Source: Kineothrix sp. MB12-C1
Lineage (GTDB): Bacteria > Bacillota > Clostridia > Lachnospirales > Lachnospiraceae
DNA length: 64,000 nucleotides
NCBI RefSeq assembly: GCF_030863805.1
Contig: NZ_CP132957.1
Span: 372,001-436,000, forward strand
Direction: 5' to 3'
Each line of letters opens with the position of its first letter. Within the stretch, counting starts at the first letter, position 1. This document shows, in pieces, positions 1-64,000 of the stretch. Below the pieces are notes generated by a model. That model was not told where the DNA came from. It saw nothing but the letters and a program-made list of their open reading frames with translations, and did not search any database. The position numbers and the translations under genes were made by a program.

Positions 1-474
1 AATAAATAAACCTATGATACCTCCGGTGATGCTAAAGATTTGAGTTATAATGAAAAAAGTGGCTCCATCAGTAATGGAAACCATACGCATAATATCTGTA
101 TCCAGATTATTGAAAATCTCGGTATAATTTTTTCCGGTAAAATAATCCGTTTTTAATTTTACCAAATGCTGAAAAGCCTTCTCCATCAAGGAATATTCCA
201 TTTTAGCAGAAATATCCGTTCGCTTTTTTTCCTTTATCAGATCAATAACGGCATTAATAACAGGGAGAATCGCTGATAATACAACTAATTGAATCAATAG
301 CTGCTTATTTCCTCCGATGAATCCATAATCCATAATATTCCTACTCAGCAAAGGGATACAGAGATTAAGACCGGTACTGACAATTAGACAAGCAAATATA
401 ATACAAATTGTTTTTTTATAATCTCCTAAAAGCCTAACCAGATTTTTCACTGCATCCTTATCGCTCATTTTCAT
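1..474 (-). CDS. ABC exporter, N-terminal membrane part (cut by window edge)
   Basis: The first ~157 residues of an ABC transporter of the exporter type; the rest lies outside the window. The visible part has a cytoplasmic N-terminus, then hydrophobic helices at about residues 22-40 and 58-75 and another near 140-157, the pattern of the ABC_membrane domain that precedes a nucleotide-binding domain. The ATG at 474 overlaps the stop of the upstream subtilase as ATGA, so the two are translationally coupled. An exporter coupled to a subtilase and a LytTR regulator suggests export and maturation of a small peptide (inference). The ATPase half cannot be seen, so a permease-only protein is not excluded. 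Confidence 0.75.
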   Translation of the reverse strand, partial: MKMSDKDAVKNLVRLLGDYKKTICIIFACLIVSTGLNLCIPLLSRNIMDYGFIGGNKQLLIQLVVLSAILPVINAVIDLIKEKKRTDISAKMEYSLMEKAFQHLVKLKTDYFTGKNYTEIFNNLDTDIMRMVSITDGATFFIITQIFSITGGIIGLFI

Positions 475-1943
475 TCCCCCAATACTTCCCTGATTTTTCG
501 AAAAATTGTTTGTATATATTCAGTATCTATTTCTGGAGAACGGACATCTCCTACAGCGATATCTTCATATAGGAACAAAGTTCGATATCCGATTTCACAT
601 CGCTCCAATGTAATTTTTAAATCTATTTTATCCTGCAGACATAACTTTTGCTTTCCAAAATATAATGGTGAACCAATCAGAACGGCATCATTTTGCTTAT
701 AATGGGTCTGCCAGTAAATAAAACGATACAAAGAAGATATGTATTTCTCTTCAAGAACTTCTTCCGGTATATATTCCAGATCATACAATACACTTTCTGC
801 ACAAAAGCTAATAGTATATAGATAATAACCGCCCTTACCAAAGCTTTTCTTTAGCTGAGAGAGCAGGAACATTTCATCAATCTCATCTTTCCATTCGCAT
901 AAAATAACAGGAATCTTTAATTCATGCTCCATTTCCGCTTCTATTTCAATATGTTCTCTATTCAGAATTTGTTTCAGTCGATTTTCAGAACTCCAAAAAA
1001 ACTTATTAGTGTTCGGTTGTTTTACCTTTTCTTTACCTAAATAAATAATATTTTTATTATTGAAAGAACCCCCCTCTACTTTGGATAAATCATCAATCAC
1101 AACAGTATCAATCGAATGGATAACATCCGCATGTCTCATTTCTTCTACTGCTTTTTCATCTACAGCATTGAAATAATATTCCGCCCGGCTTTTTCTTCCT
1201 GTTGTTTTAATCAAGGCATTATGAATCCAATCCGGTTCTTCATATACGGGAGAAAGATATACCTTATGTTCTTCAATTATAGATGCTAAAGCCAGTTTAG
1301 CTATATATATATTAATCATAGGCTTTTCCATCGCCAGCTTGCCAATGAGCGCTGTAATATATGGGGCCGCATAACTATTACTTTTCTGTGCTGTTATTTT
1401 CTTTTCTCCGCTTATCAACTCCTGCTCTCCCGGAACCAATACATCAATTCCAAGATGCCCATTTCCTGTAAAGTCATTATATGCATCACGGTCTATCGCC
1501 ACTCCAATCACATGAGATAGAGCTGCCGGGTAAGATACATATCCACTGTTTGCAGTTGCTGCAATGACGATCAATCCTTTCACCGCATATTCATTGATTA
1601 AAGTTCTTATTTGATTTCTGTCTTGAAAATGCATGGAGCCGAGACTTACATTTAAGATATTGATTTGATTCTGCAGACACCATTCCATTGCCGGTCGAAG
1701 CTTAGTAAGCAGCCCTGTCCCCTTTTCATCTAAGACCTTCACGCTGCTTAAATTACCCTCCGGAAAATACTTTTCAATAATCTGGGCACAGGTAGTTCCA
1801 TGCAAAAAGCTTACATGCTCCACATCGCTATTATCAGGAATACAGTCTCCATCCTCTGTTATAAGAACCTTATATTCCAGAGGTTTTTTCAAAAAAACTT
1901 CATCAACCCCATTATCAACAATGGCAATCCTAACGTCAGGCAA
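471..1943 (-). CDS. S8 family subtilisin-like serine peptidase with extra C-terminal domain
   Basis: The N-terminal ~200 residues are a compact subtilase domain. The triad is visible: Asp10 in IVDNGVD, His48 in LHGTTCA and Ser190 in SNSYAAPYITA, with the oxyanion Asn132 in ATANSG. There is no signal peptide or propeptide, so it should act in the cytoplasm. Residues ~280-490 form a second domain I cannot name with confidence; it contains a run like IPVILCEW and resembles C-terminal extensions of subtilases in clostridial peptide-maturation loci. The start is TTG, with GGTGAG six bases upstream. It lies 18 bases after the response regulator and overlaps the ABC exporter. Probable role: cleavage of a peptide before export (inference). 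Confidence 0.8.
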   Translation of the reverse strand: MPDVRIAIVDNGVDEVFLKKPLEYKVLITEDGDCIPDNSDVEHVSFLHGTTCAQIIEKYFPEGNLSSVKVLDEKGTGLLTKLRPAMEWCLQNQINILNVSLGSMHFQDRNQIRTLINEYAVKGLIVIAATANSGYVSYPAALSHVIGVAIDRDAYNDFTGNGHLGIDVLVPGEQELISGEKKITAQKSNSYAAPYITALIGKLAMEKPMINIYIAKLALASIIEEHKVYLSPVYEEPDWIHNALIKTTGRKSRAEYYFNAVDEKAVEEMRHADVIHSIDTVVIDDLSKVEGGSFNNKNIIYLGKEKVKQPNTNKFFWSSENRLKQILNREHIEIEAEMEHELKIPVILCEWKDEIDEMFLLSQLKKSFGKGGYYLYTISFCAESVLYDLEYIPEEVLEEKYISSLYRFIYWQTHYKQNDAVLIGSPLYFGKQKLCLQDKIDLKITLERCEIGYRTLFLYEDIAVGDVRSPEIDTEYIQTIFRKIREVLGE

Positions 1944-1961
1944 TCCCTACTCACCAGCTTT

Positions 1962-2708
1962 CTAGCATGAATTATATATGAATTCATTTACCCTTTCTTT
2001 AAACCCCACTACCCTCTTTTGCGATAAGGGTAGTTCTTCACCATTATCCATCTGTATTCTATATCTCGTAATCTTACTAACTTTTCCAACATTTATGAGA
2101 AAACCTCTGCAATTTGTTTCGAATCCTAACGGCTTCATTCTCTCCTCTAGTTCCTTCATTGTCTCAGAATATATATATTTTTGATTGTTCGTAACTATCT
2201 CTATCTTCTTTTGTGTCTTTATATATTGAAAATATACAATTTCTTCCACCGGTAAAACTAATAATTCTTTCTTGACTTCAATTTCACCGGATATATATTT
2301 CACGTTTTTGAATTCTATATGAAGACGCTGTATCTTATCCTCACTTGCTATAGATTCCTTTATTTGCTCTTCCAATAAATCTGTTTGTATAGGCTTTTCC
2401 AAAAAAGCAAAAGCATGAGATCTATTTAAAGCTTCCTGGCAATACCACTTGAAACTTGATTGAAATATAATCTTTGTATAACTATTCTTTTCATAAATAA
2501 GCCGCCCAATCTCTATTCCATTTTCTCCGTCTATCCTAATGTCCAAAAATACTAAATCAAATATCCTGGATGCCCTCACCAGCTTCTCGCCGGAATCATA
2601 CTCCTCAATATTATACGGAATAAGAAGCTTATCCATTATGCCTTGCACTGCTAACTTCAACTGTCTTAGTTCCGACATATTACTATCACAAATCGCTACA
2701 TATACCAT
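1962..2708 (-). CDS. LytTR-family response regulator
   Basis: A two-domain regulator of the AgrA/ComE type. Residues 1-120 are a receiver domain with the acidic pocket near Asp8, the likely phosphorylated Asp56 in LVFLDIRIDG and a conserved Lys in FLEKP. Residues ~140-245 are a LytTR DNA-binding domain with the typical ending in which a core residue run NVGKVSKI precedes the recognition part. A GGGGGA ribosome-binding site lies six bases before the ATG. No histidine kinase is visible in the window. It is the first gene of a minus-strand operon with the subtilase and ABC exporter, as in quorum-type peptide loci. Confidence 0.88.
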   Translation of the reverse strand: MVYVAICDSNMSELRQLKLAVQGIMDKLLIPYNIEEYDSGEKLVRASRIFDLVFLDIRIDGENGIEIGRLIYEKNSYTKIIFQSSFKWYCQEALNRSHAFAFLEKPIQTDLLEEQIKESIASEDKIQRLHIEFKNVKYISGEIEVKKELLVLPVEEIVYFQYIKTQKKIEIVTNNQKYIYSETMKELEERMKPLGFETNCRGFLINVGKVSKITRYRIQMDNGEELPLSQKRVVGFKERVNEFIYNSC

Positions 2709-2747
2709 ACTTCATCCCCCTTGTACATGCTCCTTTCTTAACGACAA

Positions 2748-2782
2748 AAAAACTATTAAAAAAAATATTTTCTAATAGTTTT
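2748..2782 (-). promoter_or_regulatory. Hairpin with U-run in the leader of the LytTR operon
   Basis: A 10-bp inverted repeat (AAAACTATTA and its complement, at 2748-2757 and 2773-2782) lies 40 bases before the response-regulator start. On the minus strand it is followed by seven T, like an intrinsic terminator or attenuator. The stem is AT-rich and therefore weak. A strong GGAGGGGGG ribosome-binding motif followed by a four-codon ORF lies just upstream of it on the same strand. Confidence 0.4.
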
Positions 2783-3049
2783 CAATCATATATTCCTCAT
2801 ATTTCCCCCCTCCACATGCAACTATTATCATAAAATAATTGAAATGGCTTGTATTCCCTTCTTTTACATATCTTACATGCATAATATACACAATTTTGAG
2901 CTTTTATTCCATTGTCTATGTTGTCATTTTTTGCTCTTTATTGTACATTAATTTCCAAACACAAATGACAGGAATACTCACATTAAAATACTTTTCTTCT
3001 TGTATCAAAATATGATAGAATTAGCCATTTAAATTATTCTGGTATTAAA
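2783..3049. other. Long AT-rich intergenic region
   Basis: No gene seen. It forms most of the ~450-base gap between the LytTR operon and the alcohol dehydrogenase terminator and presumably holds the operon promoter on the minus strand. I found no convincing LytTR direct-repeat sites by eye. Confidence 0.5.
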
Positions 3050-3093
3050 AAAACAACATGCCCATCTCATATACGAAAAGAACATGTTGTTTT
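3050..3093 (-). terminator. Rho-independent terminator after the alcohol dehydrogenase gene
   Basis: Inverted repeat AAAACAACATG at 3050-3060 and CATGTTGTTTT at 3083-3093, followed on the minus strand by a run of T. It lies ~70 bases past the stop of the dehydrogenase gene. Confidence 0.65.
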
Positions 3094-3161
3094 ATAGTGT
3101 TTCATAATATTTTACGTTGCTATTCTTACGGGAATTATCTCTTATTATCTATTCATTTCCC

Positions 3162-4337
3162 CTACAGCATAAGCCGATATATTGCTTCCACATCCTTCTG
3201 GCCCAACTTCACGAATCCCTCAATGCTTCCTGTATTGACATCCCCAAAACATGCAATATGAGCCATTTTCTCGATATCTTCTTCTTTTGCACCTAGTTCT
3301 GCAAAATTCTTCGGCATACCGATTGATATTAAGAAATTACGCAATGCTTCGATTCCAGCTTTCGCGGTTCGCCCCGGATGCTCAAAATCCATCTCACATC
3401 CCCATACACGAACTGCCACCTTGGCAAACCGCATAATATCATGATGCATGTTGTAGGTAAATACTGCCGGCATAACTACTGCCAGACCTGCACCATGGGC
3501 ACAGTCATATAATGCGGATAACTCGTGCTCAATCACATGACTCGTCCAATCCTGTGTACGCCCTACTCCACAGGAATTGTTATGAGCCATCATGGCCGCC
3601 CACATAATATTTGCCCGCGCTTCATAATTGTTCGCATCTTCCATGATCCGTGTTCCTTCTTGAATCATTGTCAGTAACAACGCCTCAATCATGCGATCCG
3701 TCACTTCTACTTCTTTTGTATTGGTCAAATACCGTTCGTACAAATGTGCCATAATATCTGTAATTCCACATGCCGTCTGATACGGCGGCAACGTTTTCGC
3801 AAGTTCAGGATTCATAACTGTAAATTTCGGACGCAACGCCTCTCCCGATGCACCGCGCTTGAACATTCCATTTTCGTTTGTAATAACCGAATCTGCAGAA
3901 CCTTCGCTTCCGGCCGCAGAAATGGTCAGAACGGTACCAAGAGGCAATGCTTCTTCTACAGCCTTTCCCTGATAATAATCCCAGAAGTCCCCATCGTAAA
4001 CGGCTCCTGCTGCAATTGCTTTTGCCGAATCGATGGCACTGCCGCCTCCGACTGCCAGAATAAAATCGACTCCTTCTTTTTTACATAGTTCGATTCCCTC
4101 ATATACCAGCCCACTTCTTGGATTTGGCTTCGCCCCACCTAATTCCACATATGAGATTTCTTCTTTAGAAAGAGATGTTTTCACTCTGTCCAAAAGTCCG
4201 CTTCGAATGACAGAGCCGCCGCCATAATGGATAAGAACTTTCTTTCCACCGAAACGTTTCACATATTTTCCTGTTTCATTTTCTGTCTCTTTGCCAAACG
4301 CAAAATAAGTTGGTGCATAAAATGTAAAATTATCCAT
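3162..4337 (-). CDS. Iron-containing alcohol dehydrogenase (BdhA/YqhD type)
   Basis: A 391-residue group III alcohol dehydrogenase that reduces aldehydes such as butyraldehyde with NAD(P)H in fermentation. The nucleotide-binding signature GGGS is at 39-42, with a second GGGSAIDSAKAI at 97-108. The four metal ligands known from YqhD are at the same numbers: Asp194 and His198 (GITDIMAH), His267 and His281. Length is standard. The ATG is preceded by an AGAAAGAAGG motif. It lies 95 bases downstream of an HxlR regulator on the same strand, so redox- or aldehyde-responsive control is possible (inference). Whether NADH or NADPH is preferred cannot be read from sequence alone. Confidence 0.93.
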   Translation of the reverse strand: MDNFTFYAPTYFAFGKETENETGKYVKRFGGKKVLIHYGGGSVIRSGLLDRVKTSLSKEEISYVELGGAKPNPRSGLVYEGIELCKKEGVDFILAVGGGSAIDSAKAIAAGAVYDGDFWDYYQGKAVEEALPLGTVLTISAAGSEGSADSVITNENGMFKRGASGEALRPKFTVMNPELAKTLPPYQTACGITDIMAHLYERYLTNTKEVEVTDRMIEALLLTMIQEGTRIMEDANNYEARANIMWAAMMAHNNSCGVGRTQDWTSHVIEHELSALYDCAHGAGLAVVMPAVFTYNMHHDIMRFAKVAVRVWGCEMDFEHPGRTAKAGIEALRNFLISIGMPKNFAELGAKEEDIEKMAHIACFGDVNTGSIEGFVKLGQKDVEAIYRLML

Positions 4338-4432
4338 AACACTACCTTCTTTCTTTTTTCTAAATTATAAGAGTATTACAGCATCTATACAAGGAGGCAC
4401 TTTTATTTCCCCTTATCAATACTCCATATAAT

Positions 4433-4792
4433 TTATTCTTCGCCGGAACACTGTGCATTTGTCAATTCGAATTTATCCCCGATATTCCTGCATCCCCAAT
4501 CGCACATCATCTCAACAATAGGTATTAGAGTCTTTCCCTTCTCCGTCGCGGAATATTCTACTTGCGCCGGTACGGTCTCATAGACCTTTCTGATAATGAT
4601 TCCATCCTCCTCCAATTCTCTAAGTTGGATGGTCAATGTCTTTTTATTTGCATGTTCCAAAAAACGTAAGATCTCATTATACCGTTTCGGTCCTTCCTCC
4701 AATAAATAATGCAAAATAAGAAGCTTCCACTTTCCTCCGATAATTTTCAAGGTAACTTCCATCTCACAGGAAACTTGTATTTTCTCCCCCAT
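4433..4792 (-). CDS. HxlR family winged-helix transcriptional regulator
   Basis: A 119-residue HxlR-type winged helix protein. It shows the family's hallmark start (C-x-ME-TLKIIGGKWKLLIL) and the later LREL-EEDGII-RKVY stretch. Cys9 is at the position that senses electrophiles or oxidants in relatives such as HypR and YodB. The ribosome-binding site AAAGGAGAGAAAG is close to the ATG. It is co-directional with the alcohol dehydrogenase downstream and may control it (inference). It starts only 13 bases after the stop of the upstream helicase gene. Confidence 0.88.
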   Translation of the reverse strand: MGEKIQVSCEMEVTLKIIGGKWKLLILHYLLEEGPKRYNEILRFLEHANKKTLTIQLRELEEDGIIIRKVYETVPAQVEYSATEKGKTLIPIVEMMCDWGCRNIGDKFELTNAQCSGEE

Positions 4793-4805
4793 CGCTTTCT
4801 CTCCT

Positions 4806-6257
4806 TTAAAATCTCTCTACTGCCTCCGTTACTTTTAATAGCTTACCACAAATCTTTGTACTTTTCATCGCTTCCAGTACCAATGGGCCTTTTCCATTTA
4901 GTATTTCTATATAGGTCAGGGTATCTTGTATCGTTATTATCCCGATATCCTCCGGCTTAACCCCTTCCAGATTGGATATGACCCCGACAAAATTCGTTGC
5001 TCTCAGTTTCTTTTTCTTTCCGCCGTTAAAGCGTAATTTCATTATCCCCTTGTTTAATCTGTCGCTTTTCATTTTTTTAATTTGAGGCTTCCTATTTATC
5101 TTTTTATTAAAAGCAGGCTTCTGAACAGATACCTCCTCTTCGGCAGGTACCGTTCTTTCCTGAATTTCAAACCCAATCAGCTCTTCAATGTCGTGCAAAT
5201 ATTTGGCTTGTGTCGGAACTACAAAGGAAATGGCTTTTCCTTTTTGCCCTGCACGCCCCGTTCTTCCTGTTCTATGGACATAGTTCTCCTCGTCCAAAGG
5301 AATATCCAAATTAATAACAAGAGAGATATCCTCTATATCTATACCTCTTGCAGCTACATCTGTAGCTATTAAATAGCGGTATTCTCCCCTTTTAAAGCGT
5401 TTCATCGCCGATAAACGTTCGGGTTGTTCCATGCCGCCATGAATTTTAATGCAAGGATAGGATAAGTCATTCAGGTAATCACATACTATATCCACCCGTT
5501 CCTTTGTACTGCAAAAGATGATACAACTATCCGGATTTTCTATAATCGTGACATCGATCAATAGTTTGAATTTATCCTCTTCCTTCGTCATATAAAGAAA
5601 ATGATTGATATCACTTGTCATGATGTCGTCCTCACTGACATCTATATTGACAGGACCTTCCATATATTTTGATGATATATCTTTCACTTCATCGGACATA
5701 GTAGCGGAGAATAACATTGTCATCCGTTCCTTGGGCAGTTCTTCCATAATTGTTTCCACTTGCTCAACGAACCCCATATCGAGCATTCTATCCGCTTCAT
5801 CGATTACTAAGCAGTTAATTTTATTTAAGGGTAATGTTCCTTTCTTTATATGGTCCATCACGCGCCCCGGTGTACCGACTACTACATGTGTTTTCTGCTT
5901 CAGTTCTCCTTTTTCAATAGAAAAAGGATGTCCTCCATAGATTGCGGTTGCTTTTATCCGTTTAAACCTGCCTATGTTAATAAAATTTTCCTTAACCTGA
6001 ACCGCAAGTTCTCTTGTTGGAGTCAAAATAAGCGCTTGTGGTTTATTTTCGAGCCATTCAATTAATTCACATATCGGAATTGCATATGCGGCCGTCTTTC
6101 CGCTGCCTGTCTGTGCTTTGACGATAAGATCTCTTTTCTCCAAAGCAGATGGAATCACTCTAGCCTGAACTTCCGTCGGTATCTCATATCCAAGTCCATC
6201 GAGTGCCTTTACAATATCCTCGCTGATTCTATCATTATAAAAACTGTTAACATCCAT
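4806..6257 (-). CDS. dbpA: DEAD-box ATP-dependent RNA helicase, DbpA/YxiN type
   Basis: A 483-residue RNA helicase. Helicase motifs are complete: AQTGSGKT (about 48-55), PTRELA, GTPGR, DEAD ([13 protein letters not shown]), SAT, ARGID and [11 protein letters not shown] basic linker (about 375-415) leads to a C-terminal DbpA RNA-binding domain ending in [10 protein letters not shown]. In YxiN and DbpA this domain binds hairpin 92 of 23S rRNA, so the role is ribosome assembly. Its promoter region faces the divergent rsmH-like gene. A small AT-rich dyad at about 6300-6320 lies in the shared region. Confidence 0.92.
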
Positions 6258-6422
6258 ATTAAAACCTCTCGTTCTTTTGTTATGCGTTTGCTATTATAAC
6301 ATAATATTGCTAAAATATTATAGATTTGGTATTATGTAATTCACAAGAATATTTCAATCTGCCAGCTTTCCAGAGGCTTCGGATCATAGATCGAATATAG
6401 ATTTAAGAAAGTGAAAATAAGA

Positions 6423-7472
6423 ATGAACAATCAAGAACAAAAGCATCAACGCCGTCCCAGATATAAAGGTACTCATCCAAAGGCTTTCAAAGATAAATAT
6501 AAAGAATTACAGCCCGAACTATATGCCGATGCTGTAGAAAAGGTAATCCAAAAAGGCAATACCCCTGCCGGTATGCATCGTTCCATCTGCGTACAAGAAA
6601 TAATGGATTTCTTGCAAATTACCCCCGGACAAATCGGTCTGGATGCAACCTTAGGTTATGGAGGTCATACTTTAGAAATGCTTAAATGCTTGGATTCAAA
6701 GGGGCACTTGTATGCTACTGATGTAGATTCCATTGAATTACCCCGAACGAAAGAACGCTTGGAAAGCTTAGGCTATGGACCGGAAATTCTAACAATTAAG
6801 CAAACAAATTATTCCAATATAGACCAAATTATTTCTACATCAGGTCCCTTAAATTTTATATTGGCAGATTTGGGTGTCTCTTCCATGCAAATAGACAATC
6901 CCGAAAGGGGGTTTTCCTTTAAAACAGAAGGACCACTTGACTTACGGCTCGACCCGTCTAAAGGTATCTCCGCCGCGGAGCGCCTTAAAACAATCTCACA
7001 AGATGAATTACACAGTATGTTATTAGAAAATTCAGACGAGCCTCATGCTGCTGAAATCGCCCGCGCGATTACTTTAGCGATTAAAAAAGGAACAGACATC
7101 ACAACGACAAGTCAGCTCCAGCAAATAATACAAGATGCTCTGAAGTTCATTCCGGAAAAAGATAGGAAGAACGAAATTAAAAAATCCTGCCAAAGATCCT
7201 TTCAAGCACTGAGAATCGATGTTAATAACGAGTTTGAAATGCTATATGAATTCTTAGAAAAGCTTCCTGCTGCTGTGGCTGAAGGCGGGCGCGTCGCTAT
7301 CCTTACCTTTCATTCCGGTGAAGACCGCCTCGTTAAGAAATCTTTCCAGCGCTTCTATCGTGAAGGTATTTATAGGGAAATATCTCCAAAAGCCATTAGG
7401 CCATCCGCTATTGAATGTAATTCTAACAGCCGCGCCAAGTGTGCGAAGTTACGCTGGGCAATAAAAGCTTAA
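6423..7472 (+). CDS. Stand-alone 16S rRNA (cytosine-N4)-methyltransferase, RsmH-like
   Basis: An S-adenosylmethionine-dependent methyltransferase of the RsmH/MraW family, which modifies C1402 of 16S rRNA. Motifs seen are LDATLGYGGHT (SAM binding), DLGVSSMQID, RGFSF, the insertion helix, SFQALRIDVNNE, and AILTFHSGEDR near the end. It carries ~50 additional basic N-terminal residues. It is not in a division/cell-wall cluster, so it may be a second copy beside a canonical rsmH (inference). The start is uncertain: ATG at 6423 or an in-frame GTG at 6411; both have only a weak ribosome-binding site. Confidence 0.85.
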   Translation: MNNQEQKHQRRPRYKGTHPKAFKDKYKELQPELYADAVEKVIQKGNTPAGMHRSICVQEIMDFLQITPGQIGLDATLGYGGHTLEMLKCLDSKGHLYATDVDSIELPRTKERLESLGYGPEILTIKQTNYSNIDQIISTSGPLNFILADLGVSSMQIDNPERGFSFKTEGPLDLRLDPSKGISAAERLKTISQDELHSMLLENSDEPHAAEIARAITLAIKKGTDITTTSQLQQIIQDALKFIPEKDRKNEIKKSCQRSFQALRIDVNNEFEMLYEFLEKLPAAVAEGGRVAILTFHSGEDRLVKKSFQRFYREGIYREISPKAIRPSAIECNSNSRAKCAKLRWAIKA

Positions 7473-7502
7473 TCTGCCTTTTGCGCTATCATATGTTTAC
7501 CC

Positions 7503-8042
7503 TTACAGCGCTGTACCCTTTGTAGGTGCAAACAACCGAGACATGTCGACACCTTCCAATTCGAGCAACTTCACTTTTGTTTTTAGTCCTCCGGCATAGC
7601 CTGTCAAACTGCCATTCGCTCCCACAACCCGATGACAGGGGATGATAATAGAGATAGGGTTATGTCCAACAGCTCCGCCCACCGCTTGGCTTGACATCGT
7701 TTCTTTATTCATTTCTGCCGCTATCTTTTTCGCGATATCGCCATATGTGATTGTCCCGCCATATGGTATTTCACATAAAATATTCCATACGCTTTTCCGG
7801 AATTCACTACCAATAGGAGCCAGAGGTAATTCGGAAATGGCAGGTTTCTTACCTGCAAAATATCTGTTCAACCATTCTGTTGCCGCATCAAATACCGGCA
7901 TATCGTCCTTTTCGATCATTTCTGCGGATATGGAAGCGCCATGATATTTCTGCCCTTCATTCCATACACCGATAAGATCGTCTCCATCACATGCAAGTGT
8001 AATTAAACCTACGGGTGACGGATAAGTTGTCCTATAATACAT
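7503..8042 (-). CDS. ogt: Methylated-DNA--protein-cysteine methyltransferase
   Basis: A 179-residue O6-alkylguanine-DNA alkyltransferase that transfers the alkyl group from DNA to its own cysteine. The active-site signature PCHRVVG is present, followed by GSLTGYAGG. The upstream parts (FRKSVWNILCEIPYGGTITYGDIA) are standard for the family. The start was moved to the ATG at 8042 because AAGGAGG lies six bases before it. It follows the Ada-AlkA gene by 26 bases, forming an alkylation-repair operon. Confidence 0.95.
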   Translation of the reverse strand: MYYRTTYPSPVGLITLACDGDDLIGVWNEGQKYHGASISAEMIEKDDMPVFDAATEWLNRYFAGKKPAISELPLAPIGSEFRKSVWNILCEIPYGGTITYGDIAKKIAAEMNKETMSSQAVGGAVGHNPISIIIPCHRVVGANGSLTGYAGGLKTKVKLLELEGVDMSRLFAPTKGTAL

Positions 8043-8068
8043 GGGAAACCTCCTTGCATTCTTTCTTT

Positions 8069-9529
8069 TTATAACGTATTCCACAGATTAATGGTAGCGT
8101 AACTGCGCCATGGATGCCACACATTTGACATTTCCAGAAGTTCTTTTGATGTCAGAGGATAGAGTGCCTTTTTTACACCGGCGTCCGTCTCGAGAAAAGC
8201 ATCCGGCCACTCCATAGTACGCATGGCTATATATTGTGCCGTCCAACTTCCGATACCCCGGATTGTCATCAGCTTTTTTATTTCTTCTTCCGGTCGAGCC
8301 GGGAGCTCGAAATCAATTTCTTTTTGTACGATTGCCCTTGCCAACTCATAGATTGTTTTTGAACGCGTTGTAATGATCCCCAATGGACCGAAATGATTTT
8401 CAATAGGACCGTCCAAAGCCAATATATCTTCAGGAGAAGGAAAGACATGGGTCAGACCCGGAATCTTCGTTTGAACAGGCGTACCATAAGTATCCACAAT
8501 TCTTGCGGTCAATGTACTTGCTGCCTTAACCGTAATTTGCTGCCCGAGCACCGCCCTCACCACCATCTCAAATGCATTAAAACAGCCCGGCAAACGAGTC
8601 CCTAAAACACAAAGTCCCGGTCGTATTTCATTCATTACCCGCAGTGTCTCATACACTGCTTCCGGATCACAATATAAGTCAAACATATGCCTTACCCGAG
8701 CTAATACTTGCGGTAAGACAGGCAGTAACGTCTCACTTACTGTTACGCTCAAAGCATTCTTATGAGGTCTGTGTCCTACCCTCATCCAACCATAGACATG
8801 CTTTCCTTCCGAAGTTACTAAATGTACCGTTCTCATATATGTGTCGTCTTGCACTATATCAATCCCCGGAATTGCACGTCCGGCAAAGAAGTGAAGCATT
8901 TCTTCCCAGGGATAAGGCGGTCGATAGCCTAATGCTAAAGTCACATCACCGGTATTCTTTTGTTCCTCCAAAGTACGTTTCCGCAAAGCTGTAGGAGAAA
9001 GATTATACTGTTTCTTAAAAAGATCGTTGAATCGGCGCAGACTTCCAAATCCAGCAGCCATCGCAACTTCAATGACCGGTAAGTCAGTATCCGTAAGTAG
9101 ATTTTTCGCAAGAAGTAACCGGCATGTTTGCAGATATTGCACCGGTGTCACATTGTATTCTGCTGTAAAAACACGCCGTAAATGTCTATCGGTGCAACCA
9201 AGCCGTCCGGAAAGCTCGTCCAGACTTTGTCCGCTCCCGCAATTTTCTTCCAGCATTCTTGCTGCCCGGTAAACCAAATTAGGGGTAGCATCAACTATGG
9301 AAGAACCCGGGGCAAGTTCCGGTCTGCACAAAAGGCATGGACGATATCCGGCTTGCTCGGCTTCCGCTGCCGTATGATAAAAAGTACAATTCTCAGCTTT
9401 AGGTTGTTTTGCCCGGCACACCGGGCGGCAATAGATTCCCGTAGACGATATCCCTACAAAAAAACGTCCATCAAAGCGCGTATCTTTTGCCACAAATGCC
9501 GCATATAGCCCGCTTTTATTCTCTAGCAT
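8069..9529 (-). CDS. Ada-AlkA fusion: methyl-sensing activator and 3-methyladenine DNA glycosylase
   Basis: Three parts in one 486-residue protein. Residues 1-75 are the Ada zinc domain with Cys34, Cys38, Cys65 and Cys68, the same spacing as E. coli Ada, where one Cys takes the methyl group from phosphotriesters. Residues ~85-185 are an AraC-type helix-turn-helix. Residues ~195-486 are an AlkA-like glycosylase with the helix-hairpin-helix MTIRGIGSWTAQYIA and catalytic Asp in ETDAGV. Methylated protein should turn on its own operon together with ogt downstream (known for the family; inferred here). The start ATG has GGAGGTGAAGT upstream. Confidence 0.94.
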   Translation of the reverse strand: MLENKSGLYAAFVAKDTRFDGRFFVGISSTGIYCRPVCRAKQPKAENCTFYHTAAEAEQAGYRPCLLCRPELAPGSSIVDATPNLVYRAARMLEENCGSGQSLDELSGRLGCTDRHLRRVFTAEYNVTPVQYLQTCRLLLAKNLLTDTDLPVIEVAMAAGFGSLRRFNDLFKKQYNLSPTALRKRTLEEQKNTGDVTLALGYRPPYPWEEMLHFFAGRAIPGIDIVQDDTYMRTVHLVTSEGKHVYGWMRVGHRPHKNALSVTVSETLLPVLPQVLARVRHMFDLYCDPEAVYETLRVMNEIRPGLCVLGTRLPGCFNAFEMVVRAVLGQQITVKAASTLTARIVDTYGTPVQTKIPGLTHVFPSPEDILALDGPIENHFGPLGIITTRSKTIYELARAIVQKEIDFELPARPEEEIKKLMTIRGIGSWTAQYIAMRTMEWPDAFLETDAGVKKALYPLTSKELLEMSNVWHPWRSYATINLWNTL

Positions 9530-9611
9530 TACTTCACCTCCTACTTGTTCTCAATGTAATTATATCATATTTGTCGAGAATAACTGGCTGTTTTCGGACA
9601 TGGTTTTTTGA

Positions 9612-10436
9612 TTATCTCCATGTAATCGGATAATCTAAATATTGAGGCAGCTTGGTCTTTCGATTACCTTTCGCCGAATTTATTTGTCCTTGTGACAAAT
9701 AAACTGCATCTCTTAAATCCGCATTGCTGAAATCTGCGTCACGCGTATCCGCCCCTAAAAAAATCGTTCCATCAAACACACAATTATTAAAATTTGCGGC
9801 AATTAATAACTTTGTGCTTAAGTCCAATCCTCTCATATCTTTATTCTTAAAGTTTCTTCCCAGAAAATCGGACGGACATTTCTTATTTTCACAGCCCAAG
9901 CTCTTTTGCAGCAAATTACAAACCTGCTTTAAAAGAACATTTACTCTACTTCTGTAACCTTCTACATCGAATATTATAATATCTTGGGGCTTGGAACTAC
10001 ATATCAGTTCATTTTCTTCCAACAGGGCTTCGATATCATTTTTCAATACCTGTGCCGGAAAAATCACTATAGACTCTAATAGAAAGTAACGTATTTGATA
10101 TAGTTGAAAAACCACTATAAATACATCGAATATTTCTTTTGCCTGCTCCGGTACACTCTGCCACGTTTGCCCGGAATAAATGGATTGTGTTACTTGCTGC
10201 CCTGCGCCAAAGCAATCATATCCAATGCATCCTTTCATGTTTCTTTTTTCAAGTTCTCCATGGATCTTGCATCGGAAATCCTTTTGAAGATTCATACAAG
10301 GCTTCCCTGCTGCTTTATTTTCCGGAAATCCATCCATTTCAGAGAAAAACAATGCTGTACAACACAATCCACTACATTTTGAACAATCCGATTTCAACGA
10401 TTGTAATAACATCGTATTTTCATTATGTATTTTCAT
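9612..10436 (-). CDS. Pentapeptide-repeat protein with N-terminal Cys cluster
   Basis: Function unknown. The N-terminal part has CSKCSGLCCTALFF, a cysteine cluster like the zinc/iron-sulfur binding YkgJ family. A further CMNL, CKIH and GCIGYDC follow within 70 residues. The C-terminal ~70 residues hold pentapeptide repeats of the A(D/N)LxX type (DLSTKLLIAANFNNCVFDG, then DADFSNADLRDA). I place the start at the ATG at 10436 because AGGAG lies ten bases before it; an in-frame ATG at 10493 has none. No clear operon partner. Confidence 0.7.
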   Translation of the reverse strand: MKIHNENTMLLQSLKSDCSKCSGLCCTALFFSEMDGFPENKAAGKPCMNLQKDFRCKIHGELEKRNMKGCIGYDCFGAGQQVTQSIYSGQTWQSVPEQAKEIFDVFIVVFQLYQIRYFLLESIVIFPAQVLKNDIEALLEENELICSSKPQDIIIFDVEGYRSRVNVLLKQVCNLLQKSLGCENKKCPSDFLGRNFKNKDMRGLDLSTKLLIAANFNNCVFDGTIFLGADTRDADFSNADLRDAVYLSQGQINSAKGNRKTKLPQYLDYPITWR

Positions 10437-10672
10437 CCTATATCTGCTCCTATCATTTGCCGTTAAATTTCTACTTAATGTACTGGATTTCACTTACTGC
10501 ATATCGGTCCATTGCAATAGTGCAACCTGTAGGTTGTGTATAGACCTCCGTAAATTCCTGACTATAAACTTTAATATCATAATATCATATTAAGTCAAAA
10601 AATAAACTGAATTTTTCAATAGTAATGTTAGTATATTGTGTGTCAAAAATTTGAAAATCATCGTAGTAGAAA

Positions 10673-10710
10673 AAATCACCAGAAACCTTCTAAAAGATTT
10701 CTGGCGATTT
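10673..10710 (-). terminator. Terminator after the PTS EIIA remnant
   Basis: Stem AAATCACCAGAAA (10673-10685) pairs with TTTCTGGCGATTT (10698-10710) with one G-U pair; the minus strand continues in a T-rich stretch. It lies about ten bases after the EIIA stop. Confidence 0.7.
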
Positions 10711-10720
10711 CAAACACGCT

Positions 10721-11221
10721 CTAATGCACGATGGTAATTATTTTCTCCTTCGGGGATATTTTGCCGCTTACTACTTCCGGTAATACAGATAGGTAGTCGT
10801 TTGTATTTGTTACAACTATCATTACCGTTGAATCGTAGCCGGCTTCTTGAATTGCTTTGTTATCAAATTTTACCAACAAATCCCCAGGTGCTACTTTCTG
10901 ATCCACCTTGCAAATCGCATCAAAATATTGCCCTTCCAACTTAACGGTGTTCACGCCGATATGAATTAAGATCTCTACTCCATGCTCATCTATTATCCCA
11001 ATTGCGTGTCCGGTATGAAATACCGTTGTGATGATACCCGACACAGGCGAAACAATTTCTCCTTTCATCGGTACGATTGCAATACCTTCCCCCAGTAGTT
11101 TCTCTGCAAATGTTTGATCGGAAACGGTACTTAATTCTTGTACGGTACCTTCTACCGGACTATAGATAGCACTGGGAACGTCCCTTCTTGGCAAAACTGT
11201 ATCCGTTTTATCCTCATTCAT
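10721..11221 (-). CDS. PTS EIIA domain (glucose/beta-glucoside type), likely 3' remnant of an EIIBCA gene
   Basis: A 166-residue EIIA-Glc-fold protein that carries phosphate from HPr to a PTS permease. Conserved parts are SPVEGTV near the start, MKGEIVSPV and the phosphorylated His in ILIHIGVNTV. The frame continues open upstream of the ATG and reads VLCFIGYKDDT, which resembles the end of an EIIC domain (GFKDD) followed by a linker. I conclude this is the 3' end of a fused sugar permease gene whose front was lost (inference). It may still be translated: its ATG overlaps the stop of the truncated permease as ATGA. Confidence 0.8.
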   Translation of the reverse strand: MNEDKTDTVLPRRDVPSAIYSPVEGTVQELSTVSDQTFAEKLLGEGIAIVPMKGEIVSPVSGIITTVFHTGHAIGIIDEHGVEILIHIGVNTVKLEGQYFDAICKVDQKVAPGDLLVKFDNKAIQEAGYDSTVMIVVTNTNDYLSVLPEVVSGKISPKEKIITIVH

Positions 11222-11388
11222 GGTATCGTCTTTATACCCAATAAAACATAATACAGATCACCCAGCAGGCTCTGCTTACGAAGTACCGCAAAACTACCCA
11301 GCACTCCACTGATCAGTCCCAGAAGCGTTGAACCCAAGGCAACTGTTCGAAATGTATAGTCTGAAAATAACATCATCAAGCTGCTCAT
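11218..11388 (-). pseudogene. Truncated Mn/Zn ABC transporter permease (5' end only)
   Basis: The ATG at 11388 is preceded by AAGGAG and opens a reading frame whose first ~44 residues match the start of MntC/ZnuB-type permeases: DYTFRTVALGSTLLG, then GVLGSFAVLRKQSLLGD. Where the family continues with AVSHAALPG, this frame turns to LYYVLLGIKTIP and stops. The break is at about 11257. Beyond it the DNA reads as the 3' part of a PTS gene in another frame. The membrane channel of the transporter is therefore missing here. Confidence 0.85.
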
Positions 11389-11389
11389 A

Positions 11390-12142
11390 TCACATCACGC
11401 TCCTTAAGAGTAATCTTGAACTGCGATAGGTCTTCTTTAAATTTTCCTCATGGAATACCTCTTGCACTGGTCCACTGGCAACCACGCACAAGTTAATCAA
11501 AGTCACCCAGTCAAAATAATCGGGTACCGTCTGCAGATCATGATGAACGACTACGACGGTCTTTCCTTGTTCCTTTAAGTCTTTCAGCAATGCAACAATT
11601 GCCCGTTCCGTCTTAGCGTCTACCCCTTTGAAAGGTTCATCCATAAAATAGACTTCAGCCTCCTGTGCCAACGCACGGGCAATAAATACCCTCTGCTGCT
11701 GGCCGCCGGATAACTGGCTGATTTGCCGGTTGGCGCAATCCTGCATCCCGACCTTTGCCAGCGCTTGTTTCGTCAGTTCCATATCCGCTTTACGGGGGCG
11801 CCGAACCCAGCCCAGTTTACCGTAGCAGCCCATCAACACCACATCCTGCACTGTGGCCGGAAAATCCCAGTCCACACTGCCGCTCTGAGGTACATAGCCA
11901 ATTCGGTTTTTTAGGGTGTGGATATCACCTATTCCATCAAGAAACCGGACTTCCCCGGTGACTGGCTTAAGTAACCCCAGCATAGCCTTAATCAAAGTTG
12001 TTTTACCAGCCCCGTTGGGACCGACTACCGCCATCAACTGTCCCTTGGGTATTTTCAGGTCAATGTCCCAAAGAACAGGCTTAGCATCATAGGCAACGGT
12101 GAGATCTTCCACCTCCACCGCGTAGTTTTGTTGTTTCCTCAT
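11390..12142 (-). CDS. Mn/Zn ABC transporter, ATP-binding protein
   Basis: An ATPase of the MntB/ZnuC/SitB family. It has Walker A GPNGAGKTT, the Q-loop in YVPQSGSVDWDFP (typical of manganese transporters), signature LSGGQQQR, Walker B VYFMDEPF and switch His in VVHHDL. The start was set to ATG 12142, with GGGGAGGG six bases upstream; a GTG at 12160 lies inside the ribosome-binding region. The coding sequence looks intact, yet its partner permease is truncated, so it may be without function or serve another permease (inference). Confidence 0.92.
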   Translation of the reverse strand: MRKQQNYAVEVEDLTVAYDAKPVLWDIDLKIPKGQLMAVVGPNGAGKTTLIKAMLGLLKPVTGEVRFLDGIGDIHTLKNRIGYVPQSGSVDWDFPATVQDVVLMGCYGKLGWVRRPRKADMELTKQALAKVGMQDCANRQISQLSGGQQQRVFIARALAQEAEVYFMDEPFKGVDAKTERAIVALLKDLKEQGKTVVVVHHDLQTVPDYFDWVTLINLCVVASGPVQEVFHEENLKKTYRSSRLLLRSVM

Positions 12143-12156
12143 ATGCTTCCCTCCCC

Positions 12157-13098
12157 TCACTTTAATGCATCTACAATGGTATCAATATTGGCTTTGACAG
12201 TCAGGATGTAAGTATCGGCTCCGGAATCTGCATCCCCTAAGGAATCGGAGAAAAGTTCTCCACCGATAGCGACATCGAAACCTTTTGCTTTGACCGCCGC
12301 CTGCAACGCTTCGATAGTCTTAGGCGGTACGGAGGATTCCACAAAGATAGCTTTGATTTGCCGTTCCACAATAAAATTCGCCAGATTACTTACGTCGGCT
12401 GTTCCCGCTTCTGCATCGGTACTGATACCCTGAAGGCCCCGCACTTCAAAGCCATATGCCTTACCGAAATACTGGAATGCATCGTGTGCCGTAACCAGTA
12501 CACGCTGTTCTTCCGATAGTTCTGCCACCCGGTTACGGATGTATGTATCCGTTTCATCCAGTTCTTTCAAGTAAGTTTCCAGATTCGCTTCATAGTCCGA
12601 TTTTCCTTCCGGGTCTGCTTCGGATAATCCGTCCGTCACGGTCTGTGCCGCTTCTTTCCACAGGGAGACATCAAACCAAATGTGTGGATCGTAGGCGGAA
12701 CTATCGTCTTCCGAGGCCAGAAGCTTGGATTCGTCTAAGCCTTCTTCAATACAAATGACAGTCGATCCCTGACCGGATAGGTTTTCAAATATTTCACCCA
12801 TTTTACCTTCCAGATGCAGGCCATTGTACACAACTACATCCGCCTTCTGCATTAGGGAAACATCTCCCGCACTGGCCTGATAGAGGAGAGGATCAATACC
12901 AGGACCCATCAAGCCATCCACCGTAACCCGTTCGCCGCCGATTGCCGTGGATAAATCAGCTAGCATAGTAGTGGTTGCTACAACATTTACCTTCTCTTCT
13001 TTCGTGGAATCCATATTAGCTACCGGCGCCGTACAGCCCACAAGCAGTAAAGATAAACTCAGGAATGTACAAAATAATGTTTTGATTTTATGATTCAT
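12157..13098 (-). CDS. Mn/Zn ABC transporter substrate-binding lipoprotein with a lost metal ligand
   Basis: A cluster A-I metal-binding protein (TroA/PsaA/MntA family). The signal peptide ends in a lipobox LVGC with lipid-carrying Cys22. Family metal ligands are expected as His in DPHLY, His in DPHIW, Glu in GISTEAEAG-like sequence and a late Asp. Here DPHIWFD (His139), the GISTDAEAG region and the GGELFSDSLG Asp are present, but the first motif reads GPGIDPLLYQ: Leu71 (CTC) replaces His (CAC), a single-base difference. The start is ATG 13098, with AGGAGG nine bases upstream. The gene fits a decaying operon. Confidence 0.9.
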   Translation of the reverse strand: MNHKIKTLFCTFLSLSLLLVGCTAPVANMDSTKEEKVNVVATTTMLADLSTAIGGERVTVDGLMGPGIDPLLYQASAGDVSLMQKADVVVYNGLHLEGKMGEIFENLSGQGSTVICIEEGLDESKLLASEDDSSAYDPHIWFDVSLWKEAAQTVTDGLSEADPEGKSDYEANLETYLKELDETDTYIRNRVAELSEEQRVLVTAHDAFQYFGKAYGFEVRGLQGISTDAEAGTADVSNLANFIVERQIKAIFVESSVPPKTIEALQAAVKAKGFDVAIGGELFSDSLGDADSGADTYILTVKANIDTIVDALK

Positions 13099-13127
13099 AA
13101 GTAACCTCCTAAATAATGTATTTGGTG

Positions 13128-13415
13128 TTATAACCCCTCCGTCTGGTCCACATAGATTTGACAAGCGGCTTTATAACTGATTTGAACACGCTTGCCATCC
13201 AGGTCAAGCGTAAGCGGCCCTTCATATTCCCCAACTTCAATAATGCGAACAGCGTTTCCAATTGCAACCTCGATCTCCTGCGGATAATTCAGAAACTGAT
13301 CCAGCCGCGCCGTCAGCCGCCGAGGCGTAATATGCTCTAAAAGCTCCGCGTCTTCATGAGCTTCACTCCATGAATATCCAAGATGACGCATAAGGATAAT
13401 CTTCTCCATTTGCAA
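13128..13415 (-). CDS. DtxR-type dimerization/FeoA-domain protein without a DNA-binding domain
   Basis: The first ~45 residues match the metal-binding and dimerization domain of DtxR/MntR regulators (LMRHLGYSWSEAHEDAELLEHI, then LDQFLNYP). The rest looks like the SH3/FeoA domain (VRIIEVGEYEGPLTLDLDGKRV). The N-terminal winged helix is absent, and the DNA just upstream is a promoter, so it was not lost by a recent frameshift next to the gene. It leads the metal-uptake operon, 29 bases before the binding-protein gene. It may act as a metal sensor or partner of the divergent MntR-like protein (inference). The start is uncertain: TTG 13415, ATG 13409 or ATG 13391. Confidence 0.65.
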   Translation of the reverse strand: MQMEKIILMRHLGYSWSEAHEDAELLEHITPRRLTARLDQFLNYPQEIEVAIGNAVRIIEVGEYEGPLTLDLDGKRVQISYKAACQIYVDQTEGL

Positions 13416-13430
13416 TTTTAAAATATATCT

Positions 13431-13446
13431 TTTAGGTATGCCTAAA
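13431..13446. promoter_or_regulatory. DtxR/MntR-type operator
   Basis: An inverted repeat TTTAGG-TATG-CCTAAA, the form of operator known for DtxR/MntR/TroR regulators. It lies just downstream of the predicted transcription start of the metal-uptake operon. A matching half site (TGCCTAAAC) is at 13462-13470, inside the promoter spacer. Confidence 0.75.
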
Positions 13447-13455
13447 TATGTTTAT

Positions 13456-13484
13456 ATTATATGCCTAAACATCAGAAATTGCAA
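13456..13484 (-). promoter_or_regulatory. Promoter of the metal-uptake operon
   Basis: On the minus strand, -35 TTGCAA (13479-13484), a 17-base spacer and a perfect -10 TATAAT (13456-13461). Its overlap with CCTAAA half sites supports repression by the divergent MntR-like protein. Confidence 0.75.
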
Positions 13485-13622
13485 CCAACTTTTAAAAATG
13501 ATTAAACATGATGCTCGTTCGTTAAGCGCGGGAAACACCGTTTACCATGACTAATTTATGAGTTCACGTCATAAAGTGTTACATATGCATAGTATAAAAA
13601 ATGAAATAGAGGACGAACATTT

Positions 13623-14114
13623 ATGAACAAGCCTACAGAGAATGAATTCCATACCATTCGTGGATATCAACTAAAACAGCAAAATGAGAGCGGGCTTACG
13701 CCTGCTCTGGAAGATTATCTCGAAATGACATACCGGTTATGTGTGGAAGAAAAATATACGCGTATTAACAAACTTTCCAAAAGTCTGCATGTCAGTCCGC
13801 CCGCTGCATCAAAGATGGTTTCCAAGCTTGTGGAATTTGGGTTTTTAGAATATGACAGCCTTGAATGTATCCGGCTGACTAAAGAAGGAAAATGTGCTGG
13901 TGCATATCTGCTGGAACGCCATTATATCATGGAGAGTTTTTTTTCTTTGCTTGGAAGTGAAACTCCCCTAAAGGAAACAGAATTGGTCGAGCATATGCTA
14001 TGTCGGTCTACCGTGCTTAAAATTCAGGCACTAGTGGATTTTTTTAACCAGAATACAGATCTTCATCAGCAGTTTCATTCATTCATTGATTCCTATAATT
14101 TCTCCAAAATCTAA
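13623..14114 (+). CDS. MntR/DtxR-family metal-dependent repressor, short form
   Basis: A 163-residue regulator. Residues ~25-95 are a winged helix-turn-helix (LEDYLEMTYRLC, then RINKLSKSLHVSPPAASKMVSKL), followed by LTKEGKCAGAYLLERH, where DtxR family members enter the dimerization domain. The C-terminal half is poorly conserved: expected metal-site residues such as the HEAEKLEH motif are replaced by ELVEHMLCRS, and no FeoA domain is present. It is divergent from the metal operon with the operator in between. A GAGG ribosome-binding motif is ten bases upstream. Known family role: repression of Mn or Fe uptake when metal is plentiful. Confidence 0.8.
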   Translation: MNKPTENEFHTIRGYQLKQQNESGLTPALEDYLEMTYRLCVEEKYTRINKLSKSLHVSPPAASKMVSKLVEFGFLEYDSLECIRLTKEGKCAGAYLLERHYIMESFFSLLGSETPLKETELVEHMLCRSTVLKIQALVDFFNQNTDLHQQFHSFIDSYNFSKI

Positions 14115-14199
14115 AATATAATCTTTGTCTCAATCTTCTTCATAATCTGTATCCCATAGACAAATAAATTATGATATAAGTTTCCTTTATAAAATGGAC

Positions 14200-14237
14200 A
14201 GAATAAAACCTCCAAATTGACTTGGAGGTTTTATTCT
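14200..14237. terminator. Bidirectional terminator between mntR-like gene and arginase pseudogene
   Basis: A perfect 16-bp stem (AGAATAAAACCTCCAA at 14200-14215; complement at 14222-14237) with a six-base loop. The arms carry A and T runs, so it can end transcription from both convergent sides. Confidence 0.8.
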
Positions 14238-14314
14238 ACTCACTTAATTTCATTCAGTTTACACTCTTCTCACGCCATACTGTACATCGAGTCTTTCTCA
14301 TGAGCTAAGCTTTA

Positions 14315-14809
14315 TTACTCATTAAATATTTTGATGTCCTTAAACATTCTATGCATTTTATGCTCATCAAACGGCAGATATTCTGCTATCGTAAATCCAA
14401 CAACATTGGCGTTCTCAGTTATACACTTCAGTATACCGGAAAGCTTCTCCATCTTCATCCTTCCACTGCCACTACCATCTCCAACCAACTCTTTGTTCGC
14501 AAAATAGGTGGAATGAAATAAATTTGCATCCAATACATCAATATCAAGATGAACCAATATATGGTCAAAACGTCACAGGAAATTCTTGATTTCATCATCA
14601 GATATAAATTCCTTTGTCTGCACGCTGTAATCTACACCCATATCTTTTAAAAACTTCTCCTGGTAACTATCCGATATACGTTGCAACTCAGGACTCTGCC
14701 ACTCCCTAAAACCGCGAACCCACAGCATATGTACCCAAAGGGCAAAGGACAACGGCAATAAGATTGGTGATTCAGAACGCCCCGGCCAATTGGAATTTGT
14801 CACATACAC
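14315..14809 (-). pseudogene. Arginase/agmatinase-family pseudogene
   Basis: The stretch from 14557 down to 14315 encodes a typical ureohydrolase end: HILVHLDIDVLDANLFHST with metal-binding Asp residues, then GFTIAEYLPFDE. Upstream and in the same frame are GRSESPILLPLSFAL and QEKFLKDMGVDY, separated from the metal-binding part by one in-frame TGA at 14573-14575. The N-terminal ~100 residues of a normal enzyme are missing or unrecognisable upstream of 14809. The gene is thus both truncated and interrupted. Confidence 0.7.
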
Positions 14810-15129
14810 AACCTACCAAACATTCTTGTGTATTCTTTCAGTTATAAGGTATTCTTTTTGCTCCACGCATGAAGCATTTACACTCGCTTTTCCCACAGCT
14901 ATAAAACACGGCATAAGGTAATCCTCCGGGAAATTTAATACTTTTCTTGCTATTATCAATTGGTACTATTTCCATCACTATAAGAGCCTACTTTAGCATT
15001 CTCTGCGATAAGTTCTACATCTCATGCTGCTTTTCTTTGATCTTAGCACCGTATTCATACTCTCTTTCCGCATATAGAAAACAATCATAACAAAATATTA
15101 TAAACATATCCTCTGAATTTTACACATAC
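14810..15129. other. Gap without a recognisable gene
   Basis: All frames contain many stops. It may hold the eroded front of the arginase pseudogene; an AGGAGG-like motif near 14930 on the minus strand leads into a broken frame. Confidence 0.4.
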
Positions 15130-15480
15130 TTATTCCCTTAATATTTTCTGCATTGCTTTACCTTTCGCTAACTCATCTATTAATTTATCTAAATATCGGA
15201 TTTGCCGCATTAAATCATCTTCTATTTCTTCCACTCGATATCCACAGATAACCCCTTTGATGAGTAAAGCATTCGGGTTAATATGAGGTGCCTGTTTAAA
15301 GAATGTTTCTAAATCTGTTTCTTTAGTTATTTGCTGTTGTAATGAATGCTCATCATAACCGGTAAGCCAAAAAATGATTTCATCTACTTCTTTTTTTGTC
15401 CTCCCTTTCTTCTCTGCTTTTTGGATATAAAGTGGATAAATACTTGAAAAAGGCATTTTAAAAATACGTGATTTTTCCAT
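15130..15480 (-). CDS. DUF2200 family protein
   Basis: A 116-residue protein matching DUF2200: [24 protein letters not shown], then [14 protein letters not shown] and the later [15 protein letters not shown]. Function unknown; the family is small, soluble and widespread. The ATG at 15480 has AAAGGAG nine bases upstream and gives the usual length; an in-frame ATG at 15522 would add 14 unusual residues. Confidence 0.88.
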
Positions 15481-15621
15481 ATCGAAACGCTCCTTTGCTA
15501 TAAAATTGAACATCATGCTCATTCTTTCTATTCTTTTGACTGCAAGAAATCATCTTAAGTTGATCTCCAACACTAACTTCGTTATAGCTTTATTGTGTAC
15601 CCGTATTATTCGTATGATTCA

Positions 15622-15723
15622 TTATACCATTTTTGCGGATTCCCCGGAACCCGCATTTTTAGACTTATCATTTTCAGGAAATGGTTTTATATAGCATGGT
15701 GTATAGATTACTTTCTTATCCAT
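15622..15723 (-). CDS. Possible 33-residue small protein
   Basis: A short frame starting ATG at 15723 with an excellent AAGGAGG nine bases upstream. The product begins MDKKVIYTPCYIKPFPEN and is polar, with one Cys and no membrane segment. It lies alone between pckA and the DUF2200 gene. I do not recognise it; the main support is the ribosome-binding site. Confidence 0.4.
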   Translation of the reverse strand: MDKKVIYTPCYIKPFPENDKSKNAGSGESAKMV

Positions 15724-15791
15724 TTGAATACCTCCTTAATTATATTTATTCAATCGGTGAATCTGCAGTTTTGTTCTTTTATATACAATTA

Positions 15792-15821
15792 ACCCTCGTG
15801 GCTTAATGCAAGCAACGAGGG
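15792..15821 (-). terminator. Hairpin after pckA
   Basis: Stem ACCCTCGT (15792-15799) with ACGAGGGT (15814-15821), 60 bases past the pckA stop. The T-run is poor, so termination is probable but not certain. Confidence 0.55.
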
Positions 15822-15878
15822 TCATCTTGAAAATTACATTATCTCACTGTCTCACAGTAAGAACTAATTCTCTTAACT

Positions 15879-17483
15879 TTATAACTGGGGACCTGCAGAA
15901 ACTAATGCCTTACCTGCCTCATTCCCTTCATATTTCACAAAATTCTTCACAAAACGCTGTGCCAGATCTTTGGCCTTGGTATCCCACTCGGAAGCATTTG
16001 CATAGGTGTCGCGAGGATCAAGAATCTTGGAATCCACTCCCGGCAATTCTGTCGGAATATCGAAATTAAAGTACGGTAACTTCTTGATCGGTGCATTTGC
16101 AATGGCACCGTCCAAAATTGCATCGATGATACCACGTGTGTCACGGATAGAGATACGCTTCCCTGAACCATTCCAGCCGGTGTTGACAAGATATGCCTTC
16201 GCACCGCTTTCCTGCATTTTCTTAACGAGCTCCTCCGCATACTTAGTCGGATGAAGTTCCAGAAATGCCTGACCGAAACAAGCGGAAAATGTAGGTGTAG
16301 GCTCTGTGATTCCGCGCTCTGTACCGGCGAGTTTCGCTGTGAATCCGGACAAGAAGTAATACTGAGTCTGTTCCGGAGTTAAAACGGATACCGGAGGAAG
16401 AACACCGAATGCATCTGCCGATAGGAAGATAACATCTTTTGCTGCCGGAGCTGCTGAAACCGGCTGAACAATATTCTTAATGTGGTCAATCGGATAAGAT
16501 ACACGAGTATTCTCAGTCACGCTCTTGTCATTGAAATCAATCTTACCGTCCGCATCAAGCGTAACATTCTCCAGAAGAGCGTCTCGCTTAATCGCATTGT
16601 AAATGTCCGGCTCTGATTCCTTATCGAGGTCAATCACTTTAGCATAACATCCGCCTTCAAAGTTGAATACGCCCTTGTCATCCCAGCCATGCTCGTCATC
16701 TCCGATGAGAAGACGTTTCGGATCTGTCGATAATGTAGTTTTACCTGTTCCGGAAAGTCCGAAGAAAATCGCGGTATTCTCACCGTTCAAATCAGTATTT
16801 GCAGAACAATGCATAGAAGCAATACCCTTCAGCGGCAAATAGTAGTTCATCATAGAGAACATCCCCTTCTTCATCTCACCGCCGTACCAAGTATTTACGA
16901 TAACCTGTTCACGAGTTGTTATGTTGAACAATACACCCGTCTCAGAATTCAGACCCAGTTCTTTGAAATTCTCTACTTTTGCCTTAGAAGCGTTATATAC
17001 AATAAAATCGGGTTTAAAATCTTCCAATTCCTCAGCGGTAGGCTTAATAAACATGTTCGTAACGAAATGAGCCTGCCATGCAACCTCAACAATGAAACGA
17101 ATCGCCATGCGGGTATCCTTATTAGCGCCGCAAAATGCATCTACAACAAAAAGTCTTTTATTAGAAAGCTCATTCAGAGCGATCTCTTTCACAGTGTCCC
17201 ATGCTTCCTGGCTAGCCGGGTGATTATCGTTCTTATACTCGTCAGAGGTCCACCATACGGTATCCTTGGAATTCTCGTCCATGACAATGAACTTATCCTT
17301 AGGCGAACGTCCCGTATAAATACCTGTCATAACATTTACTGCACCAAGCTCGCTTACCTGACCCCTTTCAAAGCCCTCCAAACTTGGTTTTGTCTCTTCC
17401 TCAAATAACATCTCATAAGAAGGATTTCGAACAATTTCTGTAACCCCGGTGATGCCATATTGGCTTAAATCAATACTTGCCAT
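15879..17483 (-). CDS. pckA: Phosphoenolpyruvate carboxykinase (ATP)
   Basis: A 534-residue ATP-type PEP carboxykinase linking oxaloacetate and PEP. Seen are RSPKDKFIV near residue 60, the kinase P-loop [14 protein letters not shown], metal-binding [17 protein letters not shown], and [12 protein letters not shown]. In anaerobes that fix CO2 on PEP the enzyme often runs toward oxaloacetate with ATP gain; direction here is inference. It has its own promoter and terminator. The start ATG follows a GAGAGG motif. Confidence 0.97.
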
Positions 17484-17523
17484 CCTTTACCAACCTCTCT
17501 TTCATTTTTATTATGTCCAATTT

Positions 17524-17552
17524 ATTGTCTCACTTTTTACATAAGCTGTCAA
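17524..17552 (-). promoter_or_regulatory. pckA promoter
   Basis: On the minus strand: -35 TTGACA (17547-17552), 17-base spacer, -10 GACAAT (17524-17529), about 35 bases before the start codon. Confidence 0.6.
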
Positions 17553-17616
17553 CAAACGGGCGAGATTGAGTTTCCGCAACCTTCCATAAGACCATACATC
17601 GACTTGCCTCTTTAAT

Positions 17617-17656
17617 GCTGGTGGGCGGAAAATCAGATGATTTTCCGCCCACCAGC
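17617..17656 (-). terminator. Very stable 19-bp hairpin after the PQQ-type dehydrogenase
   Basis: A perfect 19-bp stem: GCTGGTGGGCGGAAAATCA at 17617-17635 and its exact complement at 17638-17656, with only two bases between. It starts 18 bases past the stop of the dehydrogenase gene. Neither side has a good T-run, so it may act as an mRNA-stabilising or pause structure rather than a classical terminator. Confidence 0.6.
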
Positions 17657-17673
17657 AAGTGTAAAGTATTATA

Positions 17674-18750
17674 TTATTCTACCAACTGAAGGATTTTATC
17701 ATCTCCGGGGCTCGGAATCCCCCTGCCGTCCAAGTTGCTGGTAGTAAGATATATGGAATCATCCCTCGCATGATAGGCTTCCCTTAATCGTCCGTAACGG
17801 CCCTGCAATAACCGTTCCATATTAACCACTTGTGTCCCTAATTCGTCAAAGGTAATTGCCAAGAGTGCACTCCCCCTGAGTGTCGATACAAGCAACTGAC
17901 CCGTTCTGGGGCCTGAGGCTACAAAAGCTATTCCCGCAGGGGCCCAGGTATTATTTCCACTTTGTATGACCGGCTTAATAAAATCATATCCCTGCATTTC
18001 CTCATCACCTATAACTAAGGGCCAGCCATAATTACCACCCGGTTGTACGATATTAATTTCATCATGGGCTGTTTCCCCATGATCCGAGGCATATAATATC
18101 CCCCTATCATTCCAAGCCAAACCCTGAGGATTCCTGAATCCTAAAGCATAAACCGGCGAACCATTGAAAGGGTTATCAGGAGGAATACTTCCATCTGTTC
18201 CAATTCTTAGAATCTTACCTGCCAGACTGTTTATATCCTGTGCAAGATAACGTTCTTCAGCATCCCCGGTAGTTATATACAGGTAACCATCGGGTCCGAT
18301 TTTTATCCTTCCCCCGTTATGGAACTGACCTGCCGGAATTCGATCCAAAATAATTTCCTCTCCGGATGCTGTATTGTCCTGGATATGCATACGTACCACA
18401 CGGCTATAAAGTCCTCCGTTCTCCTGATAGGTATACATAAGATAAATATATCCGTTTGAAAGAAAATCTTTATCCAAAGCAAGCCCCATAAGTCCGCCTT
18501 CTCCCATACTGACAAAAGGAGGTTCGAATGTATACACCGGCTCCGGATTTAATGTCCCGTTTTCTATGACACGCAGGTTTCCGTTGCGCTCCGTAAAAAA
18601 CAGCCTGCCGTCTTCACTGATATCTACTGCCCAAGGTATATGGAGGTTTTCTGCAATCGCCCGAAATTCAAATGAATTATTCCGGGAGTTAAGTACACCT
18701 AACCGGGTATAATCCTCCTCGTTTAATGTGATAAGACTTCCGCTAATCAT
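17674..18750 (-). CDS. PQQ-dependent sugar dehydrogenase-like beta-propeller protein
   Basis: A 358-residue protein of the soluble glucose/aldose dehydrogenase family (GSDH, YliI-like). Conserved pieces are NLHIPWAVDISEDGRLFFTER, EGGLMGLALD, HNGGRIKIGPDGYLYITTGD (a key active-site His), ALGFRNPQGLAW, and HGETAHDEIN. Relatives are usually exported and use PQQ as cofactor, but this protein has no signal peptide and no PQQ biosynthesis genes are visible. It may bind another ligand or take PQQ from outside (inference). The GNAT gene lies upstream on the same strand, 235 bases away. Confidence 0.85.
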   Translation of the reverse strand: MISGSLITLNEEDYTRLGVLNSRNNSFEFRAIAENLHIPWAVDISEDGRLFFTERNGNLRVIENGTLNPEPVYTFEPPFVSMGEGGLMGLALDKDFLSNGYIYLMYTYQENGGLYSRVVRMHIQDNTASGEEIILDRIPAGQFHNGGRIKIGPDGYLYITTGDAEERYLAQDINSLAGKILRIGTDGSIPPDNPFNGSPVYALGFRNPQGLAWNDRGILYASDHGETAHDEINIVQPGGNYGWPLVIGDEEMQGYDFIKPVIQSGNNTWAPAGIAFVASGPRTGQLLVSTLRGSALLAITFDELGTQVVNMERLLQGRYGRLREAYHARDDSIYLTTSNLDGRGIPSPGDDKILQLVE

Positions 18751-18985
18751 GGCTTCTTCCTTAAACTCTTTACCGGCATTGCCACCGTATCTTTCCTACC
18801 ACTATATGTAGGAAAGTATGATTATGTGTGCGGTATGTTCTATAGACGTTTTCTCGATTGCCTTGCCCAAGAAAGGTGGAAACGAACAACAGGTGCTCCT
18901 TTTTCGAGAAATTCACCTTGCAATTCCTGTTGGGCATCCGTAACAAAATATACTTAACACCCATACTTCATTTATAATATAAGTT

Positions 18986-19501
18986 CTATACACTTGCCAA
19001 ACTGGAATCGGCTATTTCAAGTTTGTATAAACCGGTTGCCATATCTAAAATAAATCCGTTTCTTTCAAGAAGCTTTATTGAATCCGTATTTTCAGGAACA
19101 GGATCAGCAACAATTTGTACAGGTTCCTCAAGTGAGATGATTAGCTGACACAGTTGTTGAACAATCATACTTCCCATACCTTTTTTAAGAAAAACTTCTT
19201 CTCCAATCAGATAATCAATGGCAAAAGTGCCTGGCGGCTCATTATCCCATTCAAAGCCCTCTGGTGTTTGGGAACAATTATAATATTGACAAAATCCAAC
19301 CGGCGTGTTCTCATATGTAACAATGTAATGACTTAACCAGCCGAAATCACCATTGTCATTTCGAATTTCCGTCAACCATTCTTGCGGCTCACCATACCAT
19401 TTTTTTATATATTTCTTATTCAGCCACACTTCTAATATAAAAAAATCATCTTTATTTACCGGACGAAGGCAAAACATATTCTCATCAATCCACTTCCTCA
19501 T
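18986..19501 (-). CDS. GNAT family N-acetyltransferase
   Basis: A 171-residue acetyltransferase resembling the AAC(6')/RimJ-like group (Acetyltransf_8). It begins LRPVNKDDFFILEVWLNKKYIKKWYGEP and has the acetyl-CoA loop area GEEVFLKKGMGSMIVQQL, then ADPVPENTDSIKLLERNGF, characteristic of the family. Substrate unknown; aminoglycoside modification is possible for the subfamily but is not shown. The ATG 19501 lacks a strong ribosome-binding site; AGGAGA is ~10 bases upstream. Confidence 0.85.
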   Translation of the reverse strand: MRKWIDENMFCLRPVNKDDFFILEVWLNKKYIKKWYGEPQEWLTEIRNDNGDFGWLSHYIVTYENTPVGFCQYYNCSQTPEGFEWDNEPPGTFAIDYLIGEEVFLKKGMGSMIVQQLCQLIISLEEPVQIVADPVPENTDSIKLLERNGFILDMATGLYKLEIADSSLASV

Positions 19502-19741
19502 ATATTTAGTTCTCCTATAAGTAACCAGTTCATATTACAAATACTTTTCTATAATTACTTTGTTCAATAATACACTTATTCCATTCACTTAATTTCTTTC
19601 TATTCTGATAGACATCTTGTCAAATATCCCCTGCATTTCCAAGGATAATATTTTTAAATTCGAAAGGGTTATTAATCCAAAACCGAACCTCTTTCTCTTA
19701 AAAAAGGGGTCATATCTAAGTTCACTATCATTCCTTCCTGC

Positions 19742-20545
19742 CTATAATTCATGATATATAGGTTTCATCTTCTCAAAAGTACAAAACGTTCTATATCCCA
19801 TGCTTTTCAATTCTTCTTTCACTTCATCTATATGGTCTGCCAAATGTTCTGTTTCGTGTGTATCCGAACCAAGTGTTATGATGGTTCCGCCAAGTTCAAA
19901 ATAACGTTTTAAAATTCTTCTGGAAGGCATTAAATCTTTTAAACCATACTTAAAACTTGACGTGTTAATTTCTATTCCTTTTTCATCTTCAATAGCAAGC
20001 CTTAGTATGGGATCAACGTATTCCATAATTTTCTCATCCGGAAAGTCACCCATTTTATCATATCGCTTAATCATATCCAGATGCCCCAGCACAGAATAGG
20101 ACTTAAAGTTTTTCATTACGTCATAAATTGCCTTGTAATAATCCTCCTGATATTCTTGCTGTTTTTTTCCTCCTTGATAAGCATAATTCCAAAATTCCTT
20201 ATTATCAATCTGATGATTACTCAATATAATAAAATCAAATGGATATTTTTCGCAGTCTCGCTGGAACTGATTGATTGTTTGAATCTGCACACCAAATTCA
20301 ATCCCACACTTTATAGAAATCTGTCCTGCATATTTCTCACTTAGTTTTCTCACTTCTTCAAAGTATGCTTCATAATCGCAGTTTAAATCTGTTTTTACAC
20401 CATAATCCACATGCTCTGTAAATGCAATTTCATCCAACTTAAGCTGTAACGCCCTATGAACCATATCTTCCATAGGGCATTCTGAATCATCACTATAATA
20501 GGTGTGTACATGGTAGTCTGCTCTATATTTTTTTAACATTTCCAT
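19742..20545 (-). CDS. PHP-domain histidinol-phosphatase
   Basis: A 267-residue PHP hydrolase of the HisK/HisJ type. The metal-binding motifs are present: DYHVHTYYSDDSE at the start, FTEHVDYG, ILSNHQ, LGHLDMIKRY and the late GSDTHETEHLADH. The family dephosphorylates histidinol phosphate in histidine synthesis. There are no histidine genes beside it, so another phosphate ester substrate remains possible. The start ATG 20545 (or the second Met at 20539) follows AAGGAGG. Confidence 0.87.
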   Translation of the reverse strand: MEMLKKYRADYHVHTYYSDDSECPMEDMVHRALQLKLDEIAFTEHVDYGVKTDLNCDYEAYFEEVRKLSEKYAGQISIKCGIEFGVQIQTINQFQRDCEKYPFDFIILSNHQIDNKEFWNYAYQGGKKQQEYQEDYYKAIYDVMKNFKSYSVLGHLDMIKRYDKMGDFPDEKIMEYVDPILRLAIEDEKGIEINTSSFKYGLKDLMPSRRILKRYFELGGTIITLGSDTHETEHLADHIDEVKEELKSMGYRTFCTFEKMKPIYHEL

Positions 20546-20932
20546 AATTTCGCCTCCTTTTCTACCGCAGTCTTCTTTCTTCTAAATCTTCAATTGTAAT
20601 CTCTCTGTCTTTAAAATGACATTTCTCATCGTTTTACCTAAAATAAATATCTGCAATCTTTGCTCGGCGCAGTATAATATTGCTAAAATATTCATCTTTT
20701 CTTATGATAAAGGTCTGCCTGATGACAGTATAGTTTTTCTATCCCATTGCCTTCTGAAAATTCCACTAATTCAGAAGACAGATTTTGCAGATATCCCACA
20801 CCTCACATACTCTCATGGGCAGGAAAATATAATTTTTTTATATATAATTAGTTCTTCTATGTCCATCTAATACTCTTCTACATACACACGCTGATCGTAT
20901 GGTAACCAGTGGGGAAATAATGGACTTATGTT
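20546..20932. other. Gap with one copy of a dispersed repeat
   Basis: No gene seen in 387 bases. At 20658-20682 it carries a 25-base sequence starting CTTTGCTCGGCGCAG that recurs exactly at 50209-50233, followed by an imperfect AT-rich dyad. Confidence 0.6.
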
Positions 20933-21688
20933 TTATTCAAGGTATAAACTGCGTAAAAGTTCAGCGTCCTTCTCCGTTATACTAAGCCCTTCCCTTATGT
21001 ATCCTTCAAAATCACCATAGATCTCTTTCGCCGTATAATACATCGTTTCCAGATAGCTTTCATGAACGGAAAGCAGACGTCTCATACCTTCCAGTTGCTC
21101 ACTGTTGAATCCTTTTTCTATCTCGATTGCTTCCAATATCAAATTATTCGCAGCCTCTCTGGACTTGTTAGTTTGCAGATAATCTTCAAAAATATCATCT
21201 TTGTCAGCGCCAAGAATAGTCAAGACAATCGCTGCACCAATCCCTGTCCGGTCCTTTCCGGCAAAGCAGTGAAAAATTGTCGACCCTTGCGTAATCTCAT
21301 TTAACTTAATAATAAAATCATGGTATCCCTGACGAGAACCTGAATCCAACGTAATTCCCTTATAAATGTCCTGCATTCCACGGTCAGCGAGGGTAATATT
21401 TAAATCTGCACTGATATTATCCAAGCTTGTCTTATTTTCCTTGATTGATTTCATAATGTCGATATGACAATACTCCACACCAGAAATGGTAACATCCGGT
21501 CTTAACCCGACTTCTTTTTTATCCCTGAAATCTACTATCATCTTCAATTGATGGTCTCGGATCAGACTGTTGATATCTTCCTTGCCAACCTCCACCAATT
21601 CGCCGGAACGAAACAATCTGTTCCTCCTTATGGTACCATATGCTGTTTTCAGCCCTCCCAGTTCTCTGAAGTTCACTAAACCTGACAT
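20933..21688 (-). CDS. Tyrosine-protein phosphatase, Y_phosphatase3 family
   Basis: A 251-residue dual-specificity-like phosphatase of the IphP/LipA type. It begins VNFRELGG, has FRSGEL, the general acid region DFRDKKEVGLRPD, and the catalytic loop HCFAGKDRTG with Cys nucleophile and Arg. Members remove phosphate from tyrosine or phosphoinositides; the target is unknown here. The start is ATG 21688, with AAAGGAGGA seven bases upstream. Confidence 0.9.
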   Translation of the reverse strand: MSGLVNFRELGGLKTAYGTIRRNRLFRSGELVEVGKEDINSLIRDHQLKMIVDFRDKKEVGLRPDVTISGVEYCHIDIMKSIKENKTSLDNISADLNITLADRGMQDIYKGITLDSGSRQGYHDFIIKLNEITQGSTIFHCFAGKDRTGIGAAIVLTILGADKDDIFEDYLQTNKSREAANNLILEAIEIEKGFNSEQLEGMRRLLSVHESYLETMYYTAKEIYGDFEGYIREGLSITEKDAELLRSLYLE

Positions 21689-21840
21689 CTGTACTCCTCC
21701 TTTGTTCCTCACTTATAAATAAATTTATTCTTTATATACATCTCAGCCTTTGATCTTTTCCGCACCTTCTGGTCCCTTTTATCCACTTTTCGTTGTAACA
21801 GGACTATGGATTCTACATTCCTATAGACGGACGTTTTATA

Positions 21841-22221
21841 CTACATGACAGAAGTAAACTGATGGATTTTTAGGCGTGGTAAAATTTTACCCCTGACACC
21901 TCTCTTCTTCATGTGTTCAATTGTAGAATCGAGGTTTGGGGTCTGAAAAACAAAAGATTGATGCCCAGTTGGTTCTACATTACACTTTTTGCAATCCCAT
22001 ATACAAATCATAGGTCCATTTTTTAAAAATCCAAGATAAACACCATTTGTATTATCACCATCTGTTTTGGTAATCGGTATTTCTAATATTTGTGTATAAA
22101 ATTCAATAAGCTCTTCTGCTTTTTCGGAGAAAATATTGGTACAGTAATATCCTGTTATCATTATCTCACTTCCCTCAAATTCCGATTTGTATTCCGATAT
22201 AACTGGAAATTTATGTTTCAT
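21841..22221 (-). CDS. VOC (glyoxalase/bleomycin resistance) family protein
   Basis: A one-domain vicinal-oxygen-chelate protein. The fold pattern is visible from ITGYYCTNIFSEKAEELIEFYTQIL through YLGFLKNGPMICIWD to FVFQTPNLDSTIEHMKKRG. The final segment (KILPRLKIHQFTSVM) departs from the family, which usually ends with DPDGN and a metal Glu, so the C-terminus may be altered by a frameshift. The start may be ATG 22221, overlapping the previous gene, or ATG 22161 after GAGG. It forms a pair with the VOC gene just upstream. Confidence 0.65.
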   Translation of the reverse strand: MKHKFPVISEYKSEFEGSEIMITGYYCTNIFSEKAEELIEFYTQILEIPITKTDGDNTNGVYLGFLKNGPMICIWDCKKCNVEPTGHQSFVFQTPNLDSTIEHMKKRGVRGKILPRLKIHQFTSVM

Positions 22222-22630
22222 TGGTACTACCGATTTCAAGTAGATTTCCCTCAGGGTCGGCGACATAAAAGTTGCGAATACCAAAAGGATAGGTGATGGG
22301 TTCGCCTGTAGGAAATTGTAGACCCAGCTTTGATAGCCGCTCATATTCCATATCCACATCAGCAAAACTGGGTAACCAAAGGGCAATTTCAAACGTCTGA
22401 TTGATTCCTTTTGGTGGAATATAACTTTCCCCAATTGCCTTCACGAACTCTTTCCTACTATACATAAATAGGGATAACACACCGCTTGCAGTCTCAAACT
22501 CTGCGAAATCCCCACCAGTCCACTCCGTATAAAAGCCTAAGGTATCTCTGTAGAACCGAACCATACTGTCTATATCGTCAACTAATAGACCCGTACCTAT
22601 CCTTACATCTTTTCCGTTCAAAATCATCAT
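22211..22630 (-). CDS. VOC (glyoxalase/bleomycin resistance) family protein
   Basis: A 139-residue VOC-fold protein. It shows GLLVDDIDSMVRFYRDTLGF at the start and FYVADPEGNLLEIG at the end, where the Glu is the usual metal ligand. The middle (ALWLPSFADVDMEYERLSKLG) is standard. Substrate unknown. An AAAGGAG motif lies directly before ATGATG at 22630, so translation may start a few codons further in. Confidence 0.85.
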   Translation of the reverse strand: MMILNGKDVRIGTGLLVDDIDSMVRFYRDTLGFYTEWTGGDFAEFETASGVLSLFMYSRKEFVKAIGESYIPPKGINQTFEIALWLPSFADVDMEYERLSKLGLQFPTGEPITYPFGIRNFYVADPEGNLLEIGSTNET

Positions 22631-22680
22631 CTCCTTTATATAAGAAAGTTAATTTGCAAATTCTTTAGGTTAGAATCGAT

Positions 22681-22740
22681 GATGGTGTAAACGAGAAAGC
22701 AGTTTTTGTTTGCCAGCAACTGCCCTTTCGTTTACATCAT
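22681..22740. repeat. Long imperfect hairpin upstream of the VOC gene pair
   Basis: Arms at 22681-22703 and 22719-22740 share GTAAACGA and GCAGT segments in inverted order with few mismatches. The role is unknown; it lies in a 386-base gap (22631-23016) that otherwise shows no gene. Confidence 0.5.
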
Positions 22741-23071
22741 TTTCTATTTGACCTAATTGAACAAAGTGAGCGTCCGAATAGCCATAACCTATGGTCTTTC
22801 AATTCTTTGCTCCTACCCATGATTATACTGGATTTTTCAACAAGTGCAAGATATTATCTGACATAACTGCTATAAATGGCATGACAATAAAACCTCAGAA
22901 ACTGGGGCTTGTAAAAAGTATGGATAGCACATGCTAGCTGCGAAGTGGACCTTTTCGCTGTGGGGCACCAAGATGACCACCGCATGTTTTACAGATGTAC
23001 CCCTCGAGACTGGACATGGTATAATAAACTAGACACTTAGATAAGAGAATTCTGTGAAAGGTGGATGGTTT

Positions 23072-23360
23072 ATGGCAAGAAGAAAGTTTGATAGAAATTT
23101 CAAATTAGCAGCGGTAAAGCTTGTTGTTCATGATGAGATGCCCGTTTCTGAAGTAGCTATGCAACTGGACATTCATTATAATAGTTTATATCGTTGGATT
23201 CGTGAATACGAAGAGTATGGAGAAAGTGCGTTCCCATGGGTGCGCACTTTTTAATTATCAGTATGAAATTAATAAATTAAAGAGTGAAAATAAGCATTTA
23301 CAGGAGGAACTTGAATGGTTAAAAAAGTTCCGGGCCTTCTTGAAGAAAAAGAATGTGTGA
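23072..23360 (+). pseudogene. IS3-family orfA, frameshifted
   Basis: The start encodes a transposase helix-turn-helix (RRKFDRNFKLAAVKLVVHDE, then MPVSEVAMQLDIHYNSLYRWI). After codon ~58 near 23235 the frame is lost; the rest (NYQYEINKLKSENKHL, the leucine zipper) continues in another frame to a TGA at 23358. A small indel is the cause. Confidence 0.8.
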
Positions 23361-24117
23361 GATTCCAGTTTTTAAAGGATCATCAGGAACAATACAACAT
23401 CAAGAGGGCCTGTAAAACACTCCATATATCCCGTTCTGGATTTTATGAATATTTAAAGCGTAAAGAATCTGATCGTGCCATTGAAAACAAAATACTTAGT
23501 CAGGAAATTAAACACGTATTTGAAGAACATAAAGAAAGATACGGCTGTTTACGAATTTCAAAGGCTTTGGAAAATGAGGGTTTAAAGATTAATCATAAAC
23601 GAGTCCAGAAACTTATGCGTTCCATAGGCTTATATGCCAAGGGAACCCGGTATCGATATAAGCATTTGTTCCAACGAAAAAAGGTGTTTTATATCTGGCA
23701 GTCTTTTTAGATATATTTTCTCGAAAGATTACAGGCTGGTCCATGGGAAGAAACATGAAAGATACTCTCGTAATGGAGGCTTTCATGCAGGGATATGGCC
23801 GGGAACTTCCGGAAGATGAATTAATTGTTCATACTGATCAAGGCTCACAATATACAAGCGGTAATTTCAGAAGGCTATTGAAACAACATAAAGCCATCCA
23901 TAGTAATAGCCGAAAAGGGAATCCTTATGATAATGCAATGATGGAGTCTTTCTATCGTACCTTAAAAAGAGAGCTTATTCTGGATGCCAGATTTGAAACA
24001 CCAGAACAAGCTCAAATGGAAATTTTTAAATATATTGAACTATACTATAATACGAAGCGCATGCATTCTGCACTGGGCTATATTTCTCCCGTGCAATTTG
24101 AGCAAGAAAACTCATAA
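23315..24117 (+). pseudogene. IS3-family orfB transposase with internal deletion
   Basis: The N-terminal part (YNIKRACKTLHISRSGFYEYLKR; ERYGCLRISKAL) is in one frame to about 23665. It is followed after a deletion by VPTKKGVLYLAVFLDIFSRKITGW in another frame, then the catalytic core end: HTDQGSQYTS (second D of DDE) and NAMMESFYRTLKREL (E). The region with the first catalytic Asp, normally before PTKKG, is missing, so the enzyme is dead. Confidence 0.85.
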
Positions 24118-24274
24118 AATCAACTTAACTTTGTGTCTAGAAAATGTTGACAAGTACAAGACTTTAATTATTTCATCTGTCTACTATATGGGGAGCATAT
24201 CATTTACTGGGCTTTCTTCTCTAGCAACAACACCGTCTCCACATGCCCCGAACAGGAAGCAATTTTCAAAGCGG

Positions 24275-26621
<2,347 letters not shown>

Positions 26622-26665
26622 ACTTAAAAATCCTTGATTTCTCGCCATTCACCTATCTTACAGTA
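26622..26665 (-). promoter_or_regulatory. CRISPR leader, very short
   Basis: Only 44 AT-rich bases separate the leader-proximal repeat from the cas2-dnaQ stop codon. The promoter or integration signals of the leader must be in this stretch or inside the 3' end of the cas2-dnaQ gene (inference). Confidence 0.6.
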
Positions 26666-27547
26666 TCAAAAAATATTTAGTTTTACTGCTAATTCATATT
26701 CTGCCTTGACATCCACATAAGCTCGATGCAAACCTTCTGTACTTATATCGTATTTCTTTAAAACAGTACTTAGCTTATAATCCCGTAGCAGTTTCTGTTT
26801 CCTTTTCGCCTCTTGTAAAAGACATATCGTTTTATTCGTCAATACCGCATTACCACTCTTTTTTAATTCGGCATTAAGAAAACTGATATCAAATTTCACA
26901 TTATATCCTACTAGAATTGACCCTCCCACAAAGTCCAAGAATTCATCAAGCACGACAGCTATATTCTTACCGTCATTAGCAAGCATTTCATCCGTAATTC
27001 CCGTTAATTCAGATATTTCTCTTTGAAGTCCTTTCTCAACTTTTACCAACTCCTGAAAAACAATCATCTCATTGCCTTCCATTTTTACTGCAGCTATCTC
27101 AATAATCTGATCCTTTTCTGCATTAATACCGGTTGTTTCTACATCAATAACTACATAATTCTCACTCTTATTTTCGCTTATAACTTTTCTGCGTTGTCTG
27201 GCCCTTTTTATTTTTTCAAATTTAGCCGCATTGCTGAATCCCAACTGCTGCAGTGGCGTAGCGCTTAACTCTTTTGGCAAAAAAACCAGAGGTATACCAT
27301 CGTAATAAATCACTTCTCTCTTTGTATTATGAACCATGAAATCATAACCTATTTCATTACGTTTAGCATAAGACATTGTTGCCTGTCCCTGTTTGATGTT
27401 ATCAATAATTCGTTTCCACAACTCTTCTCTGATTCGTGTATTTATGTTCCCTACATAAACACCTGTAGATATCTCTTGCATCCATTTCGTCAAATCTCCT
27501 CTTAACGAACTGGGTACATTTGTCAATGTAACAACCGTCATAGGCAT
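26666..27547 (-). CDS. cas2: Cas2e fused to a DnaQ-type 3'-5' exonuclease
   Basis: Residues 1-95 are a type I-E Cas2 (TVVTLTNVPSSLRGDLTKWM; GVYVGNINTRIREELW), the dimer at the centre of the Cas1-Cas2 integrase. Residues ~128-293 are a DEDDh exonuclease with all five catalytic residues: Asp135 and Glu137 (VIDVETTG), Asp220 (NVKFD), His274 and Asp279 (HRAYVD). Natural Cas2-DnaQ fusions are known in type I-E systems, where the exonuclease trims prespacers before integration. It is the last gene of the cas operon, next to the array. Confidence 0.96.
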   Translation of the reverse strand: MPMTVVTLTNVPSSLRGDLTKWMQEISTGVYVGNINTRIREELWKRIIDNIKQGQATMSYAKRNEIGYDFMVHNTKREVIYYDGIPLVFLPKELSATPLQQLGFSNAAKFEKIKRARQRRKVISENKSENYVVIDVETTGINAEKDQIIEIAAVKMEGNEMIVFQELVKVEKGLQREISELTGITDEMLANDGKNIAVVLDEFLDFVGGSILVGYNVKFDISFLNAELKKSGNAVLTNKTICLLQEAKRKQKLLRDYKLSTVLKKYDISTEGLHRAYVDVKAEYELAVKLNIF

Positions 27548-27562
27548 ATCCCCAGCCCCCTT

Positions 27563-28498
<936 letters not shown>

Positions 28499-28507
28499 CT
28501 ATCTTCC

Positions 28508-29140
28508 TCACTGTATTACGGTCATCATTCCAAAACCATATGCTTTCTCTTTTCCCACACCCTCAGTTAAGGTTTTTCTAAAAATCTCAGCATTTTCAAT
28601 AATCAGACTTCCTTCATAAATTGCCCTGGCTAACTTAATACTTTTTCCGCCTTTTTTCCTCAATATCGGAAAGTCTCTTTGTACAATCTGATAGTCATAA
28701 TCCACCAAAGAAAAACCCAGTCTCTCTGCTCGTTTTTCCAGATATTCCAATTGCTTCTCAACTGTAGTGTGTGGACAAACCTTTCCTCTTTGAGCCTCTT
28801 GCTTAGCCGCTCTTGCAGGATTGGCCGTTAATCGAAATGACATTTTCTGACCATGTATCAGGCTTTGTAAAAATGCATCATAGGTTTTACATTGTCCGGT
28901 GCCAGGAACTCCATATGCTTCCAATTGTGTCATATCCGGCTCACCTTGGCTGACAATCAACAGATAGCTTCGTCCCTTCAGTTGATCTACTCGCCACAAT
29001 TTACGGCTTCTTTCCCCAGCAGCAAATTCTTCGGGAAAGCTTTTCTCAACCCAATTGTGATATGCGCCTAAATGGGTAAGTTCCGAAATCTTTCTTCGGT
29101 TTCCTGTATCAATTTCCACTCGCGAAATATAATACATCAT
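28508..29140 (-). CDS. cas6e: crRNA-processing endonuclease Cas6e (Cse3/CasE)
   Basis: A 210-residue Cas6e that cuts the precursor crRNA at the base of each repeat hairpin and stays bound to its 3' hairpin. It begins MYYISRVEID and has the catalytic His region in THLGAYHNWVEKSFP. It ends with the glycine-rich loop GVGKEKAYGFGMM characteristic of RAMP proteins. Its start overlaps the cas5e stop by four bases. Confidence 0.95.
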   Translation of the reverse strand: MMYYISRVEIDTGNRRKISELTHLGAYHNWVEKSFPEEFAAGERSRKLWRVDQLKGRSYLLIVSQGEPDMTQLEAYGVPGTGQCKTYDAFLQSLIHGQKMSFRLTANPARAAKQEAQRGKVCPHTTVEKQLEYLEKRAERLGFSLVDYDYQIVQRDFPILRKKGGKSIKLARAIYEGSLIIENAEIFRKTLTEGVGKEKAYGFGMMTVIQ

Positions 29141-29856
29141 ACGCCTCCTATTCCTTGAAAAGCATCATGTTCTGTGTCTTTGCCCATTTCTGCGGTTTGA
29201 ATTTCGACTTGCATGGATTTTACCGGCCTAAAACCATGGTTCCGATTCATCAAATCAAATGACTCTGCTCTATCCCGTTGAAACATAGGCGGTAAAGAAT
29301 CATCTAATAAACCGGCATCTACATAAGCATCTAACATAATCCTATTCAATTTACTTTCTCGTGAAAGCTTTTTCTGATACCACCCACTCGCCTGCCAATG
29401 ATACGATTTAATGGTAGATAATAAATCGTTTTCTACAACTCCCTGAAAAAATTCACTGTCCACCGGAACACTGCGCCGTCCCATATAAAGCGGAAAAACA
29501 GGCGAAACAAGTGCTTTTGCCACAGTATCGATCCAACTTGAATCTTCATGAGAAAGCATTGTCAGAAAGACAGCATCTTGCAGGTAATATCGATTTGTCA
29601 CATAAGTCTGATTTGCAGACCTTGCAATATGATAATCCTTTAACAAGGTGCCCCTTTGTTCAATGCGGACTCCGAAAGACAATTCATTGAGCTCTTGGAT
29701 TTTTTCAGTTTCATCCCGACGATACCCCAAGGCTCCGCCAATTAACCCGATGACTGCACTTTTTGTAGGATATCTTGCCGTATCCCTGGTTTCAAAATTA
29801 GAACCAGTTCCCCAAGATTGCAGCGGACCCGAAAATTTTAATATAATTGTTTTCAT
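29137..29856 (-). CDS. cas5e: Cascade subunit Cas5e (CasD)
   Basis: A 239-residue Cas5e that caps the 5' handle of the crRNA. It begins MKTIILKFSGPLQSWGTGSNFETRDT and has PTKSAVIGLIGGALG, both hallmark segments of the family. The ATG at 29856 is preferred because GAGG lies six bases upstream; a GTG at 29868 lies in the ribosome-binding region. Confidence 0.95.
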   Translation of the reverse strand: MKTIILKFSGPLQSWGTGSNFETRDTARYPTKSAVIGLIGGALGYRRDETEKIQELNELSFGVRIEQRGTLLKDYHIARSANQTYVTNRYYLQDAVFLTMLSHEDSSWIDTVAKALVSPVFPLYMGRRSVPVDSEFFQGVVENDLLSTIKSYHWQASGWYQKKLSRESKLNRIMLDAYVDAGLLDDSLPPMFQRDRAESFDLMNRNHGFRPVKSMQVEIQTAEMGKDTEHDAFQGIGGV

Positions 29857-29868
29857 CATGAACCTCAC

Positions 29869-30927
29869 CTATAGCAGTCTATCTATAGTTTCTCCAACCT
29901 TCTCCAAAAGCTCATTTAAATTCTTCTTGCCTTCTCCCAGTCCCTCTATATCACCCACGGTAAACGTCGCAATAGATTCCTCCGCAAAACGGTCAATTTT
30001 TTCAAATTCTGTTTTCAGCCTGGAAATAGACCCGGTTACATATCCGCCCTGGGATTTAACAGGATTTTCAAAGGCATTTACCAGATTCACCGGGCGGTCC
30101 GAGCGAATAGAAACGATTAATGCATCGGGAAGCGTCTGATTGGCAAATGTATTGATTTTTCCTGATGGTAAGGACTGCACAAATGATTTCACAAAAAGTT
30201 TTAACGCCTCGATCACCGCATCTTTATCGTCCCCCAATTGGACTCTCAGTTCATGCACCGCCACATTCGCATATCTATATAAGGTAGAAGAATTATATTC
30301 CACCGTTCCAAGCATACCCGCTCCCGCCTGATCATCGGGTGTCAAATCATCAACGGCCGTGAAAAAATCAAACTCTGCCGCAATTTCATGTGTCGATATA
30401 GCATGGGCAACTTGTGAGCTTGCATCTACGTTCAATTCCGGCGCATCTGCGACCATACGTCCGAACAAAGCAACATCAATACTTTGATTCGCATTTAAGA
30501 TACTCTTAATCTCTTTCGCCTGTAAATCGCCTAAGTGTTCCACTCCATAAGAAGCAAGCATTTGCCGTTGTTTGCCACCCAGGAAAAAAAGTGCTTTGGC
30601 TTCCTGATCTTTTGTAGATATTTTTGCTTTATTAAAAATCTCTTCCGCTAACTTAAGCGCACTGCTTTCATCCATTGACGGTTCTTTTTCTATAATAGCT
30701 TTTGCAAGTGAATGTACAATTTTCTTTGTTCTGATTCCCAGATTTTCTTTATCTTCATGCTCTTTGAAATATTCTCTCATAGCCTTTTTCCAGCTTTGAG
30801 AAGATACCCGGGCCCGTGTAACGCCTCCATACCTGGCAGTTTTGGGACTGCCTGTATCATCCCGGTTAATATTACTTGGCGGAACAGTCTGAAGCACATG
30901 TAAATCAACATAAATATTATTCTGCAT
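29869..30927 (-). CDS. cas7e: Cascade backbone subunit Cas7e (Cse4/CasC)
   Basis: A 352-residue Cas7e, six copies of which form the backbone along the spacer RNA. It begins IYVDLHVLQTVPPSNINRDDTGSPKTA and has GGVTRARVSSQSWKKAMRE, both typical. The middle DDQAGAGMLGTVEYNSSTLYRYANV also matches family members. It overlaps the cse2 gene by 11 bases; AAGGAG precedes the ATG. Confidence 0.96.
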   Translation of the reverse strand: MQNNIYVDLHVLQTVPPSNINRDDTGSPKTARYGGVTRARVSSQSWKKAMREYFKEHEDKENLGIRTKKIVHSLAKAIIEKEPSMDESSALKLAEEIFNKAKISTKDQEAKALFFLGGKQRQMLASYGVEHLGDLQAKEIKSILNANQSIDVALFGRMVADAPELNVDASSQVAHAISTHEIAAEFDFFTAVDDLTPDDQAGAGMLGTVEYNSSTLYRYANVAVHELRVQLGDDKDAVIEALKLFVKSFVQSLPSGKINTFANQTLPDALIVSIRSDRPVNLVNAFENPVKSQGGYVTGSISRLKTEFEKIDRFAEESIATFTVGDIEGLGEGKKNLNELLEKVGETIDRLL

Positions 30928-31498
30928 CTTTTTCTCCTTCTTTCTCTTTTACTTGGTAGAAATAATAATCTTGTCCCCAACACATACGCATGCGATTGGC
31001 AGATTCCGGCGAACTCTGATACCAATAGAAATCCTCTGCTAATTTAGCGTAATCGATTTTTGTATCTGCTTCTTGTTTGAGTATGCTGATGAGATGACGT
31101 AAATGTGTGGTCAGTTCTTTAAAATTACCGGAAGTAATCAGTGAATTAAATCGCCTGTCTAATGCTGTATTGTCCATATCCCTAATAGTATGCAAGGCTT
31201 TTCCGATACTATTTTTTGATGCTTTATGCACAGAGTCACTCCTTCCCTGCTGATGCAGTGCATACAGCTGCAAAGAGGTTACTATTGCATTTTCCTCATG
31301 GGTAGGTATTCCGTTTTTACTTAAGTATTCCACCGGTACTTCTTCAAATACTAACGGCCAAATTTCAACTGTTTCTGAAATATCCCGGCCTATAGAATTT
31401 CTTAGACGGGATAAGGCAGCCCTTGTCTCAGATAATTCCAGCCGTTCCCCCAGTTTACAAAGAATTCTTTCAGTTACTTTGTATAAGCCTTCACTCAT
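30917..31498 (-). CDS. cse2: Cascade small subunit Cse2 (CasB/Cas11e)
   Basis: A 193-residue helical protein with the family pattern RAALSRLRNSIGRDISETVEIWPLVFEEVP near residues 30-55, and late RLMSxL-like RHLISILKQEADTKIDYAKLAEDFYWY. Two copies per Cascade stabilise the R-loop. It overlaps cse1 by four bases and cas7e by 11. Confidence 0.93.
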   Translation of the reverse strand: MSEGLYKVTERILCKLGERLELSETRAALSRLRNSIGRDISETVEIWPLVFEEVPVEYLSKNGIPTHEENAIVTSLQLYALHQQGRSDSVHKASKNSIGKALHTIRDMDNTALDRRFNSLITSGNFKELTTHLRHLISILKQEADTKIDYAKLAEDFYWYQSSPESANRMRMCWGQDYYFYQVKEKEGEKDAE

Positions 31499-33150
31499 TC
31501 TCTCACCCCCAATTCTCTTTTTAAATTTGTTCTGAACCGAATATAAGCCGTTTCTATATTTTCCAGTTTGCTCTTGTTTTTATCTGTATAATAACCAAGA
31601 TAATCTCTGTTTCCTGCTTCCTGTATTAATTCGCCTCCCTGTTTAGCAATTTCTTCTCGCAGTATGGTCTTCCATTCCCGCGTGCGCTCTTTTTTCTCAT
31701 CCTGCGGTGAAATACTGATTATCCACTCACGAAAGCGGCGGTCGATGGAAAAGAATATCTGTGTTTTTGTTTTTTGTTCCGCAGCACCATTTTGTAGATT
31801 CCGTATTTTATCAATATCTCTGGCAAAACGAATCACAGTGCTTCCAATGACTCTCTCAGTATTCTTTATCTCCTCTGCAATACAGGTCAGCCAGCCATTT
31901 TCCTGCTTGTCCAATAACCCAATGTTCTCATTAATTTGATCGTATATCTGTCTGTCTACCACACCATCTTTTTGAATATAGTTTTCCGCCACTGCATTGA
32001 GTGATATCAGACCTGTTACAAGCTTATCTCCCTGCAGACTTCTAAGCCACTGAATAATACCCGGATTATAGTTCTTTTCTTCAATGGAAGAAAAGGTCTG
32101 CATCTCCTGCCAGAAATACTTATCCGGGTCATGGCGTTTCGGTACAAATCCCTCTTTTACTTTCCATTTTCCGACATCCAGCTTGGTATCATACCTCCAG
32201 AAGGTAAACGGTTCTATTATTAAATTTGGCTCATACTCAAAATTGCTGACAGCCAGATCCAGCCTGTATTCAATAATCTTATGATTCTCATCTGCCTTTA
32301 AAAGCAGCTGCCTGCTGGGATAAGTGAAGAGCTGGGCCAGATTATCCGGTATCGCCTGAAAATGGTTGATTTGGGGTTCTGCTTCCCATATTGGCTTTTG
32401 TACACAAGCACTCTGTGGAAGATTTAGATTCAGTAACAGGGTTTCAAAAAGATTCTTTCCACTGGCATAAATGCCACCCAGCTTTCCTAAATAGGCTACT
32501 CCTGTAGATTCTCTCTTTTTCTTCTTGCCTGGATTTCCCGACTTTGAAGGTGCATAACCGTTGGTATATAACAGCCATCTGGCCGCCACCGAATACTCTA
32601 ACTCGGTTTGATACTGGCTCATAAAAAGTCTGGGTTTTCTCGGGTCCCCCTCTAGAATCTTACCATTTAATTTGTTGATGCCATTATCCGTTGCGCTATA
32701 GGGATAGTCCGGTTCTCCAATTTCCGTAAACTGAAAAAAAGGATATGTTTCATCCAGTAAATTAAAACGGTAACGGTATTTTTCCAGATATTCATTCACA
32801 ATATCTGGAAACTCCCCTTTTTTCCAAAGAGTTTTCCAAGTCGCATATAAATCTTCTTTATATTCTGAGATATCGTCTTCATCAATTTTTTTCCTGACCT
32901 GAAATGTGTCCGTATCCACATCCACCCATTCATAGCCCTCACCCGTTGCCGTAAATCTGGTGAAGACCGTATGTAACACGGCTAACAGCAGCCGTAAAAC
33001 TGCAAAATCCTGTGTGGGTGTTTCCCCGGCAAGCCGCTTATACCTATGAGCATTTTCGAACAATTCCTTTAATGATACTTCTTCTGTTTCTCCTTTCTCA
33101 CCGGTCATAACCATTAACCATTTTTCATCCAATAAATTAAATCGGCTCAT
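31495..33150 (-). CDS. cse1: Cascade large subunit Cse1 (CasA/Cas8e)
   Basis: A 551-residue Cas8e, the subunit that recognises the PAM and recruits Cas3. It begins FNLLDEKWLMVM and contains YRFNLLDETYPFFQF, LNGKILEGDPRKPRLF, and AARWLLYTNGYAPSKSGNPG, all seen in Cse1 proteins. A four-helix C-terminal region ends in RFRTNLKRELGV. It overlaps both cas3 and cse2 by four bases, indicating tight coupling. Confidence 0.95.
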   Translation of the reverse strand: MSRFNLLDEKWLMVMTGEKGETEEVSLKELFENAHRYKRLAGETPTQDFAVLRLLLAVLHTVFTRFTATGEGYEWVDVDTDTFQVRKKIDEDDISEYKEDLYATWKTLWKKGEFPDIVNEYLEKYRYRFNLLDETYPFFQFTEIGEPDYPYSATDNGINKLNGKILEGDPRKPRLFMSQYQTELEYSVAARWLLYTNGYAPSKSGNPGKKKKRESTGVAYLGKLGGIYASGKNLFETLLLNLNLPQSACVQKPIWEAEPQINHFQAIPDNLAQLFTYPSRQLLLKADENHKIIEYRLDLAVSNFEYEPNLIIEPFTFWRYDTKLDVGKWKVKEGFVPKRHDPDKYFWQEMQTFSSIEEKNYNPGIIQWLRSLQGDKLVTGLISLNAVAENYIQKDGVVDRQIYDQINENIGLLDKQENGWLTCIAEEIKNTERVIGSTVIRFARDIDKIRNLQNGAAEQKTKTQIFFSIDRRFREWIISISPQDEKKERTREWKTILREEIAKQGGELIQEAGNRDYLGYYTDKNKSKLENIETAYIRFRTNLKRELGVRE

Positions 33151-35891
33151 TCTTCCTCCTTTCCAACCATCAATCCATATTGTTTATCATAATGAAGCTT
33201 ATATCCTATCAGCTCAGCACTATTATCTTCATCCAGAATGATGCCCAGACTTCCTTTTAACCACGGCTCATCTTGCCAATAAGAAAGTTCGGCATGATTA
33301 CGTGTCTCTAATTCTTTAATTATGTCATCCGTTTTATAGCAGAAAATATGGGGAAGCCGAATGGTCTGCTGGGATATTTTCTTTGCAAGAGCAGGTGTTA
33401 GCTCGCCGCCGATGTTAGTAATATCATCCAGTAGATACAATTCGTCTTCTTTTCTCTTAATCAGTATGACTTCCATGGAATCAGAACCATCCCGAACTTT
33501 AGCCAGCCCCGCCTCTTCCGTATCACTTTGTATGTCGTCCTTTAACCAGCCAATCAGGCTGCCTCTCTCCGGATAATAAGGCTCTGCAAGACGAAAGACA
33601 TCTGCATTTTTTTCCTTTTTCTTTCTTTCTGACCCATCTTTTTCTTTCATTTCCTTATATTTTTCTCTTATTGATACGGGGATATCTAATTCTTCCTTTG
33701 GATTTTCCTTATATACTTTCTGAACCAGTCTGGATATATCCTCAGGAAGCACCAGCTTTTCCGGAAGAACTAATTGTGTGCGAGTCAGCAAATAATCTCC
33801 GTATATCGTCCTAGTCCCCTCCTCAAATTCCGCCATTCCCTGTATGCCCATCACATACACAACAGGAGCCTTCAGGTTTTCCGGTCTTATCGTTTCCGCA
33901 TGCCTGTGCAGCCGTCCGATTCGCTGAAGCAGCAAATCTATGGGGGCAATATCTGTAAAAATCGCGTCAAAATCAATATCTATCGATTGCTCTAAAACTT
34001 GTGTTCCTATAACAATTCTCAGTTTGGGGCGTTTGGCATTTTTCCCGATTTCATTTAGCAACTGCTTTTCTTTTTCCCGTCTGTGGGGAGCCAGAAAGCC
34101 GGAGTGCAGCACGCTGATATTTTCTCGTCCAAATATGTGCTCTAATTTCTCGGCAAATTCTTGCGCCCGTTTCACCGTATTTACAATAATCCCCACAATT
34201 CCTCCGTTTGAAAGCGTTCTTTGAAGGATTGTTACTAAATCATCCTCTTCCATCAATTCTACTTTTACTTCTTTTGTGTCTCCCAACGGAAAATCCCGCA
34301 GCTGGCTGACCCTGTCACCGTCTGTGTATGTAATCAATGGATAGGCTTCTGTTTCTTTCCAGTCGCTATATTCTGCCTTTATATTCCGCTTCTTCATCCC
34401 CATACCCCGGCAATAAGTTTCGACTAATCTTGTCCGTCTCGATGCCGGCAGCGTCGCAGACAGGATGATTATCGGTACCCGGTATGCACCGAGCCACTCA
34501 ACAACCCGGTATAGAAATTCTCCCATATAAGCATCGTATGCATGTATTTCATCAATCACGATGACCTTTTTGGATAATCCCAAATGTCTAAGCGCCAGAT
34601 GTTTCTGCTTTAATCCCGCCAGTAAAAACTGATCCACAGTTCCCACAACGAAATCATCTAATATGGCAGTTTTTCTTCCCGTAAACCATTCATTGATAAC
34701 AACACTGCCCTCATCTGCATAAATATTCTCTGCATTTTTCAAGTTCTGGAATGTCTCGTTAAACTGTGCTTTCCCATGCACGAGCTGAATCGACTTGTTA
34801 TCACCCGTTTCATTGGCAATTTTTTCAATCCATTCTTCAATCCTTTGGAAAATACTATCAGAGGTCGCCTGTGTCGGTAAGCCAAAAAACATGCCGGAGC
34901 ACTTTCCTTTCTCCGCCAATTGTTCAACCCCCAATAATGCGGCTTCTGTTTTTCCAATACCCATAGGCGCTTCCAGTATAATAATTCCCGGGGTTTGCGC
35001 TTTATCAATGGATTCAGAAAATGCCCGCTGTATTTCTCTTGGATGAAACTGAAATCTTTTGCTGTATTGCTCCTCAACACTACCATCGCACTCAGCAATC
35101 CATGGATATGTCTTGGTCCAACGCTCCCATCCATATTCTAAACGTTCTTCTTGAAACTCTTCTTCCTCCTTATCTATCGGAAACAAAGGAAAATACTCCT
35201 CATTACTGGCAATCCAGTCAGCCATAATAAGAAGACCTTGTAGAAGAACCTGTGCAGGCTGCTCAATCTTCGGAAGCGCATCAACATTCTTATATCCAGA
35301 CTCCTCCAGTGCCCACTCAAACAATTTACGCTGCATCTTCTTCCAGTTCTCAGTGCATTCACCGCCATGGTCGTATTGATAGTAGTTCGCAGTGTAAGCC
35401 TCCAGCTGTACCCCGATCTCCCATTTATCATTTACCGTCCTTCCATGATGTCCGCCGATAATCGATGCAATATCTTCGCCAACACCATAAGAATCCAGTA
35501 AGACCTGACTTGCCAGGGCATGGGGGGATTTTGATGATAATTCTGTGCTCCAATTTTCCAGTCCGGTAAATCCTGATCTTATCAGGTTTTCTGTCAGTAT
35601 TTTATCCAGATCTGCTGATTGATTGTTCCCTGACGGCCTCAACGCAAAACAGGGAGTGCTTTTGGCCAAATCATGCGTTAAGCCTATAAAGGATACAAGG
35701 TTTACTCCAGCATTCTCTTCTGAATCAGAAATAGACTCCAGAATAAATTCCCTTTGTCCCTCGCTAAGCCAATGATTCCATATTTGAATAAGGACATTCG
35801 ATGTATCCAGTAAATGCTGCTCAAGCGGGAGCCAATAGTATTGTCCGTCTTTTTCTTTTTTCTTACCCCATAGATTAGTTTTTATACGCAT
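33147..35891 (-). CDS. cas3: Cas3 nuclease-helicase, type I-E
   Basis: A 914-residue Cas3 that nicks and degrades DNA bound by Cascade. The HD nuclease domain has His26, His73-Asp74 (LTHDLAKSTP) and GGHHGR. The helicase part has Walker A PMGIGKTEAAL, DEIH (VIDEIHAYD), SATLP, GTQVLEQSIDIDFD and QRIGRLHRH. The start is ATG 35891, with GGAGG seven bases upstream. It is the first gene of an eight-gene operon and is preceded by the mini-CRISPR and cas promoter, a likely point of control. Confidence 0.96.
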   Translation of the reverse strand: MRIKTNLWGKKKEKDGQYYWLPLEQHLLDTSNVLIQIWNHWLSEGQREFILESISDSEENAGVNLVSFIGLTHDLAKSTPCFALRPSGNNQSADLDKILTENLIRSGFTGLENWSTELSSKSPHALASQVLLDSYGVGEDIASIIGGHHGRTVNDKWEIGVQLEAYTANYYQYDHGGECTENWKKMQRKLFEWALEESGYKNVDALPKIEQPAQVLLQGLLIMADWIASNEEYFPLFPIDKEEEEFQEERLEYGWERWTKTYPWIAECDGSVEEQYSKRFQFHPREIQRAFSESIDKAQTPGIIILEAPMGIGKTEAALLGVEQLAEKGKCSGMFFGLPTQATSDSIFQRIEEWIEKIANETGDNKSIQLVHGKAQFNETFQNLKNAENIYADEGSVVINEWFTGRKTAILDDFVVGTVDQFLLAGLKQKHLALRHLGLSKKVIVIDEIHAYDAYMGEFLYRVVEWLGAYRVPIIILSATLPASRRTRLVETYCRGMGMKKRNIKAEYSDWKETEAYPLITYTDGDRVSQLRDFPLGDTKEVKVELMEEDDLVTILQRTLSNGGIVGIIVNTVKRAQEFAEKLEHIFGRENISVLHSGFLAPHRREKEKQLLNEIGKNAKRPKLRIVIGTQVLEQSIDIDFDAIFTDIAPIDLLLQRIGRLHRHAETIRPENLKAPVVYVMGIQGMAEFEEGTRTIYGDYLLTRTQLVLPEKLVLPEDISRLVQKVYKENPKEELDIPVSIREKYKEMKEKDGSERKKKEKNADVFRLAEPYYPERGSLIGWLKDDIQSDTEEAGLAKVRDGSDSMEVILIKRKEDELYLLDDITNIGGELTPALAKKISQQTIRLPHIFCYKTDDIIKELETRNHAELSYWQDEPWLKGSLGIILDEDNSAELIGYKLHYDKQYGLMVGKEEE

Positions 35892-35971
35892 TGATTTTCC
35901 TCCAAAGTAATTAAGTTGGGTTTTGGACTTTGTCAGGAAGCAGTTAAAAGTCAAAAAAATCATGGGGATTA

Positions 35972-36061
35972 TTCACACCCCCGCATATGCGGGGAACACT
36001 TTATTTGCTCCTAGTAAGATTATCTTTACATATGGAACACTCCTGCTAATGCAGGAAACAC
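35972..36061 (-). CRISPR. Two-repeat mini-CRISPR upstream of cas3 (CreR-like candidate)
   Basis: Two divergent copies of the array repeat (36034-36061 and 35972-35999) flank one 34-base spacer (36000-36033), in the same orientation as the main array and the cas operon. Each repeat keeps a hairpin: CCTGC-ATTA-GCAGG in the first and CCCCGC-ATAT-GCGGGG in the second. The first has paired changes relative to CCCGC/GCGGG, which suggests selection for Cas6e cleavage. Spacer bases 2-18, next to the 5' handle, equal 36152-36168 in the predicted cas promoter. Likely product: a crRNA-like RNA that guides Cascade to repress cas transcription (inference). Confidence 0.85.
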
Positions 36062-36151
36062 TTTATCATATTATCATAAACCATTTTCTTTTGCTTCCAG
36101 ACAAAAACTTTCTATTTCCCACATCATTTTTTTCTTTATAATTAAAATTTA

Positions 36152-36168
36152 AAGATTATCTTTACATA
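36152..36168 (-). promoter_or_regulatory. Proposed target site of the mini-CRISPR RNA
   Basis: On the minus strand this reads TATGTAAAGATAATCTT, identical to spacer bases 2-18 of the mini-CRISPR. The bases just 5' of the protospacer are AAA, like the AA-type PAMs known for Gram-positive type I-E systems. It covers the expected transcription start (+1 to about +17) of the cas promoter. The mini-CRISPR itself cannot be attacked from this match because its copy is flanked by repeat. Confidence 0.75.
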
Positions 36169-36173
36169 ATTTT

Positions 36174-36202
36174 ATTCTAATATGTTTTCAATTTAAATGC
36201 AA
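36174..36202 (-). promoter_or_regulatory. Predicted cas operon promoter
   Basis: Minus strand: -10 TAGAAT (36174-36179), 17-base spacer, weak -35 TTGCAT (36197-36202). Transcription would start near 36167 and give a ~275-base leader containing the mini-CRISPR. An overlapping alternative uses TTGAAA as -35. A second promoter nearer the mini-CRISPR (TATGAT around 36070) is possible. Confidence 0.5.
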
Positions 36203-36348
36203 GTATATTTTACTTGATTTTTCTAAACGCTAATCAAAAAAGTCATTATCATGTATGCCATCCCAAAATAATTTCACATTAATGTCTTTTCTCTATTTTC
36301 TCTAAATCAAAACAGAAACTTATAAATTATTCTACTGAATGTACACCT

Positions 36349-36838
36349 TTACTTTAACTCTTTCTCAATCTCCTCAATGGAAGGGAGATTACTCCGTAAT
36401 TCCTCTGGTAAAGATTTCTCCATTTATTTTTCCACTTTGTTACACCAATTGGATTCTGATATCCGGATAAAGAATACTTCACAACCGTCTGGTCTTTACC
36501 TTAATCAGAAGTAAACCAATAGCTGGTTTATCGTCTGGGTGGCATAGAATATCATTTACCACATTTTAATACATGTTGAGTTGACTGATAAAACCAGGCT
36601 CAAAGTCACATGCTTTCAATTCAATGACTACATAGCAGTGTAATTTAAGATTAGTTCTCCATGGAGTTGGTGCAGCGACCTGTTGCACAATTTTATAATA
36701 TGGCAAACACCGAGCAAACTTAAGCATGTACTTTATGTTTCTTGGAGAGAAACCGGACATTTGCGGAAAAGTTTTCTTCAAATCCCTTTCCATCCGGTCT
36801 ATAACCTTGGCTCCCCAGCCCTCTTCCTCTATTTAATA
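36349..36838 (-). pseudogene. YhcG-type PDDEXK nuclease (DUF1016) remnant
   Basis: Pieces of a YhcG-like protein are readable in order: EEEGWGAKVIDRMERDLKK, PQMSGFSPRNIKYMLKFA, KIVQQVAAPTPW, then YVVIELKACDFEPGFISQLNMY (nuclease core), and after stops and shifts NDILCHPDDKPAIGLLLIK and SLPEELRSNLPSIEEIEKELK. The front domain is missing and a TAA interrupts the core, so it is a relic. Such nucleases are often tied to restriction or phage defence loci. Confidence 0.75.
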
Positions 36839-37082
36839 ACCCTCTCAACCTCCCTATTACCCCCATTTGAACTGTTGCAAATTTTGCAACAGTTGACTGT
36901 CTTACTAATTCACCCTCATTAAACATATTTTTAATATACCTTGAAATTGTGGATTTATCTCTTTGTAACAAATCAGCCATCTGTTCTAACGACAACCACT
37001 CTGTTTCATTCTGCATATTAACATTTATTTTCGTCAAACCGTCTTCCGTTTGATATATTATAATTTCTCCGTAGTTGTACAC
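36839..37082 (-). pseudogene. RhuM-family protein, N-terminal remnant
   Basis: The first ~70 residues match RhuM/virulence proteins: GEIIIYQTEDGLTKINVNMQ, WLSLEQMADLLQRDKSTISRYIKN, and ESTVAKFATVQ-like VRQSTVAKFATVQ. The frame then runs into the YhcG remnant in a wrong frame. A normal RhuM is several times longer, so only the head is left, joined to the nuclease relic by deletion. Confidence 0.75.
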
Positions 37083-37524
37083 TGCAGCAAGTGTGCAATA
37101 AAGATGCGCTACTCATGACTTTTCGTTAAGTCGTGGATTCTAAAATGATGCAACAGTCCCCTAACAGGCCTGCAAAACTTCAGAATAGTGCACCGATTGC
37201 ATCTGCTATAGAAAAAGATTAGATTTGTTTTTGAGATATAAATCTTTGACTTATGAATGATTTGTATTGACACTATCGAATATAATTACGCTTTCCTCAA
37301 GGGCAAAATTATTGAAATTATTAACACACTTACCAATTTTGATAATTTATTATGTTGATTAAATCTTGCATTAGAATGGGTAGAAGAAAACCCCCAAATC
37401 TTGTTTGACTTGGAGGCACTGTTCCAACCATTTTAGTACTTATTTGATCTTTACTGCTATTCGGTCTATTATTAAGTCACCTACTAATATCAATACTCTA
37501 ATGATATCTTGTCACCAATGTACA
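37083..37524. other. Gap without a gene beside decayed defence genes
   Basis: No gene recognised. All frames are short and AT-rich; probably remnants of the same decayed island. Confidence 0.4.
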
Positions 37525-37720
37525 TCATAACAACTCCATACCATTAATCTCGTCCTGTATTTCATCCCTTACCTGTTCAAGGATTATAAGTATTTTAGGC
37601 TGTATCATATTCATAATTTTCTTTGAGTCTTTCAAAGCCATATGCATATTTTCCTCATATGTTTGCAGATGCCAGATCATTTTGTGCCAGCCTAAGCCAT
37701 TGACTGATATAATTGTGCGT
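37525..37720 (-). pseudogene. Possible HEPN-domain remnant downstream of the nucleotidyltransferase
   Basis: Overlapping the end of the nucleotidyltransferase gene, one frame reads QWLRLAQNDLASAN, the usual start of a HEPN partner protein, and then hits a stop. Another frame continues YEENMHMALKDSKK to 37525. This looks like a frameshifted and shortened HEPN gene, the normal neighbour of MNT genes. Confidence 0.35.
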
Positions 37721-38048
37721 TTCGCTCATACAGCTTTACTCCCCTTTCATATACCGTACGTTCTAATGTCATTGCATTACATTTTTCATGGAATCTTCTG
37801 GATTCCTCCGCAAGAATATCTACTGAGCGGATATCCATTCTGGCAATAGCCATATTCATTTTTTGAATCGCCCTTAAAGGACGTTCCGTTCCATCGGTCA
37901 ATACAACATAAAGGTCAAAATCACTATCTTGGGTAGGTGCTCCATATGCAAACGATCCGAATAAAAAAATTTCCTCAGCTTCCACGACATCGGCAATTGC
38001 ATGTACAATCTGATCCAATTCTCTTTTATCCATTTCCTCCATCGACAT
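37692..38048 (-). CDS. MNT-type minimal nucleotidyltransferase (antitoxin-like)
   Basis: A 118-residue protein of the polymerase-beta nucleotidyltransferase superfamily. It has the signature IFLFGSFAYGAPTQDSDFDLYVV with GSxxxG and DxD, then MDIRSVDIL, where the third acidic residue sits. In MNT-HEPN toxin-antitoxin pairs this protein modifies and silences the HEPN RNase. The partner gene is broken here, so it may be an orphan antitoxin (inference). Start ATG 38048 has GGGAGAAG upstream. Confidence 0.82.
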   Translation of the reverse strand: MSMEEMDKRELDQIVHAIADVVEAEEIFLFGSFAYGAPTQDSDFDLYVVLTDGTERPLRAIQKMNMAIARMDIRSVDILAEESRRFHEKCNAMTLERTVYERGVKLYERNAQLYQSMA

Positions 38049-38639
38049 CTTCTCCCTTCAATTACTTTTCTGATTTTATCATACCTTAATTCTTTCCTTT
38101 TTCAATGTTATTACAGTCCATCTGTTATTACAGTCAATCCTACACTTTGCTTATGCCAGCAATAAAATGCCCAGCTCACTTCTAGGCATTTTACTCTTAC
38201 CATAATCAGGCAGGAATTTTGTTTATTTATTCAGTTATTATAAGATACCCATACGTTTCATAAAAAAAACCATGTCTTTTGCTCCTTGTTCATAAATCAA
38301 CCTGTCGTTCTTCCTCAAATCGGCTGACACAGGGCAGAATGGGTGCTGGTCGGTCACTTCTACTTTTTCCAAGCAAGGGCATAAATCGGCTCACAAAGGG
38401 TTACACGGCGTAATTCACCCTTTTCATCCTATCCGTTCTACACTGAAGAATTTGTTACTCTGCTGTTTCTTGTTACAGTGTCATTATTTTTCTTAATATC
38501 CAGAGGCACCTATTTAATTTCTAAAATAAGTACCGCCTTGCGTTTCTACCCATATTCACTTTTGAACTTTATTCCCCTCTCCTTCCTCCGATTTTCTCCA
38601 AATCACTCCAAAACCACTTTTTCACCCACATACATCTAT
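38049..38639. other. Gap with a small hairpin
   Basis: No gene seen. An 8-bp inverted repeat AAAATGCC/GGCATTTT at 38164-38192 could be a weak terminator. The rest is AT-rich with stops in all frames. Confidence 0.4.
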
Positions 38640-38699
38640 AAAAAACGGGGAAAATAGGGCAAAAACTAGCCATTTCCAGTTCGATTTTACCCATTTTCT
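38640..38699 (-). terminator. Probable terminator after the rRNA methyltransferase
   Basis: On the minus strand a G-rich/C-rich inverted repeat (GAAAATGGG about 38691-38699, and CCCTATTTTC about 38648-38658) is followed by TTTTTT. It lies ~35 bases past the stop of the methyltransferase gene. Confidence 0.5.
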
Positions 38700-38731
38700 C
38701 TCTTTAAACCACAACATTTTGTAGTCAAACC

Positions 38732-40129
38732 CTATCTTTTCTTCCCTGCACCACACTTCTGCATCAGAATCACTGTTTCTATTTGCGCAGTCCAAGGAAA
38801 CTGATCCACCGCCACTGCCCGCTCCACCCTATATCCATTTTCCAAAAATACTTCCAAGTCTCTCACGAGGCTGGTTGGTTTACAAGAGATATAGACCAAT
38901 CTATCCACTTTATAATCAATAATTTTCTTCAATGCCTTGGGATGGATGCCATCGCGAGGGGGATCTAGGATAATAAAATCCGGTTTCTCTTCTATTTCAT
39001 CGAGGACTTTCAGCACATCTCCTGCGATAAATTCGCAATTATGCAGGTAGTTTAGCTCCGCATTTTTCTTTGCGGCCTCCACCGCTTCTTCTACGATTTC
39101 TACCCCGATTACTTTCCCGGCTACGGGAGCCATCATTTGTGCGATCGTTCCTGTTCCGCTGTATAAATCAAAGATAACCTTATCCGCCTTTCCTTCTGGC
39201 GAAAGGGAGCCGATATATTCTCTTGCTGTCTCGTAAAGAACTTCTGCCCCGTAGGTATTCGTCTGGAAAAATGAAAACTGGGAAATCTTAAATTTCAATC
39301 CTAACAACTCTTCATAGAAGTAGTCTTGTCCATAGAGGATTATCGTTTCATCACTTTTTACTACATCGGCTACGGAGTCATTTTTCGTATGTAGAATACC
39401 GACAATCTTACCTTTCAGCTCCAGCGACAGGAGCATTTCCCGGAATGCGGTCAGATCATGTTCCTCTTGTGTGGTCGTAACGAGAGCAATTAATATTTCT
39501 CCTGTTTTAGAAGCCTTTCTTACCAGCAAGTGCCGTAAGTATCCTTGATGGCTCAGCCTATGATGAAAGGAAACATTTCTCTCTGCAAAAAAGTTCCTCG
39601 TTCCCGACAGAATCTTTCTATAGTCCTCATCCATTATTTTGCAATCCGACACGGTTACAATATCGTAGAAGCTTCCTCTTTTATGCATACCAAGAGCAAG
39701 CGGACCATCCTTAATCTCATCCCCGAAGGAAAACTCCATTTTATTTCTATATCCATACACTTCCGGACTTCCTTTGATTCTCTCAAATATATAGCCACCC
39801 TCTTGTTTTCCTAATACGGAGTCGAGCAACCCCTTTACCTGTTCCTCTTTTAATGCTAATTGTTTCTCATAAGGAAGAGACAGGTAAGTGCAGCCGCCGC
39901 AAGTTCCGAAATGCTCACAAGGGCTTTCCACCTCCATAGGAGACTTTTCCAACACCTCAAGTAACCTTCCTTCTGCTTTTCCTTTTCTCACTTTATTAAT
40001 TCTACAAGAAACCCTCTGTCCCGGAAGTGTATTCTTTACGATGCATCTTCCCTCCCCGGATTCTACAATTCCTTTATTGGGAAAGTCAACTCTCCCTACA
40101 ATACCTTCTATTACCTGTCCCTTTTTCAT
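38732..40129 (-). CDS. rlmCD: 23S rRNA (uracil-C5)-methyltransferase, RlmD/RlmCD type
   Basis: A 465-residue methyltransferase of the RumA/TrmA class that makes 5-methyluridine in 23S rRNA. The N-terminal ~60 residues are a TRAM RNA-binding domain. The iron-sulfur cysteines follow in CEHFGTCGGCTYLSL, plus a later Cys in VSDCKIM. The SAM domain has DLYSGTGTIAQ and IILDPPRDG; the catalytic Cys is in YISCKPTS. Firmicutes usually have one enzyme for U747 and U1939, hence the RlmCD label (inference). Confidence 0.92.
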   Translation of the reverse strand: MKKGQVIEGIVGRVDFPNKGIVESGEGRCIVKNTLPGQRVSCRINKVRKGKAEGRLLEVLEKSPMEVESPCEHFGTCGGCTYLSLPYEKQLALKEEQVKGLLDSVLGKQEGGYIFERIKGSPEVYGYRNKMEFSFGDEIKDGPLALGMHKRGSFYDIVTVSDCKIMDEDYRKILSGTRNFFAERNVSFHHRLSHQGYLRHLLVRKASKTGEILIALVTTTQEEHDLTAFREMLLSLELKGKIVGILHTKNDSVADVVKSDETIILYGQDYFYEELLGLKFKISQFSFFQTNTYGAEVLYETAREYIGSLSPEGKADKVIFDLYSGTGTIAQMMAPVAGKVIGVEIVEEAVEAAKKNAELNYLHNCEFIAGDVLKVLDEIEEKPDFIILDPPRDGIHPKALKKIIDYKVDRLVYISCKPTSLVRDLEVFLENGYRVERAVAVDQFPWTAQIETVILMQKCGAGKKR

Positions 40130-40307
40130 TCCTGATTTTATTATCCTTTCTATCTATTAATAACATCAAATAATTGCGAAACTTGCTAATTTTTATAATT
40201 TCATACACTCTTCATACAATCTTTCTTAATTAAACACTGTATATATTGCATATGAAATCTTCGCAACTTATCTATTTCACGATTTCCTATCTTATAGCAT
40301 ATCAAAA

Positions 40308-40335
40308 ACGGAATGTACGCACAAGTACATTCCGT
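40308..40335 (-). terminator. Terminator after the small membrane protein gene
   Basis: Perfect 11-bp stem ACGGAATGTAC (40308-40318) and complement (40325-40335), with a T5 run on the minus strand. It lies ~200 bases after the stop of the small membrane protein. Confidence 0.6.
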
Positions 40336-40359
40336 TCCACGTTCTTTTTCACTTAACTT

Positions 40360-40502
40360 GTTACTGTTCACACCTATGGTGCTCACAGCAACAGTATCAC
40401 ACAAATTGCATAAAGAACATGCAATTTGGCGTCCGCCAAACTCGGGATTTTGTGCACATCGTGCACAAAACACCTCGCGGAATATCACCTGTGAACAGTA
40501 AC
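40360..40502. repeat. 143-base palindromic element with three internal hairpins
   Basis: Perfect 13-bp inverted repeats GTTACTGTTCACA bound the element (40360-40372 and 40490-40502). Inside are three separate hairpins: AAATTGCA/TGCAATTT (40403-40427), TTTGGCG/CGCCAAA (40425-40440) and TTTTGTGCAC/GTGCACAAAA (40448-40470). It looks like a non-autonomous mobile or structured-RNA element. Confidence 0.7.
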
Positions 40503-40540
40503 CTTAACTTTCATTACATCTGTACACTGACACTGTATTC

Positions 40541-40816
40541 TTACTCTTGAGAAACTGCGTCTCCATCAAAGTCATCATCTTCATCTTCGAAGAAATCGTC
40601 TTCGAAGTCATCATCGAAATCATCCTCAAAGTCTTCCAGATAATCGGGGGTAAAATAACGGTAAACTGCATAAGCAATTGCCGCAACTGCTGCTATTGCA
40701 CCGATAACCGCGAACACCCAAAGCACCGTGTTGCATTTCTTTTCTTCTTTTTTTCCTAATAACTCATTAATTCTTGACATATCAATGTATTCTTCCAATT
40801 TACTTAATCGATTCAT
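40541..40816 (-). CDS. Small membrane protein with highly acidic tail
   Basis: 91 residues. A charged N-terminus (MNRLSKLEEYIDMSRINELLGKK) precedes one transmembrane helix at about 30-50. After it comes an almost purely acidic tail: FEDDFDDDFEDD and onward. Similar one-helix acidic proteins occur upstream or downstream of housekeeping genes in clostridia, function unknown. AGAGAGG lies before the ATG. Confidence 0.7.
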   Translation of the reverse strand: MNRLSKLEEYIDMSRINELLGKKEEKKCNTVLWVFAVIGAIAAVAAIAYAVYRYFTPDYLEDFEDDFDDDFEDDFFEDEDDDFDGDAVSQE

Positions 40817-41008
40817 AGCGCATACCTCTCTTTGCCTTTATTCTCTTTATTATTACCCTTTGGAACTTTGTTTATCAACAATTTCCTTACCAACTTTTAC
40901 AAGTGGCCAAAACCGCCACTTATTATATAATATAACACTTATTCCAGAATTTTACTATTGTTTTTTAAATGTTTATAAAAATGATGAGCAAATTTACCGT
41001 CACAAATT

Positions 41009-43474
41009 TTATAGTTTTTTCAGCTTCGCAAAGGCCGCATACATAACTTTCTGCCCTGCTTCATCGAATACTACCGTCACCTGATAATCTCTCGGTCCCT
41101 TTTCCATCTTAGCCACGGTTCCTTCTCCATATTTAACATGTCGGACTCTATCCCCTACACCATAATTTAACTCTGCTGCCTGGGGAGCACCTTTTGACAA
41201 CCCGGTAATTCCGCCCAAGCCACCGGCTCCTCCGCCCGCTATGAAAGGTCTGTTTTGCGCAGGTGTGCGTTTTGGTACTGCAACTGCTCTCGGCTTTGGT
41301 TTCGCAGTCTGGGAAGGCACCTCTTTATCAAAAATCCTCTGATAGCTTCCTGTCGCTCCCTGCCTGGAAAATCCGGAGTTCTCATCCTCACCGCTTCTAT
41401 ATACCGCTTCTTTGTCATTATTTTCTTCCGATGTCCCGCTGCCATATTGAGGCATATAATTCATTCCGAAGGGCTTGGACTTAAAACGGCTGCGCTCATA
41501 GGAATCATCTTCATATTCCACATAATCCCACCGTTTTACAGAAGGAATCTTGCTATCCAAAAGTGCTTCCGGTATTTCCTTCACGAAGCGGCTGACAGGA
41601 TTATACTGCGTCTCTCCCCTTAACATTCTTTGCTTCGCACAGGTAATAGTCAGATCATCCTTCGCACGCGTAATTCCTACATAAGCAAGGCGCCTTTCCT
41701 CTTCCACATCCTCAGGATTATCCGAAGTGATCGTCATATAACTGGGGAATACCCCATCCTCCATTCCGGCTAAATACACATGAGGGAATTCCAGACCCTT
41801 GGCACTATGCAATGTCATGAGAAGAACACGATTCCCATCATCATCAATGCGATCGATATCGGCGACAAGAGCGACCTCTTCCAGAAACTCACTAAGACTT
41901 GGTTCCTCATGGGTCTCCTGATAAGATACGATCTTACTGATTAATTCATCGATATTGTTAATTCTATCTTCCGCATCCTCGTCGTCGGACGCTTCCAACT
42001 CTTTTACATATCCGGTGGAATCAATCACATCCTTAATCAAATCCTCCAAGCTATAGTATTCCAGCTTACTGCGAAATGACTGTATCATGGTAACGAAAGG
42101 TTCCAGTTTCACCCCACTTTTGCCAATCGTCATTATCTGCTGTGCTTCTCTTAACGCATCATAAAAGCTGATTCCCCTTGTATCCGCATATTCCTGTACC
42201 CGCGCAACGGTAGTCGCCCCGATTCCCCTTTTCGGTACATTGATAATTCTTTTTACCGCAACGTCATCCCTGCCATTATCAATTGTCTTTAAATAAGCCA
42301 AAATATCCTTAATTTCTCTTCTGGAATAGAAATTAGTACCGCCTACCACGTCATAAGGAATTCCTTTTACGACAAAACGTTCCTCCAGCATACGTGATTG
42401 TGCATTCGTCCGGTACAAAACGGCACACTCCCCATAAGAGGATAGCCCTTCTCTCTTCTTCCTCGCAATTTCATCCGTAATATACTCCGCCTCTTCGAAT
42501 GCCGTATCGAACTGTCTGAAATGCAGTTTGCTTCCTTCTCCTTTTTTGGTCCAAAGCGCCTTATCCTTACGGCTTACATTATTTTGAATTACTGCATTAG
42601 CAGCTTCTAATACATTTTGAGTGGAGCGGTAATTTTGTTCCAATTTAATGACGGAAGCCTCAGCATATACCTTTTCAAAATCCAGAATATTTCTAATATT
42701 AGCTCCTCTGAATTTGTAAATAGACTGGTCATCATCTCCCACTACGCAGAGATTGCGGTACTTATCTGCCAATAAGCGAATCAACTCGAATTGTGCGGTA
42801 TTCGTATCCTGATATTCATCCACCATAATATACCGGAAACGCTCCTGATAGCTGTCCAGCACCTCCGGACAGGATTTAAACAGTTCCACAGTCTTTACAA
42901 TCAAATCATCGAAATCAAGAGCGTTGTTTTTACGAAGGACAGCCTGATATTCCTGATAAACCGAAGCGATCTTAGTCTTCGTATAGTCACCCATTGCCTG
43001 CAATTGATAATCGATGGGAGAAATCAGCTCGTCTTTGGCAGAAGAAATCGCACTCAACAACGTTCTTTCTTTCATCATCTTCGTATCGATCTGCAGACGT
43101 TTACAAACATCCTTCATAACCGTCTTCTGATCGTCAGTATCATAAATGGTAAAATTATTATCATATCCAATTCTCTCTATGTATCTTCGAAGAATTCTTA
43201 CACAGGTGGAATGAAAGGTGGACACCCATACTTGTTCCGCCCCATGCCCGATAATGCTGTCCACACGTTCCCGCATTTCTCCTGCTGCCTTATTCGTAAA
43301 TGTGATAGCCATAATATTCCATGGCTGCACCCCGAATTCATCGATTAAATAAGCGATTCTGTGGGTTAGCACACGGGTTTTCCCGCTTCCTGCTCCTGCC
43401 AGCAAAAGGACAGGGCCTTCCACCGTAAAAACTCCCTGTTTTTGTTGTTCATTCAGTGTATCATAAATACTCAT
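41009..43474 (-). CDS. pcrA: ATP-dependent DNA helicase PcrA (UvrD/Rep family)
   Basis: An 821-residue superfamily 1 helicase for repair and removal of RecA filaments. Motifs seen are Walker A LAGAGSGKTRVL, MAITFTNKAAGEMRER, DEYQDTN, VGDDDQSIYKFRGA, LEQNYRS, TLHSAKGLEFPHVYLAG and AYVGITRAK. The C-terminus ends with a Tudor-like segment (VGDRVRHVKYGEGTV) that binds RNA polymerase in PcrA proteins. Intergenic distance to the SPFH gene is 69 bases with a terminator, so it has its own transcription unit. Confidence 0.97.
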   Translation of the reverse strand: MSIYDTLNEQQKQGVFTVEGPVLLLAGAGSGKTRVLTHRIAYLIDEFGVQPWNIMAITFTNKAAGEMRERVDSIIGHGAEQVWVSTFHSTCVRILRRYIERIGYDNNFTIYDTDDQKTVMKDVCKRLQIDTKMMKERTLLSAISSAKDELISPIDYQLQAMGDYTKTKIASVYQEYQAVLRKNNALDFDDLIVKTVELFKSCPEVLDSYQERFRYIMVDEYQDTNTAQFELIRLLADKYRNLCVVGDDDQSIYKFRGANIRNILDFEKVYAEASVIKLEQNYRSTQNVLEAANAVIQNNVSRKDKALWTKKGEGSKLHFRQFDTAFEEAEYITDEIARKKREGLSSYGECAVLYRTNAQSRMLEERFVVKGIPYDVVGGTNFYSRREIKDILAYLKTIDNGRDDVAVKRIINVPKRGIGATTVARVQEYADTRGISFYDALREAQQIMTIGKSGVKLEPFVTMIQSFRSKLEYYSLEDLIKDVIDSTGYVKELEASDDEDAEDRINNIDELISKIVSYQETHEEPSLSEFLEEVALVADIDRIDDDGNRVLLMTLHSAKGLEFPHVYLAGMEDGVFPSYMTITSDNPEDVEEERRLAYVGITRAKDDLTITCAKQRMLRGETQYNPVSRFVKEIPEALLDSKIPSVKRWDYVEYEDDSYERSRFKSKPFGMNYMPQYGSGTSEENNDKEAVYRSGEDENSGFSRQGATGSYQRIFDKEVPSQTAKPKPRAVAVPKRTPAQNRPFIAGGGAGGLGGITGLSKGAPQAAELNYGVGDRVRHVKYGEGTVAKMEKGPRDYQVTVVFDEAGQKVMYAAFAKLKKL

Positions 43475-43502
43475 ATCTTTCCGTTTATTTCCTTTCGGTG
43501 AA

Positions 43503-43536
43503 AGTCCTCTTGTAGGTAATTGCTTACAAGAGGACT
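43503..43536. terminator. Terminator after the SPFH gene
   Basis: A perfect 12-bp stem AGTCCTCTTGTA (43503-43514) with its complement (43525-43536), just past the SPFH stop and before the pcrA start. Confidence 0.7.
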
Positions 43537-43543
43537 AATTTTA

Positions 43544-44872
43544 CTATTTTACATCTTTTTCATCAAATAAATCGCCGCATTCCGGGCAAAACTTCGGTGG
43601 ATTCTGTGCATCCTCCGGTTCCCATCCGCATTTATCACATTTATACAGAAGTTCACCCGCAGGCTTTTTCTGCCCGCATTCACTGCAGAACTTTCCTTTA
43701 TTTACCGCACCGCAACTGCACATCCAGCCATCTGCCGGCTTCGCCAAACCACATTCCATGCAGAATTTCCCTGAATTGCCTGTCTTGCCGCAAGAACAAC
43801 TCCAGCCTTGTGATGCTTCCCTCGTCTTCACCTGCGATGTTTCCGCTTCTGCTTTTCTTTGAGCTGCCATTCCAAATAGTGTGTTCGCATCCATTCCGCC
43901 GGCTGCATTTGCCATATTCATACCTGCAAAGGCCATCATCGGACCGGTTGCCTGATTGGATGCTGCCGACTTCATTGCCTCCGCCTGAGCTCCCACTAAG
44001 GTAGCCGCTGCCATATCCGGCGTTCTGAGTACCGCAGACTTCTGCAACTCCTTAATCATCGCCTCATCTTCTTCAGAGGCCTTCACAGAATTAACCCCGA
44101 AGGAAATGATGGAAATCCCTCTTAACTGCGACCATTTTGCAGACAGCACTTCATTCAATGCCTGTGACAGCTCCATCGTATGAGCGGGAACCGCACTGTA
44201 GCGGATACCCATATCCGATATTCTGGCGAATGCCGGCTGTAATGCTGTCATAAGCTCTGTTTTAAGCTGGCTGTCAATTCGATCTCTCGTATAATCTTCC
44301 GTTATATTTCCCGATACATTCGTATAAAATAAAAGCGGATCCGTAATCTTATAAGAATATTCTCCGTTACACCGGATAGCAATATCCACATCAAGGCCGA
44401 TATTGCGGTCTACAACGCGGAAGGGAACCGGACTTGCGGTGCCATATTTATTCCCCATAATTTCTTTCGTATTGAAAAAGTAGATTCTTTGATCCTTACC
44501 CGTATCGCCGCCGAAAGTAAACCGTTTACCGATGGATGCGAAGGTACGCTCTATATTTTCCCCAAAATCTCCATAAAACAAAGTCGCTTCTGTGGATGTA
44601 TCATAAATGAATTCTCCAGCTTCAGCACAGAACTCCACTACCTTACCCTGATCCACAATAATCATACACTGGCCTTCATTTACTGCTACTACCGAGCCAT
44701 TCGTAATAATATTATCCGATCCTTTGGTATTGCTGCTCTTTCCACCATTTACCCGTTTCTTTCCCTTTGTTACTAATACATCGCTGCTAAGGGCTTCACA
44801 GTAAAAATATTCTTTCCACTGATCTGCCATCGTCGTGCTTACCGCACTCGTAATCGCTTTTATTAATCCCAT
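43544..44872 (-). CDS. SPFH-domain protein with C-terminal zinc ribbons (YdjI-like)
   Basis: 442 residues. Residues ~1-270 are an SPFH/band 7-like domain (QWKEYFYCEALSSDVLVTKG; VNEGQCMIIVDQGKVVEF; DRIDSQLKTELMTALQPAF). An Ala/Met-rich linker follows. The last ~100 residues contain several CxCG/CxxCG zinc ribbons (WSCSCGKTGNSGKFCMECG; WMCSCGAVNKGKFCSECG; CDKCGWEP). This is the architecture of B. subtilis YdjI, which recruits proteins to membrane-stress sites. There is no transmembrane segment. Confidence 0.88.
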   Translation of the reverse strand: MGLIKAITSAVSTTMADQWKEYFYCEALSSDVLVTKGKKRVNGGKSSNTKGSDNIITNGSVVAVNEGQCMIIVDQGKVVEFCAEAGEFIYDTSTEATLFYGDFGENIERTFASIGKRFTFGGDTGKDQRIYFFNTKEIMGNKYGTASPVPFRVVDRNIGLDVDIAIRCNGEYSYKITDPLLFYTNVSGNITEDYTRDRIDSQLKTELMTALQPAFARISDMGIRYSAVPAHTMELSQALNEVLSAKWSQLRGISIISFGVNSVKASEEDEAMIKELQKSAVLRTPDMAAATLVGAQAEAMKSAASNQATGPMMAFAGMNMANAAGGMDANTLFGMAAQRKAEAETSQVKTREASQGWSCSCGKTGNSGKFCMECGLAKPADGWMCSCGAVNKGKFCSECGQKKPAGELLYKCDKCGWEPEDAQNPPKFCPECGDLFDEKDVK

Positions 44873-45054
44873 TTGAATAATCCTCCGTTATGTTGCCGAA
44901 ACAAATACCCCCGACTCTTTTTGGAACCATTTACAATCTATTATAACTAGTTTATCAATGATTGTCTAGCCAAACACGCCTCTTAGGACAAACACATTTT
45001 CGACCTTCTTCCATATGATAAATCATCTATTATTCATGGAGGAATTATGTAAAA

Positions 45055-46092
45055 ATGCCGAAACATATTTCATTTTCTTACAAAGGACTGGCGCTCATCC
45101 TATCCGCCCTCTTGCTAGTGGGCTGCGTAGCCGGCTGCCAAAAGACAAATAAAAACGAAGCCCCGGGCAGCAGCAAAACACTGACAAAGGTTACACTGAA
45201 CGAAGTGGCTCACTCTATTTTCTACGCTCCTATGTATGTGGCGATAGAGGAAGGTTATTTCAAAGAAGAAGGTATTGATATCACGTTAGTTACCGGATTC
45301 GGTGCCGATAAAACGATGACCGCAGTTCTCACCGGCGAAGCGGATATTGGCTTCATGGGCAGCGAAAGTACCATCTATACTTATATCGGAGGAACACAAG
45401 ATTACGTAGTCAATTTCGCACAGCTTACACAGCGTGCAGGGAATTTCCTCGTTTCCAGAGAACCCATCGATAATTTCTCATGGGATATGTTAAAAGGGAA
45501 GAAAGTGCTTGGCGGAAGAGCAGGCGGAATGCCTGAAATGGTCTTTGAATATATTCTGAAGAAACATAGCATTGATCCGGGAACTGATGTGAGCATTGAT
45601 CAAAGCATTGATTTCGGTTCTACTGCTGCTGCCTTCTCCGGAGGTCAAGGGGAGTTCACGATCGAATTCGAACCTCATGCTACCTCTCTGGAAACGAAAG
45701 GTGACGGCTATGTTATCGCTTCTCTCGGCAAAGATTCCGGTTATGTTCCTTATACCGCCTTCAGCGCCAAGAAAAGTTACCTGGAGGCTCACCCCGATAC
45801 CATTCAAGCCTTCACCAATGCTTTACAAAAAGGCATGGAATATGTAAACAGCCATACGCCGGAAGAAATCGCAAAAGCGATCGCTCCGCAGTTTGAAGAG
45901 ACCGATCTGGAGACAATCACCACCATCGTATCCCGTTATCACGAACAGGATACGTGGAAGGAAAATCTTATTTTTGAAGAAGATGCCTTCACCCTCCTGC
46001 AAAATATTCTGGATGAGGCAGGCGAATTATCTGAACGTGTCCCTTATGAAACTTTGGTCAACACACAATTTGCAAAAACAGCAGTCCAATAA
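45055..46092 (+). CDS. Orphan ABC transporter substrate-binding lipoprotein (NMT1/SsuA-like)
   Basis: A 345-residue periplasmic-binding type II protein. The signal peptide has a lipobox near residue 24 (LLVGC, with a second Cys in VAGC). The mature part has VTLNEVAHSIFYAPMYVAIEEGYFKEEGI and a TGEADIGFMG segment, typical of NMT1/ThiY and SsuA/TauA proteins that bind pyrimidine precursors, sulfonates or nitrate. No permease or ATPase gene is adjacent; a terminator follows directly. It therefore must use a transporter encoded elsewhere (inference). Confidence 0.88.
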   Translation: MPKHISFSYKGLALILSALLLVGCVAGCQKTNKNEAPGSSKTLTKVTLNEVAHSIFYAPMYVAIEEGYFKEEGIDITLVTGFGADKTMTAVLTGEADIGFMGSESTIYTYIGGTQDYVVNFAQLTQRAGNFLVSREPIDNFSWDMLKGKKVLGGRAGGMPEMVFEYILKKHSIDPGTDVSIDQSIDFGSTAAAFSGGQGEFTIEFEPHATSLETKGDGYVIASLGKDSGYVPYTAFSAKKSYLEAHPDTIQAFTNALQKGMEYVNSHTPEEIAKAIAPQFEETDLETITTIVSRYHEQDTWKENLIFEEDAFTLLQNILDEAGELSERVPYETLVNTQFAKTAVQ

Positions 46093-46161
46093 AAAATTAA
46101 ATTATAGGTAACTGTTCAGTACCTTCATAGTTACAATTATAGTGCTTTTACAAATAAGTCT

Positions 46162-46202
46162 ATCGGCAAATGTGATAAAATCTCATATTTGCCGATGTTT
46201 TT
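46162..46202 (+). terminator. Terminator after the substrate-binding lipoprotein
   Basis: Stem ATCGGCAAAT (46162-46171) and ATTTGCCGAT (46187-46196), followed by TTTTTT on the plus strand. Confidence 0.85.
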
Positions 46203-46354
46203 TATAAACTTTTATACAATTTCCCTTTATATTTTATCACTAATTTCAATAAAATTAACTTAAAAATCTTCAAAATATGTATTTATATCGATAAAATTAG
46301 ACAATTTATTATTATATTCCCTTTTGTCTGTTATATTTTAAAAAATAAATAAGT

Positions 46355-46383
46355 TTTAAATTTATTCTCTGATGTGATATAAT
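46355..46383 (+). promoter_or_regulatory. gapN promoter
   Basis: -10 TATAAT (46378-46383), 17 bases after a weak -35 TTTAAA (46355-46360). The ~100-base leader to gapN contains an ACCGTG/CACGGT inverted repeat. The rest of the 46093-46492 gap is AT-rich and shows no gene. Confidence 0.5.
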
Positions 46384-46492
46384 GTCACCAACCAATACAC
46401 AACCAAGTATAAACCGTGTATATCATATGCGCCGTATCATCCTTTTTATCACGGTATACTTTATCACATTAACAGAATAGGAGTGATCATTT

Positions 46493-47956
46493 ATGTTTTC
46501 TCAACTACATTGTGCAAACAAAATATTTAGAAATTTATATAATGGTGAATGGGCAGAATCCAATTCCGGTCAAACGATTCCCATCCACTCTCCGGTAGAC
46601 GGCTCTTTGATTGGTCATATACAGGCAATGACGAAAGAAGAAGCAGACCGGGCCATCCAGAATACTAAGACGAATCTCACAGAATGGGCCAACACCCCCA
46701 TCTATAAACGCGCCGAAGTTCTTTACCGCGCAGCGGATATCTTAGTGAAAAATGCGGAAACGATCGCAGATGTATTGGTTATGGAAATTTCTAAGGATAA
46801 AAAATCTGCTTTATCCGAAGTAGAACGTACTGCGGACTTTCTTCGTTACACTGCAGATGTGGGTAAAGGTCTGGAAGGAGAAGCGATTGGAGGCGGAAAC
46901 TTCCCCGGCGGTTCCAAGGATAAAATTTCCTATGTAACACGGGTACCCTTAGGGACTGTACTCGCTATTTCTCCCTTCAACTACCCGGTAAATCTGTCCG
47001 TATCCAAGATTGCTCCCGCTCTTATGGGTGGTAACGCTGTTTTACTTAAGCCTCCGACGCAGGGTGCTATCAGTGCACTTTATCTTGTGCAGGCTATGAA
47101 TGAGGCTGGTCTCCCTGCCGGTATTCTCAATACGGTTACAGGTAAGGGAAGCGAAATCGGAGATTATATCGTAACGCATCCCGGCATCAATTTCATTAAC
47201 TTTACGGGAAGTACGGGGGTAGGTAAACATATCTCCAATCTTGCCAGAATGGTTCCTTTATTGTTGGAGCTTGGCGGTAAAGATGCCGCTATCGTTATGG
47301 AAGATGCTGATTTGGATTCTACCGCAGATAATATTGTTTCAGGCGCTTTTTCCTACTCCGGACAGCGTTGTACCGCTGTAAAACGTATTCTGGTAATGGA
47401 TAGCGTTGCCGATGAGTTAATTAAACGGCTGACTGATAGAATTCAGGCTCTTAAAGTAGGTGATCCCAGAGATAATGCTCATATTACACCACTGATAGAC
47501 AAAAAAGCGGCCGACTTCGTTCAGGAGCTTATCGATGATGCGATAAATAAAGGGGCAACTCTTGTTATGGGTAACCACAGAGAAGGAAATCTGCTTTCTC
47601 CTACGCTATTCGATAATGTTACGGAAGATATGCGTCTGGCATGGGAAGAACCTTTTGGTCCGGTTCTACCTATTATCCGCGTAAAGAGCAGAGATGAGGC
47701 TATCGCGATTGCAAACCGTTCCGAATATGGCCTGCAGTCTTCTGTCTTCACTCAAAATATCAATGATGCCTTTTACATTGCTAATCGATTGGAAGTAGGT
47801 ACTGTGCAGGTCAATAATAAGACGGAACGCGGTCCTGACCATTTCCCATTCCTAGGTGTTAAGGCTTCCGGCATGGGCACTCAGGGCGTTAAGTATTCTA
47901 TCGAGGCTATGACCAGACCAAAAGCTGTCGTTATCAATATCGAAGAACATTCTTAA
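46493..47956 (+). CDS. gapN: NADP-dependent non-phosphorylating glyceraldehyde-3-phosphate dehydrogenase
   Basis: A 487-residue aldehyde dehydrogenase that oxidises glyceraldehyde-3-phosphate to 3-phosphoglycerate and makes NADPH without ATP. Seen are the Asn of ISPFNYPVNLS, NFTGSTGVGKHI, catalytic Glu in LELGGKDA and catalytic Cys in SGQRCTAVKR. GPDHFPFLGVKASGMG near the end is characteristic of GapN rather than other aldehyde dehydrogenases. It has a GGAGTGATC ribosome-binding site, its own promoter and a strong terminator. Confidence 0.94.
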   Translation: MFSQLHCANKIFRNLYNGEWAESNSGQTIPIHSPVDGSLIGHIQAMTKEEADRAIQNTKTNLTEWANTPIYKRAEVLYRAADILVKNAETIADVLVMEISKDKKSALSEVERTADFLRYTADVGKGLEGEAIGGGNFPGGSKDKISYVTRVPLGTVLAISPFNYPVNLSVSKIAPALMGGNAVLLKPPTQGAISALYLVQAMNEAGLPAGILNTVTGKGSEIGDYIVTHPGINFINFTGSTGVGKHISNLARMVPLLLELGGKDAAIVMEDADLDSTADNIVSGAFSYSGQRCTAVKRILVMDSVADELIKRLTDRIQALKVGDPRDNAHITPLIDKKAADFVQELIDDAINKGATLVMGNHREGNLLSPTLFDNVTEDMRLAWEEPFGPVLPIIRVKSRDEAIAIANRSEYGLQSSVFTQNINDAFYIANRLEVGTVQVNNKTERGPDHFPFLGVKASGMGTQGVKYSIEAMTRPKAVVINIEEHS

Positions 47957-47994
47957 AAACTTTCGCATATAAAATAATTATTAGAAACACGAAC

Positions 47995-48034
47995 AAAGAG
48001 CACCGGGTACAACATCTAGTACCCGGTGCTCTTT
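47995..48034. terminator. Bidirectional terminator between gapN and the sigma operon
   Basis: A perfect 16-bp stem AAAGAGCACCGGGTAC (47995-48010) with its complement (48019-48034), between convergent genes. Confidence 0.85.
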
Positions 48035-48050
48035 ACTATCGTTTTATATT

Positions 48051-48380
48051 CTACATAATAACTCCGTATTGTATCGCATAATCAACGGCTGCCATTATCA
48101 TTGCAAAGAAGGATAGGCAGATAATCAAAACAATCGCCACACTATCATAAACGAAATGAACGCTTTCCTGTTCCCCTTCCAGTTTAGAGAATTTTCTATT
48201 ACCTGCAAGTACCTCCAGACCTAAAAAGATGAAAATAAACGGCCAAAGACGAAATATCATCTGATAGCTAAGTTGTGGTATCCATATATTTGCCAGAAAC
48301 AAAAGCCCGAACAATACAAGTAAAATACCAAAGGTTACTGTACCGATCCTATGCGTCTTTACGACCTTCGTCTGTTCCAT
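48051..48380 (-). CDS. Small membrane protein, last gene of the sigma operon
   Basis: 109 residues with three predicted transmembrane helices (about 14-32, 39-58 and 82-103). The pattern GILLVLFGLLFLANIW then FRLWPFIFIFLGLEVL resembles LiaI/DUF5668-like membrane sensors, which often belong to cell-envelope stress systems. It overlaps the upstream gene by 32 bases, and AGGAAGGAG precedes its ATG. Together with the sigma and anti-sigma genes it suggests envelope-stress control (inference). Confidence 0.75.
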   Translation of the reverse strand: MEQTKVVKTHRIGTVTFGILLVLFGLLFLANIWIPQLSYQMIFRLWPFIFIFLGLEVLAGNRKFSKLEGEQESVHFVYDSVAIVLIICLSFFAMIMAAVDYAIQYGVIM

Positions 48381-48972
48381 ACTCGCTCCTTCCTATTATT
48401 TCTGCCTCTTCATTCACAGAATCACTTTCCTGTGCTTTCACATCTATAATCACTTCGTTCAGCTCTGCCTTTTTCCCTTTAATCATATAGAAACCGCCCA
48501 GCACAATACCTATCCCAACAACCATCTGCGGAATTGTATATCCGATACGGCGAAGCACAATAATCATCTCGTTAGGAAGATAAGAATAACAAATGTCCAT
48601 AATGCTATTCCACAAGAGAACCATACCTATGATAATCAAGGCCGATGCAATTACTTTTCTGAGTTTCTGCGCTCCTACCTTTTCCCATTGGAAAAAAGAA
48701 TCCAGATGGAATAAGTAGTCGTCCTCCACATTGTTCAAGTCCGTATCCGACATACTGGCAAGATTATGCACATGGAAGAATCCATAAAACCATACGATTA
48801 AAATGAGGTAAACCAAAGCCGACAGATTAAGAAATTGAATAATTGCCAATAATCCGAAGCATATCCCCATAAGGCTGACACCCATTTTCATAAATCCCAT
48901 ATACATTTCTCCGGCTCCCGGAATCAGGGAAAAGCAAAATGTTAAAAACTTGTTCTTTTTTCTTCTATTCAT
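48349..48972 (-). CDS. Membrane protein of the sigma operon
   Basis: 207 residues with about five hydrophobic helices. The first part (FLTFCFSLIPGAGEMYMGFMKMGVSLMGI) is like TM2-domain proteins. A charged loop (NVEDDYLFHLDSFFQWEKVG) follows, then two more helices and a cytoplasmic acidic tail. The start is ATG 48972, with GGAGG eight bases upstream. The specific role is unknown; position in the ECF operon suggests envelope function. Confidence 0.75.
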   Translation of the reverse strand: MNRRKKNKFLTFCFSLIPGAGEMYMGFMKMGVSLMGICFGLLAIIQFLNLSALVYLILIVWFYGFFHVHNLASMSDTDLNNVEDDYLFHLDSFFQWEKVGAQKLRKVIASALIIIGMVLLWNSIMDICYSYLPNEMIIVLRRIGYTIPQMVVGIGIVLGGFYMIKGKKAELNEVIIDVKAQESDSVNEEAEIIGRSEYGTDEGRKDA

Positions 48973-48989
48973 TATTTTTTCCTCCATTT

Positions 48990-49481
48990 TTAATTTGTCA
49001 ACTCGCTCCACATATGAACGAGATCTTGCGACTTATTTTCTATAAGCTCTCCTAGATTACTTTTATTTCCCTTGCTATCATTCAGAAGTTTTCTATTTTC
49101 TTCTTCATAACGTTCCATATCCTCGTTGATTCTTCGTTCTATCCTACTTTCATTTTTCAGTTCCGGAATACCTGTAAAGTCTAAGGGGACAGCGGTCAAA
49201 CAGAAAATTGCCATGGCTGCAGCCGCCAAAATCTTGACACTATATGCCATAAACTGTTTTTGCACCACTTTCTTGCGTTCGACTGCATCGAAGGAATTGA
49301 TTCCGCTCACTATCGATACGCTTTTCAACGAGCTTTGTTCTTCTTGCTCTGCCAGCTTAAATACTTCACCCATAATCTGACTCTTAAGATAAACAGGAGC
49401 TTTTATTATACTATCTTTCTCCACTTCCTTAAGAAAGGCTTCCAGTTCTTCATCATTCAGATATCTGTACTCTTCCTTCAT
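48990..49481 (-). CDS. Putative anti-sigma factor, single-pass membrane protein
   Basis: 163 residues. The cytoplasmic N-terminal ~85 residues begin with YLNDEELEAFLKEVEKD, the region expected to bind the sigma factor. One transmembrane helix is at about 88-106, followed by an external charged coiled-coil-like part (ESRIERRINEDMERYEEENRKLL). No zinc-binding HxxxCxxC motif is visible. It overlaps the sigma gene by four bases, the usual arrangement for ECF sigma/anti-sigma pairs. Confidence 0.75.
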   Translation of the reverse strand: MKEEYRYLNDEELEAFLKEVEKDSIIKAPVYLKSQIMGEVFKLAEQEEQSSLKSVSIVSGINSFDAVERKKVVQKQFMAYSVKILAAAAMAIFCLTAVPLDFTGIPELKNESRIERRINEDMERYEEENRKLLNDSKGNKSNLGELIENKSQDLVHMWSELTN

Positions 49482-50026
49482 GCACTCTTCTCCTTCCCAT
49501 ATAGTTTCCTAAGCATATCCCGCGCCCTATAAATTTGTGTCTGAACTGTTTTTATATTTTCGTTCCTTTTCTTCGCGATTTCCTCCGCCTTAAGTTCATC
49601 GTAATAAACCGCTTTCGCAATTTCATTATAGGGAGACTTCAACCTACTGCAATAAGTAAGTAATTGCTCTCGCACTTCTTCTTCCAGACATAGTTCTTCC
49701 GGCGAGCTACGTGTTTCACTTTGCTGTTCGAAAAATAAATCTTCAGTAGGTACTGACCTTCGCCCTGCACTTCTTAAGTAATCAATGCTTTTGTTCGTAG
49801 CCACTTTACACAGCCATGCCTTTTCATTCATATCTTTTAGTTCATCCATATGCTTATATGCGGTGAGGAAGGTCTCCTGAGTCAAATCCTCAGCGGCAAA
49901 ATAGTCTGCTGTCACCTTATAACAAACGGAAAAGACAAGGTTCTGATAAGTATCAATCATCGCTGACAGCAGTTGTTCTTTCTTTATTTGATTAATACTT
50001 CTCACCCCTTCCTTTTTCGTATTCAT
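49478..50026 (-). CDS. ECF-type RNA polymerase sigma factor
   Basis: A sigma-70 family protein of the extracytoplasmic function type. Region 2 is visible in VFSVCYKVTADYFAAEDLTQETFLTAYKHM and region 4 in KSPYNEIAKAVYYDELKAEEIAKKRNENIKTVQTQIYRARDMLRK. The start is uncertain: the ATG at 50026 has no ribosome-binding site and a TATAAT-like box is only three bases upstream, while GTG 50005 follows GGAAGG. It leads a four-gene operon with an anti-sigma factor and two membrane proteins. Confidence 0.88.
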   Translation of the reverse strand: MNTKKEGVRSINQIKKEQLLSAMIDTYQNLVFSVCYKVTADYFAAEDLTQETFLTAYKHMDELKDMNEKAWLCKVATNKSIDYLRSAGRRSVPTEDLFFEQQSETRSSPEELCLEEEVREQLLTYCSRLKSPYNEIAKAVYYDELKAEEIAKKRNENIKTVQTQIYRARDMLRKLYGKEKSA

Positions 50027-50165
50027 TTATTATAACGTATTGCTTTCCAGAAAATCTTCAATTTTATTAATTCTTAAAAAGCTTCTTAAAAAGCTCTTAA
50101 AAAGAAAAACACAAGGGTTCGACTTTTCACTGTCGTAATTCCTTGTGTCTTTCATTATTTTATCA

Positions 50166-50272
50166 TACCTTGTCCGCAAGCGGCCATGGTATGTTTTTTG
50201 CACACTCGCTTTGCTCGGCGCAGTATAATATTGTTTAAATATTATACCTTGTCCGCAAGCGGCCACGGTATA
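50166..50272. repeat. Cluster of short palindromic repeats
   Basis: A 27-base unit beginning TACCTTGTCCGCAAGCGG occurs twice (50166-50192 and 50246-50272) with one difference, each with a CCGC-AA-GCGG core. Between them, 50209-50233 repeats a sequence also found exactly at 20658-20682, and GTATAATATT/AATATTATAC forms a hairpin. It looks like an intergenic REP-like or small mobile palindromic element. Confidence 0.65.
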
Positions 50273-50284
50273 CCTTACTATTTT

Positions 50285-50932
50285 CTATTTATTTTTCTCT
50301 TCGTTTGACTTTTCCTTTTTTCCTTCTTTTTTCGTCTCTTCTACAGCCTTTCCCAAGCTATCTACCATCTTCTCGATCAGCAGCTTCTTCACATATACAT
50401 CGAAGCTAAGCATACAGATAAAAGAAAATAATTGCAGAAATTCCCTATCCTCATCCGGGGCCCTCTCAAAGGTATCCCTGGATATATGATACTTGTTTAT
50501 CACATCTTCTTTCAAGACATCTACCTGCTCTTTTTCCAGACCGAATACTTCTTTGTATACCTCTCCCAACCCGAATTCATCATTTCTGAAAAAATGCTCC
50601 GTTAACGGATTGAGAAGAGTCTGAATGTCGTTAATGGTCAAAATTCCCTTATAATAGTAAATGAAAATCAAGAGCAAGATATGTTCCTTGGAATACTTCT
50701 TTTTCTCCGGAGGAGGAAGTAAATCATTCTTCGCATAGTTATTAATCATCGTTTTGGTCAGAATCTTATCGTCTCCCGGATTTCTCGTAGCGCTCTTTAG
50801 CTTTTTATCCATAAACGTTGTTACTTGATCCATGTACAAATCTATATTAGGGATATCCTCTAGCTTTATATACTGTATCCGATCTAAGCTTTCTATTATG
50901 CTATTTAATAAATCATCCTTATCAATTGTCAT
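50285..50932 (-). CDS. DUF1836 domain protein
   Basis: 215 residues of the DUF1836 family found in Firmicutes. It has a MerR-like helix-turn-helix pattern: KILTKTMINNYAKNDLLPPPEKKKYSKEHILLLIFIYYYK, which suggests DNA binding. The C-terminus is a charged tail. Function is unknown; a role in regulation is an inference from the domain. The AGGTG motif before ATG 50932 is a weak ribosome-binding site. Confidence 0.85.
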   Translation of the reverse strand: MTIDKDDLLNSIIESLDRIQYIKLEDIPNIDLYMDQVTTFMDKKLKSATRNPGDDKILTKTMINNYAKNDLLPPPEKKKYSKEHILLLIFIYYYKGILTINDIQTLLNPLTEHFFRNDEFGLGEVYKEVFGLEKEQVDVLKEDVINKYHISRDTFERAPDEDREFLQLFSFICMLSFDVYVKKLLIEKMVDSLGKAVEETKKEGKKEKSNEEKNK

Positions 50933-51160
50933 AGAAACACCTCTGTACTTTATTATATAGTATTAAAAACCACATGGCAAGCATAAACTTTTGCTTCCCA
51001 TCGATAGTATAGGCCACAATTCCTCTTTTTAAGTCCTCCTTTACTTTATAACTTTAATATGATAAAATGAAGCATATTGAGTTGTAAGGCTTTAAAGCGC
51101 AAAAGCAATCATGTCCGTTGCACAAAGTTTACAGACTACAAGAAAGGTATGGTTATTGAC

Positions 51161-51451
51161 ATGAATAAGAAAATAAGGACGGATGCTGTCGATCATTTAT
51201 TTGATGGCTTTCTTAGTTTGAAGGATAAGGAGGAATGCTACAGCTTCTTCGAAGATTTATGTACGGTCAACGAGTTGTTGTCCCTTTCACAGAGATTCGA
51301 AGTCGCTGCTATGTTACGCGACCGCAAGACATATCTGGAAATTGCGGAAAAGACCGGTGCTTCTACGGCAACCATTAGCCGCGTAAATCGTTCCCTCAAT
51401 TATGGAAATGATGGATACGAGCTTGTATTCGAGAGAATGGATCCGCAATAA
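51161..51451 (+). CDS. YerC/YecD family TrpR-related DNA-binding protein
   Basis: A 96-residue TrpR-superfamily repressor-like protein. It has the signature LCTVNELLSLSQRFEVAAMLRDRKTYLEIAEKTGASTATISRVNRSLNYG, with the helix-turn-helix in the second half. Relatives such as YerC are linked to control of amino acid or histidine genes, mostly without direct proof. The ATG at 51161 matches the family's start; upstream Met codons at 51077 and 51149 are less likely. Confidence 0.87.
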   Translation: MNKKIRTDAVDHLFDGFLSLKDKEECYSFFEDLCTVNELLSLSQRFEVAAMLRDRKTYLEIAEKTGASTATISRVNRSLNYGNDGYELVFERMDPQ

Positions 51452-51461
51452 AATAAGCCTG

Positions 51462-51510
51462 AAAAAGGCCGGAAAGAAAATCCACGATTGGATTACTTTC
51501 CGGCCTTTTT
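51462..51510. terminator. Bidirectional terminator after yerC-like gene and bactofilin
   Basis: A strong stem: AAAAAGGCCGGAAA (51462-51475) with TTTCCGGCCTTTTT (51497-51510), extended by an AATCCA/TGGATT inner pair. It is flanked by A and T runs and lies between convergent genes. Confidence 0.9.
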
Positions 51511-51524
51511 ACCGCTTTCAAATC

Positions 51525-51923
51525 TTAGACTTCCGTCTCCGGTATCTCCGCCGCTATTAACTCTGACTCAATATCCTGAGTATTCATAGTGCATTGTCCC
51601 TGGAATACAGCATTTTCATCGATAATCAAACTTCTCGTCTTGATATTTCCGTCTATCTTTCCTGTCGCGGATACCTCTATCCGACCGCCGGAGTTCATAT
51701 CTCCTTTTATCGTTCCGGCAACCATAATACTGCTTCCCTTTACATTGCCGTTTATCGTTCCCGTGGGGCTGACAATAACGATTCCTTCAGAGCTCACATC
51801 TCCTTTTACCGTTCCTTCAATTCGGATCGTTTCCTTGGCGGTAATATTGCCTTCCATTATCATATCCGCGCCTACAATACTGCTGATTTTAGCATTCAAA
51901 TGCTCTTGTTTCTTACCCAACAT
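51525..51923 (-). CDS. Bactofilin (polymer-forming cytoskeletal protein)
   Basis: 132 residues of beta-helix repeats of the bactofilin type: ISSIVGADMIMEGNITAKETIRIEGTVKGDVSSEGIVIV, with regular G-I-x-G and G-N-V/I-K-G turns every ~17 residues. Bactofilins form filaments that organise cell-wall enzymes. It starts nine bases after a LytM-like gene, a pairing seen in other bacteria where the peptidase and bactofilin work together. AGGAGG precedes the ATG. Confidence 0.93.
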   Translation of the reverse strand: MLGKKQEHLNAKISSIVGADMIMEGNITAKETIRIEGTVKGDVSSEGIVIVSPTGTINGNVKGSSIMVAGTIKGDMNSGGRIEVSATGKIDGNIKTRSLIIDENAVFQGQCTMNTQDIESELIAAEIPETEV

Positions 51924-51932
51924 AACTTCCTC

Positions 51933-52718
51933 CTAACCATTAATTTCAATCATTTCCATTGGATCAATATATGTATTTTCCTGTTTGATACTGTATCCCA
52001 TATCTACATTTCCCTCTGATATTACATACAATATAGCACCTCTCATCACTTCATCGCCAACCTTTACCAGCGGGTTGCCTCCATTGCGATATATTGTAAC
52101 ATATCCGTTGCCGTGATCAATGCTAATTGAATTGCCGTACTCTATATCCGCAATTACCTCAATCACATTCCCTGCTCCGGAAGCAATTACTTTGGCTCCT
52201 GTGGCTGCAGTAAATACCACTTCTTTTCTATCCGTATTCTCAACGGCTGCGGCCGTTTCCTGCTCCGCCGCTTGATCTTCCTCTCCATCTTCACGAGTTT
52301 CTTCTACCCCTTCGCTCTTAATCTGTGCTGAGCCGCTCAAGGGAAATCCTTTGGGAAGATGACTCTCTTCCTGCTGTGCTGCTAAGGCTTGCTCTGCCTC
52401 CACCTTTTGATTCACCGTCTCGCTTAAGATTGCCACCTTCTGTATCAACTCTTCATTTGAAGTTTCAAGCTGTGCCTTTTCTTCCTTTAATAAATTAATC
52501 TGTTCCATCTGCTTCTTTGTACGCTCTACGGAGTCAGAGAGCGTAATGGAGCTATATACCATATAACAGATAATAAGCACTACCGCTGCGAAAATAATTC
52601 CTGTAACTGCACCAACTGCTCCTGCCTTGATGTGGAATTGCTTCCTATAATTTTTCGCGGAATCGGAGACTATCATAATGGTATAGCTTGTCTTACTTCT
52701 TCTCATTTTGAGATTCAT
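51933..52718 (-). CDS. LytM/M23-domain membrane protein, catalytic site lost
   Basis: 261 residues: one transmembrane helix (about 33-55), a coiled coil (about 65-110), an acidic Glu/Ala-rich linker, and a LytM fold from ~170 to the end. The fold is clear from NSISIDHGNGYVTIYRNGGNPLVKVGDEVMRG, but the zinc ligands are missing: the H after TIY is replaced (YRNG), and the usual HLHFE reads YSIKQE. So it likely regulates or scaffolds rather than cuts, like SpoIIQ or EnvC (inference). The start is ATG 52718 with GGAGG upstream. It is the partner of the bactofilin gene. Confidence 0.85.
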   Translation of the reverse strand: MNLKMRRSKTSYTIMIVSDSAKNYRKQFHIKAGAVGAVTGIIFAAVVLIICYMVYSSITLSDSVERTKKQMEQINLLKEEKAQLETSNEELIQKVAILSETVNQKVEAEQALAAQQEESHLPKGFPLSGSAQIKSEGVEETREDGEEDQAAEQETAAAVENTDRKEVVFTAATGAKVIASGAGNVIEVIADIEYGNSISIDHGNGYVTIYRNGGNPLVKVGDEVMRGAILYVISEGNVDMGYSIKQENTYIDPMEMIEING

Positions 52719-52814
52719 AATAAAAGTCACCTCCAGTAAACTTTACATATTTTACCATAGGTGACCTTATAAACACAACTTTATCATGAAAATTAATTGT
52801 AAATCCTTATATTT

Positions 52815-53882
52815 CTACACATTCAGCTTCATATCCCCATCATTAATCCATCCTTTTTTGCGCATGAATTCAGAAATGAGGAAAGATAAGACGGCCGGTA
52901 GTACAAAGTGCATCAATATAACCTGATATAGAATAACGCCAGGAGCCATTCCGGTTTGTATCATCGCCTGATAAGCATTAATCTGGCCTACCAGACCTGC
53001 AGTACCCATTCCTGAACCAGTCGGGTTGTTCACCATTGCGAATCCCATCGTTGAAATCGGACCCAAAATAGCACTGGTAATAATAGCCGGAAGCCATATC
53101 ACCGGCTTTTTTACAATGTTTCCCATTTGTAACATGCTCGTTCCAAGTCCCTGTGCCAACAGACCGTTTGTTTTATTTTCCCTAAATGATGCTACTGCAA
53201 AGCCTACCATATTAGCACAGCAGCCTACAACAGCCGCTCCGGCCGCAATTCCATCCAAGCCGAGAATAATTCCAAGTGCTGCGGAGCTGATGGGAAGAGT
53301 AAGAATAATTCCCATCAATACTGATACAATGATTCCCATTAAGAAAGGCGATTGAACGGTTCCCCAATTAACAAGGGATCCGAGCCACATCATAAAAGCA
53401 GAAATCGAAGGTCCTATCAATAATCCTACCGTCCCTCCGGATATGATACATGCAAAAGGAGTCACAAGAATATCCACTTTTGTCTTTCCTGCTACAAGGC
53501 GCCCAATATAAATTGCTACGGTAGCCGCAATAAATGCGCCTAAAGGTTCCCCAGGCCCTGCAAAATGAATCACACCATCTGTGAAAGCACTTCCTTCTAT
53601 GATTTTGGCTGCAAATGCTCCGATCATACCTGCCACTGCAGTCGATAGGATGACGAGCGGACTGGACTTTAGCCTAACAGCCGCACCGCACCCGATACCC
53701 GCTCCTGTCAGCGCTGCTGCCACCTTACCCATGAGAAATAGATATTCTCCAATACTTCCCGGAATTATATTCCCTATCTGCTGAATAATCGTTCCGATAA
53801 TAAGTGTAGCAAATAACCCCGATGCCATTCCGCTCATTCCTTCAATAAAGATTTCATTTAATACTTTCTTTAATTTTTCCAT
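52815..53882 (-). CDS. PTS system EIIC-like permease (PTS_EIIC_2 family)
   Basis: A 355-residue membrane protein with about ten helices, matching the PTS_EIIC_2 group: EGMSGMASGLFATLIIGTI, GAGIGCGAAVRLKSSPLV, and later SSAALGIILGLDGIAAGAAVVGCCANMVGFAV. There is no EIIA or EIIB domain and no PTS partner nearby, so it may not use phosphotransfer. It lies downstream of the NiaR gene and behind a NiaR-like sequence, which suggests nicotinate or a related compound as substrate (inference, weak). GGAGG precedes the ATG. Confidence 0.82.
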   Translation of the reverse strand: MEKLKKVLNEIFIEGMSGMASGLFATLIIGTIIQQIGNIIPGSIGEYLFLMGKVAAALTGAGIGCGAAVRLKSSPLVILSTAVAGMIGAFAAKIIEGSAFTDGVIHFAGPGEPLGAFIAATVAIYIGRLVAGKTKVDILVTPFACIISGGTVGLLIGPSISAFMMWLGSLVNWGTVQSPFLMGIIVSVLMGIILTLPISSAALGIILGLDGIAAGAAVVGCCANMVGFAVASFRENKTNGLLAQGLGTSMLQMGNIVKKPVIWLPAIITSAILGPISTMGFAMVNNPTGSGMGTAGLVGQINAYQAMIQTGMAPGVILYQVILMHFVLPAVLSFLISEFMRKKGWINDGDMKLNV

Positions 53883-53910
53883 TATTCCTCCACCCTGACT
53901 CTATATGTAT

Positions 53911-53927
53911 TGTCACCTGTCTTGTCA
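53911..53927. promoter_or_regulatory. Possible NiaR operator
   Basis: The sequence TGTCACCTGTCTTGTCA lies in the 72-base gap between niaR and the EIIC-like gene. Repeated TGTC units resemble operators of the niacin-responsive repressor. It is ~30 bases before the permease start codon. Confidence 0.35.
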
Positions 53928-53954
53928 GTCAAGGGCAAGAATAACATATCTTCA

Positions 53955-54473
53955 TTAATTAATCAAGTATCCTTTTTTCTCAAGTTCCTCTCCGATTCTG
54001 TTAAGAATCTCTTCATCACCCGCTTCCACCGTATGAAAATGCACTCCACCTGTAAGTTTATTCAGAGGTTTCGTCTCATATTTTTCTACTTGTTGTACAA
54101 AAGCTTCCGCATCTGCCCTACTGTTTATAATTAAATCGACTGCAATTTGTCCATAAATATCGTGTTCAACTACGACATCCAGAATCCTTCCTCCGCAATC
54201 AACGATAGTATTCAGTTCATCCAGAATTTCTTCATCCTTGTGTTTTACTTTGAACGTCCTTTTTTTTATATTATCATCCGATACTTCCACAAATAAAATA
54301 TAACCTTTATTCGTGGAAAGTATATTCTTATCCGTGGCGCGCAATAAAGCGATATCCTGAACAATTACCTGTCTGCTCACACCCAGTATTCCTGCCAGTT
54401 CCGTTCCTGACACGGGCAACGATTCCTCATGTAATATCTCAATTATCTTCTTCCTTCTTACGTCACCTTCCAT
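53955..54473 (-). CDS. niaR: Niacin-responsive transcription repressor NiaR
   Basis: A 172-residue protein with an N-terminal HTH_11 winged helix (RRKKIIEILHEESLPVSGTELAGILGVSRQVIVQDIALLRA) and a C-terminal 3H domain. The three His positions are in KVKHKDE, VEHDIYGQIAVDL and GGVHFHTV. NiaR represses NAD biosynthesis or niacin uptake genes when nicotinate is present. The downstream permease gene is a likely target (inference). Confidence 0.93.
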   Translation of the reverse strand: MEGDVRRKKIIEILHEESLPVSGTELAGILGVSRQVIVQDIALLRATDKNILSTNKGYILFVEVSDDNIKKRTFKVKHKDEEILDELNTIVDCGGRILDVVVEHDIYGQIAVDLIINSRADAEAFVQQVEKYETKPLNKLTGGVHFHTVEAGDEEILNRIGEELEKKGYLIN

Positions 54474-54548
54474 AATTACAGCCCTATCCTTTTCTACCGA
54501 TTATCTATGATTGATATTTCCGTTTCCCATAGCATGGACAGCAAAAAA

Positions 54549-54573
54549 GACACTTACTAAAAGCAAGTGCCTT
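54549..54573 (-). terminator. Terminator-like hairpin upstream of niaR
   Basis: On the minus strand GGCACTT and AAGTGTC arms are followed by TTTTTT. It lies 75 bases before the niaR start, yet no minus-strand gene lies upstream: a small RNA or an attenuator is possible. The rest of 54574-54760 is AT-rich and shows no gene. Confidence 0.5.
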
Positions 54574-54808
54574 TTCCATGTAAAAGGGGAATTTTACATT
54601 TGGATTAACTATTGTTAAATCCTTTGTTAAGAATATCATGTGTTTCTAATATTGTATTTGCACTATCTGCATAATTATTTGACATTTCAATCTTTTTATT
54701 TTTATTTCATTTTTATTCACATTTTCATTTACTTTTTCGTTTATATATGATATTCTATGGGTGTCGTGTAATGGTATACGATATATTTATTTTGTGGAGG
54801 TATCTCAA

Positions 54809-55009
54809 ATGAACAAAGGTACAGTAAAATGGTTTAACAACCAAAAAGGTTATGGCTTCATCTCTGATGAGCAGGGAAATGATGTATTCGTACATTACTC
54901 AGGACTTAACATGGACGGCTTCAAGTCTCTTGACGAAGGCGCTGCAGTTCAGTTCGAAGTAATCAACGGCGAAAAAGGTCCCCAGGCTGTTAACGTAACT
55001 AGGTTATAA
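54809..55009 (+). CDS. Cold-shock protein CspA family
   Basis: 66 residues with a full cold-shock domain: [30 protein letters not shown], with RNP1 (KGYGFI) and RNP2 (VFVHY). It binds single-stranded RNA and DNA. The start is ATG 54809 after GTGGAGG. It has a long AT-rich 5' region, as is common for csp genes, and its own terminator. Confidence 0.96.
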
Positions 55010-55170
55010 TTAGCACTTCGCTAATATAACAAGCTTTAATCAGTATCAACATGTGCCTTTTCATATATAAATAATATACTTTATTAAAATTGTTAATAAT
55101 AGCAATCGTTTAATAATGGCTTTTATTTAGAATTTGTAATATGGTAACAGTTTTGGTAACGGATTAAGGA

Positions 55171-55206
55171 AAGAACCTATCTGCATCAGATAGGTTCTTT
55201 TTTTGT
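55171..55206 (+). terminator. Terminator after the csp gene
   Basis: A perfect 12-bp stem AAGAACCTATCT (55171-55182) and complement (55188-55199), followed by a long T-run on the plus strand. Confidence 0.9.
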
Positions 55207-55210
55207 TCTT

Positions 55211-55993
55211 TTATTTTTGTTCTTTTATATATGTAAGCACTTCTTCCCACTTCATACTGCCTCCAAATAGATCAAGAGCACTTCCTATCGTTACATTCAC
55301 TCTTCCCTTGCCAAGCTCCCTCAGTTTCTTCAAATCAGAAAAATTATGAACACCTCCTGCATAGGTGACAGGAATCTTCCCCCAGCCTCCAAGCAGTCCG
55401 GCCAATTCTTCCTCAATTCCTTCCGCTTTTCCTTCCACATCCACGGCATGAATTAAAAATTCATCACAATAATTGGAAAACTCATCAAGCATCTCAAGAG
55501 ATAACTCTACCTTCGTATAATTTTGCCATCGATCGGTCACAATATAATAACGGTCATCCTTTTTGCGACAACTTAAATCTAAAACAATTTTTTCCTTTCC
55601 CACTTTGGAAACTAATTTCTCCAAATTTTCATATTTTATACTTCCATCCCTAAAGACATAGGAAGTTACAATCACATGCGAAGCACCGTGTTCTAAATAT
55701 TCCTCCGCATTATCCGCTGTAATTCCTCCGCCTATCTGAAGGTTCTCCGGATATGCATTAAGGGCTTTTATTGCCTGTTCCTTCGTTTCTTTGAAAAAAT
55801 TGCTGGATACAGCGTTCAAAAGAATGATATGTCCGCCTTTCAATTGGTGCTTTTTATATAAATTTGCATAAAAAGCTGCATCCAATTCGGACACATAATT
55901 TTCACTGGCGGCATCACCTTCATCTTTTAAGCTTCCGCCTATAATTTGTTTTACTTTTCCGTTATGAATATCGATACAAGGTCTAAACTCCAT
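55211..55993 (-). CDS. hisA: HisA-like isomerase (eukaryotic/archaeal-type branch)
   Basis: A 260-residue TIM barrel of the HisA family, which isomerises ProFAR in histidine synthesis. It begins EFRPCIDIHNGKVKQIIGGSL (catalytic Asp8) and has LQIGGGITADNAEEYLEHGASHVIV, then the second half LIHAVDVEGKAEG with VTYAGGVHNFSDL. The N-terminal DIHNGKVKQIIGG with a Cys resembles the variant of HisA found outside usual bacterial operons. No other his genes are near. The start ATG 55993 follows GGAGG; the frame remains open upstream but is antisense to the neighbouring lipoprotein. Confidence 0.85.
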   Translation of the reverse strand: MEFRPCIDIHNGKVKQIIGGSLKDEGDAASENYVSELDAAFYANLYKKHQLKGGHIILLNAVSSNFFKETKEQAIKALNAYPENLQIGGGITADNAEEYLEHGASHVIVTSYVFRDGSIKYENLEKLVSKVGKEKIVLDLSCRKKDDRYYIVTDRWQNYTKVELSLEMLDEFSNYCDEFLIHAVDVEGKAEGIEEELAGLLGGWGKIPVTYAGGVHNFSDLKKLRELGKGRVNVTIGSALDLFGGSMKWEEVLTYIKEQK

Positions 55994-56111
55994 TTTTATT
56001 GCCGGCCTCCGTATATTTTTTGTCTCTTTGAACATAATACATAAGGAACACCCGCCTGCTGTGTGCATATGGGTGCGATATGTTTTAACTTGATAAGATG
56101 GAGGGAATATT

Positions 56112-56570
56112 ATGAAAAACAGTAAAAAGCTGATATCGGTCTCTCTTATTGTGCTCATGCTCGGTCTTGTTACTGCCTGCGGTAACAGAACGACAACCGA
56201 CACGAAGAACGATACGGGAACCACTACCGGTACTACTACAAATGGTACCGATAACGGCACTGGTCTTGGCACCACTAATACAAACAATACAACCGGTACC
56301 ACGAACACCACAGATACTACAAACACTACAGATACCACAGACACCGCAAATGATAGTTTAAATAACGATGTAAACGGTGCGGACAATGCAACAAATGGAG
56401 TCGGTGATGGCGTAGGTAACACGACCGATAACCTTGACGACAACAATACAAATACCGGTTCTGTATTAGAAGATGCCGGAAATGCAGTTGGCGATGTCGT
56501 AGATGATGTTGCTGATGGCGTATCTAATATTGCTGATGACGTAGTTGGCAATACAAAAACTAATCCTTAA
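56112..56570 (+). CDS. Threonine/asparagine/aspartate-rich lipoprotein
   Basis: 152 residues. A signal peptide with lipobox LVTAC (Cys23) is followed by a low-complexity stretch of Thr, Asn, Asp and Gly (TNTTDTTNTTDTTDTAND). It ends in an acidic heptad-like part (VGDVVDDVADGVSNIADDVV). It is probably a surface-anchored spacer protein; function unknown. The ribosome-binding site GATGGAGGG is before the ATG. It is divergent from hisA. Confidence 0.85.
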   Translation: MKNSKKLISVSLIVLMLGLVTACGNRTTTDTKNDTGTTTGTTTNGTDNGTGLGTTNTNNTTGTTNTTDTTNTTDTTDTANDSLNNDVNGADNATNGVGDGVGNTTDNLDDNNTNTGSVLEDAGNAVGDVVDDVADGVSNIADDVVGNTKTNP

Positions 56571-56609
56571 TAGCACTGCCACTTAAAATAGGGGGACTTT
56601 AACGTCTCC

Positions 56610-58568
56610 CTATAATGCTTTTTCAGTAATAATTCCGTCTCTATATGCTCTTAAAAGCTCTTCGAGCTGATGAATACTCTCTTTTAGTTCTACTCCAACA
56701 TCCGTATCCGCTACACTGATTCTCCTCTGACTCGTCTCCAGAATAAAGGAATCCGAAAAAATATCCGATTCATGTAAGATTGCCGACTCTGTCGATTCGA
56801 AAGGCTCATGAGCTACCAGACGCATTCCATGGGAATTTGCAACCAAGGTATATCCTGCAATTCCTGTTTTTCCTTGATATGCCCTCGAGAATCCGCCATC
56901 TATAATAAGAAGTTTACCATTACATTTAACCGGAGATTCTCCCTTCTTCAATTCTACCGGGACATGTCCGTTCACAATGTGGGAATTCACCGTATCGAGA
57001 CCGAATTCAGTCAATATTTTATTGATGACATTTTCGTCATCCAACAGTCTATAGTAACCGTTTTTAATTTCTGCATGTGTTGTCTTGTCTTTTACAAAAT
57101 ACCGCTCAAAGGTAGCCATTTTATCTTTGCCGAATACCGGCGACATCGGACCGCCCCAGATATACCATATCATGTCCTGTCCTTTTTGCATTTCTCCGGG
57201 GCTATTCTTGGAATAATACCCTTTTCTCGCATAATGATCGAGAACATCATATAAGGCCTTACCGCTATATTTCGTGCCATCGACCGTTATCTCACTGAAA
57301 TTGCCGTTATCGTCCATAGGCATACAGCCATGGTATAACAAATTAGAGTTGTAAACCTTATAAAGTCCACCTTGGGAAAATAAAAACCGAACATGCCGCT
57401 GCAGCTTCTCACAGTTCACAAAAGCTTGCCGCAGACGTTCCATAACCTGCTCTTCTTCCGGTGTTAACGCATAAGGATTATCCGGATTCACAGTAGGGAA
57501 CTCCACATCGATCATCTCATAGGCCTTCCCGTCTATCGTCACAGTCTTATCTTCATAATTAATCTTATCCAGAAGCAACCGATCTGCCATCTGGAATTCC
57601 GGTCTCCTCATAATGAGATTACCCTCTAGTTTGAACTGAATAATGGAAATAGCCTTATGCATCTTCATATCCATACTCAGATCTTTTGTATTATAATCCG
57701 TATTATATTTTATAGAAAAAACATCACAGTTTACATCCGTATATGTCTCCAATGCAAAAGCCGCTAGAGGAATCAGGTTAATACCATATCCCTCTTCCAG
57801 TGTATCAAGATTGCCATAGCGCGCCGACATACGAATAACATTAGCGATGCATGCCAAATGTCCTGCTGCCGCACCCATCCATACAATATCATGATTTCCC
57901 CACTGAATATCTACCGAATGATACTTACTTAGGGTATCCAGAATAATATGAGGTCCCGGACCTCTATCGAAAATATCACCTACAATGTGAAGATGATCGA
58001 TAACCATTCTCTGAATAAGATTACTAAGCGCAATAATAAACTCCTGAGCCCTATCAATCTTGATAATCGTATGGATAATCTCATTATAGTAGGCTTCCTT
58101 ATCTTGTATATCCGCCTTCTCGGTAATAAGCTCTTCAATAATATAAGCGAAATCCTTCGGCAGAGCCTTCCTCACTTTGGAACGGGTATATTTCGAAGAT
58201 ACCCTCTTGGTCATTTGAACGAGCCGATAGAGCGTTATCTTATACCAATCCTCAATATTAGGCTCCTCCTGAAGCACAATATCTAACTTTTCTTTCGGAT
58301 AATAAATCAAGGTGGCAAGACTCTTTTTATCTTTGCTGCTCAGCGTATTTCCGAATTCCTCATCGATTTTTCTTTTGACAGATCCCGAACCATTCTTGAG
58401 TACATGGTTGAACTGCTCACACTCCCCGTGAATGTCCGTCAGAAAATGCTCCGTTCCCTTTGGCAGGTTAAGAATTGCCTGTAAATTAATAATCTCCGTA
58501 GATGCCGCCGCAATCGTCGGATATTGGTGCGACAGACTTCGTAAATATTTTAATTCCAAATCGTTCAT
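56610..58568 (-). CDS. fbp: Fructose-1,6-bisphosphatase class III
   Basis: A 652-residue class III FBPase, the Firmicutes-type gluconeogenic enzyme. The metallophosphatase motifs are clear: DIHGE near residue 44, IVGDIFDRGPGPH, WGNHDIVWMGA, and the late GHVPVE and IDGGFSRAYQGKTG. Length is standard. It lies 85 bases downstream of dapB on the same strand and could be partly co-transcribed. A promoter of its own is possible. Confidence 0.96.
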   Translation of the reverse strand: MNDLELKYLRSLSHQYPTIAAASTEIINLQAILNLPKGTEHFLTDIHGECEQFNHVLKNGSGSVKRKIDEEFGNTLSSKDKKSLATLIYYPKEKLDIVLQEEPNIEDWYKITLYRLVQMTKRVSSKYTRSKVRKALPKDFAYIIEELITEKADIQDKEAYYNEIIHTIIKIDRAQEFIIALSNLIQRMVIDHLHIVGDIFDRGPGPHIILDTLSKYHSVDIQWGNHDIVWMGAAAGHLACIANVIRMSARYGNLDTLEEGYGINLIPLAAFALETYTDVNCDVFSIKYNTDYNTKDLSMDMKMHKAISIIQFKLEGNLIMRRPEFQMADRLLLDKINYEDKTVTIDGKAYEMIDVEFPTVNPDNPYALTPEEEQVMERLRQAFVNCEKLQRHVRFLFSQGGLYKVYNSNLLYHGCMPMDDNGNFSEITVDGTKYSGKALYDVLDHYARKGYYSKNSPGEMQKGQDMIWYIWGGPMSPVFGKDKMATFERYFVKDKTTHAEIKNGYYRLLDDENVINKILTEFGLDTVNSHIVNGHVPVELKKGESPVKCNGKLLIIDGGFSRAYQGKTGIAGYTLVANSHGMRLVAHEPFESTESAILHESDIFSDSFILETSQRRISVADTDVGVELKESIHQLEELLRAYRDGIITEKAL

Positions 58569-58652
58569 TGCAACCCCTGTTCCGGCAGTTTCTTTCTCTC
58601 AATCTGCCCTCTATTTCTTTATTTATTATTTTATATCTTTTTTATATATGTT

Positions 58653-59414
58653 TTAGCCTTCTTCAATCACATCGCTCATATTATATAAGCCGGCTTTCTT
58701 CCCTGCGAGAAATTTTGAAGCTTGTACTGCACCTTTTGCAAATACAGCCTTGGAATACGCTGTATGTGAGAAGGTAATAACCTCATCCGTTCCTGCGAAA
58801 ATCACATCATGGTCTCCTACAATCGTTCCACCCCTTACTGCCGAGATACCTATTTCCTTCCGAGGGCGGCTCTCCCTGCGGCTGCTTCTGTCATAAACAT
58901 ATTCGTATTCGCCTTCTAACTCCTCATTAATGGAATCGGCAAGGGCAAGTGCCGTACCGCTCGGAGCGTCCACTTTCAGGCTATGATGCTTTTCCACAAT
59001 TTCAATATCAAAACCCGCCGGAGCCAAGATACCGGCAGCTTCTTTAATAAGCTTAAGCAGCATATTGACTCCCAGCGACATATTTGCCGATTTTAAAATT
59101 GCTGTTTCCTTCGCGACCTCTTCTACCTTACCCAACTGTTGTTCGGAAAGTCCCGTCGTACAGAGCACACAAGGCACCTTCTTCTCCTGGCAATAGGAAA
59201 GAAGCACATCTATCGCTTTGGCGTTACTGAAGTCAATGATTACATCCGCTTCTACATCGCATAATTCTATGCTCTTAAATACCGGATATTCATTTTTCCC
59301 TTCATCATATGCATCCACACCCGCCACAATTTCGATATCTTCGTCCACAGCAATGATTTCCGTTATGGTTCTTCCCATTTTACCGTTACAGCCGTGCATT
59401 ATCACTTTTGTCAT
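58653..59414 (-). CDS. dapB: 4-hydroxy-tetrahydrodipicolinate reductase
   Basis: A 253-residue DapB that reduces the DapA product with NAD(P)H in lysine and diaminopimelate synthesis. It has the Rossmann motif HGCNGKMGRTI, the loop CTTGLS, and the substrate site EKHHSLKVDAPSGTAL. It follows dapA by 36 bases and is under the same lysine riboswitch. Confidence 0.96.
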   Translation of the reverse strand: MTKVIMHGCNGKMGRTITEIIAVDEDIEIVAGVDAYDEGKNEYPVFKSIELCDVEADVIIDFSNAKAIDVLLSYCQEKKVPCVLCTTGLSEQQLGKVEEVAKETAILKSANMSLGVNMLLKLIKEAAGILAPAGFDIEIVEKHHSLKVDAPSGTALALADSINEELEGEYEYVYDRSSRRESRPRKEIGISAVRGGTIVGDHDVIFAGTDEVITFSHTAYSKAVFAKGAVQASKFLAGKKAGLYNMSDVIEEG

Positions 59415-59450
59415 ATCGTATACCTTTCTTTATTCCATCAAGCCTCGCTA

Positions 59451-60335
59451 TTATAAAATACCGAAATCTTTCATCGCTTTTTCCAGCTTTACCGCGTTCG
59501 CTTCCTCCATCTCGGTCAGGGGCATTCGAAGCGGTCCTGCTTCCATATTCATCAAGTTAAGACCTTTTTTCACAGGAATCGGGTTCACTTCACAGAACAA
59601 AGCATCACATAACTCGATAGCTCTTAGCTGAATATCTCTGCTCCCTTCCATATCCCCTGCGAAGAACTTCTCACAAATATCATGAGTTTCCTTCGGTGCT
59701 ACATTGGAAAGAACGGAGATTACTCCTTTTCCCCCAAGCGTAAGCAGCGAGAATATCTGGTCATCGTTGCCCGAATACAAATCTACTTTTCCCTCAGCCA
59801 GGGACATTAACTTCACTACCTGAGAAATATTACCGCTGGCTTCCTTTACTCCTACAATGTTTTCCACCTCTGTGCAAAGCTTCACTATCGTCTCCGGTAA
59901 AATATTGCACCCTGTACGGCTCGGTACATTATAAAGAATGATCGGAAGCTTTACAGAATCAGCAATCGCTTTAAAATGAGCAAATAGTCCCTTTTGCGTT
60001 GCTTTATTGTAATAAGGAGTTACCGTTAAAAGGCCGTCTACCCCATGTTTCTCCGCCTCTGTCGAAAGATAAATTGCAGTCTCCGTACAGTTAGATCCGG
60101 TTCCCGCAATTACCGGGATTCTTCCGTTTACCTTTTCCACACAATATTTGATGACTTCCAAGTGTTCCTCATGAGTAAGGGTGGATGCCTCTCCTGTCGT
60201 TCCGCATACGATAATCGCATCCGTTCCGCCCTTTATCTGAAACTCTAACAGTTCCCCGAACTTTTCATAGTTAACTTCTCCATTTGCTTTAAAAGGTGTA
60301 ACAATCGCTACGCCTGCTCCTGTAAAAACAGCCAT
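59451..60335 (-). CDS. dapA: 4-hydroxy-tetrahydrodipicolinate synthase
   Basis: A 294-residue DapA that condenses pyruvate and aspartate semialdehyde. It has CGTTGEASTL, the catalytic Tyr in LYNVPSRTGCNI and the Schiff-base Lys in VGVKEASGN. GGAGG lies before the ATG. It is the first gene after a lysine riboswitch and its terminator, so it is turned off when lysine is plentiful. Confidence 0.97.
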   Translation of the reverse strand: MAVFTGAGVAIVTPFKANGEVNYEKFGELLEFQIKGGTDAIIVCGTTGEASTLTHEEHLEVIKYCVEKVNGRIPVIAGTGSNCTETAIYLSTEAEKHGVDGLLTVTPYYNKATQKGLFAHFKAIADSVKLPIILYNVPSRTGCNILPETIVKLCTEVENIVGVKEASGNISQVVKLMSLAEGKVDLYSGNDDQIFSLLTLGGKGVISVLSNVAPKETHDICEKFFAGDMEGSRDIQLRAIELCDALFCEVNPIPVKKGLNLMNMEAGPLRMPLTEMEEANAVKLEKAMKDFGIL

Positions 60336-60432
60336 TTCTTTTCCTCCTTATATATAAAAGGCTCACCGATAGGTCTGGCCTCTTGGCTCCCCGCATGAGA
60401 AATCTCTTGTAGATTCCTTATAGAATAAAAAA

Positions 60433-60461
60433 CGGAAAGCCGACACAATATGCGCCGGCTT
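60433..60461 (-). terminator. Riboswitch-controlled terminator before dapA
   Basis: Minus strand: AAGCCGGCGCA pairs with TGTCGGCTT, followed by TTTTTT. It sits between the lysine aptamer and dapA, ~100 bases before the start codon. Confidence 0.85.
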
Positions 60462-60515
60462 ATGATTACTTAATATCCGGAAAAGTACTTATGCTTACTC
60501 TCCCAATGTCCATAA

Positions 60516-60688
60516 TCTCAGATAGCGCCCCATCATACCGATGACAGTCATACAGTTATTCGCTGTATGCCCAAGAACGTGACCGCATAGTATCCCGCTC
60601 TTTCGGCGTCTTTTCCTTTCATTTTTCTTCTCCTGTGCCTGCCACATCCAAAAAATTACTTATAAAATACGCAACCTCTACCTTTTAA
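60516..60688 (-). ncRNA. Lysine riboswitch (L-box)
   Basis: On the minus strand the leader has the conserved L-box features: GGTAGAGGTTGCG at the 5' end (60675-60682 for GGTAGAGG), then GACGCCGAAAGAGCGGG, TTGGGCATACAGCG, TGACTGTCAT and the closing GCGCTATCTGAG at about 60516-60528, which pairs with the 5' part. It controls dapA-dapB by termination. Family assignment is from known L-box sequences such as that of B. subtilis lysC. Confidence 0.9.
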
Positions 60689-60700
60689 TCTTATAAAATT

Positions 60701-60729
60701 ATCATATCACTGTACGGTTTAACTGTCAA
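60701..60729 (-). promoter_or_regulatory. dapA-dapB promoter
   Basis: Minus strand: perfect -35 TTGACA (60724-60729), 17-base spacer, -10 TATGAT (60701-60706). The transcript would start about ten bases before the riboswitch. Confidence 0.85.
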
Positions 60730-60778
60730 TGTTCGTTTTCGCAGAACACTTTCCATAGAAAACTTTTCAGAGAATTCT

Positions 60779-61279
60779 TTACCATACTTTAAATTTCATA
60801 GTTTCCATCTTGGTCACTTCGTCCGCAAATACACAAACATCATCATTTAAAGTGATTCCCGTTATAATGATGTCCGTCTCTTCGTTGGCCCTCGCTTCCA
60901 GCAGATTCTTAAGTTCATCTACCGTTATAATATTATTATCTATCAGCCCCAGCACTTCGTCCAAAATAAGCAAATCACACTCTCCTGTGGACAGCACCTT
61001 CTTGGCATAGTTCAATCCGTTCTTAATGTTTCCAATTTCCTCTGCCTTTTGTTCTGTGCTAAGTTCTGCGAAATTCTCATCTGACTTTTCAAAGCGAAAT
61101 AGCTTCATCTCGGGTTCAAGCCTTCGAAGAAAATCGGAATCCTCCAACCCCTTTCCTTTCAAAAACTGGATAATCACCACTTTTTTGCCGTGACATGCCA
61201 TTTGTACCGCTCTGCCTAAGGCGGCTGGTGACTTTCCATGCCCGTCGCCGCTGTAAATATGTATTGTTCCTTTTCTCAT
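60779..61279 (-). CDS. CobO/BtuR-like ATP:corrinoid adenosyltransferase
   Basis: 166 residues of the CobA/CobO/BtuR family that adenosylates cobalamin precursors. The P-loop reads SGDGHGKSPAALG, compared with the more usual GNGKGKTTAALG, so His and Pro replace canonical residues. Other parts are normal: VVIIQFLKG, LLILDEVLGLID and the late EVTKMETMKF. The variant P-loop may mean a different nucleotide or substrate (inference). ATG 61279 follows AGGAGCCGGAT. Confidence 0.82.
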   Translation of the reverse strand: MRKGTIHIYSGDGHGKSPAALGRAVQMACHGKKVVIIQFLKGKGLEDSDFLRRLEPEMKLFRFEKSDENFAELSTEQKAEEIGNIKNGLNYAKKVLSTGECDLLILDEVLGLIDNNIITVDELKNLLEARANEETDIIITGITLNDDVCVFADEVTKMETMKFKVW

Positions 61280-61379
61280 ATCCGGCTCCTATCTCCAAAT
61301 CAGGATATATAACCTTTTCTTATGCAATATGTAACAATGTATGGCATATAATATCACACAAACTTGTGGAAATCAACTA

Positions 61380-62009
61380 TTAATCTTCTATTAACTCTAA
61401 TTTGCTTACTGATACTTCATAAGCAACCCTTCTTTCCAACTGCTCTTCGGATAACTTTTTCATATATTCTCTGCTCTGGATCCTGCCCCAGACAGCACAT
61501 CTTGCACCTACTTCGAATCCGCTTGCAAATCTGGCATTTCTTCCCCAGCAGATGCACGGTATGTAATCTGATTTTCCATAAGGCCTGTTCACCGCAAGAA
61601 GGAGGTCGGCTATTTCTCTTCCCAAAGGGGTCTTTCTATAAATCGGCTCCTTACAAATATAACCATCTAAATAAATTTGATTCGACTTCGTACTTTCTCC
61701 AATTTCATCTACGAACTCTATTTCTCTTGCAAATACGGAAAGCACCAGCTTATTCTTTCTCTCTTCATGCCGGTTATAGGAGCGGAACTGTCCATTTACT
61801 ATGATATACATTCCTTTATAATCCCCATCCACATCGATGAGACGTTCCGATACCATAAGAGGAATATTATCCATCGATTCGCTCAGCCTCTCCACACGGA
61901 CATCTACCATATAGAATCCCTCTCCGAATATTTCGTGGCTGAAAATGAAATCACTCACTATTTCCCCCATGATTACCACCTGGTTGTTTTCAATTACTTT
62001 ATCTGTCAT
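61380..62009 (-). CDS. SSB-like single-stranded DNA-binding protein with two OB folds
   Basis: 209 residues. Two OB-fold segments can be seen: NNQVVIMGEIVSDFIFSHE with YIIVNGQFRSYN (first), and NQIYLDGYICKEPIYRKTPLGREIADLLLAVNRPYGKSDYIPCICWGRNARFA (second), which is the typical SSB core. It lacks the acidic DDDLPF tail of housekeeping SSB, so it is an accessory form. AGGGAG lies before the ATG. Confidence 0.82.
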   Translation of the reverse strand: MTDKVIENNQVVIMGEIVSDFIFSHEIFGEGFYMVDVRVERLSESMDNIPLMVSERLIDVDGDYKGMYIIVNGQFRSYNRHEERKNKLVLSVFAREIEFVDEIGESTKSNQIYLDGYICKEPIYRKTPLGREIADLLLAVNRPYGKSDYIPCICWGRNARFASGFEVGARCAVWGRIQSREYMKKLSEEQLERRVAYEVSVSKLELIED

Positions 62010-62295
62010 TTTTGTTCTCCCTTCTTACACTTTTAAGAATTTTTTCCCGTAATTAATACTAATATATCGCATTTTTCACAAAAAAGAACTGTAAGGCACC
62101 GCGCAGCACCACCATTTTCACTATAAATCATATTTCTTTTTCCCGTATTTTCGCATACTAAAGATGCACATTCCTTGTTTTTACACGATTATTTCTTGCA
62201 ACTTATCATATACAATGATATACTGAACAAGTTTTATAAATTTAAAAACATGATAAAATTAATCACATTTTGAAAAAGTTAATTGAGGAGTAACT

Positions 62296-64000
62296 ATGAA
62301 GCAAAATAGAGACGATGTAAGAAACATTGCCATTATCGCCCACGTTGACCATGGCAAGACTACTTTAGTGGATGAACTTCTAAAGCAAAGCGGTGTATTC
62401 CGTGAAAACCAGGCCGTTACCGAACGCGTAATGGATTCTAACGATATCGAACGCGAGCGAGGTATTACAATTCTCGCTAAGAATACGGCAGTCACATACA
62501 AAAGTACGAAGATAAATATTATCGACACTCCCGGACATGCTGATTTCGGCGGCGAAGTGGAACGAGTTCTTAAGATGGTAAACGGCGTTGTTCTCGTAGT
62601 CGATGCCTTCGAAGGCGCTATGCCTCAGACAAAATTCGTTCTGAAAAAGGCATTGGAACTACAGCTCCCCGTCATCGTATGCATCAATAAAATTGACCGT
62701 CCGGAAGCAAGGCCACGCGAAGTTATCGACGAAGTGTTAGAACTTTTCATAGATCTGGACGCTAACGAAGAACAACTCGACTGCCCTTTCATCTTCGCTT
62801 CTGCGAAAACAGGTATCGCTTCCACGGATATCGATGCCAAAGGCTCTGATATGGTTCCCTTGTTCGAAACCATATTAGACTATATTCCTGCACCCTCCGG
62901 TGATCCTGATGCAGGCACACAGGTGCTGATCAGTACTATAGACTATAATGAATATGTAGGCCGTATCGGTGTGGGCAAGGTGGATAATGGTTGTGTAAAA
63001 ATCAATCAGGAAGTGGTTATTGTGAACCATCATGATCCCGAAAAGCAAAGAAAAGTAAAAATAAGCAAACTATACGAATTCGATGGACTTAATAAAGTAG
63101 AGGTAAAGGAATCCGGAATCGGCTCTATCGTTGCTATCTCCGGCATTGCGGATATCCACATCGGAGATACTCTTTGTTCTCCGGAATCCCCCACTCCTAT
63201 TACCTTCCAGAAAATATCGGAACCTACTATTGCTATGCATTTTATTGTTAACGACTCTCCCCTCGCCGGACGAGAAGGAAAATATGTTACAAGCCGCCAT
63301 CTGCGCGACCGCCTTTTCCGTGAGTTAAATACCGATGTCTCTCTTCGGGTAGAGGATACTGCCACAACGGAAAGTTTCAAGGTATCAGGGCGCGGTGAGC
63401 TTCACCTCTCCGTACTTATCGAGAATATGCGTAGAGAAGGCTTTGAATTCGCGGTGAGCAAAGCGGAAGTATTATATAAGACCGATGAAGACGGCAAGAA
63501 ACTCGAGCCCATGGAACTCGCTTATGTAGATGTTCCCGAGGAGTTCTCCGGTACGGTCATCGAAAAGCTGAGCCAGAGAAAAGGAGAACTAATTACGATG
63601 GGTATGGCTTCCGGCGGTTACAGCAGGCTGGAATTCTCCATTCCGGCACGTGGACTTATTGGATACCGCGGCGAATTCATGACAGATACAAAAGGTAACG
63701 GTATTATGAATAGTACCTTCAGCGGCTATGGCCCTTATAAAGGAGATATTCAGTATAGAAAACAAGGTTCTCTCATCGCTTTCGAAACAGGCGAAGCCAT
63801 CACTTATGGCCTTTACAATGCACAAGAGCGGGGTACCCTATTCATCGGTCCCGGCGAAAAGGTTTATGCAGGTATGGTCATCGGTCAGAACGGCCGCGGT
63901 GAAGATATTGAACTGAATGTCTGCAAGAAGAAACAGCTTACAAATACGCGCTCTTCCAGCGCTGATGAAGCTCTAAGGCTTAGCCCTCCTAAAGTTCTTA
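62296..64000 (+). CDS. typA: Ribosome-associated GTPase TypA/BipA (C-terminus outside window)
   Basis: The first 568 residues of a ~610-residue translational GTPase. G motifs are present: [10 protein letters not shown] (G1), ERERGITI (G2), [11 protein letters not shown] (G3), INKIDR (G4) and ASAKTG (G5). Domain II, III and the BipA-specific C-terminal domain ([33 protein letters not shown]) follow. BipA acts in ribosome assembly and stress or cold adaptation. Start ATG 62296 follows GAGGAG. The preceding 62010-62295 gap is AT-rich and holds its promoter. Confidence 0.97.

Follow-up and report, generated by a model that had tools for sequence, protein, structure and literature searches.

A mini-CRISPR in the cas leader of Kineothrix sp. 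MB12-C1 matches the candidate cas promoter region and suggests type I-E autorepression

The DNA analyzed here, called the window, is a stretch of 64,000 nucleotides (contig NZ_CP132957.1, positions 372,001 to 436,000) from the 3.94-Mb, one-contig genome of Kineothrix sp. MB12-C1. According to NCBIfam, its minus strand carries a complete type I-E gene set in the order cas3-cas8e-cas11-cas7e-cas5e-cas6e-cas1-cas2, followed by the CRISPR array (Table 1). Cas3 shows 92% identity between the window and Kineothrix alysoides, and Cas2e is joined to a DnaQ-like 3'-5' exonuclease domain (positions 26666-27547; NCBIfam). Judged from the sequence, the most likely start of cas3 is at 35891, and a start at 35963 was discarded owing to the strong ribosome-binding site GGAGG; the mini-CRISPR described below therefore lies wholly inside the leader, 81-170 bases upstream of the gene, and cas3 is the first long ORF past the target. 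Upstream of the cas leader, the window also shows an ORF with a nucleotidyltransferase domain (37692-38048; Pfam Polbeta/NTP_transf_2), which is perhaps one half of a toxin-antitoxin pair.

Table 1. Features of the type I-E locus and its leader, in window positions
Feature	Positions	Strand	Basis and remarks
Main CRISPR array	24275..26621	-	38 repeats at ≥20/28 (26621-24336) and a worn terminal repeat (24302-24275), the terminal one found by eye
cas1e and cas2e	26666..28498	-	NCBIfam
Type I-E Cascade genes casA/cas8e, casB/cas11, cas7e, cas5e, cas6e	28508..33150	-	NCBIfam, over cut-off
cas3	33147..35891	-	NCBIfam cas3_core and cas3_HD, over cut-off; start moved to 35891
cas3 ribosome-binding site GGAGG	35899..35903	-	Sequence; kept in K. 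alysoides
Degenerate repeat 2	35972..35999	-	21/28 vs array repeat; predicted hairpin CCCCGC-ATAT-GCGGGG
Single spacer	36000..36033	-	36033 = A in the PAM-derived place; 36032-36000 = 33-base guide
Degenerate repeat 1	36034..36061	-	21/28 vs array repeat; predicted hairpin CCTGC-ATTA-GCAGG, handle next
Target, protospacer positions 1-17	36152..36168	-	Exact 17-base spacer match, at the predicted cas transcription start
PAM AAT	36169..36171	-	Sequence; AAY inferred from 37/37 T/C first bases and AAT/AAC in eight loci
Candidate cas promoter	36169..36202	-	TTGCAT-17-TAGAAT (36202-36174) or TTTAAA-17-TAAAAT (36197-36169); both from consensus scans, a weak criterion in AT-rich DNA

A preliminary description of this DNA had claimed that two degenerate repeats flank a single spacer upstream of cas3, and comparison of both with the array repeat bears this out. 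The window locus is a mini-CRISPR with degenerate repeats adjoining cas genes, as CreR regulators are. The hairpins expected of the repeats form in predicted folds of both repeats and in both Kineothrix species, the leader folds better than its shuffled versions (z -3.13), and a weak terminator-like hairpin at 35982-35964 overlaps the end of repeat 2. Hairpins of the Cas6e type, the terminator-like stem and the favorable folding would also suit control at the RNA level, in which Cas6e binds or cuts the leader, or repeat 2 acts as a terminator switch, and no DNA target is involved. We regard such control as unlikely, since the terminator-like stem has CTCT in K. alysoides in place of its CCCC arm, and since the guide has the sense of the cas mRNA: it cannot pair with the mRNA start, and pairing at the target is possible only with the template DNA. 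RNA-level control also leaves unexplained the PAM and the co-variation reported below. The reading preferred here, repression of the cas promoter by guided Cascade, involves a DNA target.

The 3.94-Mb genome holds two exact copies of the 17-base sequence TATGTAAAGATAATCTT, one within the spacer (36032-36016) and one at 36168-36152; the latter is the second copy previously claimed, and no third exact copy was found genome-wide. The match had been placed at spacer bases 2-18. It holds over 17 bases, but its numbering had to be changed: in type I-E arrays the first base after the repeat derives from the PAM, and all 37 units of the main array have a pyrimidine directly after the 28-base repeat (T in 28, C in 9). 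The PAM should therefore end in Y, and the guide is numbered from 36032, so that the match covers protospacer positions 1-17, with a mismatch at position 18. Likewise, the AAA reported before the protospacer is present at 36172-36170, but it is one base off and the PAM is AAT (36171-36169). An AAY PAM is used by the related system of Streptococcus thermophilus. Searches of the main-array spacers against phages gave three weak, uninformative matches, so that the PAM assignment relies on the base next to the array repeats and on the PAMs of the eight loci described below.

The predicted promoter TTGCAT-17-TAGAAT was recovered at 36202-36174, although both this promoter and the start site are conjectures from consensus motifs, and promoter-like sites were no commoner in the scan than in shuffled sequences (three against a mean of 4.0). 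Between 36168 and 35900 the standard scan found no promoter-like site on the minus strand, and a looser scan added one weak site, TTTAAA-16-AAAAAT, just downstream of the target. This further site and a minimal frame, ATG ATA ATA TGA, between target and guide in the window raise the alternative of a CreTA-like addiction module, in which the target promoter would mainly drive a small toxic RNA (36167 to 36062), the guide would silence it, and cas3 would be driven otherwise. The order of promoter, short stretch and guide equals that of creTA in H. hubeiense which, in the accessible part of its report, adjoins cas upstream and has a promoter repressed by its own CreA (PMC8501985). However, the frame is missing in K. 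alysoides, and the standard scan offered no site in the leader from which cas could be driven separately. Furthermore, in 15 window genes ATA is as common as ATC (17.3 per 1000 each); as ATA is not rare, trapping of a rare tRNA is unlikely. On balance, an addiction module of this kind seems very unlikely, and we retain the reading in which the target promoter drives cas3 itself.

The match was compared with what chance yields in this leader. With up to two mismatches allowed, the 17-mer again found just two sites in the window, against a chance mean of 0.04. When the spacer was compared with the leader requiring an AA PAM, 15 of 15 readable positions agreed, while 2000 dinucleotide shuffles of the leader reached at most 13/15 under the same PAM requirement (two shuffles), with 12/15 in 19 more. 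Among the 37 canonical spacers compared with the same leader, one reached 12/15 with an AA PAM (AAG) and none scored higher with an AA PAM, and one scored 13/15 with the PAM AGA; about 0.4 canonical spacers at 12/15 or better with an AA PAM are expected from the shuffle rate, against the one observed. Lesser leader matches do therefore arise by chance. The array spacer concerned (26409-26392) matches the leader at 36159-36142, partly overlapping the mini-CRISPR target, at about the chance level.

A Cas3 search of the genome contigs gave K. alysoides as the sole match. Its leader can be aligned to the window, start of cas3 included, with 83% identity over 541 columns, and it retains the mini-CRISPR and the target at the same places, with AAT still the PAM. 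The readable positions 2, 5, 9 and 15 differ between the two species, and at all four (4/4) the spacer and the target carry the same change. Comparison of the leader in related genomes had been proposed as a check, and its outcome is that, between these two Kineothrix species, changes in the spacer are accompanied by changes in the promoter target. K. alysoides is the one close relative in which this feature was seen. Within positions 1-18, the mismatches of K. alysoides are at 6 and 12 only; position 18 is paired in K. alysoides and unpaired in the window, where positions 6 and 12 match too. The E. coli I-E complex flips out every sixth position, although 45% of the bound off-target sites nonetheless matched at position 6, according to the portion of that report available (PMC5904413). 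Changes of CreA at positions 6 or 12 are tolerated, as far as the accessible text describes (PMC8501985). Just past the array of K. alysoides there is also a lone degenerate repeat (L061, about 14287-14314, plus strand; 21/28), probably the worn end of that array.

We then consider a wider set of type I-E loci, drawn from genomes of the family (397), the genus (16), the class (391), the genus of G111 (11), the family of G440 (130) and the phylum (398). The scan covered 89 loci with their flanks, some of them truncated at contig ends and perhaps a few outside type I-E. It left out L045, L046 and L061 (overlaps), L010, short first loci and the G260 fragments, as well as G839, G927, G1032, G1048, G1054 and G1278, which fell under the family cut-off, and G1027, one of 61 listed regions. 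Candidates had to combine a hairpin and an end resembling the handle with exact pairing over positions 1-5 and 7-11 within 800 bases, and the listing was limited to those with one or two target places. Ten candidate rows showed an AA PAM: seven mini-CRISPRs and three in-array artefacts, the rows of L069, L085 and L115, which were dropped as direct copies or a palindrome inside arrays. Rows with other PAMs were mostly array copies and palindromes. Mini-CRISPRs were found by the scan in seven of the 89 loci (K. alysoides, G111, G084, G440, G910, G888 and G871), most relatives being without one, and the PAM is AAT or AAC in all seven; with the window, this makes eight mini-CRISPRs. Across these eight loci, position 6 is paired in three and position 12 in two, positions 13 and 14, which had not been selected for, in all eight (8/8 each), position 15 in six, positions 16 and 17 in four each and position 18 in two.

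Among 1153 isolated candidates, shuffled regions gave 0.48 matches per run against 17 real rows from 11 candidates, namely six mini-CRISPRs and five array repeats misread as spacers; the latter (L050, L063, L106, L110 and L127; 11 of the 17 rows) were dropped. The seventh mini-CRISPR of a relative, L093 (G888), had been classed with arrays and lies outside the isolated set. As a control, 230 candidates with any target at 1-5 and 7-11 were examined, of which eight have a repeat of at least 17/28 against the generic I-E repeat and no array neighbor: five are AAY mini-CRISPRs, two (L109 and L113) match array repeats, and one is L083, a lone repeat whose single 1-5/7-11 target has the PAM GCT and which was not counted, as an example of chance. 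The repeats of G084 and G910 are below the 17/28 threshold of this control. For 27 other lone or terminal repeats, no target was found at the near-miss threshold, and G799, the sole further I-E locus among the 11 genomes of the genus of G111, showed no mini-CRISPR.

The comparison of related genomes thereby extends beyond Kineothrix: pairing is lost at positions left unread by Cascade, and the same geometry, again with an AAY PAM, recurs in six more type I-E loci, in four of which the target is at or close to a predicted cas promoter. Selection on the pairing is indicated by the four matched changes, by the AAY PAM in eight loci and by the freedom of positions 6 and 12. These observations, and the retention of both hairpins, argue against a relic, whether of an ectopic spacer or of a local duplication, that has no function today. 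The degeneracy of the repeats would suit a relic, and so would the window match, which runs unbroken through positions 6 and 12 like a fresh copy; the spacer of the window may have originated as a recent, local copy of the promoter. We consider a functionless relic most improbable, and a guide kept for pairing with the promoter would account for these observations.

The CreR-like mini-CRISPRs L065 (G440), L090 (G910), L093 (G888) and L096 (G871) belong to one other Clostridia family. By eye, their guide lies upstream of the cas3 promoter and their target is the cas3 promoter region, with a terminator-like hairpin after the guide in G910, G888 and G871. In G888 the predicted -10 is covered by the target; in G910 the target is immediately downstream of the predicted start, and in G871 immediately upstream of the predicted -35; in G440 it is over the -35 of the second-best predicted promoter and upstream of the best one. 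Among the six loci with a target at or near the predicted cas promoter, the two Kineothrix loci alone have a guide in the cas leader, downstream of its target; in the other four it is upstream.

Two further guides, found by the same signature, are aimed at genes other than cas (Abi_2 and LPD3-like) and could point to CRISPR-guarded toxins. In L044 (G111; 13054-13850) the guide has an AAT PAM and mismatches within positions 1-18 only at 6, 12 and 18, and its target is at the predicted promoter of a 174-residue gene before cas3, with a sub-threshold match to LPD3 and no match in PADLOC. In L054 (G084) the mini-CRISPR lies at about 9910-10065, between cas3 and cas8e, with an AAC PAM and a mismatch at position 6, otherwise paired to position 15. 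Its target is located between the mini-CRISPR and a divergent Abi_2 gene (10148-11047, plus strand; E 1e-19), upstream of the predicted promoter of that gene. From this arrangement, the G084 locus is possibly a Cascade-guarded abortive-infection toxin in a type I-E system, and the guide could also act on the promoter of the mini-CRISPR itself.

Taken together, we conclude with a probability of about 0.85 that the cas leader of the window contains a CreR-type, crRNA-like guide, with which Cascade would repress the cas promoter. Anatomy, PAM, match, co-variation and recurrence are read directly from the sequences, whereas transcription start, processing, binding, repression and lack of cleavage are what we infer from them. 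RNA polymerase would start near 36167 and read through the mini-CRISPR into cas3 and the remaining genes of the operon. Cas6e would cut both degenerate repeats and release a guide of about 62 bases, with ends at about 36040-35979 if, as we assume, the E. coli cut site applies, and the cas mRNA left after cutting would retain its ribosome site. Guide-loaded Cascade would read AAT and the 17 bases at the target, pair with the template strand and block the promoter; bound there, it would lie against or over the -10 region and the start site. As the match ends at position 17, Cas3 would not be recruited. In E. coli I-E, more than 18 bp are required for interference and priming and 5 bp can suffice for binding, according to the available part of the source (PMC5904413), and a match of 17 bp with a mismatch at position 18 fits binding without cutting.

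More Cascade and Cas6e would then give less cas transcription, and other crRNAs would compete with the guide for Cascade. The locus might even work as a single-transcript controller, a tentative proposal to which we give somewhat less than even odds, in which the guide lies in the cas mRNA leader, its supply is set by cas transcription together with cleavage by Cas6e, and the operon senses working Cas6e and free Cascade simultaneously. If the proposed circuit operates, it would be a type I-E autorepression circuit in Lachnospiraceae whose compensatory evolution is visible between two species. The loci also provide a signature with which such guides can be searched for in other genomes: an AAY PAM, pairing at positions 1-5, 7-11 and 13-14, and free positions 6 and 12.

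Several known systems resemble this arrangement in part. Autorepression of Cas9 (type II-A) by tracr-L also places an effector on its own promoter by means of a short-matching guide, but effector and RNA are others and there is no mini-CRISPR. In CrePA, a crRNA-like RNA guides Cascade to repress a promoter and so silences a toxin protein, according to the accessible part of its report (PMC12737573); it differs in that the gene under its target promoter encodes the toxin, whereas the next gene in the window is cas3. CreTA of Haloarcula (type I-B) is closer: as described in the available text, the guide is flanked by two degenerate repeats, a PAM and a seed at positions 1-5 and 7-11 are found at the promoter, and in H. 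hubeiense the guide is transcribed from the promoter that it represses (PMC8501985). The window shares the guide between degenerate repeats, PAM and seed at the predicted promoter and, as predicted, the transcription of the guide from the promoter it would repress; positions 6 and 12, at which CreA tolerates changes, are unpaired in K. alysoides. However, in the part of that account available, a toxic RNA is transcribed from the Haloarcula promoter and transcription stops past creA, while a toxin of this kind does not appear to be conserved here; the window has a minimal ATA-ATA frame, missing in K. alysoides, and a weak terminator-like stem.

CreRs, in the accessible parts of the sources, are mini-CRISPRs or crRNA-like RNAs that act on cas promoters and are generally toxin-free (PMC13131331, PMC12737573, PMC12948488), and they repress cas genes of types I-B, I-E and V-A through partial promoter complementarity (PMC13131331). 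The window locus agrees with them in a mini-CRISPR partly complementary to the cas promoter region, with an adjoining PAM (AAT and 17 bases, at a promoter that is predicted only). Between target and guide no small frame is conserved in K. alysoides, although a toxic RNA may still be encoded there. The window locus differs in that the match is a contiguous stretch of 17 bases and the guide lies inside the leader it would repress. Within the literature searched, a partial set that did not cover the primary CreR paper, neither a Kineothrix case nor a leader-embedded guide was found. The window locus is most likely a further CreR-type case, CreR being already known for type I-E, and the predicted position of its guide inside the transcript it would repress is unusual among the loci examined.
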